Part shown: positions 1 through 34,276 of the stretch, piece by piece
How the letters are laid out: each line of letters starts with the position of its first letter
Numbering within the stretch: position 1 is the first letter of the stretch
Origin: a virus
Direction: 5' to 3' (one strand)
Virus record (IMG/VR): IMGVR_UViG_3300045776_000069
Span: 1-34,276 of that record
Length of the DNA: 34,276 bases
Notes under the pieces: generated by a model
The model's input: only the letters and a program-made list of their open reading frames with translations
The model's database searches: none
Told to the model about the DNA's origin: nothing
Position numbers and translations under genes: made by a program

Positions 1-2517
1 CGCCTCATATTTGGCGATCTCTTTTAGGCGCTCGACATCAGCCTCAGACACGAAGTGCCCATCAGGAGCCTTCTTGCCGAGCATGTCGTCGATCTCTTTA
101 ATGTTCTTAGCAATGTCGGCAGTGGCCTTGATCGACGGGACCAGCTTTTCATACAGTTTGGTCCCAGCGTCGGACATTTTGATCGAATCTTCATACTTCT
201 TCCGCGCTTCGTTTGCGGCATTGGCTTCGTGATCACCATGCCCTTCGAAATCCTTCGGCTTGTTATCCTGCATACTTTTACGGAACTGCTCGCCATACTT
301 GCCGAAGTCAGGCATAATTTTCGCAAAGCTATCACCAAGACCAGCGATCACCCCTTCCCATGAAGCCTTGGCTTTTTCGGCTGCAGTCTTTGCGCCCTCC
401 GCAAGGCTTTCCTGCAACTTCTGCCCAGACGCTGGACCCAATTCTTCAAGTTTAGAACGCATGTCCTGCAACGCGTCGCCGAAAGATTTCCCTTCACTGA
501 GGCTTGAGAAGAATGCACCCCAAGCGGCTGCACCCTTGATGCAGGCGTCTACCAAGTCCATGATCTTGTCTTTTAAGCCACCTACCCAGGAGCCAACTGC
601 TCCGAAGACGCCCTCGCCGCCGGTAAATGACTCTTTCAGCTGCTCCCAATAAGTGTAGACGCCAAACGCAGCAGCGCCAACAGCAAGCAGACCAACTCCC
701 ATCGGCGTGAACAACAGCCCGAGACTGCGCACAGCGGTCGTCAACACACCGGCGGTGCCGGAGACCGCCAGCCAGGTGCCGTTCAAAATACCCCACGCGG
801 TGTTGGCGAGACCAACAACAATTGTCTTTGCCATCATCGCGGCGGCAAGCGCACCAGCGGCTTCCACCACCGTCAGGATAGTCTCGCGATTCTCAATAAG
901 CGCCTGCCCAAAGACGCCAAGCGCGGCGAAGCCTTCACGGAAGCCTTCACCGATCTTTTTACCGATGTCCTCAACGCCTGCACTATCCAACGCTTTTGTC
1001 AGCGTATTCATCATATTGGACAGGCCAGAGTCAAAACCACTGTCGAAGATCACCTGCTTCATTTCAGTGAAGCGATTTTCAAACCGGTTGATCGCTGACT
1101 GGGAATGCGATAGACCTTCTTCGACACCGGCGGCATACTTTTCGCCAAGCGCCTTGCCGATCTTAATCATTTCGTCCGGTTTGATACCACCTTCCTTGAA
1201 TTTCTTTTCCAGTTCTGCACCATCGATATGCAGCGTCTCCTGGATGACGCCGGCAAGAGCTGGGATGCTCTTGGTCATAGAGCGCATGACCTGCTGAGCA
1301 TGACCTCCGCCCATGGCGAAGGTCTCCATCAACTCTGTCATTTCACGCGCCTGCCCAGCGACTGACACATGGTTGGCGCTTAGCGCAAACTGGAAGCCTC
1401 TGAAAGTAGCTTGTGCTTCATCGGCACTCTTACCAATCGAGCGCACCGCAGCGGCGAACTGCTGGTAGGTAGGGATCATAGACGCCAGCGGACCGCCGGT
1501 GTTCTCAGCCAAGTCCTTGATGAATTTTAGGTGTTCACCACCTTCGGTGGCGGACGTGGCGACGGAATCAAGTCCGATCTTGAAAGTCAGCAGTTCATTA
1601 CCAGCCTGCAGGATGCTGCTGGTTAATTCTCCAAGTGTGATCGCACCAATGGCGGTGCGGAAAAGCGAGGCAGCCTGATACGAAGCGGAGAAGGCGTTTT
1701 CAAGCCCCCTCATCTCTCCGGTAACAGCATGCGCGCGCCCTTGGTAACCTTGCAGGGCTGATCCTAGATTTGCCCAAGCGCCGGCAGCACCAGGCGGAGG
1801 ACCACCAGCGCCGCGACCACCCGCACCACCGGCACCTGCCGCTGGAGCGCCACCACCACCACCTTGCTGGCGTGGAGCCTGGGCAGTGAAGTTCCTGCTC
1901 TGGATCGTATTGAGCGAACGCGCCATGTTGCCAACTGCGCTAGCGTTGCCACTGCTCATGATCGTGATCAGCTTCTGCAACGCCGTCAGCGTAGCGCTGG
2001 ACGGCATCTTCAAATTGCCCATACCATTACCAATCTGGGCAATGCTCTTGGACAACTGCGGGTCTATCTTGACACCATTCAGCGAAGACAGGAATGTGGT
2101 AAAATTTTTGGTCGTCGCGGCATTTACTTTGATGCTGTTTGCGGCGCGCGCGATTGAAGAAAGATCGGCACCGAGTTTGGCATTGACGTTGATGCCACTC
2201 AACCCGCGAGCCGCGCGCGCAAGGTTGTTGATGCCGGCGATGGATGCAGCTGACGGACCCTGCAGTCCTCGCACAGCTGTGCTGAGCTGCGTGATCTCAC
2301 GCGACACATTACCAAGGCTGCCGATAGATTTGAGTTTGTTGAAACCAGACGACAGCTCTCCTACCTGCGCCGACAGCTTATCAAAGCCGCCTCCTGATGG
2401 AGCCTGCAGAGTTTTGAGCGCAGAGCCAACGGACGAGATCGCCGCTCCGAGTTCCTTGAGAGAACTCTTCGCGGCGCTCGCGTCTACGTTTACTCTGATG
2501 TCGTGAGATTCCGCCAT
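1..2517 (-). CDS. Tail tape measure protein (C-terminus beyond the window edge)
   Basis: This is the tail-length ruler, which fills the tail tube during assembly and is ejected at infection. The frame is open from ATG at 2517 to base 1, giving 839 residues with no stop, so the C-terminus is missing. Residues 1-200 are repetitive and helical (many Ala, Ser, Asn, Leu). A low-complexity Gly/Ala/Pro linker follows (about 215-245). Residues about 260-480 match the tape-measure N-terminal domain pattern (ITLGELTSSILQAGNEL, then AENTGGPLASMIPTYQQFAA and MTKSIPALAGVIQ). A hydrophobic helical stretch follows at about 540-600. The ATG overlaps the TAA of the chaperone extension as TAATG, so translation is probably coupled. 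Length, domain and position after the tail tube and chaperone genes agree. Confidence 0.93.
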   Translation of the reverse strand, partial: MAESHDIRVNVDASAAKSSLKELGAAISSVGSALKTLQAPSGGGFDKLSAQVGELSSGFNKLKSIGSLGNVSREITQLSTAVRGLQGPSAASIAGINNLARAARGLSGINVNAKLGADLSSIARAANSIKVNAATTKNFTTFLSSLNGVKIDPQLSKSIAQIGNGMGNLKMPSSATLTALQKLITIMSSGNASAVGNMARSLNTIQSRNFTAQAPRQQGGGGGAPAAGAGGAGGRGAGGPPPGAAGAWANLGSALQGYQGRAHAVTGEMRGLENAFSASYQAASLFRTAIGAITLGELTSSILQAGNELLTFKIGLDSVATSATEGGEHLKFIKDLAENTGGPLASMIPTYQQFAAAVRSIGKSADEAQATFRGFQFALSANHVSVAGQAREMTELMETFAMGGGHAQQVMRSMTKSIPALAGVIQETLHIDGAELEKKFKEGGIKPDEMIKIGKALGEKYAAGVEEGLSHSQSAINRFENRFTEMKQVIFDSGFDSGLSNMMNTLTKALDSAGVEDIGKKIGEGFREGFAALGVFGQALIENRETILTVVEAAGALAAAMMAKTIVVGLANTAWGILNGTWLAVSGTAGVLTTAVRSLGLLFTPMGVGLLAVGAAAFGVYTYWEQLKESFTGGEGVFGAVGSWVGGLKDKIMDLVDACIKGAAAWGAFFSSLSEGKSFGDALQDMRSKLEELGPASGQKLQESLAEGAKTAAEKAKASWEGVIAGLGDSFAKIMPDFGKYGEQFRKSMQDNKPKDFEGHGDHEANAANEARKKYEDSIKMSDAGTKLYEKLVPSIKATADIAKNIKEIDDMLGKKAPDGHFVSEADVERLKEIAKYEA

Positions 2518-2927
2518 TACCGGTTCCGCCGCGCCGATTGGGCGCGCTCCTGTTTACGCTTCGCCTCTTCCGCAGCCTTCTCGCGACCCGTTTGGATTTT
2601 GAGATGGGTGTGCTTCAAATAGACGATGTCCATCTCGGTGATGTAATAGACGAGATCACGCAAGTCTTCCTCAAGGAAGATGCCTTCCAGTTCGCAATAC
2701 GCTTTCATGTCGGAGAAGTTGATCGGCTGCGGCCCTGTTTCCAGAACAACCCGAGTCCTTGACAGAGAGATGAAAGCGCTAGCGACCCAGATCAGCCTAG
2801 AAGACAAAGGCACCAGTGGAACTGGCGGAGGCTCGGGTGCCTTTGTTGCTCGCTGCTTTTTGGAGATTCCCTCAGCTCGGAGCCGCGCCATCCATTCGGA
2901 ATTTGCGGTTGGTCCCTCATCCGTCAT
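2517..2927 (-). CDS. Tail assembly chaperone, frameshift extension (T part of GT)
   Basis: This 136-codon frame encodes the C-terminal part of a G-T type tail chaperone. It has an acidic helical core (FSDMKAYCELEGIFLEEDL) and a Lys/Arg/Glu/Ala-rich charged tail. No Shine-Dalgarno sequence precedes the ATG at 2927. The frame is open upstream as far as the slippery heptamer at 2960-2966 and lies in the -1 frame relative to the 134-aa gene before it, so it is most likely made only as a fusion of about 280 residues. In lambda-like phages the G protein coats the tape measure and the T part recruits tail tube subunits. The role here follows from position and architecture, since sequence similarity in this family is weak. 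Confidence 0.85.
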   Translation of the reverse strand: MTDEGPTANSEWMARLRAEGISKKQRATKAPEPPPVPLVPLSSRLIWVASAFISLSRTRVVLETGPQPINFSDMKAYCELEGIFLEEDLRDLVYYITEMDIVYLKHTHLKIQTGREKAAEEAKRKQERAQSARRNR

Positions 2928-2956
2928 GGAGTTGAGAGACGCTTCGAGCCAGGAAA

Positions 2957-3361
2957 TTAGTTTTTTAGGTCGGCCTCAACCGTGAGGTTCCTGAAGGTTT
3001 CGCGGTTCGCCAGCACACCGCCGACGTCGTCACGGAAGAACTGGAAGTTGCGCAGGGCAGCCTCGATGTTCTCGGGGGTTGCTTTGAGCGGAAGACCATC
3101 TTCGTCCTCAATGCCCTTCCAGTCAATTATTAGCGACTGTGAAAGCTGCTTGATCAGGAGGGTCTCGGCGATGTCATCGGGAAGCTCGCGTCCACCGCGC
3201 GTCAGCGCAGCATACGGCGCTTCGAGCTTCTTGCGGATGGCCTTGGAATGCGCACTTTGTGGACTTCTTAGTTTCACGGAGATACCGTTGCCGATGTCAA
3301 TCCACGCACCGTCTTCAAAAAGGGTGCGATTAAACGCATACAAATCTGAAAGCTTTGTCAT
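2957..3361 (-). CDS. Tail assembly chaperone (G-like)
   Basis: A 134-residue protein (starts MTKLSDLYAFNRTLFEDGAW) with the size, composition and position of phage tail assembly chaperones. It lies between the tail tube and tape-measure genes and ends at a slippery site that continues into a second frame. The start ATG at 3361 follows the stop of the HNH gene by one base, with GAGG upstream inside the HNH 3' end. In the lambda system the short form is in excess over the frameshifted form, and both bind the tape measure. The likely ancestral neighbour is the tail tube gene, now separated from it by the HNH insertion. Confidence 0.85.
   Translation of the reverse strand: MTKLSDLYAFNRTLFEDGAWIDIGNGISVKLRSPQSAHSKAIRKKLEAPYAALTRGGRELPDDIAETLLIKQLSQSLIIDWKGIEDEDGLPLKATPENIEAALRNFQFFRDDVGGVLANRETFRNLTVEADLKN
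2960..2966 (-). promoter_or_regulatory. Programmed -1 ribosomal frameshift site (A AAA AAC)
   Basis: On the minus strand the last sense codons of the G-like gene are CTA AAA AAC followed at once by TAA. The heptamer A AAA AAC in the correct phase is a classic strong -1 slippery site. After a -1 slip the ribosome reads AAA CTA ATT TCC TGG and continues without a stop into the T frame. A stimulatory downstream structure was not worked out. Confidence 0.85.
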
Positions 3362-3362
3362 A

Positions 3363-3992
3363 TTATCTAACCTCGTGTCGGGTGAATGTCAGGTTTGGTA
3401 GCACCTCAGTGCAAACTGACTTCGGGAATTGGCTGTTTTGTTCATCTTCCAAAGTGCGCAGCCATTTCGCTACTTTGAAAATCTCGTCGGACGTCGCATC
3501 TTTCTTTAGCGAATTTGCTCTCCAAGAAATTACTGCGACATTTCCTTTCACATAACCAAGCTCAGGCTTGATGCGGTCAAGTGAAGGTGAATTGTGTGTT
3601 CCACCTCGGACGTTGGAACGCTTTAATCTAATTCCTAATACCGGACAAAACTCCGGAATAATGATGTCATGCTCCGTTATCGCAAATTCAATACCGGATT
3701 TATTTGCTCTTGACTTAGCCCTTTGTATCATCCAATATTCCTGCTTTAAGCTTCTCCATAAATTCGTCCTATACCTTATCTTTGCTAGATTTCTACGTGC
3801 GTAGTCGCTGGATTGAGCTGAATTGCAGGATTTACAATAATAGTTATGGCCATCTTTCTGATTTCTACGAATCCCAAAATCAGTTATTGGTTTTTCATCA
3901 CCACAATCGCAGCAAATTTTAGTGAGGGTGATGGAGGACTCCCCCGACAAGAGTCCTCCATCGTTGTGCGCACAATTCGCTTGTTCAGCCAT
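3363..3992 (-). CDS. HNH homing-type endonuclease (inserted)
   Basis: A 209-residue protein with an N-terminal zinc-ribbon-like region (CCDCGDEKPITDFG, then YYCKSC at about 50-56) and an HNH-like core around FCPVLGIRL, SPSLDRIKPELGYVKGNV and VISWRANSLKKDA. This pattern is usual in free-standing phage HNH nucleases. The DNA is clearly richer in A and T than the flanking tail genes, and the gene separates the tail tube from its chaperone, a junction that is normally direct. Both facts suggest an invading homing gene. The ATG at 3992 has no good Shine-Dalgarno sequence, and the first 25 or so residues run through a perfect inverted repeat (3930-3962). The nuclease family may therefore begin nearer KICCDCG, and the exact start is uncertain. 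Confidence 0.82.
   Translation of the reverse strand: MAEQANCAHNDGGLLSGESSITLTKICCDCGDEKPITDFGIRRNQKDGHNYYCKSCNSAQSSDYARRNLAKIRYRTNLWRSLKQEYWMIQRAKSRANKSGIEFAITEHDIIIPEFCPVLGIRLKRSNVRGGTHNSPSLDRIKPELGYVKGNVAVISWRANSLKKDATSDEIFKVAKWLRTLEDEQNSQFPKSVCTEVLPNLTFTRHEVR
3930..3962. terminator. Perfect 12-bp inverted repeat, probable former terminator of the tail tube gene
   Basis: GATGGAGGACTC and GAGTCCTCCATC are separated by 9 bases. The hairpin lies about 80 bases after the tail tube stop, where a strong late terminator is expected, but no T-run follows on the minus strand. It is now inside the 5' part of the HNH reading frame. It may be an old terminator whose T-run was displaced by the HNH insertion, or a structure that limits HNH expression. 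Confidence 0.5.
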
Positions 3993-4043
3993 GGTCGAGG
4001 TTGCCTAGTGAGCCAAGCGCCGTGGCGCTCAGCAATTGGGAGA

Positions 4044-5888
4044 TTAGGCGGTGGGAGCCACAACCGAAGAGAAGCGATCAACCTGGAGAATACAGTTGGT
4101 CGCCGGATCGCGCTGAGCTTCCCAGCTGATGTTCTCCATCACGTCCTGGTCGATGGAGCCAGGGGAGAGCGGGTCTTCCGTCAGCTTGATCGCAGGGAGG
4201 GTGATGAAATACTGCTGGTTGTTCAGATCGAGGAAGTCCCAGCCTAGCGAGACGGTGTTATGCGCGATGAAGTCATCGAACATATACCCATCCTCGAAAT
4301 AGGCATCGAACTTGCCGGTGAGCTTGAAGCGTCCGACGCCGATACCGACAGGGAACTTGAAGCCAACAGCGGTCTGCTCACGCAGAGCAGCGTCACCCTG
4401 GATCGTGATCGACTTGATCGCGGTAGCCAGCGGCACACCGTTCTTCGTGAGGTTACCCACGTTGGTCGTCGCCGACATGATCTGACCCGGCGTCGACTGC
4501 TTGGCGACGTAGGGGCTGTTCTCCAGGATGGATGCACCACCAACGAGGCGGGTCATCGCTTCACCCTTGAAGTTCACTTTACCAGTGACGATTTCGCGCG
4601 ACGCAATGTTCAGGTCGAACTGACCAACGCGCAGGCCCTTGTTGATGAAGAACTGGTTGACGTCTTCGTAACCGGTCTCGATGGTAAAGCTCTGCACCAC
4701 GAAATCCTGCGGCAGCGCAGGGTTGCGGAGCATGGAGCCCTTGATCGTGACAGGCAGCGTCGACGCGTTGGCGTTGACATCCGGAGCAGGAGACACGGTG
4801 AGAACGTCGTTGGTAGCGCCAAGGACCGTGAACACGCCACGGACCGAGTTGTCGCCACCAGCGAAGTCGGTAACCGTCGCGGCGGTGCCGGTCTTGGTGA
4901 CATGCCCGAGGCCGGCAGCGTTGAACTGGCGGTTGCTGAGGCTCAACGTGCTGGTCGAATTCGAAGCCACGACGCGGATCAATCCCGCAGCGGATGCTTC
5001 GTTGATCGCGGCGACCAGTGCGGCGGCGGCAGTCGTGCCAGTGCCACCAGGGGTGTAGACGATCTCGCCAGCAACCGAAGACGTGGTCGCGACGAACGTC
5101 ACTTGATTGACGCCATCGAAAACAGTCAGCGTATCACCGACAGCCGGAGCGGCGCTGAACGCCACAGAAGCCGCGTCGAAGCCGAGGCCGTCGACATGAA
5201 TCTTCTGCCCAACGCTGATCTGACCGGCTGCGATAGCCGACGCGAAAGCATTGGTCCCGTTGGAATCGATGGTCGGCGCAGAGCCGGTGCCAAAGCGGAT
5301 GGAGGTATTGGCCTTGACGAACACGTCGTTGGCGTCGAACACAGCCGTGTAAGCGGAAGCCGCTTCGGCGGTGAGGGACGACTCAGAAACGGTGATCGTG
5401 GTCACGCCACCAGCGAACGCCACGGCGCTGACCGTGAGGTAGTTGTTGTTGGCGGGAGTAGTAAAGCCTTCGGTCTTGATGATGCGGCCCACAACGAAGT
5501 AGGTCGAATAATCCGTGTCCGATGAAATGGTGAGCGCGCTTGCGCCAGTGATGGCGACGTTGCCCATACACCAATCCATCGTCATCGGACGAGTGAACTG
5601 ACCATAGACGAACGCTTCGAGGAAGGGATCGATGGCACCGGCGGAGAATTCAAAGTCGATCTCGCCTTCTGAGGCCGCGCCGACTTCGATGATGGAGGGG
5701 ACCATACGGTCCGCGCGCAGCTCGTCGGACATTTTGGTTTCCTTCTTCAAGGAAACCTTCGACGTCTTGATGCGCATTTCACGGGGAGCGGTGACGCCAG
5801 AGCCCGAGGAAGGAGTTACAGCCCAAACCGACTCAGCGATGTAGGTCAGTTTGGCGCGGTTTGAAACTGCGAAAGTTGAGAAAGACAC
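4044..5888 (-). CDS. Major tail tube protein
   Basis: Forms the stacked rings of the tail tube. The N-terminus (KLTYIAESVWAVTP, then MRIKTSKVSLKKETKMSDEL, RADRMVPSIIEVGAASEGEI and FEFSAGAIDPFLEAFVYGQF) is the signature of the phage tube family usually called Phage_tube_2. At 614 residues it is about twice the usual length. The middle (about 200-340) carries an extra Thr/Ala/Val-rich beta domain (VGDTLTVFDGVNQVTFVA, AAAALVAAINEA), which may be displayed on the tail surface. The preferred start is GTG at 5888, because AGGAGA lies six bases upstream; an in-frame GTG at 5906 lies before that site. Promoter P1 drives it. Confidence 0.9.
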   Translation of the reverse strand: MSFSTFAVSNRAKLTYIAESVWAVTPSSGSGVTAPREMRIKTSKVSLKKETKMSDELRADRMVPSIIEVGAASEGEIDFEFSAGAIDPFLEAFVYGQFTRPMTMDWCMGNVAITGASALTISSDTDYSTYFVVGRIIKTEGFTTPANNNYLTVSAVAFAGGVTTITVSESSLTAEAASAYTAVFDANDVFVKANTSIRFGTGSAPTIDSNGTNAFASAIAAGQISVGQKIHVDGLGFDAASVAFSAAPAVGDTLTVFDGVNQVTFVATTSSVAGEIVYTPGGTGTTAAAALVAAINEASAAGLIRVVASNSTSTLSLSNRQFNAAGLGHVTKTGTAATVTDFAGGDNSVRGVFTVLGATNDVLTVSPAPDVNANASTLPVTIKGSMLRNPALPQDFVVQSFTIETGYEDVNQFFINKGLRVGQFDLNIASREIVTGKVNFKGEAMTRLVGGASILENSPYVAKQSTPGQIMSATTNVGNLTKNGVPLATAIKSITIQGDAALREQTAVGFKFPVGIGVGRFKLTGKFDAYFEDGYMFDDFIAHNTVSLGWDFLDLNNQQYFITLPAIKLTEDPLSPGSIDQDVMENISWEAQRDPATNCILQVDRFSSVVAPTA

Positions 5889-5960
5889 GGTAGGTCTCCT
5901 GGGCACGGGGGGAGTGGCTGATGCCGCGCCCCGCGCGGACAGACCTAATCATTGACAGGA

Positions 5961-6014
5961 ATGTTAAGGTTAATAGCAATAAAAGTCAAGAAAAGTAGCA
6001 GACCGTCCCAGAAT
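5961..6014 (-). promoter_or_regulatory. Late promoter P1 (tail tube)
   Basis: On the minus strand TTGACT (5984-5989) and TAACAT (5961-5966) are separated by 17 bases. The conserved upstream element ATTCTGGGAC-N4-TGCTACTTTTCTTGAC abuts and includes the -35. The 55 bp at 5960-6014 recur with a single mismatch before the capsid gene (P3). Transcription should start near 5954 and leads into the tail tube gene. Confidence 0.8.
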
Positions 6015-6023
6015 TTCGCAGGA

Positions 6024-6452
6024 TCAAACCAGCGTGTCGCGGTGCCCCGGCACCGTGGCGATGACGCGGAACTTACCAGTCTTCGGGTCAGGCGACGTCT
6101 TGACGTTGCCGGCCTTGAACTTTGCGTATTGAGTAGGGCTGATCTGGAAGTCCTTGTTCGAGAACAAGCGCATCAGCGTTTCAGCCTGCCCTAGCGCCGA
6201 GCGTTCGAAGGTCTCGACGGGGGTGTAGACGGAGATGTGCAGAACGACAGTTGTGCGCTCTACCTTCTTGTCCATACTGATCGTGGCGTTGAAGGTATCA
6301 CCCTGGAGCACGTAGAACGCGAACCAGGTTTGGTTCATCGGTTCAATCCACTTGGCGTTTGGGGTATAGATTTTCGTCCCAGGGTAATTCAGCCCAGCGC
6401 CAGTGAAGAACTTCGTCTCCATTGCTTGGTGGAAATCTTCGACGTCACTCAT
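6024..6452 (-). CDS. Tail terminator / tail-completion protein (probable)
   Basis: A 142-residue protein starting MSDVEDFHQAMETKFF. It has the size and predicted alpha/beta make-up of siphophage tail terminators (gpU or DUF4128-like), and it lies directly upstream of the tail tube gene and after the HK97 gp10-like gene, which is the standard slot. Its ATG overlaps the end of the gp10-like gene by four bases, so the two are coupled. Terminators cap the growing tube and join it to the head. The call rests mainly on order and size; the sequence alone is not decisive. Confidence 0.65.
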   Translation of the reverse strand: MSDVEDFHQAMETKFFTGAGLNYPGTKIYTPNAKWIEPMNQTWFAFYVLQGDTFNATISMDKKVERTTVVLHISVYTPVETFERSALGQAETLMRLFSNKDFQISPTQYAKFKAGNVKTSPDPKTGKFRVIATVPGHRDTLV

Positions 6453-6943
6453 GACAAGGGTGATCCTGCTTTAACTTTTTCCATGACTTCGGCGACAGTG
6501 ATCGCGAATACTCCGTTTGGAGCACGTGACTTGCCGGCGATGCCGGACGAACCATCCTCAATCATCCCTATGTCGGGCGAGTGATTGGCTAGTGTATAAA
6601 CCGTGAACGGATTTTCGAAATTCAAAGCATGCAGCGTCGCTTGGGCAGCGTCTTGGTTGGCCTTGCGGCGAGGTTCTTCACCAAGGCCCATTTGCGACGT
6701 GTAGCCGGTAGCTTCTGGCTCGTGAATAGCCTCAAGCGCTTCACCGCCACCGCCGCCGGTTCCCTGCGACCAAATCATGTTGCGCACCGCCTGCCCGCTG
6801 TGGACCGGCGTGCGCTCGTGGACCTTCTTGTCGATGTAATTGACGATGCCTTTGACCTCAGTGCCGACGCACTTCTCCACGCCATCGAGACACTTCCCGA
6901 GACCTTTGAGAAACTCATCGGCGTTGATGTCGATGTCGATCAT
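6449..6943 (-). CDS. HK97 gp10-like neck/tail-completion protein
   Basis: A 164-residue protein. The segment HERTPVHSGQAVRNMIWSQG (about 42-61) is the typical R-T-P-v-x-S/T-G motif of the HK97 gp10 family, followed by a Gly-rich loop and a second half ending in the NHSPDIGMIEDG region. Proteins of this family act at the head-tail joint. It overlaps the genes on both sides by four bases, forming a tight connector operon. Confidence 0.8.
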   Translation of the reverse strand: MIDIDINADEFLKGLGKCLDGVEKCVGTEVKGIVNYIDKKVHERTPVHSGQAVRNMIWSQGTGGGGGEALEAIHEPEATGYTSQMGLGEEPRRKANQDAAQATLHALNFENPFTVYTLANHSPDIGMIEDGSSGIAGKSRAPNGVFAITVAEVMEKVKAGSPLS

Positions 6944-7302
6944 GCCATTTCAACTCCGACGCGGAGGCAAACCTCCATCGGGTCACAGTCCACGCTCTTG
7001 ACTTTGTATAGCGTGCCCAGAATTACAACCTCGTCCTGCGTCAGCGGACGGCGCGGCAGCAGGCCTTCCTCGAAGGTCAGCACGTAGTCGGTCGTGATGA
7101 TCGAGCCAGCTTTGGTCTCCTGGGTCGCGCCTTTATCGGTGAAGCAATCGAAGGTGATCTCGACATCCGGCTCCGTGGCAGTCCCAGACACAGGGTCATA
7201 AGCTACGGAATCATAAAGGCGAAAGGTGACCGTCTCGGTGCCTGGTTTACCAAGGCGGCGCATCTTTTGCATCTGCGCGCGCCCGAGAGCTTGGATGCCC
7301 AT
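6940..7302 (-). CDS. Head closure / head-tail joining protein (stopper-like)
   Basis: A 120-residue, mostly beta protein (VTFRLYDSVAYDPVSGT, later LTQDEVVILGTLYKVKSVD). Size, composition and position between the adaptor and the gp10-like gene match phage head-closure (stopper) proteins of the FII / SPP1 gp16 type, which are reused in many siphophages. The start ATG at 7302 shares a base with the stop of the adaptor gene. Function is inferred from order and the late-position hydrophobic strand pattern. Confidence 0.65.
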   Translation of the reverse strand: MGIQALGRAQMQKMRRLGKPGTETVTFRLYDSVAYDPVSGTATEPDVEITFDCFTDKGATQETKAGSIITTDYVLTFEEGLLPRRPLTQDEVVILGTLYKVKSVDCDPMEVCLRVGVEMA

Positions 7303-8381
7303 TAGACCCTCACGATCTTTTTCAGGCCCAGCTCATTACCAAGCTGCCCGAGCCCGAACAGCACGAATTTTAACCATGGCGGCGCTGGCGACTGGAACCA
7401 GCCCTGCTGGTATTCGATCTCAAAGGTGTCGGTGCGGAAGCGGCGAATGCCGGCTTGATCTTGATCTGCCGCGTTGTCATTGATCAGATAATTCGCGAGC
7501 AGCGCCGTGGCGCGAAGCACTTGGAACGGCACCACGTCGTCTCTCACCTTACGCCGCTCACGGTCGAAGGCACCCTTGCGGGGCCAGCCCAGAGACTGGA
7601 GCGGCAGTGGCGGGTTCATCTGCAACACGCGCGGACGAACAGGGTCACTCTTGCGGTCTCCGGTCCACACCACCTTGTCGTCGAGCCAGCGCGTCGCCGC
7701 TATAATTTGCACCTTCTGCTGCGTCGGCGTCAGGGCGTTCCAGGCAGTGAGGTCGCGTATCTCCTGGGCCAGGATTGCATTAGCCTGCGCGAGGCTCACG
7801 TAAGCGTTTGCGCCGAGGACGCGCGATCCATCCTCGACGAACAAAGCGAGCCCTACGACGCTCCCTGTGAAGGCTTGATTGACCAGCGTCGCGCCAGTAG
7901 AATCATTGACCTGGACAGTGAAGGAAAAATTTCCAGGCGAGGATGGCGTGCCAGACAGTTCGGCGGTCGCTGAATTCAGAGCGATGCCGTCAGGCAACAT
8001 GCCGGCGGTGATCGTCGAAACGTAGGGTCGATGAATGAACCAAGGCATTGGCGGCGTCGGGCCGAGCAGATTGATCGGCACCATTGGCTCGCCAGCTTCA
8101 AGCACGCCGAGCGTGGCGCTTGCCGGCGTGACGACGCCAACGTATTCCTGCGTGGCGCTCGCCGAGGCGCTATCGGTGACCGTAACCGTGAAGTCATAGG
8201 CCTGTGCTTCGCCAGCGACACCGAAAAGGATTCCAAGGACAGGGTCCAGCGTAAGTCCTGCGGGAAGCCAGCCGGTGGTTACCAAAAAGGCATAAGGCGG
8301 CGTCCCACCAGACGCCAAGGTCGCGGACACCGGCGCGCCGACCGTCATTGCTGGCAACGAAGAGATCAAAGCGAGCGTCAT
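7302..8381 (-). CDS. Head-tail adaptor fused to two N-terminal Ig-like (He_PIG) domains
   Basis: A 359-residue two-part protein. Residues 1-90 and about 95-180 are putative Ig repeats of the He_PIG kind (GGTPPYAFLVTTGWLPAGLT then FTVTVTDS; later ITAGMLPDGIALNSATAELS then FTVQVND). Residues about 185-359 (ANAYVSLAQANAILAQE, then AATRWLDDKVVWTG, SLGWPRKGAFDRE) match the head-tail adaptor family often mislabelled DnaT-like ssDNA-binding. The adaptor binds the portal ring, so the Ig modules would decorate the neck. It is the first gene after promoter P2 and heads the connector-to-tail-terminator operon. Confidence 0.8.
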   Translation of the reverse strand: MTLALISSLPAMTVGAPVSATLASGGTPPYAFLVTTGWLPAGLTLDPVLGILFGVAGEAQAYDFTVTVTDSASASATQEYVGVVTPASATLGVLEAGEPMVPINLLGPTPPMPWFIHRPYVSTITAGMLPDGIALNSATAELSGTPSSPGNFSFTVQVNDSTGATLVNQAFTGSVVGLALFVEDGSRVLGANAYVSLAQANAILAQEIRDLTAWNALTPTQQKVQIIAATRWLDDKVVWTGDRKSDPVRPRVLQMNPPLPLQSLGWPRKGAFDRERRKVRDDVVPFQVLRATALLANYLINDNAADQDQAGIRRFRTDTFEIEYQQGWFQSPAPPWLKFVLFGLGQLGNELGLKKIVRV

Positions 8382-8446
8382 GGTGTCCCCACAATAGAAG
8401 GCTGGCCCATGCTCTTGCGAGTAGAGGGGCCAACCGTATTGATTTC

Positions 8447-8497
8447 ACGCTATCTTAATTAACCACGAATGTCAAGAAAGATAGCAATTTGGCTCAC
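8447..8497 (-). promoter_or_regulatory. Late promoter P2 (connector operon)
   Basis: TTGACA at 8470-8475 and TAGCGT at 8447-8452 (minus strand) are separated by 17 bases. The upstream box reads GAGCC-N4-TGCTATCTTTCTTGACA. The spacer contains TGGTTAAT, as in P5 and P8. The far end overlaps the stop of the PhoH-like gene. It directs transcription into the adaptor gene. Confidence 0.72.
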
Positions 8498-9240
8498 GAC
8501 AAGCCAGCGTCTTTTCGGTAGGCGGACACCCATTCAGAAACCACCTTCGAGCGCACCACGTCTGCCGCGTCGAACTCGATTACATCGGCATCGAGATCGT
8601 GGCGATCAACCATGTCAATATGCCGCTGCAACCCGCTCTCGGACGCATCCATGTCGAGCTGCATCACGTCGCCAGCGATGACGACATTGGAGCCGTCGCC
8701 GGTGCGGGTGACCAGAAGTTTGAGGTCAGAAAATGTGCAGTTTTGCCCTTCATCTAGCAGAACGAAACTCTTATGGAAGGTGCGCCCACGCATGAACTCG
8801 AAGGGAACGATTTCAATCGTTCCATCCTGCATGAACTTCTCGATCTGGTTGTTGGAAATCTCGTCTTTGAACCCGTCAAGGATTGGCACCAGCCAAGGCT
8901 TTTGCTTGGCACCCATGCCACCGGGGAGGAACCCATTACGGTGCCTCGCCGGGGCAACAGTGGGGCGGGTGATGATAACCTTCTCAATCTCGGACACGGG
9001 ATTGATCAGTTTTTGGATAGCAAGGCGCGAGGGAATATAGGTCTTGCCGGTGCCTTCGGGACCAATGGCGAATACAACAGGGTGGAAGTCAATCGCCTCA
9101 ATCAGCAAGCGCTGATTTTCATTCCGAGGTTCAAGCACTGTTTTTGCTGTCGCTTCACTTCTCTTTTGAGCTTTACGCTCACGGCGTCTGCGTGCTTTTT
9201 CGGAAAGCAAAGACGTAGGATCGAAGACTTCGGTGTCCAT
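8494..9240 (-). CDS. phoH: PhoH-like P-loop ATPase
   Basis: A 248-residue protein of the PhoH-like family. Walker A is GPEGTGKT (60-67) and Walker B is LLDEGQN (161-167), with the family-typical VIITRPTVAP, GRTFHKSFVLLDE and GDVMQLD segments. Residues 10-35 are basic and helical. PhoH-like ATPases are common in phages and are thought to be ATP-driven RNA/DNA enzymes, but their role in infection is not settled. The gene lies inside the structural cluster, directly after a 74-residue coiled-coil gene (start one base after its stop) and before promoter P2. Confidence 0.92.
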   Translation of the reverse strand: MDTEVFDPTSLLSEKARRRRERKAQKRSEATAKTVLEPRNENQRLLIEAIDFHPVVFAIGPEGTGKTYIPSRLAIQKLINPVSEIEKVIITRPTVAPARHRNGFLPGGMGAKQKPWLVPILDGFKDEISNNQIEKFMQDGTIEIVPFEFMRGRTFHKSFVLLDEGQNCTFSDLKLLVTRTGDGSNVVIAGDVMQLDMDASESGLQRHIDMVDRHDLDADVIEFDAADVVRSKVVSEWVSAYRKDAGLS

Positions 9241-9465
9241 TTAGATTCCCTTAATGTGATCCTCCAATACGTCAATGGAGTCCACGATTGTGTTGAGGGT
9301 CGTGAGTGTTTCGTCAATGGTGACGAGCAATTGCTCACGGCTGGTGTGAGATTTGCCAAGAAGATTCGATAGACCCTCCAACGCTGGAATCTGGGAGACC
9401 AGAATTTCTTCGGCCTTTTCTATGGCCTCGGCCTCGTTACCAACCATAATATCCTGACTCGTCAT
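9241..9465 (-). CDS. Small coiled-coil protein of unknown function
   Basis: A 74-residue acidic helical protein with heptad spacing of Ile, Leu and Val across residues 12-72 (ALEGLSNLLGK, TTLNTIVDSIDVLEDHI). The start at 9465 is preceded by GAAGGTAGGA. The stop abuts the ATG of the PhoH-like gene, so the two are probably coupled and may act together; that link is an inference. No family was recognised. Confidence 0.7.
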   Translation of the reverse strand: MTSQDIMVGNEAEAIEKAEEILVSQIPALEGLSNLLGKSHTSREQLLVTIDETLTTLNTIVDSIDVLEDHIKGI

Positions 9466-9601
9466 TTTTTCCTACCTTCTTCCCAAAGTGTCCCGGAATC
9501 GAAGAAACTTGTCACACCGGATGGGAGCAGAAAACACGATACCAAGGGGAGCGCAAGGGGTAATTTGCAGATATGGTTAAGATGCGACATTTTTGCCACA
9601 G

Positions 9602-10078
9602 TCACAAAGTCACAGGATTGGTGTAGGCCCGCGTCTGCCCCAGAAAAGGGCGTGTGCAAGGGAACATAAAGCGAAAGTCTCTCAGATCGGCGAGCAACCC
9701 TTTTGTCACCGCAATGTGGATGGTCGGGAAGAAAAACTCCGCGCCTACCGCCAATGCGTGCTTGACGAGCAGCGGATCGTTTCCGGGCGGAACTTCGACA
9801 CTCAGGAGAACCGGCGTGGATCGCAGGTCTTTAAGGTAACTTCCTGAAAGATATACGGTTCCGTCAGCGGCGCAGTCATGGTCTTTCCGGAAGGCGACGT
9901 CCTTGAGCGTGATCCCTGTATCATCTTCTGATAGTTTGCCAATTTTCACGACAGTGTAGGATGGGAAGTATCGCTCATAGGTGAAGGAGAACTGAGTCGA
10001 GAACCAGACGTAGATGAAAGGCATCCCAAGCATAGCGAAGAACATCGAGAGTATCCGGCGCTGACTGGCGTTGGTCAT
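9602..10078 (-). CDS. Membrane-anchored protein of unknown function
   Basis: A 158-residue protein with one N-terminal transmembrane segment (about 10-28, ILSMFFAMLGMPFIYVWF) and a soluble remainder that should face the periplasm. The start overlaps the stop of the preceding coiled-coil membrane gene (10075-10464) by four bases. An anchored protein paired with an upstream membrane coiled-coil gene could be a lysis or superinfection-control pair, but no family signature supports this. The 136 bases after its stop hold no convincing gene. Confidence 0.65.
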   Translation of the reverse strand: MTNASQRRILSMFFAMLGMPFIYVWFSTQFSFTYERYFPSYTVVKIGKLSEDDTGITLKDVAFRKDHDCAADGTVYLSGSYLKDLRSTPVLLSVEVPPGNDPLLVKHALAVGAEFFFPTIHIAVTKGLLADLRDFRFMFPCTRPFLGQTRAYTNPVTL

Positions 10079-10464
10079 CTGCGTTTCTCTATTTGCGCCT
10101 GGATGCGCTCGAAGCCGACGCGGAGATTGACGACGTCGTTTGACATACCGTCGACTTTTACCCGAAGCGAATCCACTTCGGTCTTGTTGGTGTCGATCTG
10201 GTATTGCTTTAGCTTCTCCGAAGCGATCAGGGTTGAAGCCTGGGCACCAATTGCCTCAAGCTTGGCGATGCGTTCGCCATGCGCGTCGTATTCATCGATC
10301 TTATTGACCGTGAACTTGACCGCTCCAAAAAGGGTCATTCCGATGGTCATGGCGACACCGAGGTTTTTCCAGCCTTCGGTGTGTTCAAGCCATGACCATG
10401 GAGATTTCTTCTCGTCGGTGACTGCTCCCCGCCCTGAAGTCTGGGGCTTCCCAGATTCAGGCAT
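10075..10464 (-). CDS. Membrane coiled-coil protein whose 5' end is supplied by the TnpB element
   Basis: As now read it is a 129-residue protein. The first 15 or 16 residues (MPESGKPQTSGRGAV) are encoded by the last bases of tnpB and the right end of the element. The native part begins TDEKKSPWSWLEHTEG, followed by one transmembrane segment (about 35-52, LGVAMTIGMTLFGAVKF) and a long coiled coil to the C-terminus. AGGAGG (10470-10475) lies five bases before the ATG at 10464. Removing the element restores ATG ATG ACC GAC GAG AAG, i.e. a start M-M-T-D-E-K with AAGG upstream. Topology resembles small phage membrane/coiled-coil proteins of the spanin or holin-accessory kind, but the function is unknown. 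Confidence 0.72.
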   Translation of the reverse strand: MPESGKPQTSGRGAVTDEKKSPWSWLEHTEGWKNLGVAMTIGMTLFGAVKFTVNKIDEYDAHGERIAKLEAIGAQASTLIASEKLKQYQIDTNKTEVDSLRVKVDGMSNDVVNLRVGFERIQAQIEKRR

Positions 10465-10540
10465 GGGTTCCTCCTAGCGTTGCCAGTCCGCAACGGAGAA
10501 TATTGAGCGCGGCGTTTTGGTCCCGGTCGTGTTCGGTTCC
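10402..10540 (-). ncRNA. Predicted omega RNA (reRNA) of the TnpB element, with guide
   Basis: In TnpB systems the guide RNA comprises the 3' part of tnpB, the right-end hairpin and about 16 bases of flanking DNA. Here the hairpin GCCCC..GGGG (10427-10446) is followed by GAGCAGTCAC and then the flank CGACGAGAAGAAATCT (10417 down to 10402), which would be the guide. The 5' limit is a guess. The scaffold overlaps both the tnpB C-terminus and the new start of the 129-aa gene. Confidence 0.5.
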
Positions 10541-11564
10541 GCAGTCGCTACAGACCCAATCTCTCTTATTCAAATCGGCTCTACCTTTCGGACTACTGAC
10601 GGGGTTACACCCGCAGCTCGAACAGATTTGAGTTGTATATCGCTCTGAAACCTCAATCGCGCTCCCACCATTCCTGATGGACTTGTATGAAAGCATCCGC
10701 TTGAAGTCCGACCAGCCCGCATCGAGCGAACTCTTTGCGAAGCGTGTCTGAGCAATCTTCTTCGGGCTCACGTCGCCGATGACGATAAACCCAAACTCTT
10801 TGGTGATCTTCGCCGAAGTCTTATGCAAATGATCCTTGCGACGATTGGCGACCTTTGCGTGGATCGCGCGAACGCGCTTCGTCTTTCGAGCGCGCTGGAC
10901 CGTGCCGAGTTTCGTTTCGCTGGCACGATAGAAGCGCGGCGCTTCGATCTTTTCGCCGGTTGAAAGCGCCGCCAGCGTATGCAGACCAAGGTCGATCCCG
11001 ACGCGGGCGACGGGCGCACTTACCGCGCACTCGACTTCAACCGGGATATTCAGATACCAGCGACCTTTCGCGTCGGCGTTGAATGACCCTGCGCCAATCT
11101 TGACGCCCACCTTCAATTCCTCGCGAAGGTGCATGGTCCGATAGGTGACGCCGCGAAATTTGAAATTCACGCCGTCGAAAGTGACGTGGCCCGTATTGAA
11201 GGGAACCCAGCCAAGCGACTTCTTGCCGCGCCAGCGCAGCCACGCCTTCTTGTTCGTGCGGCGCGAATCAACATAGAAGTCGCACACCCGTTTGATCGTA
11301 TGGGCGTGGATATTCAATTCTTTTGACGCGCCCGCTGTAAGTTTTTGCAGGTCGAATGAAGAAAGCCATTTGCGGTGCGCCCGAGCTGCCTTTTGTTGAG
11401 TCTCATTGCAATAATTCCAAACAAAATTAACGGCGCGCGCCTGCCGATTGAGATCGGACACGTGCTTGTCGCGAAGTCTGAATTTATAAACAAGGCGCAT
11501 TTTGTTCCTCTGGTGCTCGCTATCCCCGCCCTGAAGGACGGGGCTTGCGCTCGCAAAATTATCG
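10418..11564 (-). mobile_element. TnpB-only IS200/IS605-like element
   Basis: About 1.15 kb carrying tnpB and no tnpA. The left end has an imperfect palindrome CCCCGTCCTTCAGGGCGGGG (11524-11543) and the right end a related one (10427-10446) ending GGGGAGCAGTCAC. The bases outside the ends rejoin to a continuous start of the neighbouring gene (ATGATGAC plus CGACGAG). The exact boundary is ambiguous over ACCGA, which occurs at both junctions. This fits single-strand transposition without target duplication next to a short motif such as ATGAC, or a 5-base duplication by another route. A TnpA in trans would be needed for movement. Confidence 0.82.
10457..11500 (-). CDS. tnpB: TnpB RNA-guided nuclease (IS605 OrfB family)
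   Basis: A 347-residue protein when started at ATG 11500 (MRLVYKFRLR), which has AGAGGAA seven to eight bases upstream. RuvC-I is GIDLGLHTLAALS (Asp170). The bridging helix region is RRKDHLHKTS. RuvC-II reads FIVIGDVSPKKI, so the usual Glu of the ExL motif is Gly242, followed by Asp243. The zinc ribbon has CSSCG (from 293) and CSDCG. RuvC-III is HDRDQNAALNI (Asp325/Asp327). A Glu at 286 in VSERYTTQICSSCG may replace the missing one. The frame also runs back, in phase, to the ATGs of the interrupted phage gene (11572/11569). TnpB uses an RNA made from the element's right end to cut DNA next to a short motif. Confidence 0.9.
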   Translation of the reverse strand: MRLVYKFRLRDKHVSDLNRQARAVNFVWNYCNETQQKAARAHRKWLSSFDLQKLTAGASKELNIHAHTIKRVCDFYVDSRRTNKKAWLRWRGKKSLGWVPFNTGHVTFDGVNFKFRGVTYRTMHLREELKVGVKIGAGSFNADAKGRWYLNIPVEVECAVSAPVARVGIDLGLHTLAALSTGEKIEAPRFYRASETKLGTVQRARKTKRVRAIHAKVANRRKDHLHKTSAKITKEFGFIVIGDVSPKKIAQTRFAKSSLDAGWSDFKRMLSYKSIRNGGSAIEVSERYTTQICSSCGCNPVSSPKGRADLNKRDWVCSDCGTEHDRDQNAALNILRCGLATLGGTHA

Positions 11565-11577
11565 GTCATCATGGGCC

Positions 11578-11844
11578 TTAGTTGTGACGCACGTCCCCGT
11601 GAGGCTGCGGCAAATAAACCTCAGCCTTTGGCGCGATGTCCGGAGCCACATCAAGGGCAAGCGTATGTTGCATGACAGGGGCCTCTGCGACCGGCGCGGG
11701 CGCAGCAACAGGGGCGGGAGCTGGAGCCGGCGCTGCCACTGGATGTTTCGACCATCCATGGTTGAGGACCAGCTGAGACGCACGCTCATGAGCGATTTCG
11801 AACATGAGACCTTTCGGGTCATAAACTCTGACGTAGTCGGTCAT
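11578..11844 (-). CDS. Small Pro/Ala-rich virion-region protein of unknown function
   Basis: An 88-residue protein. The N-terminal 32 residues are folded-looking (MTDYVRVYDPKGLMFEIAHE and so on). An Ala-Pro-Val repeat linker (about 36-58) and a C-terminal tail (YLPQPHGDVRHN) follow. The ATG at 11844 has AGGAG nine bases upstream. It ends five bases before the start codon of the gene interrupted by the TnpB element, so originally the two were adjacent. Nothing identifies its function. Confidence 0.7.
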   Translation of the reverse strand: MTDYVRVYDPKGLMFEIAHERASQLVLNHGWSKHPVAAPAPAPAPVAAPAPVAEAPVMQHTLALDVAPDIAPKAEVYLPQPHGDVRHN

Positions 11845-11872
11845 GGCGTGCATCTCCTGGTTGATTAGAGAA

Positions 11873-12436
11873 TTACTCCCGGACGGAAGCATCCTCGACG
11901 AGTGAGGCAATGGAGCCAACCACCTGAGCGAGGCTGGTCTCCGGAGTGAACTTAATGCCTGCGGTGAGCGCCGCAAGTTCGAAAGCGCGGCGGCGGCGGG
12001 CGTCAACAGCAACATCGTTATTGGCATCGTCAGACGCAACAGAACCGTCGAAGTCACCGCTCGCAGCCAGGCGTGCGTCAAGCGCGCCTTCAATCTCGGC
12101 GACTAAACGCTTCTCACTGGAGCGCCCATCGATGTTGGGGATTTTCAGATACTGCGCAGCCTTGCGCAGGATGTCCTTACTAATCACCGAAAGGTCTTCC
12201 GGGACGAAGGGCTCCGGGGGCGTCGGAGGCTGGGTGGTCTCTGTGCTCTTCGTAGAAGAGCCGTCGTTGACGAACACGACCGGCTCTACGGTTGCGCGCG
12301 GATCAAGCGTCCAGCGGGCGTGGCGGACCAACTCGCGGGCATTGGTGAAAGTGTGAGTGTGTGGAGCGCCAGCAGTATCCCAAACAGTGGTCTGGTTATG
12401 GCGGTTGTCAGAAGCCGGGGCGTATTTGATTCCCAT
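11873..12436 (-). CDS. Hypothetical virion-region protein
   Basis: A 187-residue protein. The N-terminus (MGIKYAPASDNRHNQTTVWD) has a short beta-rich segment. The middle is a Thr/Pro-rich linker (about 62-82), followed by an acidic helical domain (VISKDILRKAAQYLKI, RLVAEIEGALD) of the SAP/LEM-like small helical type, then a helical tail. It follows the terminator behind the 145-aa gene and precedes the Pro/Ala-rich gene. Head-completion or virion accessory roles are possible but not shown. Confidence 0.68.
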   Translation of the reverse strand: MGIKYAPASDNRHNQTTVWDTAGAPHTHTFTNARELVRHARWTLDPRATVEPVVFVNDGSSTKSTETTQPPTPPEPFVPEDLSVISKDILRKAAQYLKIPNIDGRSSEKRLVAEIEGALDARLAASGDFDGSVASDDANNDVAVDARRRRAFELAALTAGIKFTPETSLAQVVGSIASLVEDASVRE

Positions 12437-12461
12437 GATGCATTCTCGGGCTGTTGGAGTT

Positions 12462-12502
12462 ACAAAAAGAAAAAGGGCAGGCGGTTGCGCCCGCCCGCCC
12501 TT
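12462..12502 (-). terminator. Rho-independent terminator after the 145-aa gene
   Basis: On the minus strand a 12-bp stem (AAGGGCGGGCGG with CCGCCTGCCCTT, including one G-U pair), six-base loop, then TTTCTTTTT. It lies 28 bases after the stop at 12531. Confidence 0.85.
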
Positions 12503-12530
12503 ATTTCATCACAGCGCTTTCGCGCCGAGA

Positions 12531-12968
12531 TTATTGATCCCAATCGGGAGCCAGATAAATGAAGATGCCAACGGTCGGCGACGTGCCGCCGGTGATGGTC
12601 ACCTTCGGAGCCCAATAGGTCTTGGTCGGATGATCGCGCAGGAGCGCCAGATAATCAACCGGAATTTCGAACCATTCACCGCTCACGACCGGGACCGAAT
12701 CAGCGAGAACCGGGTTGGTCAGGTTGACATCGTCGTAGACCCAAGTGTCGACGGTGAGGCCGGTGGGCGAACCGGAGACGGACTCAATCTCGCCAACGAC
12801 GAAGATCGTGCCGTTCACGGGGTCGCCAGGGTTCTGCCAGAAAGCGCCAGTCTGGGCGAGCTTCTGGATGGCAAACGTGGTGGAGGCGGAGAGGGTCGCC
12901 TGGGCCTGCGCACGCAGGATCAGAGAACCATCGATGGGAAAGCGGCTACGGCCTGTCATGCGACCCAT
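12531..12968 (-). CDS. Probable head decoration or capsid accessory protein
   Basis: A 145-residue, mostly beta-strand protein starting MGRMTGRSRFPIDGSLILRA, with AAGGA nine bases before the ATG. It follows the major capsid gene closely (68 bases between) and is closed by a strong terminator, so capsid and this gene form one high-output late unit. That arrangement is typical for decoration/cement proteins. No family motif was recognised, so the role is an inference from order. Confidence 0.6.
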   Translation of the reverse strand: MGRMTGRSRFPIDGSLILRAQAQATLSASTTFAIQKLAQTGAFWQNPGDPVNGTIFVVGEIESVSGSPTGLTVDTWVYDDVNLTNPVLADSVPVVSGEWFEIPVDYLALLRDHPTKTYWAPKVTITGGTSPTVGIFIYLAPDWDQ

Positions 12969-13008
12969 GATTGGGTGTCCTTCTATTGGAATTTCGAATG
13001 GGGTGAAG

Positions 13009-13033
13009 GAGGGGCACGCTAGGCGCGCCCCTC
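13009..13033. terminator. Stem-loop right after the capsid gene
   Basis: An 11-bp stem (one G-U pair) with a three-base loop, GAGGGGC...GCCCCTC, four bases beyond the capsid stop. No T-run follows on the minus strand. It is better read as an attenuator or mRNA 3' stabiliser between capsid and the next gene than as a full terminator. Confidence 0.5.
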
Positions 13034-13036
13034 AGA

Positions 13037-13963
13037 TTACTCCGTGACGTCGGCGTTCTGGATGCCCCAGATACGCGCGGCGGCGCGGCCATGCATGACG
13101 GCGAGACCGACGAGCCACTCGACGCGCGTGCGGAACACGGGCTGAGCCTGGAGTTCGCCGAGATCGTTGACCTCGATGGTGCCATTCTGCAGACCCATAA
13201 CGCGGTTCGTGCCGAGAGAGACAACGTAGATCGACTGGTTGGTCGTGGCGGAATTGGACGGTCCAATTTCGTTCCAGTCGATGGTGCGCTGACCAAGCTC
13301 ATTGTAATCCTGGATCACGATGGGCAGATCGTTGTAGCTCGCAACCTGGCGGCCCCAATTGTCGGTCGTATACTGGATGTCACCACCGACGTTACCGCGC
13401 GCGGCCTTCGTCAGCTTGCGGCGCAGGGCCTTGGACATAACCAGCGCGGTGGGATTGTCCACGAGGTCGATGGCGGCGTCGAGCACTTCGAGCGACAGAG
13501 GGCCATCGGCAGAACCGCCAGCCGCAACGAAGAGCTGCGAACCGCCGATGCGGACCTTGAGGCCGTCAAACTCACGCGGGTTGGCCTGCGTGTCGCCGTT
13601 GATCAGGCGGTCGCTGATATGCATCGCGAGGGCCTTGACCTTGGAGGTCTCTTCCGTCGCGCGGATGCCGTAGCCGCGAGTCTTGATCAGCGCCTTATCG
13701 ACGTCGAGATCGCCACCAGCGATATAGAGACGCTCGGTCTCCGGGTTGATGATGCCAGTCGACTCGCTGTAAGCTTCGTTGAAGCCACGGAACGAAACGC
13801 CAGGCAGCTGACCTTCGAGGTTGTAGGTGAGCGAGCCACCGGGAATGTCTTCGAACGGCATGACGTTGAGAAGCTGCGCCGTCATGGCGAACATCTCGAT
13901 AACGCCAGCGCGCTTTGTGTCCGCCGAATTACGCTTGGCGGCTTCGATGAGTGTCATCGGCAT
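13037..13963 (-). CDS. Major capsid protein
   Basis: A 308-residue capsid subunit starting MPMTLIEAAKRNSADTKRAG. Features typical of HK97-fold coat proteins of this size are present: an N-terminal helical region, MPFEDIPGGSLTYNLEGQLP, ALAMHISDRLINGD with a Gly-rich loop (LFVAAGGSADGPLSLEVLDA), then DNPTALVMSKALRRKL and NDLPIVIQDYN, and a final ELQAQPVFRTRVEWLVGLAV strand. The chosen ATG at 13963 has AGAAGGAA eight bases upstream; the frame extends 20 codons further but without a ribosome site. Promoter P3 is 70 bases upstream. Confidence 0.88.
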   Translation of the reverse strand: MPMTLIEAAKRNSADTKRAGVIEMFAMTAQLLNVMPFEDIPGGSLTYNLEGQLPGVSFRGFNEAYSESTGIINPETERLYIAGGDLDVDKALIKTRGYGIRATEETSKVKALAMHISDRLINGDTQANPREFDGLKVRIGGSQLFVAAGGSADGPLSLEVLDAAIDLVDNPTALVMSKALRRKLTKAARGNVGGDIQYTTDNWGRQVASYNDLPIVIQDYNELGQRTIDWNEIGPSNSATTNQSIYVVSLGTNRVMGLQNGTIEVNDLGELQAQPVFRTRVEWLVGLAVMHGRAAARIWGIQNADVTE

Positions 13964-14034
13964 GGGAGGGGTTCCTTCTGTTGAGCCGACCTTTCGGAAG
14001 GTTCGAGCCCCGCCCGTAACCATCGATTACGCAA

Positions 14035-14088
14035 ATGTTAAGGTTAATAGCAAAAAAAGTCAAGAAAAGTAGCAGACCGTCCCAGAAT
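14035..14088 (-). promoter_or_regulatory. Late promoter P3 (major capsid)
   Basis: TTGACT at 14058-14063 and TAACAT at 14035-14040 (minus strand) are 17 bases apart, with the same upstream element as P1. Over 55 bp P3 and P1 differ at one base in the spacer. The transcript has a leader of about 65 bases that contains a small hairpin (ACCTT-TCGG-AAGGT, near 13989-14003). Confidence 0.82.
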
Positions 14089-14187
14089 CGATAGGGCATC
14101 ATTTTGAAATTTCCTCGCCGCAGGAACGCTAACGCTCCCCAATCATAACCGCCATATTCAACAATTGGCAGGTGAACACATTTAGAT

Positions 14188-14517
14188 TTAGGCTTGGCCG
14201 TTGATGACTCTTACGCCTTTGTCCAGAAGCGAAGGTATGACCTTATCTACAATTCTTTTAGGGAGCCCAAGAGCCTTAGCTATCTGTGTGCTGTCAACTC
14301 TAGTTACCCCAAGTGCCCTAATAGCCTGAATGTGAGAGTAGACCGCGCTCTCAACATCAGCTGAGTTAAACGAATATGCTGAATGCCTCTGCGACGGACC
14401 GTTATAAGTATATGTAACACCACAAGACGGTATTGACGTAGTTATTACGGTAACCTTCGTGGGGGTAAGGCAGCCAATAGTTACATTTGCATCTGTCTTT
14501 ACAGCCGACCAACTCAT
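14188..14517 (-). CDS. Hypothetical protein with C-terminal winged-helix-like region
   Basis: A 109-residue protein starting MSWSAVKTDANVTIGCL. The N-terminal half is beta-rich. The C-terminal half (VDSTQIAKALGLPKRIVDKV, then SLLDKGVRVI) has the helix-turn-helix and wing pattern of DNA-binding domains. AAGGAA lies six bases before the ATG. The DNA is richer in A and T than its neighbours. It is the last gene of its unit, just before promoter P3, and could be a late-region regulator or an accessory insertion; neither is shown. Confidence 0.65.
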   Translation of the reverse strand: MSWSAVKTDANVTIGCLTPTKVTVITTSIPSCGVTYTYNGPSQRHSAYSFNSADVESAVYSHIQAIRALGVTRVDSTQIAKALGLPKRIVDKVIPSLLDKGVRVINGQA

Positions 14518-14589
14518 GGCACATTCCTTATCTTGTTAAGCTTCACACCGTAGGTTTTCTCGTAAGTATCTTGATGCACTACCACAGAA

Positions 14590-14940
14590 TCATCTAGCTG
14601 AATTTACTGGCGCGATGGGGGCCGGAAGTGAAGCCAGCGTTGCGACAGCAACCGCAGAGTCCTGAAAAACATTGGCTTCGCCAACTTTCAGCACTGTCGC
14701 GCGTCTGATCGCCATCCGCTCCAGCTCCGCAAGCAACGCCGCGTGATCTACTGTGATCGGCGTGACGTTTGGCGGTAATGCAATCCCTGCAAAATTACTG
14801 ATCGTGTCAGCAGTCGCTTGAAAGATGTTTACGCCAGCGCCGAGGCTCGTCGGGATGAATGACGGGAGAGCCTGCAGCGTTCGGAGCGTTCCAACCAGTG
14901 GCGTATACTGCGCCACCAGTGCCGGGTTCGGAGCGGTCAT
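14590..14940 (-). CDS. Hypothetical protein
   Basis: A 116-residue Ala/Leu/Pro-rich protein (MTAPNPALVAQYTPLVGTLR) with a helical centre (DHAALLAELERMAIRRATVL). It lies between the glycosyltransferase and the winged-helix-like gene in the same orientation, nine bases after the former. Composition resembles small fibre-region proteins such as the product of 18689-19105, but no family was recognised. Confidence 0.6.
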   Translation of the reverse strand: MTAPNPALVAQYTPLVGTLRTLQALPSFIPTSLGAGVNIFQATADTISNFAGIALPPNVTPITVDHAALLAELERMAIRRATVLKVGEANVFQDSAVAVATLASLPAPIAPVNSAR

Positions 14941-14949
14941 GGGCCAGCC

Positions 14950-15906
14950 TTACGTGAGAGTGTTGACGTCTTCCTCGCGCGAGCGGAGGTAGCGGTCGAA
15001 ATCTAGTTCGAGCTGCGGCTTATTGCCGGAGAATTCGATCACGCCAAAGCTGTTGCGTTTCAGATCAGAGTGCGGATCGAAGTCGTGCTTGATAAACATA
15101 TCCCAGCGCCCGAGGTAGTTGCGATTGCCTTTGCGCCCATGGAACAAATGCTCGATGGTGCCGTGGACAAATCCCAGCTTACCACAAACATGCGTCGCCG
15201 CACGCGCTTCCCAGCGCTTTAGCGCGTCAATGTAGTGCGGGTGGACCGTGGCAGGAACCGATGCATCCACGTTTCCTGTGAACGCGAGAGCCATGTGGTG
15301 ATCCCCACTTCCCATGCCACCAACCTCAAGAAGGCCACCGAGGCGATCAAGCACTTCACGTTTCCACGCCCATGCGAAGCCGCTGTGGGGATAGGCATAA
15401 GGACCTCCATTGTTCTGCCAGAACTTCACCGTGTTGGGGACCACAGGGCCGCCTGCATGGTAGACCGCGCAGAACGACGTGTGGGTCTGAATGTGCTCGT
15501 CATGAGGACCAAGATCATAAGCCTTGTCCCAAGGCTGCACTACCGGGTAGAGATCGAGCGCACGGATTGTGCTTGTCGCCCACCCTTCCCGGCGGAACTG
15601 GATGTCGGCATCAAGCGTCGCGATATATTGAGCGCTGTGCGGAAGCCGCGCAATGCCAATGTTCATCAGCGATTCTTTATTCCACACCAGCGACACGGCG
15701 CGCACGCCAACAAAGTTCACACGCGGGTTAGCGCCAAGGTCTTCGAGTTCGAAGTTGCGCGAACCATAAGCGCACTCGACCAATGTGATCTCGACGTTTG
15801 GTTCACTAAGCCAGTCGGCGATGGCAAGTCGCGCCGTGCTGACTCGGCTGGCCCAGCCAATAGGGTTGGCGACAACCGTCACCACATGAAGTTTTCTATG
15901 AGACAT
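14950..15906 (-). CDS. GT-A fold glycosyltransferase-like protein
   Basis: A 318-residue protein starting MSHRKLHVVTVVANPIGWAS. The Rossmann-like start, the DxD motif in YIATLDADIQF (Asp99 and Asp101), which binds the metal and nucleotide sugar, and the acceptor-side loop GGMGSGDHHMALAF fit the GT2-like superfamily. Phage enzymes of this kind modify host surface sugars, virion proteins or DNA bases; the target here is unknown. The ATG at 15906 has AGGA seven bases upstream and avoids overlap with the endolysin, unlike the longer frame from 15954. Confidence 0.78.
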   Translation of the reverse strand: MSHRKLHVVTVVANPIGWASRVSTARLAIADWLSEPNVEITLVECAYGSRNFELEDLGANPRVNFVGVRAVSLVWNKESLMNIGIARLPHSAQYIATLDADIQFRREGWATSTIRALDLYPVVQPWDKAYDLGPHDEHIQTHTSFCAVYHAGGPVVPNTVKFWQNNGGPYAYPHSGFAWAWKREVLDRLGGLLEVGGMGSGDHHMALAFTGNVDASVPATVHPHYIDALKRWEARAATHVCGKLGFVHGTIEHLFHGRKGNRNYLGRWDMFIKHDFDPHSDLKRNSFGVIEFSGNKPQLELDFDRYLRSREEDVNTLT

Positions 15907-15934
15907 CACATTATCCTGCTGTCGGGTTGGCAGT

Positions 15935-17203
15935 TCACCGGCCCAGATTGGCACCGGATTGGTGATCGGCGAGGCGCTGTTGGGCCGTTGCGTCGGCGCT
16001 CTTATAAGCCTTCCAGGCGAAATATCCGGCTACACTCAACAGCAGTGCGCCGAGCGGCAGTTGCCAGTGTTGTGCAAGCCAAATCAGGATCGTCGAATTA
16101 CTCGACACAGCAGAGCCAACCGATGACGCGGTGTCAGCAGTGGATTTGATCTGGTCGTTGATGTCGGACAGTGAAGCGCCACTTTGGCTCGCAGCCGATC
16201 CAACCGAAGCTACTGCGGCGGTGCCGGCGGCGGCGATCTTAGTGACAGCGCTCTTGGTGTCATCGGTAGCGGCAATCGTAGCCGAGCCGTCCTGGCGCAA
16301 ATCATCTACCGTCGCGCTGGCGCGGTCATCTGGCAACACCTTTGCAGGCGTAGTAGCGGCGTCGAGCGCGGCGCGGGTGTCATCATCAAGTAGGCCAGTG
16401 GTCTTGAGACCATTGGCGTCCTGGAAGTCACGGATGCCAGAGCGGGTCAATGGAGCAAGGTCGCCGTCGATCTTGCCTGGGAAGAATTTCAAATCCTTTA
16501 GACGCTGTTGCACACCGCGCACTTGGGCTTTGGAGAGTTTAGGTTCAATAGAAGTTTCCGAATCAGCGTCTGCCGTTTCGCCGCTGGAGAATTTCACCAG
16601 CGCAGCTTTGGCGCGGCGCAGTGCGCTCTCGCGGTCGGCGAGGCCTTCCTCACCACCATTGACGTGCTTGGTTGAGCCAACAATATCACCACGCTGTCCA
16701 TAGGGGACCGCGCCAACCAAGACGTATGTGGCGCAGACGCATTCGAACATATGATCCGGATCGGTCAGCCAGTCAGCCGCCTCTTCGGCAGTAATGCCAA
16801 GTTTCTTCGCGAGCCGCTCGGTGTTCTCCCGTCCGGTGGTTTCCAAACCACCCTTGCCACGGAAAATCCAGCCGTCTTCGGAGCCGGGACGATTGCCCAT
16901 GCGTCCGTCGTAGACTTTCAGCGCTAGCGCTTTGGGGTTATGGGAATAAGGTTCAGCCTGGGCAAGGGAATGAAAACGTGATGGCCAGACCTTGCAGAGT
17001 CGCTGCGCGGAATAGCTTAGGTCTTCCTCCAGCCGCGTGAAGCCGGCGCTTTCAACCGACGCATGCGCAAGCAGATCAGCCTGCACGTTGCGGCTGGTCA
17101 GCTTGTATTTCTCGAACATTTCGTCAGCATGATCAGCGATCATCGAGACGATGTCCGCTTTGGCGTGCGGTGAGATTGCCAGAATTACGCGACGCCAATC
17201 CAT
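15935..17203 (-). CDS. Endolysin: GH19 chitinase-like muramidase with peptidoglycan-binding domain and C-terminal membrane segment
   Basis: A 422-residue cell-wall hydrolase. Residues 1-205 are GH19-like: catalytic Glu region LLAHASVESAGFTRLEEDLS (Glu51, Glu59/60), WPSRF, and GWIFRGKGGLETTGRENTER. Residues about 215-285 are a PG_binding_1 repeat (GVQQRLKDLKFFPGKIDGDL, then TRSGIRDFQDANGLKTTGLL). An Ala/Ser/Thr-rich region follows. A single membrane-spanning segment near the C-terminus (about 375-402, LPLGALLLSVAGYFAWKAYK) is unusual, since membrane-directed endolysins normally carry an N-terminal anchor. It could hold the enzyme inactive until the membrane is depolarised. It lies 10 bases after the 84-aa gene. 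Confidence 0.85.
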   Translation of the reverse strand: MDWRRVILAISPHAKADIVSMIADHADEMFEKYKLTSRNVQADLLAHASVESAGFTRLEEDLSYSAQRLCKVWPSRFHSLAQAEPYSHNPKALALKVYDGRMGNRPGSEDGWIFRGKGGLETTGRENTERLAKKLGITAEEAADWLTDPDHMFECVCATYVLVGAVPYGQRGDIVGSTKHVNGGEEGLADRESALRRAKAALVKFSSGETADADSETSIEPKLSKAQVRGVQQRLKDLKFFPGKIDGDLAPLTRSGIRDFQDANGLKTTGLLDDDTRAALDAATTPAKVLPDDRASATVDDLRQDGSATIAATDDTKSAVTKIAAAGTAAVASVGSAASQSGASLSDINDQIKSTADTASSVGSAVSSNSTILIWLAQHWQLPLGALLLSVAGYFAWKAYKSADATAQQRLADHQSGANLGR

Positions 17204-17213
17204 AGCTGAATCC

Positions 17214-17468
17214 TTAGAGTGTGTAGGTGCCTGGGCCTGTGCCTAGTTTCACATTGACAACCCGAAAGAGATCGTAACCGTCAGGGAAAACCATGCCATT
17301 GACGAGCGTCTCGTCGGTCGGAGAGGCGCTCTTCATGATCACCATCGGATAGACGTCGCCAGCCGCGACAGGAGTTAGTATCTCTGGCCGGCGCTGATTG
17401 ATGTTGATGGCGTCTTGTTGAGTGAGTGCGTAACGCGCGATGCGCGCCACATAATCAGCTGCTGACAT
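17214..17468 (-). CDS. Small hypothetical protein
   Basis: An 84-residue protein starting MSAADYVARIARYALTQQDA and ending in a beta-rich part (GTGPGTYTL). The ATG at 17468 has GAGGA upstream; the frame extends further but only as a low-complexity basic stretch overlapping the next gene. It sits between the Lys-rich mini-protein and the endolysin with very short spacers. Function unknown. Confidence 0.6.
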   Translation of the reverse strand: MSAADYVARIARYALTQQDAININQRRPEILTPVAAGDVYPMVIMKSASPTDETLVNGMVFPDGYDLFRVVNVKLGTGPGTYTL

Positions 17469-17475
17469 CGCGTCC

Positions 17476-17592
17476 TCACTTCTTCTTTTTGGACTTCTTC
17501 GCAGGCTTAGCGGGGGTGCCGACCTTTGGCGCTTTGGTCGGCTTCGCAGCACCCTTGCCGCGTTTCGAGGCTTCAATCGAAGACATGGGCAT
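17476..17592 (-). CDS. Lys-rich mini-protein
   Basis: A 38-residue basic protein (MPMSSIEASKRGKGAAKPTK, then Ala/Pro/Lys repeats ending KKSKKKK). GGAG lies six bases before the ATG. It starts right after the terminator that follows the scaffold gene and ends seven bases before the next ATG. Such tails bind nucleic acid or polyanions. It may be a small virion DNA-binding protein, but this is a guess. Confidence 0.5.
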   Translation of the reverse strand: MPMSSIEASKRGKGAAKPTKAPKVGTPAKPAKKSKKKK

Positions 17593-17610
17593 GCGAATCT
17601 CCATCAGGTT

Positions 17611-17640
17611 AAAAGACCGACGACCGCGTAAAGCGGTCGC
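17611..17640 (-). terminator. Terminator after the scaffold gene
   Basis: On the minus strand CGACCGC-TTTAC-GCGGTCG is followed by TCGG then TCTTTT. It lies eight bases after the stop at 17649. The four bases before the T-run make it imperfect, so partial read-through to the endolysin genes is likely. Confidence 0.65.
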
Positions 17641-17648
17641 CGAGCGCA

Positions 17649-18479
17649 TTACATGCCGCGCGGGCGCACGGCTTCGTTGGCGATGCGGATTTTCTCTTCC
17701 GGAAGCATCTTGTCGAACTGCTCCTGTGAGAAGCCGCCGAACTTGCCGGTGTTCTGCTGGCCAGCGCCGGCACCGCCGGTTGAGCTGCGGAACAGATGCG
17801 GGCTTTTTTCCTTTAGCGTCTGAACCCACTCAGAGGGCGACATCGGCGTGGTGCCGTCCTGACCATAGAGCGTGGTGTCGCCGATCTTGGGAATGACGCG
17901 CTCACCGTCGTTCTCAACGACGAACACGTTCTGCGCACGACTGATGATGTCTTCGACTGCGGAGGGAGCGACGCCTGACTTCTCGTCCAGCACTGCGCCA
18001 AGCACGGCCTGCTTGATCGCCTGCTGACGCAAGCGGGTGTCGAGCATGGCGGCGCGGTCGCGTGCGGCCTTTTCGGAAGTAGTAAGAGCGGCGCGCTGCT
18101 CTTCGAACTGCTGCTTCATCGACTTGGTGCGCTCGATTGTCGCCGCTTCAATGTCGGTGCTGGCGGTGAGCTTGCCGTCCTTGACCTGCTGGAAAGTCGA
18201 GCGCAGTTCGTGCAGCTCGGCGGTGACCTTGCTCGGGTCGAATTCTGGGAAAAGCGTATTGACACTATCAACAGTCGCCTTGAACGCATCGCGCTCTTTG
18301 GAGACCTTGATATTGTTTTCTCTGAATTCCTGGAGCCGCTCGTTAGGAACCAGATTGATAACTACGCCGCCTTCGGCGTCCTTGGCGAATTGGCGAAGCT
18401 CTTCGGGAAGAGCTTCCCGGTTGGGAAACATGATATCAGGCATTTGGTTAGCACCCCGTGCTGTTGTGTTTGACGCCAT
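17649..18479 (-). CDS. Capsid scaffolding protein (probable)
   Basis: About 276 residues from ATG 18479 (MASNTTARGANQMPDIMFPN); ATG 18443 is an alternative. The centre (about 55-170) is a long charged coiled coil (FRENNIKVSKERDAFKATVD; IEAATIERTKSMKQQFEEQR). The C-terminal part is helical and Gly/Gln-rich, ending in a basic tail. Size, coiled coil and acid/base layout fit scaffolds that template the procapsid. Upstream ATGs at 18509 and 18548 lie at or before the expected transcript start of P4 and were rejected. Scaffold and capsid are separated here by about 3.7 kb, which is uncommon. Confidence 0.75.
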   Translation of the reverse strand: MASNTTARGANQMPDIMFPNREALPEELRQFAKDAEGGVVINLVPNERLQEFRENNIKVSKERDAFKATVDSVNTLFPEFDPSKVTAELHELRSTFQQVKDGKLTASTDIEAATIERTKSMKQQFEEQRAALTTSEKAARDRAAMLDTRLRQQAIKQAVLGAVLDEKSGVAPSAVEDIISRAQNVFVVENDGERVIPKIGDTTLYGQDGTTPMSPSEWVQTLKEKSPHLFRSSTGGAGAGQQNTGKFGGFSQEQFDKMLPEEKIRIANEAVRPRGM

Positions 18480-18519
18480 TTTACCCACCGGGTTCGGGAG
18501 GGACGTCATTGCGTTGGGG

Positions 18520-18573
18520 ATTCTGACCGCATTAGCCATGTTTGTCAAGAAAAATAGCCAAACGGCTCAGAAT
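18520..18573 (-). promoter_or_regulatory. Late promoter P4 (scaffold)
   Basis: TTGACA at 18543-18548 and CAGAAT at 18520-18525 (minus strand), 17-base spacer, with upstream ATTCTGAGCC-N4-GGCTATTTTTCTTGACA. The spacer has TGGCTAAT. The distal part of the box overlaps the stop of the 39-aa membrane gene. Confidence 0.75.
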
Positions 18574-18692
18574 CATTTGGGTTTATCGGTTGGGCTTAGG
18601 ACGGCGATCCAAAAGACGCAGCCGAACGCAAACACCAGCTTCCATTTTATGGCGACATCAAAGAAACGCTGCTCTAATTCAAATAAATTCAT
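18573..18692 (-). CDS. Small single-pass membrane protein
   Basis: A 39-residue protein (MNLFELEQRFFDVAIKWKLV, then FAFGCVFWIAVLSPTDKPK). Residues about 16-32 are a transmembrane segment. Its ATG overlaps the stop of the preceding gene as ATGA, which supports translation by coupling, and it ends at the P4 box. It could be a pinholin or other lysis accessory, but size and one membrane helix are the only evidence. Confidence 0.6.
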   Translation of the reverse strand: MNLFELEQRFFDVAIKWKLVFAFGCVFWIAVLSPTDKPK

Positions 18693-19105
18693 GAGTTTAT
18701 GGTCGCTCCTAGAAAAAATAGCTGATCCATTTCCGATGGACTTATTCCGAAGACACCCATCAGAGAATTGACGAAAACACTTTTTCTTTCAACGCTGGCG
18801 CTGTATTCCCAAGCCAGCGTCAACGCAGGATTTGTAGAGGCGTTCGCCGTGACGTAAGCATTAACCACGTCAAGCATGGTGTTGCTGCTTGGACCGGGTG
18901 TCTGGAGCAGCGCCGCGCGCGCTTGAAACATGCTGATTGATGCTGGAACCGGTAGTGGCGGATTGGCTGCGGTTAGACTTCCAACTTGGACGCCTGCCGC
19001 AACTAATGAGGCGTAAGCTGTGGCTAAGGCGGTGTTAACGTCCACTGTGTCGTCGAATATAGACACCGGAACGCCATTGTTGAGGATTTGAGTTGGCATG
19101 ATCAT
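18689..19105 (-). CDS. Tail-fibre-region protein of unknown function
   Basis: A 138-residue protein, start at 19105 (MIMPTQILNN) or 19099. It carries a helical segment (PASISMFQARAALLQTPG) and an aromatic C-terminal half (LAWEYSASVERKSVFVNSLM, then DQLFFLGATINS). This W-x-Y...R...iD-x-lF layout recurs in small proteins next to phage tail fibres. It overlaps the adhesin gene before it by four bases, so it may be an adhesin chaperone or assembly partner. That role is inferred. Confidence 0.65.
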   Translation of the reverse strand: MIMPTQILNNGVPVSIFDDTVDVNTALATAYASLVAAGVQVGSLTAANPPLPVPASISMFQARAALLQTPGPSSNTMLDVVNAYVTANASTNPALTLAWEYSASVERKSVFVNSLMGVFGISPSEMDQLFFLGATINS

Positions 19106-20478
19106 AGGCCCACATAGAGATGGTCGATTGCTGCTCCAGCCGCGCCTGTCGTGCTCGATGGAAACGATCCGGTGACGCCGCTGTAGCCACGCGTGAGCGT
19201 GTAGGTGCTGGCGGTGTTATTGATTATTACGGCGCATCCGGGCCAACCAGACCATCCGCCAGCGCCACCTTGACCGTTTCCGCTTCCGTTGCCGCCATTG
19301 CCTCCAGCGCCGCCCCCAACATCTATCATATTAGAGTTGGCGGAACCAATGAGCGAGCCATAGACGAGATACACCCAGCCGCCGCCGCCGCCGCTGCCAC
19401 CCGCGCCGCCTCCCGCACCATGATACGTGGCTGCGGTGCCTGAATTACCTCCGACACCACCCTGCCCGCCAATAGCCGCGATGATGCCGCTAGCCGCACC
19501 CCGCTTGAGCACATTGGCGTAGATCGCCAAAACTCCAGCAGAAGGGCCACCGCCGCCCCCCGCTCCACCATTAGCGGACAAGCCATCACCTGCTCCAGAA
19601 CCACCGCCTACACCGCCGCCGCCACCTAGGATGTTCGTCCCACTGTAGGTTAGACCCGACTGAGCAACGGTGATCGTCTGGATGTTGACTGTAGCGGCGG
19701 CCTGCGTGCCACTTGGGCTTCCAGATGTTCCTGAACCGCCAGACGAGCCTGTTCCACCTTGACCTCCTGCGGCTATCGGGGTCGAGGTGGTAGCAGCTAG
19801 CGATCCATTTCCGGTCGATGCTGCGGCACCGGCACCGCCCGCCTGTGAGCCGCCGATGTTGTTCGTGTTAGGAATACCGTTTGTTGATCCACCTGGAGTT
19901 GAGGTGCTCGCAGCGGCTCCAGTCACACCATTGGCGTTGATCGCTCCAGTGCTGGCGTTCGATAGGTCGAGTGTGCCTTGGACACACACCTCAAAACCAT
20001 TTACGAACAACGAGACGCCGGAATTTATGGTGAGGTTATTGGCGTTAAGGTTGGCGGTGAGCGTGTAAACGCTGCCTGAACGCGTCATACCTGGATAGGA
20101 TGTAGAGCCATCCAAAGTGACGTTGCCACTGGACATATTACCGAACAGACCATTCAAAGCGGCTGAGCTGAATGGTTGCCATACGCCGCCATTCCAAAAA
20201 AGAGGGATCAATGCTGTCGTGGAAAACAATAGGGAACCGCTGCCGCCAGACGGAACCGGTGAAGTAGCCCCCGAAGCCACGGCTAGATTTTGCAGAGGCC
20301 CTAGATTTACAGTGACATCTCCAGTCCCTGCATCCACACCGGTCTGAGTGATCGAGATACCGACCCCAGCAATCACCTTAGTTATCACCGCACTACCGCT
20401 AACGGTAGTGTTGTGCATGGCGCGGGTCAAAGAACCAGACGGTATCTGATCGGCTGGATTGATCTTTGTCTGCGCCAT
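19102..20478 (-). CDS. Gly-rich tail fibre tip / adhesin
   Basis: A 458-residue receptor-binding type protein. The N-terminal segment MAQTKINPADQI resembles the N-terminus of the other fibre (MAQTQINGATQI) and probably attaches to the same baseplate protein. A beta region follows. Residues about 200-430 have many Gly-Gly-x-Gly runs interrupted by variable loops, like the polyglycine-helix adhesins at T-even fibre tips, though no homology to them is claimed. The last 30 residues form a closing domain (GAAIDHLYVGL). Such genes evolve quickly and set host range. The gene is followed, with overlap, by a possible assembly partner. Confidence 0.8.
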   Translation of the reverse strand: MAQTKINPADQIPSGSLTRAMHNTTVSGSAVITKVIAGVGISITQTGVDAGTGDVTVNLGPLQNLAVASGATSPVPSGGSGSLLFSTTALIPLFWNGGVWQPFSSAALNGLFGNMSSGNVTLDGSTSYPGMTRSGSVYTLTANLNANNLTINSGVSLFVNGFEVCVQGTLDLSNASTGAINANGVTGAAASTSTPGGSTNGIPNTNNIGGSQAGGAGAAASTGNGSLAATTSTPIAAGGQGGTGSSGGSGTSGSPSGTQAAATVNIQTITVAQSGLTYSGTNILGGGGGVGGGSGAGDGLSANGGAGGGGGPSAGVLAIYANVLKRGAASGIIAAIGGQGGVGGNSGTAATYHGAGGGAGGSGGGGGWVYLVYGSLIGSANSNMIDVGGGAGGNGGNGSGNGQGGAGGWSGWPGCAVIINNTASTYTLTRGYSGVTGSFPSSTTGAAGAAIDHLYVGL

Positions 20479-20499
20479 GATCTTTTCCTATTTGGATGC

Positions 20500-20778
20500 T
20501 TACTTCTTTTTCGGGCCTGCGAACCTGTCCCCGCGCGACGGATCAAGCTGCTTCTTCAACTCTTCGTTGTTCTGTTCGGAGACGATCAGGCGTTCACGCA
20601 CTGCTGCTGCATCGGCTTGACTTTCTGCAAGCGCCTGCTGGAGGTGTTGAATTGCCGCGTTGGCCTCTTCCAGCATGAGGTCCATTGCGAAATTGGCTGC
20701 CGACGTGGCACCGTATTCGTTCTGGAGCCTGTTGATAAGTTTCAAAGAAAACTCTGGTGTCAGGTTGATATTTGCCAT
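20500..20778 (-). CDS. Coiled-coil protein between two fibre genes
   Basis: A 92-residue protein (MANINLTPEFSLKLINRLQN). Residues 30-78 form a predicted coiled coil (EEANAAIQHLQQALAESQAD, VRERLIVSEQNNEELKKQLD), and the C-terminus is basic (GPKKK). It lies between the two fibre genes and after a stem-loop. A fibre-assembly or trimerisation helper is plausible but unproven. Confidence 0.65.
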   Translation of the reverse strand: MANINLTPEFSLKLINRLQNEYGATSAANFAMDLMLEEANAAIQHLQQALAESQADAAAVRERLIVSEQNNEELKKQLDPSRGDRFAGPKKK

Positions 20779-20812
20779 TGGTTGTATCCATCGGGGATAG
20801 CGTTAGAGGGAA

Positions 20813-20834
20813 CCCACGGCCTTTCGACCGTGGG
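20813..20834. terminator. Stem-loop after the second fibre gene
   Basis: CCCACGG-N8-CCGTGGG lies 11 bases beyond the stop at 20846. The T-rich side (GTATTTTCTT) is on the plus strand, and on the minus strand only TTCCCTCT follows, so it may work mainly as an mRNA end or a weak bidirectional terminator. Confidence 0.5.
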
Positions 20835-20845
20835 GTATTTTCTTA

Positions 20846-22171
20846 TTACTTGGCATAATTCGCAGTCAGCTTGTCGCCAGTCTGCGGGATCAGCAGCGCC
20901 GTGATGGTGGAACCTGAAAGCGTATAATCGTCACCAGCGCCTGACTGCAACAACACACCGTTCAGATAAAGCTCCAAGGTGCTGATAGCGCCGTAACCGG
21001 TAGCAGGCGTGTTCGCCAAAGTGAACGTCGTATTGACGCCGTTGATCGAGCCTGTCGGGACTTCACCCGTGACGAAGTCGGTATATTTGACGAAGCCGCT
21101 GCCAGACGTGTTGTTGATCGTGGTAGTGAGCGAACCCGCCGAGGTGGTCACGTCGCCGGTCAAAGCTGGGAACTGCGCCGCACCGAGATAGCCGGTGAGT
21201 GCAGTCGTAGGCAGACCGGTCGCATTGGTCAGGGTGAGGGATGAAGGCGTTCCACCTGCGCCGTTAAGCACCACCGGAGCGCCGGCGGAGCCAATATTAG
21301 CCGCGAGTGCGGCAGCGACGCCGGTTCCGAAACCTGTGACCCCGCCGAGTGGCAGCCCGGTGGCGTTGGTAAGTGTCAATGAGGTAGGTGTGCCGCCAGC
21401 ACCGCCGAACAGCACAGGTGCGCCAGCGGAGCCGATTGCAATACCAAGAGCCGCCAACACACCGGTGCCGAGAGAAGTGGTTTGCAGGGCATTAGCAATG
21501 CGCGTGTCGTTACCCTGCGCCGCTGTTCCAGCCGTGGTTCCGTAGGTGACGGAGAACACAGTCCCCGCAAGAGTAAGCCCGGTTCCCGCTGAATAAAGCG
21601 TTCCAGACAAATCTTGCTGCGTGGTCAGTGCCGTGGTGTCAACCGTAATGGCGGTGGTGTTGGTCACGAACCATTTTGTGTTCTTGTAGGTGGTTCCTTC
21701 GGGGTCGATAATGAAATATGCGCCGATAGGAATTACTGCTGCCGAGGCCCACCATGTTGGACGCGCCCAAGCACCTGACGCGGCAACCCAAGGGCCATTC
21801 TGTGAGGGGGTGGTCTGTGCAGTCAGGAGCACTACATCGCCAGCGAGCAGCGTATAATTGTCGACGGTGATAAGACCGGTGACAGCCGAGTTGGCAACCG
21901 CGACCACCCTTGCGCCAAAGATGGTCATACCGGAAATCTTGGCGTCGACGTAGGCTTTGTTGGCGGCGTCTGTAGCGGCGACAGGATTGGAAACGTAGTT
22001 GATGAGGTTTGAACCCATGTTCAGCGCGGCTGACATGGCGACTAGGCCGTTCGCCTTGATGAATGTGTCAACCAGCGCCGCTGTTGGGACAATCGCGCCA
22101 GACGCCATCTGCGCCCACGGAATAGATGCAGCCTTAATTTGGGTTGCACCATTGATTTGTGTTTGTGCCAT
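20846..22171 (-). CDS. Tail fibre protein with repeat modules
   Basis: A 441-residue fibre. The N-terminal attachment segment (MAQTQINGATQIKAASIPWA) is followed by NYVSNPVAATDAANKAYVDA, the head-proximal motif common in phage fibres. Residues about 225-330 contain two near-identical repeats (IGSAGAPVLFGGAGGTPTSL / IGSAGAPVVLNGAGGTPSSL, each followed by TLTNATGLP). The C-terminal domain (STLELYLNGVLLQSGAGDDY, then TITALLIPQTGDKL) resembles the end of the 171-residue protein just upstream. It is closed by a stem-loop. Confidence 0.85.
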   Translation of the reverse strand: MAQTQINGATQIKAASIPWAQMASGAIVPTAALVDTFIKANGLVAMSAALNMGSNLINYVSNPVAATDAANKAYVDAKISGMTIFGARVVAVANSAVTGLITVDNYTLLAGDVVLLTAQTTPSQNGPWVAASGAWARPTWWASAAVIPIGAYFIIDPEGTTYKNTKWFVTNTTAITVDTTALTTQQDLSGTLYSAGTGLTLAGTVFSVTYGTTAGTAAQGNDTRIANALQTTSLGTGVLAALGIAIGSAGAPVLFGGAGGTPTSLTLTNATGLPLGGVTGFGTGVAAALAANIGSAGAPVVLNGAGGTPSSLTLTNATGLPTTALTGYLGAAQFPALTGDVTTSAGSLTTTINNTSGSGFVKYTDFVTGEVPTGSINGVNTTFTLANTPATGYGAISTLELYLNGVLLQSGAGDDYTLSGSTITALLIPQTGDKLTANYAK

Positions 22172-22186
22172 GATAACCTCCCGATA

Positions 22187-22702
22187 TTACGTCGCCATGT
22201 AGGCGACTTCCAACAAATCACCACTCATGACATTGAGGGTGTCTGGGACTGTGACAGTCTGCCCCGAGGTCGAGAAAGCGGAGTTGCTCTGTTTCAGTCC
22301 GTTGATGTAGAGCCCAATCACAGCTGCTATCGGGTGAGCGGTCGTGATCGTGGTTGCACCATCTTCTCCCGCAGACTTAGAGCTGGTGTAAACGCTTCCT
22401 GAGCCGCCACCCCCGGTGCTGTCTCCGATAGCGTCGCCATCAAAATCCTTGAAGGCGCAAAATTCCAAGTCTACGTTGACGCCACAGCGAACCGACATAT
22501 TGAGGTCGGTTACGTTCGCCGTGAAGTTGTCAGCGCCGGCAGTAGCGTCTACCACCAGCGCGTGTGAATGGCGCGCGTCGAGATTGACGACTTCCGCGCC
22601 GGCTACCTCATTCACTGATAGCGAATGATCTTGCGAGAGAGAGCCAATAGCGCCGACAGCGACGCCAGCAACGAAACCGATACGAAGGACGAGATTGGCC
22701 AT
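22187..22702 (-). CDS. Fibre-associated or minor tail protein
   Basis: A 171-residue protein. Residues 1-20 are a hydrophobic segment (LVLRIGFVAGVAVGAIG) that could be a signal or a membrane insertion stretch. A beta domain follows, then a Gly/Ser linker (about 97-106). The C-terminal domain (HPIAAVIGLYINGLKQSNSA, VPDTLNVMSGDLLEVAYMA) parallels the C-terminal domain of the 441-residue fibre. It probably belongs to the tail tip or fibre complex. Confidence 0.65.
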   Translation of the reverse strand: MANLVLRIGFVAGVAVGAIGSLSQDHSLSVNEVAGAEVVNLDARHSHALVVDATAGADNFTANVTDLNMSVRCGVNVDLEFCAFKDFDGDAIGDSTGGGGSGSVYTSSKSAGEDGATTITTAHPIAAVIGLYINGLKQSNSAFSTSGQTVTVPDTLNVMSGDLLEVAYMAT

Positions 22703-22706
22703 GGCC

Positions 22707-23102
22707 TCACTCGATCAGGAATTGCAAAGCGCCTGTGCCGAACGAAGCGGTGTCATTGATCGGAACGGTGCGGTTGACGCCGAGCGGACCAAAGGCGATT
22801 AGATTACCGGCCTGGTCGAACACCGCGCCATAAGACACGGTCGACCAATTAGCGCCAACCGCCGGACCGAACACCACCGGCGCGGTTGAGGTCAGCAGCG
22901 TGCCGCCGGAGCCACCAGCAGAAGCGGAGAAGGCCACCGACTGGCGGAAGTAGCCACCGGTTGGTTCAACCAGCGTGGAGAGGTCAGCGCTTGGATTGCC
23001 GACACAAAGCGCCACTTCCAGCGAAACTGGCGGAGTTGGCATCTGCGTGCCATTGATGTAGGCAGCGATGGCTTGATGCATCCGCTGTGAAAACGCCGCC
23101 AT
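22707..23102 (-). CDS. Phage tail fibre-like protein (small)
   Basis: A 131-residue protein (MAAFSQRMHQAIAAYINGTQ). The layout matches a small tail-fibre family: YINGTQMPTPPVSLEVALCV, GGYFRQSVAFS, APVVFGPAVGANWSTVSYGA, VFDQAGNLIAFGPLG, then TASFGTGALQFLIE. It forms one tightly spaced unit with the genes on both sides. It is probably a structural component of the fibre or tail tip. Confidence 0.72.
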   Translation of the reverse strand: MAAFSQRMHQAIAAYINGTQMPTPPVSLEVALCVGNPSADLSTLVEPTGGYFRQSVAFSASAGGSGGTLLTSTAPVVFGPAVGANWSTVSYGAVFDQAGNLIAFGPLGVNRTVPINDTASFGTGALQFLIE

Positions 23103-23114
23103 GCGGATGCTCCC

Positions 23115-23435
23115 TTAGCCGTGCTTGACGCGCGTGAACCAGCAAGTGCCGTCTGCTTCGCCGACTTTCTTGATGACCGAGAGATAGCCTCCAGCCGGAA
23201 CCACGACGATGATGCCGTTATAGTGGTCGGCGACCGGGGCGTCTGAGGCAGCGACGGCGTCTACAGCAGCTGAGTCAACATGAACGTGGAAGTTTACGTC
23301 TCCCCACACACGCACACGCCAGCTCTGCGGCGGGTCCTGCACGTTACCATCGGCGACACCGGCGTCGGGCTGGAAGGTATAGGCAGTCGACGTCACCGCA
23401 TGCGACGTCGTGCCTAGAAGGACAAATGCGCCCAT
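23115..23435 (-). CDS. Beta-rich virion protein of unknown function
   Basis: A 106-residue protein (MGAFVLLGTTSHAVTSTAYT). The pattern WRVRVWGDVNFHVHVDSAAV followed by GIIVVVPAGGYLSVIKKVG suggests a compact beta barrel. Proteins of this size and pattern occur near fibre genes, often as trimeric spikes or decoration. It lies 12 bases upstream of the small fibre gene and 12 bases after the VCBS gene. Confidence 0.62.
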   Translation of the reverse strand: MGAFVLLGTTSHAVTSTAYTFQPDAGVADGNVQDPPQSWRVRVWGDVNFHVHVDSAAVDAVAASDAPVADHYNGIIVVVPAGGYLSVIKKVGEADGTCWFTRVKHG

Positions 23436-23447
23436 GAGGGCCTCCTA

Positions 23448-23810
23448 TTAGTGACCGGTGATGGTGATGACGATAGCAACGCCGTCCTGGTCACGATAAT
23501 TATATTCCGAGCGCACCAGGATGCTATCGGTCAGGGTCGCGGAGGTTGCGAGCCCGGAAACGGCGCTGAGGGTCTCATTGAGCGTGTAGACCCAATTGCC
23601 GTTGTAATCGATGGTGAGCACGCCATAAGCGCCCTGATAGGTGGCGACCTGATTGGGACCCGGATTCTCAACATGAAAATGTGAGTCATGCGGGCTGTTC
23701 AACACCTTGACAATCGCCTGCCCACTCACCGTGGCGGGAGACGCATTGTTCAAGAGCGCGCCGGTGAGCGCACCCGAATAGACCGGCGGATGATGGAAGT
23801 GTTTGCCCAC
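23448..23810 (-). CDS. VCBS-like (cadherin-like) virion protein
   Basis: A 120-residue protein starting at GTG 23810 with GGAG seven bases upstream. Residues about 55-120 follow the VCBS/cadherin-like pattern: YGVLTIDYNGNWVYTLNETL, then SATLTDSILVRS and VAIVITITG. VCBS modules occur in adhesins and fibres and bind calcium or surface sugars. The frame extends further upstream to 23885, but that part overlaps promoter P5 and lies before the expected transcript start. Confidence 0.72.
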   Translation of the reverse strand: MGKHFHHPPVYSGALTGALLNNASPATVSGQAIVKVLNSPHDSHFHVENPGPNQVATYQGAYGVLTIDYNGNWVYTLNETLSAVSGLATSATLTDSILVRSEYNYRDQDGVAIVITITGH

Positions 23811-23863
23811 GGCGGTTCTCCGAAAAATGGTTGCGCGCTGTGAAGCACGACTGTTCAACGCGT

Positions 23864-23917
23864 ATGTTGACAGAACATTAACCAAATGTCAAGAAAAGTA
23901 GCACGCCGGCTCAGTAT
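23864..23917 (-). promoter_or_regulatory. Late promoter P5 (fibre unit)
   Basis: TTGACA at 23887-23892 and CAACAT at 23864-23869 (minus strand), 17-base spacer containing TTGGTTAAT. Upstream ATACTGAGCC-N4-TGCTACTTTTCTTGACA. It starts the VCBS and fibre genes and directly abuts the stop of the 115-aa gene. Confidence 0.77.
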
Positions 23918-24264
23918 TACGCCCGCCCTTGAGGGGTCATGTGAATGAGGCCATCCTTGGCCAGCTCGGTCAGGTCTTGCTTGGCCACAGCATCAATGAC
24001 TGTGGCGCACAGGCGCTGGAATGAAAATGGGCCATAGTTTTCAATGCGTTCCATCAGCAGTTTCTTGGCGTAGTCCCGCACTTCCGGAGGCTTGAACGTC
24101 TGAACGATCCAGCAGGGAATCCCAAACTCCATGCTGTAGGTGCCCATTTCGTTGTCATCATGAAAGAATGCTTCTCCCTTGATTGTCGACACCAGCATGC
24201 TGCCCTGGCGCGTGAACTTGCTCGCCTTTATGTTGTAGAGCGTGAAGGCAGGGGCTTGCGCCAT
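23917..24264 (-). CDS. Hypothetical protein
   Basis: A 115-residue protein (MAQAPAFTLYNIKASKFTRQ). It has a beta-rich first half (GSMLVSTIKGEAFFHDDNEM) and a helical second half (VRDYAKKLLMERIENYGPFS, then VIDAVAKQDLTELAKDG). Its ATG overlaps the stop of the preceding small membrane gene (TAATG). Last gene of its unit before P5. Function unknown. Confidence 0.65.
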   Translation of the reverse strand: MAQAPAFTLYNIKASKFTRQGSMLVSTIKGEAFFHDDNEMGTYSMEFGIPCWIVQTFKPPEVRDYAKKLLMERIENYGPFSFQRLCATVIDAVAKQDLTELAKDGLIHMTPQGRA

Positions 24265-24443
24265 TACGCGGCTTTCTTCGTGGTGACCACCGTCAGATTC
24301 GGCTTCTCATGCGCGCGGCGACGATTGGCCATCGAGGGAGAAGGCGACTTGCGATCCAAGGGATCAACCTTCGGAAAGGCAGGATAAAGCGCACCAAACG
24401 CAAAAGCTGTCAAGGCGCTCAAAAGTAACACGTCCCAAAACAT
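24264..24443 (-). CDS. Small membrane protein
   Basis: A 59-residue protein starting MFWDVLLLSALTAFAFGALY, i.e. with an N-terminal transmembrane helix, followed by a basic, Pro/Ser-rich tail (RKSPSPSMANRRRAHEKPNL). AAGGGGA lies seven bases before the ATG and overlaps the stop of the gene before. The stop overlaps the ATG of the next gene as TAATG. Both overlaps support a real gene. The topology (short membrane anchor plus basic tail) is compatible with a lysis accessory protein. Confidence 0.65.
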   Translation of the reverse strand: MFWDVLLLSALTAFAFGALYPAFPKVDPLDRKSPSPSMANRRRAHEKPNLTVVTTKKAA

Positions 24444-24454
24444 CAGCTTTCCCC

Positions 24455-24904
24455 TTAGTGAAAGGTTGTCTCGTCGTCAGCACTTTGATCTCCATCTTCA
24501 AGCGCCGGCTCATAAGTGTGCTGCAACGCTATGAAGATTTCATTAAGTGCGTTGTAAATCAGGTATATCATCACGGCGGCGGTGGTGAACACGAGCACGT
24601 TCGCCATCCCAAAAATGACCACCAATCCAGCACCGCCGGCAGCGAGCATTACAAGCGCGTAGCGCAGTGCGAACTCCACCCTATCCTTGGGCGGCAAGTC
24701 ACTGAGCCTGCTATTGATGTCCAACAGCTTCCACGCCGCGATTTGTGGGAAGGTGTTCCACAAACCCCAGAATGCGTCAACCATCAACACCAGGACGATA
24801 ACCCCAACCGTGAATTTACCAGCCAGCACAGGCCCAAACACGGTCCCCAAATAGGTGAACCCCATCAGGATAACCAACACCTGCGTCGTGATGAAAGACA
24901 CCAT
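24455..24904 (-). CDS. Polytopic membrane protein
   Basis: A 149-residue protein with about four hydrophobic segments (residues 5-28, 31-50, 82-104, 105-122) and an acidic C-terminal tail (PALEDGDQSADDETTFH). It is larger than usual holins but lies in a run of small membrane genes between the portal and fibre genes. A holin-like or superinfection-exclusion role is possible. No family motif was seen. Confidence 0.62.
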   Translation of the reverse strand: MVSFITTQVLVILMGFTYLGTVFGPVLAGKFTVGVIVLVLMVDAFWGLWNTFPQIAAWKLLDINSRLSDLPPKDRVEFALRYALVMLAAGGAGLVVIFGMANVLVFTTAAVMIYLIYNALNEIFIALQHTYEPALEDGDQSADDETTFH

Positions 24905-24977
24905 TAGGCCTACTCCTAAACGTCATCGATACTAACCCGGAACCAGCTCTTAGGCAAGGATTCCAAACAGCGGCCCA

Positions 24978-25325
24978 CTATTCTTCAAACGTGGGCTCGG
25001 CATCTACCGGCTCTGTTATCACGGGCTGGCGCTCGACGAAGTCGTAGGCGTTGGAATAGTCCTGCAGGTCGATGATTACCTGTTCGGCTTGTTGTCGCGT
25101 GAGTGTCCGCAAGGCATTTACCTGCGGGGTGATCTGTGCCTTAAACATGCTGCGGCGTTTCGCCGGAGACGCCACCAGCCACAATGTCAGATCAAACTGG
25201 ATCCGCATCGAGAACATGGTCTGTGGGTGGTTAGTCTCCCAATTCAGCTCTAAAACCAACTCCGATCCGGACGGATACTTCCTGACGTGATTGATTGGCG
25301 AAATGATCCTGCGCTCTGGCAGCAT
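24978..25325 (-). CDS. Hypothetical protein
   Basis: A 115-residue soluble protein (MLPERRIISPINHVRKYPSG). It shows alternating strands in the first half and a helical, Gln-rich middle (LRTLTRQQAEQVIIDLQDYS), with an acidic end (DAEPTFEE). Its start codon overlaps the end of the membrane gene before it. Function unknown. Confidence 0.62.
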   Translation of the reverse strand: MLPERRIISPINHVRKYPSGSELVLELNWETNHPQTMFSMRIQFDLTLWLVASPAKRRSMFKAQITPQVNALRTLTRQQAEQVIIDLQDYSNAYDFVERQPVITEPVDAEPTFEE

Positions 25326-25519
25326 TAGCGCCCCCTGAATTTATTTATGCGCGCCTTGCGCGCCGCGTCGATGACGTCTTCTCGCTTGGTCTCTTCACGG
25401 ACCGCCAGGATCAGCAACGTGACCAGAAAGAGAAGAACGATGCTCCCGATCAGAAAGAAAGCTTCATGGTCGACATGGTCCAAAAAGTCATGAACCACCC
25501 ATCCGAGTTCTTCGAGCAT
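25325..25519 (-). CDS. Small single-pass membrane protein
   Basis: A 64-residue protein (MLEELGWVVHDFLDHVDHEA) with one strong transmembrane helix at about 21-42 (FFLIGSIVLLFLVTLLILAV) and a basic cytoplasmic tail (KREDVIDAARKARINKFRGR). AGGA lies seven bases before the ATG at 25519. Size and topology are those of small phage holin-like or membrane-scaffold proteins. Not identified further. Confidence 0.63.
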   Translation of the reverse strand: MLEELGWVVHDFLDHVDHEAFFLIGSIVLLFLVTLLILAVREETKREDVIDAARKARINKFRGR

Positions 25520-25545
25520 CGTTCTATCCTGTTGAAGTGGAACTG

Positions 25546-25833
25546 TCAGAAACCCGCTCTGGCGATGTCGCGCAGGAGAACCAACGCAGCGAGCAGAAAG
25601 AACATCCACTCGACACGCCCAAAGCCGATATGCTGATCGGCGATGATGGACAGCAGCAGAGCCAGGACGATGAACGCATAGGAGACCACCCCGGTCTTCC
25701 AATTCCCCTGTGCGGCTTCCACGGCTTTAACGTCGGTCGCGACGACCTTGACGAAGCCGGTCATGTTGCCTACCGACGTGACGGAGGCGGCAGCGGCGGC
25801 TTCCAAATCTTCAAGTGTTGTAAGCGGACTCAT
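25546..25833 (-). CDS. Two-helix membrane protein, holin candidate
   Basis: A 95-residue protein with an N-terminal helical soluble part (about 1-45) and two transmembrane segments (about 49-65 and 75-92, SYAFIVLALLLSIIADQHIG and WMFFLLAALVLLRDIAR). A small protein with two membrane helices and a charged end is a class II holin pattern, which makes it the best holin candidate in the window. It is far from the endolysin (15.9 kb) but within the same late region. Confidence 0.58.
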   Translation of the reverse strand: MSPLTTLEDLEAAAAASVTSVGNMTGFVKVVATDVKAVEAAQGNWKTGVVSYAFIVLALLLSIIADQHIGFGRVEWMFFLLAALVLLRDIARAGF

Positions 25834-25845
25834 TTCATCACACCC

Positions 25846-26139
25846 TCAGTTTTGGCCCAACGCTTTCAGGTGGGCCTGCCGTTCGATCTCCAGGTCCATG
25901 CGACCCGAGATCTCGATTCCTAATTCCGCGATGCTCGCCTCGACCGAGTCTAGGTGGTCGTTGAGGCGGTCGACGATGGCCTTGCGGGCTGCGTCAGCGA
26001 CGCCTTCCTGCGCGAATGCCGCGTGCGACGTCTTGGAAAGCTTCTGCCAGCTGGGGTTGCTGGCCTCGCGGATCAGATCATAAATGAAGCTGCGGCGAAC
26101 GAGAAGCGCTTGAACCTTATTGAAATCAGCGAGTTGCAT
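25846..26139 (-). CDS. Helical hypothetical protein
   Basis: A 97-residue, almost fully helical protein (MQLADFNKVQALLVRRSFIY), with a C-terminal amphipathic run (RLNDHLDSVEASIAELGIEI, then LEIERQAHLKALGQN). AAGGAAG lies close before the ATG at 26139; the frame continues further upstream but through the stem-loop region. Function unknown. Confidence 0.62.
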   Translation of the reverse strand: MQLADFNKVQALLVRRSFIYDLIREASNPSWQKLSKTSHAAFAQEGVADAARKAIVDRLNDHLDSVEASIAELGIEISGRMDLEIERQAHLKALGQN

Positions 26140-26167
26140 GCATGCTTCCTTTGTTTGGGAATGTGTT

Positions 26168-26205
26168 GCTCCCGCCAATACCCTGGAGCACATACTGGCG
26201 GGAGC
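26168..26205. repeat. Intergenic stem-loop (10-bp perfect stem)
   Basis: GCTCCCGCCA and TGGCGGGAGC flank an 18-base loop. It sits in the spacer after the acidic-repeat gene. No T-run follows on either side, so it is not a classic terminator. It may be an mRNA processing or stability element. Confidence 0.55.
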
Positions 26206-26216
26206 GGGGCCGCCTT

Positions 26217-26780
26217 TCAGCGGTTCTTATGCACGCGGGTGATGCGTTCGACGGTGAAGACCTCGGTAGTGCTGCCGACCGGGTAGAAGGCGCTCTCGAA
26301 CTCAATACCAGCGGCTGCGGCTTCGTCTTCGTCTTCGTCTTCGTCTTCGTCTTCGTCAGGGGTAGGGGCAGCCTTCGGCTCTTTCGAGCAGCCATCCGCG
26401 CAAACAGGGTCTGGCTCGCCGGCATTCACGGTGCCGCCAACTTCCACGAATTTCAGGTCGTCGAGGATCGGGTTGTGTTTGAAAATTTTACTGAGCAAGT
26501 CAGCAAAGGTGCTGGTTAGCGGAGGCGGCTGGTCAATAAGTTCGAAACCGCACTCGCACAGGTTGGCTTCGATTTCCTCGATCTGCTCATTCAGCTCGGT
26601 GATCAGCGCCGTGCGGGCGCGTTGAACAAACCAGTTTCCGGCTTCAACGCTAGGGCCGAACAGGTCTACGAAATCCTGTGATTCTGAATCATCTTCCAGA
26701 CGGTCTCGCAGCGCCGTGAGGCACCAGTGTTCATCCAGTATGAACACGGCAGAGGAAGGGTCATATCCACCGATGGGCAT
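26217..26780 (-). CDS. Hypothetical protein with Asp-Glu repeat
   Basis: A 187-residue acidic protein (MPIGGYDPSSAVFILDEHWC). The first two thirds are helical (RARTALITELNEQIEEIEAN). A short Cys-containing segment (PDPVCADGCSKEP) precedes the (Asp-Glu) run at about 142-153, encoded by six copies of a hexanucleotide. The C-terminus is beta-rich and basic (EVFTVERITRVHKNR). Promoter P6 lies about 60-80 bases upstream. Function unknown. Confidence 0.65.
   Translation of the reverse strand: MPIGGYDPSSAVFILDEHWCLTALRDRLEDDSESQDFVDLFGPSVEAGNWFVQRARTALITELNEQIEEIEANLCECGFELIDQPPPLTSTFADLLSKIFKHNPILDDLKFVEVGGTVNAGEPDPVCADGCSKEPKAAPTPDEDEDEDEDEDEAAAAGIEFESAFYPVGSTTEVFTVERITRVHKNR
26321..26356 (-). 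repeat. Hexanucleotide microsatellite, (CTTCGT)6 on the plus strand
   Basis: Six perfect copies encode alternating Asp-Glu in the acidic protein. Copy number changes would lengthen or shorten the acidic run in steps of two residues without breaking the frame. Confidence 0.9.
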
Positions 26781-26818
26781 TTTATTCTCCTGGTGTAATT
26801 CGGGTCAGCTCTGGCGCG

Positions 26819-26897
26819 GCGAGGGCCTGCGTTGTCACGAACAATGGCAGCGAAAAAAGGTGGTGTCAAGAAAAATAGCAAGAAAAATAGCAATTAT
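26819..26897. repeat. 79-bp direct repeat, copy 1 (contains promoter P6)
   Basis: Identical base for base to 27416-27494. Starts GCGAGGGCCTGCGTTGTCAC and ends at AGCAATTAT. The pair flanks the orphan transposon end and the LigA-related gene. Confidence 0.92.
26841..26897 (-). promoter_or_regulatory. Late promoter P6 (acidic-repeat gene)
   Basis: TTGACA at 26864-26869 and CATTGT at 26841-26846 (minus strand) with a 17-base spacer. The upstream box is doubled: TTGCTATTTTTC occurs twice in tandem before the -35. It precedes the gene starting at 26780. Confidence 0.7.
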
Positions 26898-26975
26898 GGC
26901 GTGAGGCGAAATCCTCGTGTTCGTGCAGTTGCCTTGAAGCGAGAAGCCCCCGCCTTCAGGCGGGGGAGTAGTCAC
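26898..26975 (+). pseudogene. Orphan IS200/IS605-like right end with tnpB C-terminal relic
   Basis: The perfect hairpin CCCCCGCC-TTCA-GGCGGGGG (26947-26966) is followed by GAGTAGTCAC, matching the right end of the intact TnpB element (GAGCAGTCAC). Reading the plus strand into the hairpin gives ALKREAPAFRRG, typical of tnpB C-termini. No upstream tnpB body is left; the 79-bp repeat begins directly before it. It is either a decayed element or a minimal guide-RNA end that could be used in trans. Confidence 0.65.
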
Positions 26976-27015
26976 GGAACGTCAGTTCAGGTTTTGGAGG
27001 TGTTTCGACCCTAGC

Positions 27016-27336
27016 TCATGCCGACATGGGCTTGAGGTGTCTTGCGACCAAATCAGCGTAATTGTCCCGTATTGCCCTGGGATATGCGTCCTCTGAGAAC
27101 TCCAGGCTGCTCGTGATCTCCAGGCTCTCTTTTTCCATGAGCGCCTTATATGGATGGTCAATCTCGTCCCAATGCTTTGCGATGAATTTGGCAAGCCAAT
27201 CATACGTCCCATCGGTGAGGATCGGATTGTCGCAGCGGTAGTAGCCATAGCTGCCCATAAGCATCCAGGTCACTGCCACATTGATGTCTCTCTCGACTTT
27301 GCGCTTGCAGAGGTCGTCGAGCAGATTATTCGGCAT
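27016..27336 (-). CDS. DNA ligase LigA-related protein (N-terminal Ia-domain-like)
   Basis: A 106-residue protein from ATG 27336 (MPNNLLDDLCKRKVERDINV), with GAAAGG ten bases upstream; ATG 27375 is an alternative that lacks a ribosome site. The segment YYRCDNPILTDGTYDWLAKF resembles the YY..d.P..sDaeYD.L motif of the N-terminal Ia domain of NAD-dependent ligases, and HPYKALMEKESL follows. The adenylation and OB domains are absent, so it cannot be a ligase itself. Short proteins of this kind occur in phages with unknown role. It lies between two 79-bp repeats and is driven by P7. Confidence 0.68.
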   Translation of the reverse strand: MPNNLLDDLCKRKVERDINVAVTWMLMGSYGYYRCDNPILTDGTYDWLAKFIAKHWDEIDHPYKALMEKESLEITSSLEFSEDAYPRAIRDNYADLVARHLKPMSA

Positions 27337-27415
27337 GGATTTTAAACCTTTCAAGATAGGATTGAAGTTCTTCATGTGAAAAGCCCGGCGCAATGGCCAG
27401 GCTGTTTGGTTCGAA

Positions 27416-27494
27416 GCGAGGGCCTGCGTTGTCACGAACAATGGCAGCGAAAAAAGGTGGTGTCAAGAAAAATAGCAAGAAAAATAGCAATTAT
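27416..27494. repeat. 79-bp direct repeat, copy 2 (contains promoter P7)
   Basis: Identical to 26819-26897. It overlaps the region immediately after the stop of the lipoprotein gene by a few bases (27491-27494). Confidence 0.92.
27438..27494 (-). promoter_or_regulatory. Late promoter P7 (LigA-related gene)
   Basis: Same sequence as P6: TTGACA at 27461-27466 and CATTGT at 27438-27443, 17-base spacer, doubled TTGCTATTTTTC box. It precedes the LigA-related gene. Confidence 0.7.
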
Positions 27495-27706
27495 TTGTCG
27501 AAATGCGTGCAAGGCTGTCGCACCTGGTCAGGGTCGACCATGCCGGCTGGGTCATAGACCGGCACCGTGTTGGTGCATTCCGCCTGGATGCGAATCTTCA
27601 CATTATAGGGCGGACCGAGCACAAAGGTGCAGGCGCTGATCCCGAGTGTGATGGCCAGAATCAGCAGAGTGAAGAACGCAGCTCTGGCCATCACATAGAG
27701 TGTCAC
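27491..27706 (-). CDS. Small lipoprotein
   Basis: A 71-residue protein with a signal peptide and lipobox (MARAAFFTLLILAITLGISA followed by Cys). The mature part is about 45 residues, with two more Cys (AECTN, RQPCTHF) that could form a disulfide. Start: GTG 27706 with AAGGG eight bases upstream, or ATG 27691. The GTG overlaps the stop of a 17-codon mini frame as GTGA. The outer-membrane lipoprotein topology resembles small outer spanins or superinfection-exclusion lipoproteins. No family signature decides between them. Confidence 0.65.
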   Translation of the reverse strand: MTLYVMARAAFFTLLILAITLGISACTFVLGPPYNVKIRIQAECTNTVPVYDPAGMVDPDQVRQPCTHFDK

Positions 27707-27848
27707 AAGCACAACCCTTGTATCAACCCAGCTCTGGCCATCACATATAGTGTCACCTGCACAACCCTTTCAGTGCGCCGCCTAGTATCAACCCAGCTCT
27801 GGCCAACGGCACATGTAATACCACCTGCACAACCCTTTCAGTGCGCTA
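27691..27848 (-). repeat. Tandem partial duplications of a gene start, with coupled mini frames
   Basis: About 65-base units carrying AAGGGTTGTGCAGGTG and then TGGCCAGAGCTG are repeated two to three times upstream of the lipoprotein gene. Each contains a possible Shine-Dalgarno site, a GTG and a short frame: 27753-27824 (23 codons, MVLHVPLARAGLILGGALKG then LCR) and 27703-27756 (17 codons, MTLYVMARAGLIQGLCL). Each stop overlaps the next GTG as GTGA. The unit looks copied from the lipoprotein 5' end and the end of the 49-aa gene (EGLCR). Whether the mini frames are translated is unknown. Confidence 0.72.
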
Positions 27849-27995
27849 CCTGCATAGCCCTTCCAGGCAGTTGTCACCAACATAGCGCACCACCTGACAG
27901 CCAGCGACCGTGGCTCCAACAATCAGCAATGCGCCGAGCGTGAACCAGTAGGAAAAAGATGGGCCTTGGGGTTTGTAGCCTGGGTCAGTTTCCAT
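27846..27995 (-). CDS. Small membrane or lipoprotein-like protein
   Basis: A 49-residue protein (METDPGYKPQGPSFSYWFTL, then a hydrophobic helix GALLIVGATVAGCQVV, ending EGLCR). GGAG lies eight bases before the ATG at 27995. A Cys after TVAG gives a weak lipobox, but the basic n-region of a signal peptide is missing, so a single-pass membrane protein is more likely. First gene after the portal. Its C-terminal codons are partly copied in the repeats that follow. Confidence 0.62.
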   Translation of the reverse strand: METDPGYKPQGPSFSYWFTLGALLIVGATVAGCQVVRYVGDNCLEGLCR

Positions 27996-28023
27996 GTTTA
28001 GTGCTCCTGTGATGGTCAGAGGG

Positions 28024-30219
28024 TTACTTCTTAACCTGCGTCGCGGCGTTGCGCGCAGCCGATACCTGTTGAGGCAGCGGAGTGGAGTTGGGGTTGCGCG
28101 TGCCTATGCCTTGCGGCTTCGGCGGCGCAGCCATGTTTCCGACGATGGGTTTGCCGACAGCCTTTGCGGCGACCATGTTTTCCTTGTGCTGCTGGTCTGC
28201 CTGATTCTGCGACAGCTGATGGTTCTTGAGGTCCATCTTCTGCTGGTGCTTCTGGTTCTGGACATCCTGCTGCTGTTCGTGGTCCTGCTGGTCTCCCAGC
28301 TGATCGGCGAGCTGCTGCTGGGTGTCCGCCAGCTGCTGCTTGACATCGATGTTGCCCTCGACGTCGATCTGATCCACTTCGATCTGCTTGTCCTGCAGAT
28401 CGGTCTGCGCTTCCTTGTTGCGCAGGTCGCGGCGGGCGAGACGCACGTCGTGCAGGTGCTTGGCGCTGTCGTATCCCATCTCTTTCGCCCAGACGTCCGG
28501 CTGGTTGGGGAACTCGTCCATGTCGGCAAGCAGTTTCTTGTAATCCTCAACGGTCATCCACTCGGGCAGGATTTCCGCCTTGAGCAGATAGCTGTGAAGC
28601 GCAGTGACCGGGATCACCCCGTCCGCATACATCTGGTGCGCGGCGCGCAGCTCACGCGCGCCAAGGTTGTCGAACATGAAGGCGGCGTTGAGATCGACCT
28701 GCGGGCGTGCGTCTGGCTGATCCTGCCACCAGCACCACCAATGCAGACAGGACTCGACGCCCTCTTCGCAGTTGTTGACGGCCTTGAGCAGCAAGGCGCG
28801 CTCGTTGCCCTCACGGATTTGCGCCTGATTATCAGACTCAGAGACCGAGCGCGCGCCATTGCCAGCAAGGCGACCACCGATCATGCTGATCTGGTCTTCC
28901 TTCTGAGTCAGTGAATTCTCCAGGGTCTTGAGACCCTGGCCATTGAATTCTAGGATGCCAGGCTTCTCACCCTGGGCGACTTCCCAGACGCGCGACGGGC
29001 CGAGGGTGTATTCAGACTTCTCGGCGTGAGGCAGCACCTGGACATAATAGATCGGCAGCGCGGTGTAGAAGCGCCCATGCTCCAAATGCGCATAGGTGCG
29101 ATAATGCGCCAGATTGAGTTTGGCGATGTCAGCAGCCGGCGCGCGGTCTACGTCTGGCGTGTTGTCCTTTGCGCCGAGGAAGACAAAGGGGATGAAGTCC
29201 ATGGTCGCGCCACGATTGGTGGGCGTGAACACTTCCGGCGTCACCGTGTTGAGCGGCGCTGTGATATTATTGACGGTGTAGACATATTGGCGGTAGATCG
29301 GGTCATCACCGCCTTGGATCGGAGAAGCCTGGATCGGCACCGAGCCGCCGCCATATTCGTAGGTGTTCCCCTCCGGCGTGCCGCCGGGTCCCGTGGGGAT
29401 GCCACTAGAGAGCGGTCCGCCGCCGGTGTCCATGCCAACGACAGAGCCCGTGGTCGACGTCTTGAATTTACGCCCCTTTTGCTTGAGCGAGACCGCCTGT
29501 AGCGGTCCGTTATTGATGCCCAGAACCGAGGCCTCGCTGAGCGTCGGGTTGGTGTTCGACGGCGTGGTGATCAACTGCTGACCGCCGAAGTCGAGCGACA
29601 GCACGCGGTAAATGATCTTGTATTTTCGGATTTCCCCGACCGTGCGGGTGTTGATCTCGATGAACTCGCGCAGGATGATCTGGACCGGGACGTAGCGTCC
29701 CTTTACCCAATCCATCTGCCAATCGATAATGTTTTCAGCATCATATCCGCGCAGGAATGGCGTGTTGCCTTTTTCGTCACGGTCGACGAGGACGCCATAG
29801 CGCCCCATGGCGATGATGCCTTCAATGGCGTTGGTCAGGAAGCTCGTGACAGAAATGCCATTATACACAATCTTATCAAGGTCTTCCTTGAGTTTGTTCG
29901 GCACGTCCGTGATCTTCGGGTCGCGCTGAAACACCTGCCCGACAAGAGCGTTGACGGTGCGCGCGGTCATGTTGAAAAACACCGCCTGATCAAGGTAGCG
30001 CTCATATTCCTTCTGGTCCATGTCCGCCATTTTTGGCAGATAGGTCTCGCCCTTGTCCTTGATCTCCTGATCGCCGAGCAGACAGTCACGGATTTGAATC
30101 CAGGTCGGAGCCCAATAGCGCACCTGCGGATGCGCCCAGGCCGGGAACAGCAAGAATTCCCGGTGGAGAAGCAGTCTAGGCAGCATGGGCATAAAGGGAA
30201 CTGAACTGATCGTGGTCAT
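28024..30219 (-). CDS. Portal protein (DUF4055-like)
   Basis: The dodecameric portal is the DNA gate of the head and the base for the connector. A 731-residue protein starting at ATG 30219 with AGGA eight bases upstream. The core is typical of the large DUF4055 portal group: YLPKMADMDQKEYERYLDQA, FNMTARTVNALVGQVFQRDP, GIIAMGRYGVLVDRD, DAENIIDWQMDW, then MDFIPFVFLGAKDNTPDVDR and SMIGGRLAGNGARSVSESDN. The last 130 residues are a Gln/Asp-rich coiled coil (QQQLADQLGDQQDHEQQQDV) and a basic tail. It is the first late gene after P8. Terminase is not in the window. Confidence 0.87.
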   Translation of the reverse strand: MTTISSVPFMPMLPRLLLHREFLLFPAWAHPQVRYWAPTWIQIRDCLLGDQEIKDKGETYLPKMADMDQKEYERYLDQAVFFNMTARTVNALVGQVFQRDPKITDVPNKLKEDLDKIVYNGISVTSFLTNAIEGIIAMGRYGVLVDRDEKGNTPFLRGYDAENIIDWQMDWVKGRYVPVQIILREFIEINTRTVGEIRKYKIIYRVLSLDFGGQQLITTPSNTNPTLSEASVLGINNGPLQAVSLKQKGRKFKTSTTGSVVGMDTGGGPLSSGIPTGPGGTPEGNTYEYGGGSVPIQASPIQGGDDPIYRQYVYTVNNITAPLNTVTPEVFTPTNRGATMDFIPFVFLGAKDNTPDVDRAPAADIAKLNLAHYRTYAHLEHGRFYTALPIYYVQVLPHAEKSEYTLGPSRVWEVAQGEKPGILEFNGQGLKTLENSLTQKEDQISMIGGRLAGNGARSVSESDNQAQIREGNERALLLKAVNNCEEGVESCLHWWCWWQDQPDARPQVDLNAAFMFDNLGARELRAAHQMYADGVIPVTALHSYLLKAEILPEWMTVEDYKKLLADMDEFPNQPDVWAKEMGYDSAKHLHDVRLARRDLRNKEAQTDLQDKQIEVDQIDVEGNIDVKQQLADTQQQLADQLGDQQDHEQQQDVQNQKHQQKMDLKNHQLSQNQADQQHKENMVAAKAVGKPIVGNMAAPPKPQGIGTRNPNSTPLPQQVSAARNAATQVKK

Positions 30220-30262
30220 GCTGGGTGTCCTAGAAGGATATCAATGGTGGTCGGGCAGACGG

Positions 30263-30315
30263 ATGGTAGGCTAAATTAACCATTTGGTCAAGAAAAATAG
30301 CACATGGCGCAGAAT
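30263..30315 (-). promoter_or_regulatory. Late promoter P8 (portal)
   Basis: TTGACC at 30286-30291 and TACCAT at 30263-30268 (minus strand) with a 17-base spacer containing TGGTTAAT. Upstream ATTCTGCGCC-N3-TGCTATTTTTC. It is divergent from the plus-strand block. Confidence 0.76.
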
Positions 30316-30389
30316 CGTGCTATTGGTCAGCCTTGACCACAAACCCCCAAGGAAGGGAAAAATGCACTATTTACTCCCCGCAGGCTTTA

Positions 30390-30430
30390 TGCTACTTTCC
30401 GTGACACTATCGATAGTGGCGCTGCTGAAT
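30390..30430 (+). promoter_or_regulatory. Plus-strand promoter-like box P9 with a 14-bp palindrome
   Basis: TGCTACTTTCCGTGACA (30390-30406) matches the late box TGCTACTTTTCTTGACA at 15 of 17 positions, with GTGACA as the -35. The perfect palindrome CACTATCGATAGTG (30405-30418) lies right at and behind the -35. A clear -10 is not seen (GCTGAA/CTGAAT are poor), so this may be a weakened or activator-dependent promoter with an operator. It lies about 30-45 bases upstream of the first plus-strand gene. Confidence 0.5.
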
Positions 30431-30446
30431 TACAAGGAACCCTAGC

Positions 30447-30719
30447 ATGTTCATCGAATTTCTCGCCGGTTATGGTGCGCTTCGTTTGTTGTCCGACGTC
30501 GTTGCGCACTTCAAGCAGCGTGACTTTCAGCGCGCCGAGAAGACGGCGGCAAAGCATTATGACCTTGTGCCGGCGAAGGGTCAGCCCGGCGTCTACCAGG
30601 ATCGCCTCACAGGCGCGCCTGCGGCGATGCATTACCAGGATGGGCAGTTCACGCCAATCGCTATTATAGACTTCGAAATGACCCAGATCAAAGGTCGTTA
30701 TTACGAGTTTCGCCAGTAG
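30447..30719 (+). CDS. Hypothetical protein, first gene of the plus-strand block
   Basis: A 90-residue protein (MFIEFLAGYGALRLLSDVVA) with a hydrophobic N-terminal helix, a basic helix (FKQRDFQRAEKTAAKHYDLV) and a beta-rich end (DFEMTQIKGRYYEFRQ). AAGGA lies eight bases before the ATG. Function unknown. Confidence 0.65.
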   Translation: MFIEFLAGYGALRLLSDVVAHFKQRDFQRAEKTAAKHYDLVPAKGQPGVYQDRLTGAPAAMHYQDGQFTPIAIIDFEMTQIKGRYYEFRQ

Positions 30720-30772
30720 ACTGGGTTGGTGGCGGGGTTTAGCGCCAGTAGGCGTGGTTCAGGAGAAACAAG

Positions 30773-30991
30773 ATGAAACTTAAGCGTATAAGCACTGTCA
30801 TAGATGTGGAGATGGTCAGGATCACTGTCGAGGATTTGGCTGAGATGATCAGAGCCAAAGCCGGAGCAACCGGCGATGAATTCTATGTTGAATGCCTGTT
30901 CGAAGGCCGCCTAATCGAAGCCCCTCTCAATGGCAAAGTGACCTTCAAGTGGTCAACCAAGTCCATGGATGAATCTGAAAAGGAAGTCTAA
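30773..30991 (+). CDS. Small hypothetical protein
   Basis: A 72-residue protein (MKLKRISTVIDVEMVRITVE) with alternating strands and an acidic helix (DLAEMIRAKAGATG). AGGAG lies upstream of the ATG. It ends three bases before the exonuclease start and may be coupled to it. Function unknown. Confidence 0.63.
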   Translation: MKLKRISTVIDVEMVRITVEDLAEMIRAKAGATGDEFYVECLFEGRLIEAPLNGKVTFKWSTKSMDESEKEV

Positions 30992-30994
30992 CCA

Positions 30995-31651
30995 ATGAAT
31001 ATCATGCTCGACCTGGAAACACTGTCATCGGCTCCGGACGCCGCCATCGTCGCCATCGGTGCCTGCACCTTCAACCTCGGAGAGGGTGCTCAAATCGATA
31101 GATTTTATTGCGTCATTGACGCCGAGGATGCAGCCAAGACCGGAGGCACGATCAGCGCCTCCACATTCGCATGGTGGACCCAGCAATCCGAAGAGGCCCG
31201 CTCGATCTTCCACAAATCCACCGCCAAACTTTCTACTGTCGACGCCTTGGGAAAATTTTCGAAATGGGTCAACCTTGTTGCTGGCCCTGACGCCTTGGTC
31301 TGGGGCAATGGTTCAGACTTTGACAACGTCGTGTTGCGCGGTGCCTATGAGCGCCTGGCCATGAAAGCGCCGTGGAGTTTCCGCTACAACCGCTGCTACC
31401 GCACGTTGAAGGGCATGAGCGTCGCCGAGGGCATCCCGTTCGAGAGGATCGGCGTCGCCCATGACGCCCTCGACGATGCGCTCAGTCAGGCGAATCACGC
31501 CAAGCGCATCTTGGACCGCATCAGCAAGTTGGAGCAGCTGGAGAAGGCTATCTTCACCCCGGCTCCCAGCCCGATCATCCCCGGTATCCATCTGTCTGCT
31601 CATGACGCGGATGAATATCTCAAGGTAAACCCAATCTTCAATCCGGAGTGA
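30995..31651 (+). CDS. DEDD-family 3'-5' exonuclease
   Basis: A 218-residue nuclease of the RNase H-like DEDDh superfamily (exonuclease VIII / Rv2179c-like). Motif I is MLDLETLS (Asp6, Glu8). Motif II is VWGNGSDFDNVVL (Asp108/Asp110). Motif III is GVAHDALDDALSQANH (His156, Asp157, Asp160/161). The region FAWWTQQSEEARSIF is typical of this sub-family, where it helps bind the nucleotide. It probably degrades DNA or RNA ends, in replication or host nucleotide recycling. Neighbouring small genes overlap or abut it. Confidence 0.86.
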   Translation: MNIMLDLETLSSAPDAAIVAIGACTFNLGEGAQIDRFYCVIDAEDAAKTGGTISASTFAWWTQQSEEARSIFHKSTAKLSTVDALGKFSKWVNLVAGPDALVWGNGSDFDNVVLRGAYERLAMKAPWSFRYNRCYRTLKGMSVAEGIPFERIGVAHDALDDALSQANHAKRILDRISKLEQLEKAIFTPAPSPIIPGIHLSAHDADEYLKVNPIFNPE

Positions 31652-31653
31652 CC

Positions 31654-31875
31654 ATGGAACCTTACCCCGCGATAACCCACGGCGGCAACCTCACCGTATC
31701 CCAACTCGAGGCCTTAAAATGGCTGCGAGAGCACAACGGCACCGGCGTGTTCGACAAGCACGGCGTGTTGCTGGCGGCGGGAGAGAGTGGGCCATTCATG
31801 CGCTCAACATGGAACACCCTGCGTGACATGGGCGCAATCACAATTGATGGCAGGAGGGCCACCATATGTTCATGA
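31654..31875 (+). CDS. Small hypothetical protein
   Basis: A 73-residue protein (MEPYPAITHGGNLTVSQLEA). The centre (LKWLREHNGTGVFDKHGVLL and then FMRSTWNTLRDMGAITI) has the helix and wing-like strand layout of small winged-helix proteins. GGAG lies five bases before ATG 31654; a GTG at 31648 overlaps the exonuclease stop but has no ribosome site. Possibly a small DNA-binding protein; unproven. Confidence 0.6.
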   Translation: MEPYPAITHGGNLTVSQLEALKWLREHNGTGVFDKHGVLLAAGESGPFMRSTWNTLRDMGAITIDGRRATICS

Positions 31876-32078
31876 CCGGTGACGGCTACAGTGACGACCT
31901 TGAAGGCATGGTGTTCGAGGCGCTCGATAACGCCGAGGAAAATGGCTATTACCAATATACATCGGACCCTGACGAGATCACCAACGACCTCAGAGATTGC
32001 GACGCGGAACTCGCAGGGTTCGCTGCCAGCGCCATAAAGCCGCTGGTGATAAAATGGTTGGAGGAAACGAGATCATGA
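31866..32078 (+). CDS. Small acidic hypothetical protein
   Basis: A 70-residue acidic helical protein (MFMTGDGYSDDLEGMVFEAL, then NDLRDCDAELAGFAASAIKP). AGGAGG lies upstream of the ATG inside the preceding gene, which it overlaps by ten bases. It overlaps the next gene as ATGA. Function unknown; small acidic early proteins often act as inhibitors of host proteins. Confidence 0.63.
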   Translation: MFMTGDGYSDDLEGMVFEALDNAEENGYYQYTSDPDEITNDLRDCDAELAGFAASAIKPLVIKWLEETRS

Positions 32079-32284
32079 GCGACTTTTTTAACGTATCTAC
32101 CTGGCCGCAGGCGTGGCGGCGCGCCTATATATTGACTGCCTTCATCATAATGGTTCCAATATTTATAATTGGCCAGATTGCTCTCTCTATCCACGACTTG
32201 TGGGGAGAAAGTTATGCTGAGCGATACAAGCGTGAATCGCATGAAGCATATCAGCGCACGCTGAAAAATGGTAAAGACCGCTGA
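32075..32284 (+). CDS. Small membrane protein
   Basis: A 69-residue protein (MSDFFNVSTWPQAWRRAYIL) with one transmembrane segment at about 19-40 (LTAFIIMVPIFIIGQIALSI) and a charged C-terminal tail (ESYAERYKRESHEAYQRTLK). GGAGG lies about ten bases before the ATG, which overlaps the stop of the preceding gene as ATGA. Function unknown. Confidence 0.65.
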   Translation: MSDFFNVSTWPQAWRRAYILTAFIIMVPIFIIGQIALSIHDLWGESYAERYKRESHEAYQRTLKNGKDR

Positions 32285-32301
32285 TCTGCTACAAGAGCGC
32301 A

Positions 32302-32336
32302 CTGGCGGGGGCTTCATTCGAGAGGCCACCCGCCAG
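32302..32336. repeat. Stem-loop between the membrane gene and the HNH gene
   Basis: CTGGCGGG pairs with CCCGCCAG, and an inner GGC/GCC pair extends the stem after a bulge. No T-run follows, so termination is weak at best. It may mark the edge of the HNH insertion or shield the HNH ribosome site. Confidence 0.5.
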
Positions 32337-32360
32337 CGGGTCCGGGGGAGGGGAAGCTGA

Positions 32361-32778
32361 GTGACATCTTGGAAAGATAAAACCCCAGAGCAAAAGCGCA
32401 GGCACTACGAATGTAAGGCAGCGCGTCGCCTCCTAAATGGTAGAGGTAGTAGGGTTGAAGAAGGTAAACGGTATCTTCCCAGACAAAGAGAACTGAAGCA
32501 ACGTAACACCATATTCGTTTTATCATACCTCATGGAACATACTTGTGTTGATTGTGGAACCGCAGACATGCGGGTCCTTGAATTTGATCATCGCCCTGAT
32601 GAAAAAAAAAAAACACAACGACATTTCAAGACTAATGCCGCGTGCTAGCATCGCTACGTTGAAGAAGGAAATAGCCAAGTGCGACGTGCGCTGCGCCAAT
32701 TGTCATCGTATTATTACACTACAGCGAAGGAATGCCATAAGACATTCACTTTATGAAATTTCATGCAAAGGAATGTAG
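32361..32778 (+). pseudogene. HNH endonuclease split by a frameshift at a run of 12 A
   Basis: The first frame (GTG 32361) gives MTSWKDKTPEQKRRHYECKA and on to HTCVDCGTADMRVLEFDHRP, i.e. the first zinc Cys pair and the HNH histidine, and then reaches a stop at 32648. The second frame continues ISRLMPRASIATLKKEIAKC and DVRCANCHRIITLQRRN, the second half of the same domain. The switch is at the A12 run (32602-32613), with a net +1 change (one A too many, or two too few). It may be a real pseudogene, a homopolymer sequencing error, or expressed by transcriptional slippage. AT-rich relative to neighbours, as expected of a transferred nuclease. Confidence 0.82.
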
Positions 32779-33098
32779 TGTTTATTTTTAAGTGCCACAC
32801 CTTCTGGATCCCTATCAAGCGACTGTAGACTCACTATACTGACGCAGGAACGCGCCACGAGGCCGCCGGGGGATGGCGGGCTCCTGGGGTCCCCGCCGGT
32901 CCGATCCGTAAAATTTTCTGAAAATTGTGGTCACCTTGCCTCGTGCACGTCGCTTGGTTGACGGTCCGTTTACGATCTCGCCTCTTAGAGCTTGTCGTTA
33001 ACCAAGCGAACGCTTTCGCGCCATTCGCATCGAATGGTTTATGTTTCCTTTCATTCGTTGCGGCTAGGCGCATTGCGCCTAGCCTGTTTTAACGCCCC
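32779..33098. other. Gene-free region between converging blocks; possible packaging-site-like DNA
   Basis: No credible gene lies in these 320 bases. It holds a very GC-rich stretch with G and C runs (about 32852-32912: GCCGCCGGGGGATGGCGGGC, then TCCTGGGGTCCCCGCCGGTC), the palindromic AT motif AAAATTTTCTGAAAATT (32910-32926), and a strong hairpin (33062-33084). GC-rich plus AT-palindromic DNA beside an HNH gene is seen at the cohesive ends of many siphophages, so this is a candidate packaging site. That is an inference; the terminase genes are not in the window. Confidence 0.35.
33062..33090 (+). terminator. Hairpin terminator between the converging blocks
   Basis: GGCTAGGCGC-ATT-GCGCCTAGCC is a perfect 10-bp stem with a three-base loop, followed on the plus strand by TGTTTT. 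It could stop plus-strand transcripts and, less efficiently, minus-strand ones. Confidence 0.65.
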
Positions 33099-33473
33099 TT
33101 AGAAGCGGGGATACCCGAATAGCGCATATTGTAGCAGCGTAATGCAATCGTCGACTGTTGCCTTGTTTGCGGCTATTCTCCCGATAGCGGCAACGTCGAC
33201 GCTCGCCAGTTTCGCGAGGCCTTTGGCAAGCCGCGCATTGTCCAGCTCATGAAACGAGCAGCGCAGTGTTTGCTCTTTCAATTCGACGCGAAATATAAAC
33301 GCGCCAGCAATGCAGTTTGCATCAGACCATGCGTTGAGTCCATCCTGCGGCTTGCGCTGGATCATGTGAACTTTGATCGTCTCAAGCCAAGAGAGCTTTG
33401 CGTATTTGACACCCTTCGCAAGAGCGATGGCGAGCGAGGCGCTTTCGATACGGGCAGATGTTTCGATCAGCAT
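33099..33473 (-). CDS. Hypothetical protein
   Basis: A 124-residue protein (MLIETSARIESASLAIALAK). It shows a helical start, a central beta stretch (CIAGAFIFRVELKEQTLRCS) and an Ala-rich helical end (LAKGLAKLASVDVAAIGRIA). One promoter of the second class lies directly upstream. Position at the genome edge and an own promoter suggest an early gene. Function unknown. Confidence 0.65.
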   Translation of the reverse strand: MLIETSARIESASLAIALAKGVKYAKLSWLETIKVHMIQRKPQDGLNAWSDANCIAGAFIFRVELKEQTLRCSFHELDNARLAKGLAKLASVDVAAIGRIAANKATVDDCITLLQYALFGYPRF

Positions 33474-33519
33474 TTGCGTGTTCCCTTGTTCCGATGATTT
33501 GAGAATACGCGCAAGGTCT

Positions 33520-33584
33520 TAACAAATCGTTACCGGACGTCAGCACCAAGAGATTTTTTTGACCCCTTGGCGCAATGGTTAATT
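33520..33584 (-). promoter_or_regulatory. Second-class promoter P11
   Basis: On the minus strand TTGGTG (33544-33549) and TTGTTA (33520-33525) are separated by 18 bases. The element AATTAACCA (33576-33584) lies 26 bases before the -35. P10 has the same elements at the same distances and shares GCTG-CGTCCGGTAA in the spacer. It precedes the 124-aa gene. Confidence 0.62.
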
Positions 33585-33589
33585 TTCAG

Positions 33590-33805
33590 TTAACGGCTGT
33601 ATCTAATCTTCAAATCGCGCCGACGATTGCACTCTTGCTGATATGCGCGCCAGCGTCGCAACACATAGTTTGCAGCTGCGCGCCTCTCATTTTCGGCTTG
33701 CGTGTTAAGACAAGAGTGCAACCCTAGCGCCGTGGCCATGGGCGCAAGGTCGCAATTGCGCGTTCGGTTGATTCCGAGAATAGAGATTGCGCGATCCATA
33801 TCCAT
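33590..33805 (-). CDS. Small hypothetical protein
   Basis: A 71-residue basic protein (MDMDRAISILGINRTRNCDL). The C-terminal half is a charged helix (AENERRAAANYVLRRWRAYQ, ending RRRDLKIRYSR). GGAGG lies seven bases before the ATG. It is the third gene of a small unit driven by P10. Function unknown; nucleic-acid binding is possible from charge. Confidence 0.62.
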   Translation of the reverse strand: MDMDRAISILGINRTRNCDLAPMATALGLHSCLNTQAENERRAAANYVLRRWRAYQQECNRRRDLKIRYSR

Positions 33806-33820
33806 TTTTCCGCCTCCCGC

Positions 33821-33988
33821 TTATCGAGGAATCCAAATGATTCCGTTTTTCCTAGCCTGCAATCTTTCCGCGTCGTGTTGCGCGGAAAGAGTTTTCATCG
33901 CCTCGTGCGTTTCAGCACATTTGGCTTTGACGCGCGCTAGGACATATCCTAGCGCAAGAGCCCAAGGGAACATTGCGAGCAAGAGCAT
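33821..33988 (-). CDS. Small membrane protein with basic coiled tail
   Basis: A 55-residue protein. Residues 1-18 form a transmembrane segment (MLLLAMFPWALALGYVLARV), and the rest is charged and helical (THEAMKTLSAQHDAERLQAR). Its ATG overlaps the stop of the preceding gene as TAATG. It ends 15 bases before the next start, with that gene's ribosome site in between. Function unknown. Confidence 0.63.
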   Translation of the reverse strand: MLLLAMFPWALALGYVLARVKAKCAETHEAMKTLSAQHDAERLQARKNGIIWIPR

Positions 33989-34140
33989 TAGAAGCGCCCG
34001 TAAGCTTTGAAGCCCTTTTGATGGCGCAGCATGCGCGAAACCTTATCAGTCGGAACGCGCGGCTGTTGTGCGCCCAGAAAAGATCCGACGAACATTGCGA
34101 GGGCGAAAAGAGCGATCAGAGCGGCGATTAGAGCGAGCAT
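33988..34140 (-). CDS. Small membrane protein
   Basis: A 50-residue protein (MLALIAALIALFALAMFVGS) whose first 25 residues are a transmembrane helix. The rest is basic (DKVSRMLRHQKGFKAYGRF). GGGAGT lies seven bases before ATG 34140. A longer frame to 34236 exists but runs into the promoter. First gene of the P10 unit. Function unknown. Confidence 0.65.
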   Translation of the reverse strand: MLALIAALIALFALAMFVGSFLGAQQPRVPTDKVSRMLRHQKGFKAYGRF

Positions 34141-34206
34141 TGTGGTAACTCCCGTTTGCGTTTGTGTCTCGTTTCCTTCTATGCAAACACAATAGCCCGA
34201 AAGTCT

Positions 34207-34271
34207 TAACAAAAGATTACCGGACGCCAGCGCCAAGAGAAATTTTTTCAGATCGAGTAACGTGGTTAATT
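34207..34271 (-). promoter_or_regulatory. Second-class promoter P10
   Basis: TTGGCG (34231-34236) and TTGTTA (34207-34212) on the minus strand, 18-base spacer, with AATTAACCA (34263-34271) placed 26 bases before the -35, exactly as in P11. It heads the three small genes at 33590-34140. Confidence 0.62.
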
Positions 34272-34276
34272 TTTGG

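Follow-up and report, generated by a model that had tools for sequence, protein, structure and literature searches.

Short C-terminal remnants of IS1341-type genes have been described in Haloquadratum, where the IS605-type remnants and the PATEs both reflect internal loss that leaves terminal or C-terminal pieces of an element (PMC3119063). In the omegaRNA of the ISDra2 TnpB, which comprises stems 1-4 and a pseudoknot, stem 1, stem 2, stem 3a and the pseudoknot constitute the protein-bound core, and stem 3b is removable (Trim2) (PMC10097598). An alternative-Glu arrangement of TnpB has also been described (PMC10711439).

Here we analyzed a virus sequence of 34,276 nucleotides (IMG/VR record IMGVR_UViG_3300045776_000069, hereafter the window), in which a preliminary description had noticed an orphan TnpB-type right end with a C-terminal relic at 26898-26985. 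Judged from its sequence, the stretch 26898-26975 is very probably the dead 3' relic of a second TnpB element, of a different clade from the intact one in the window. It belongs to the already known kind of C-terminal IS1341-type remnants and, as in Haloquadratum, internal loss has left a terminal piece; unlike the PATEs, which keep both ends, it has a right end only (PMC3119063).

The 3' end of a tnpB gene at 26898-26975

The features of the relic are as follows:

26898-26975, plus strand: last 78 bases of an IS1341-like tnpB element, by homology to Methylovirgula pHY1, with the C-terminal codons of tnpB, a truncated omegaRNA scaffold, the right-end hairpin and a TCAC end
26898-26933, plus strand: surviving tnpB codons (GVRRNPRVRAVA), 12 of 12 residues shared with the TnpB tail of Methylovirgula
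26947-26966, plus strand: right-end hairpin (stem 4) of 8 bp, by folding
26966-26975, plus strand: GAGTAGTCAC right end, within which GTC is the pseudoknot 3' strand
26976-26991, plus strand: guide-position sequence GGAACGTCAGTTCAGG, adjoining TCAC, flank of the former insertion

A blastn search with positions 26898-26991 matched the 3' end of tnpB on plasmid pHY1 of Methylovirgula sp. HY1 (91% identity over 88 columns, E 3e-25), a member of the Beijerinckiaceae. With a 701-base query the start of the match was unchanged, exactly at 26898, where the left edge of the relic reads GGCGTGAGG. Identity collapses on both flanks (4 of 20 bases directly upstream of 26898 and 15 of 40 after TCAC), so the shared stretch is 26898-26975; the left edge given in the preliminary description thus holds, but the remnant ends at 26975 and not at 26985. 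In Methylovirgula the equivalent stretch is coding sequence plus right end, with a TnpB tail that reads RRGVRRNPRVRAVASEARSPRLQAGE up to the stop. This shows that the orphan right end comes from the 3' end of a genuine tnpB gene, and the option of a dead relic, raised earlier, gains support from this homology. The frame preceding the hairpin had been read as a usual tnpB C-terminus, which is correct for GVRRNPRVRAVA but not for what follows: the window retains GVRRNPRVRAVA letter for letter and then lacks 1 base, so that ALKREAPAFRRG ('LKREAPAFRRG') results from reading the hairpin in a shifted frame. The true tail of the relic's family is different, the Methylovirgula relative ending in RAVASEARSPRLQAGE before the stop.

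The homology to the tnpB 3' end includes the right-end hairpin, as in an IS200/IS605 remnant, and the hairpin followed by GAGTAGTCAC is real: its sister GAGCAGTCAC lies at 10418-10427 on the minus strand beside the intact tnpB. The GAGYAGTCAC pattern occurs twice in the window versus 0.05 times expected from shuffles, so it is not there by chance, and positions 26936-26975, which include the 8-bp GC hairpin at 26947-26966, fold well below shuffles (z -3.8). The body of the element is absent at the relic, as had been noted: the single TnpB C-terminal domain in the window is that of the intact gene. No Y1 transposase (TnpA) was found in the window, no left end of the relic's family was found there beyond chance, and an Rfam search gave no match at the relic.

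The element on pHY1 (NZ_CP073765.1: 232991-233663), whose last 78-79 bases are 91-94% identical to the relic, has the same hairpin and GAGTAGTCAC end but, unlike the relic, retains a complete omegaRNA core and a TnpB frame of 222 aa, which is itself N-truncated. The 3' architecture and conserved TnpB tail recur in the IMG/VR elements L083-L088 (70-77% amino acid identity to the Methylovirgula TnpB), which, unlike the relic, have a complete tnpB of approximately 390-405 codons, a full scaffold and mostly GTAGTTCAC ends. Among 397 genomes of the Methylovirgula family, the 78-mer had a full-length match only in Methylovirgula itself, and the Methylovirgula TnpB gave only its self-match against 397 genomes of the order (E<=1e-40). 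The relic's own hairpin form was absent from IMG/VR and GTDB contigs when searched with exact and degenerate right-end patterns; a looser pattern hit 7 virus contigs and 15 genome contigs. Right ends of this type without adjacent tnpB, possibly further relics, occur at 190-220 of L075 (a Rhodobacteraceae MAG) and in L070 (Methanothrix harundinacea). Against decay of the relic, its right-end hairpin and TCAC end are intact, letter for letter as in Methylovirgula, which suggests either that the decay is recent or that the right end is conserved.

The relic and the intact TnpB element belong to different clades

The intact element (10418-11554) includes 2 features that bear on the origin of the relic:

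10457-11500, minus strand: intact TnpB, of another clade than the relic, with alternative RuvC-II Glu
10418-10449, minus strand: right-end hairpin of the intact element and GAGCAGTCAC (the latter at 10418-10427)

The Methylovirgula TnpB, which represents the relic's parent type, is 36% identical to the intact TnpB of the window and carries the canonical RuvC-II Glu (IAVEDL). In the intact TnpB and 54 relatives, a Gly occupies the canonical Glu position and an invariant Glu lies 6 residues before the zinc finger (55/55 aligned), which matches the published alternative-Glu arrangement (PMC10711439). Because the parent proteins share 36% identity and differ in active-site type, their sequences indicate that the relic is not descended from the TnpB at 10457-11500. 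Proteins of this alternative-Glu type, with a DLG motif, are common in virus contigs.

The right ends had been called closely related, and this applies to the last ~36 bases (83% identity), but upstream of these the 2 elements differ. The intact element shares with the relic the type of right-end hairpin and an AGYAGTCAC end; it differs in having TGAC at its left end, an upstream scaffold unrelated in sequence, and a protein of another clade. TGAC, the motif proposed to adjoin targets of the guide, belongs to the left ends of the intact family; in the relic's family, most left ends stand after TTATC or TTAAC. The GTCAC end common to both families is due to the pseudoknot, whose GTC strand has its partner, GAC or GGC, in the stem-1 loop of each.

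Mini-elements without tnpB exist in the family of the intact element. In L059 (8443-8560) left and right ends lie ~120 bases apart after TGAC, and in L060 (3730-3782 and 13284-13327) the left end is fused to the right end, with one hairpin, again after TGAC. We considered whether the locus is itself a mobile tnpB-less mini-element of the PATE or MITE kind, with both ends and moved by TnpA in trans. Such elements are of a described kind (PMC3119063), they occur in these relatives, and TTAT stands directly left of 26898. However, this reading is highly unlikely: a left-end hairpin is missing, the left edge at 26898 is homologous to the interior of the tnpB coding sequence, and the near-terminal palindromes that PATEs have at both ends are absent. 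PATEs also come in several copies, whereas the window has one, and no tnpB-less copy was found in the phage, plasmid, IMG/VR and genome sets; the sole other copy in the DNA and genome sets searched is the tnpB-linked one of Methylovirgula. In addition, the window has no TnpA, and the base after TTAT is G instead of the C of TTATC. The TTAT/26898 boundary was likewise rejected as a primary target junction of an insertion sequence because the homology there is to the inside of the element and the TAM would have G as its fifth base.

The relic lies at the edge of a repeat-flanked segment

The following features surround the relic:

26819-26897, minus strand: 79-base direct repeat, copy 1, promoter-like with TTGACA, 100% identical to copy 2
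27416-27494, minus strand: 79-base direct repeat, copy 2, promoter-like, overlapping the stop codon of gene 27491-27712
27016-27345, minus strand: gene for an Nlig-Ia-like protein within repeat-flanked 26898-27415, with homologues in Rhodobacter, Rhizobium and Pseudomonas phages

The left edge of the relic coincides with the end of the perfect repeat, which carries GCTATTTTTCTTGACA on the minus strand. Minus-strand genes have this motif upstream at 5960, 8468, 14056, 18541 and 23885 as well, and its recurrence makes the 79-base repeat look like a phage promoter. The motif GTCAAGAAAAATAGC (minus strand GCTATTTTTCTTGAC), which precedes minus-strand genes at 5960, 8468, 14034-14088, 18541, 23885, 26819 and 27416, is probably the phage's own promoter family. 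When one repeat copy and 26898-27415 are dropped, the end of gene 27491-27712 runs directly into the leader of the gene at 26780. The simplest reading of this arrangement suggests a cassette between duplicated promoters, namely 26898-27415, which holds one phage-type gene and, at its edge, the relic. Two further repeats lie nearby: 3-4 imperfect direct repeats of ~45-50 bases (CAGCTCTGGCCATCACATATAGTGTCACCTGCACAACCCTTTCAG) between two small genes at 27675-27860, and a short CTTCGT tandem repeat at 26312-26357 that encodes a Glu-Asp run in gene 26217-26780.

A search for related phages with a full element at this position had been proposed. No relative that covers the site was found: the neighbouring protein retrieved none, the portal led to distant ones only, and a near-identical contig ends at window position 23259, before the relic. 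Since no allele lacking the relic or 26898-27415 was found among the relatives searched, the order of events is one that we infer. A misassembly, in which the 79-base repeats misjoined a relic-bearing stretch, would account for a junction exactly at the edge of a perfect repeat, and the near-identical contig stops short of the site. Nevertheless, it is very improbable; the repeat is shorter than usual reads, and promoter-like repeats are typical of this phage's intergenic regions.

The history of the dead relic is probably as follows. A Methylovirgula-type TnpB element (canonical Glu, target/TAM about TTATC) once stood beside DNA that is now in the phage, all but its last 78 bases were lost, and a recombination junction at 26898 now joins the remnant to the phage promoter repeat. 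The location between two identical 79-base promoter repeats suggests a single small cassette that consists of the remnant, its 3' flank and the neighbouring gene (26898-27415) and that arrived or was rearranged as a unit; the relic was probably carried in with this gene. The intact TnpB at 10457-11500 has its own, different scaffold.

The relic lacks half of the omegaRNA scaffold of its family

IMG/VR contains 22 relatives of the Methylovirgula TnpB. In all, 18 3' ends, that of Methylovirgula among them, were aligned, and five helices were set by eye from these 18 sequences and then counted. The family core consists of stem 1 with a pseudoknot strand, stem 2, stem 3a and an inner hairpin, with strong covariation, and is laid out as in ISDra2 (PMC10097598). 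In the five helices, 91% of cells were paired versus 68.5% in shuffles, a percentage that leans towards the structure because this was read from the same sequences; the two-sided changes (104 cells versus 31 in shuffles) are the stronger evidence. When partners were slid by 1-3 columns as a control, 32-48% were paired. The 3-base pseudoknot, which links the loop of stem 1 to positions -5 to -3, was paired in 53/54 cells, in GGC/GTC, GAT/ATC and GAA/TTC versions. Parts of this scaffold that remain at the relic are:

26902-26917, plus strand: inner hairpin (helix 5), by alignment the equivalent of ISDra2 stem 3b, which is dispensable in ISDra2 (PMC10097598)
26928-26933, plus strand: stem 3a 3' strand GTTGCC (helix 3), unpartnered, 5' strand absent
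26939-26943, plus strand: stem 2 3' strand GCGAG (helix 2), unpartnered, 5' strand absent

The relic begins at alignment column 50, a breakpoint that comes after every 5' strand of stems 1, 2 and 3a. Stem 3b, stem 4 and TCAC are retained, stems 2 and 3a are reduced to their 3' strands, and stem 1 and the pseudoknot partner (GGC in the stem 1 loop) are lost; unlike the ISDra2 omegaRNA, the relic has no tracrRNA-like 5' half (PMC10097598). No replacement strands for stem 2 or stem 3a were found in register in the phage sequence upstream, and stem 1, the pseudoknot, stem 2 and stem 3a cannot form at the relic. A covariance model of the family scored 21.9 bits there, with the 5' half forced into broken pairs, versus 110.2 bits for Methylovirgula. 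By analogy with the family structure, an RNA from the remnant would be unable to form the TnpB-binding core and so should guide no TnpB. Having lost half of the scaffold that TnpB needs, the relic is most likely a dead fossil rather than a working guide-RNA gene.

The preliminary description had alternatively proposed a minimal guide-RNA locus, whose 78-base RNA with guide GGAACGTCAGTTCAGG would be loaded in trans into the intact TnpB. The last 36 bases do resemble the intact right end, with a common GTC pseudoknot strand and TCAC end, and solo elements that retain a full scaffold occur in other virus contigs with a TnpB. Still, this proposal is scarcely plausible given the missing strands of its own family's scaffold, the different clade of the intact TnpB (36% identity) and a search that found no plus-strand promoter-like site near the relic. 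The search for targets of the guide that had been recommended also gave no match: within the window GGAACGTCAGTTCAGG matches only itself when up to 3 mismatches are allowed, its 20-mer has no match in IMG/VR, and its 16-mer has none in 397 Methylovirgula-family genomes. As the sets searched may not include the phage's host, these negatives are weak evidence against function. The record does not contain a cognate TnpB of the relic's clade, its only TnpB being the 36% identical protein of alternative-Glu type; a cognate TnpB may be encoded by the host. It is extremely unlikely that the 78-base RNA acts as a natural crRNA (stem 4 plus guide) that retargets a TnpB to GGAACGTCAGTTCAGG, with a tracrRNA-like 5' half from another RNA such as the omegaRNA of the intact element. 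The probability that the hairpin has nothing to do with TnpB and is a plain transcription terminator or a product of chance is negligible because, although this is a strong GC hairpin between genes, no T run follows the stem on either strand, a terminator scan did not find it, and the 78-base tnpB homology reaches far beyond it and already refutes chance.

A live solitary guide-RNA gene and a relic can thus be separated without experiments, by working out the covarying scaffold for the TnpB clade to which the orphan belongs and checking the orphan for both strands of every helix. As the relic does not, the guide-in-trans reading can be dropped. Applied to other virus contigs, the same test picks out scaffold-keeping solo elements beside a TnpB gene. 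Such tnpB-less elements of ~300 bases lie at 775-1088 and 1-127 of L120 (G778, IMGVR_UViG_3300047195_000698) and at 2497-2793 of G777 (IMGVR_UViG_3300037264_009889). They have a hairpin at the left and at the right end, 3' flanks (guides) of three different sequences, and an apparently complete scaffold, with stem 1 and its GGC loop, a CGG/CCG stem 2 and a long stem 3. Each of the 2 contigs encodes one full-length TnpB elsewhere (frames of 412-426 codons) with a similar right end, and by sequence they present the arrangement that had been imagined for the window, a predicted solo guide plus a TnpB in trans.
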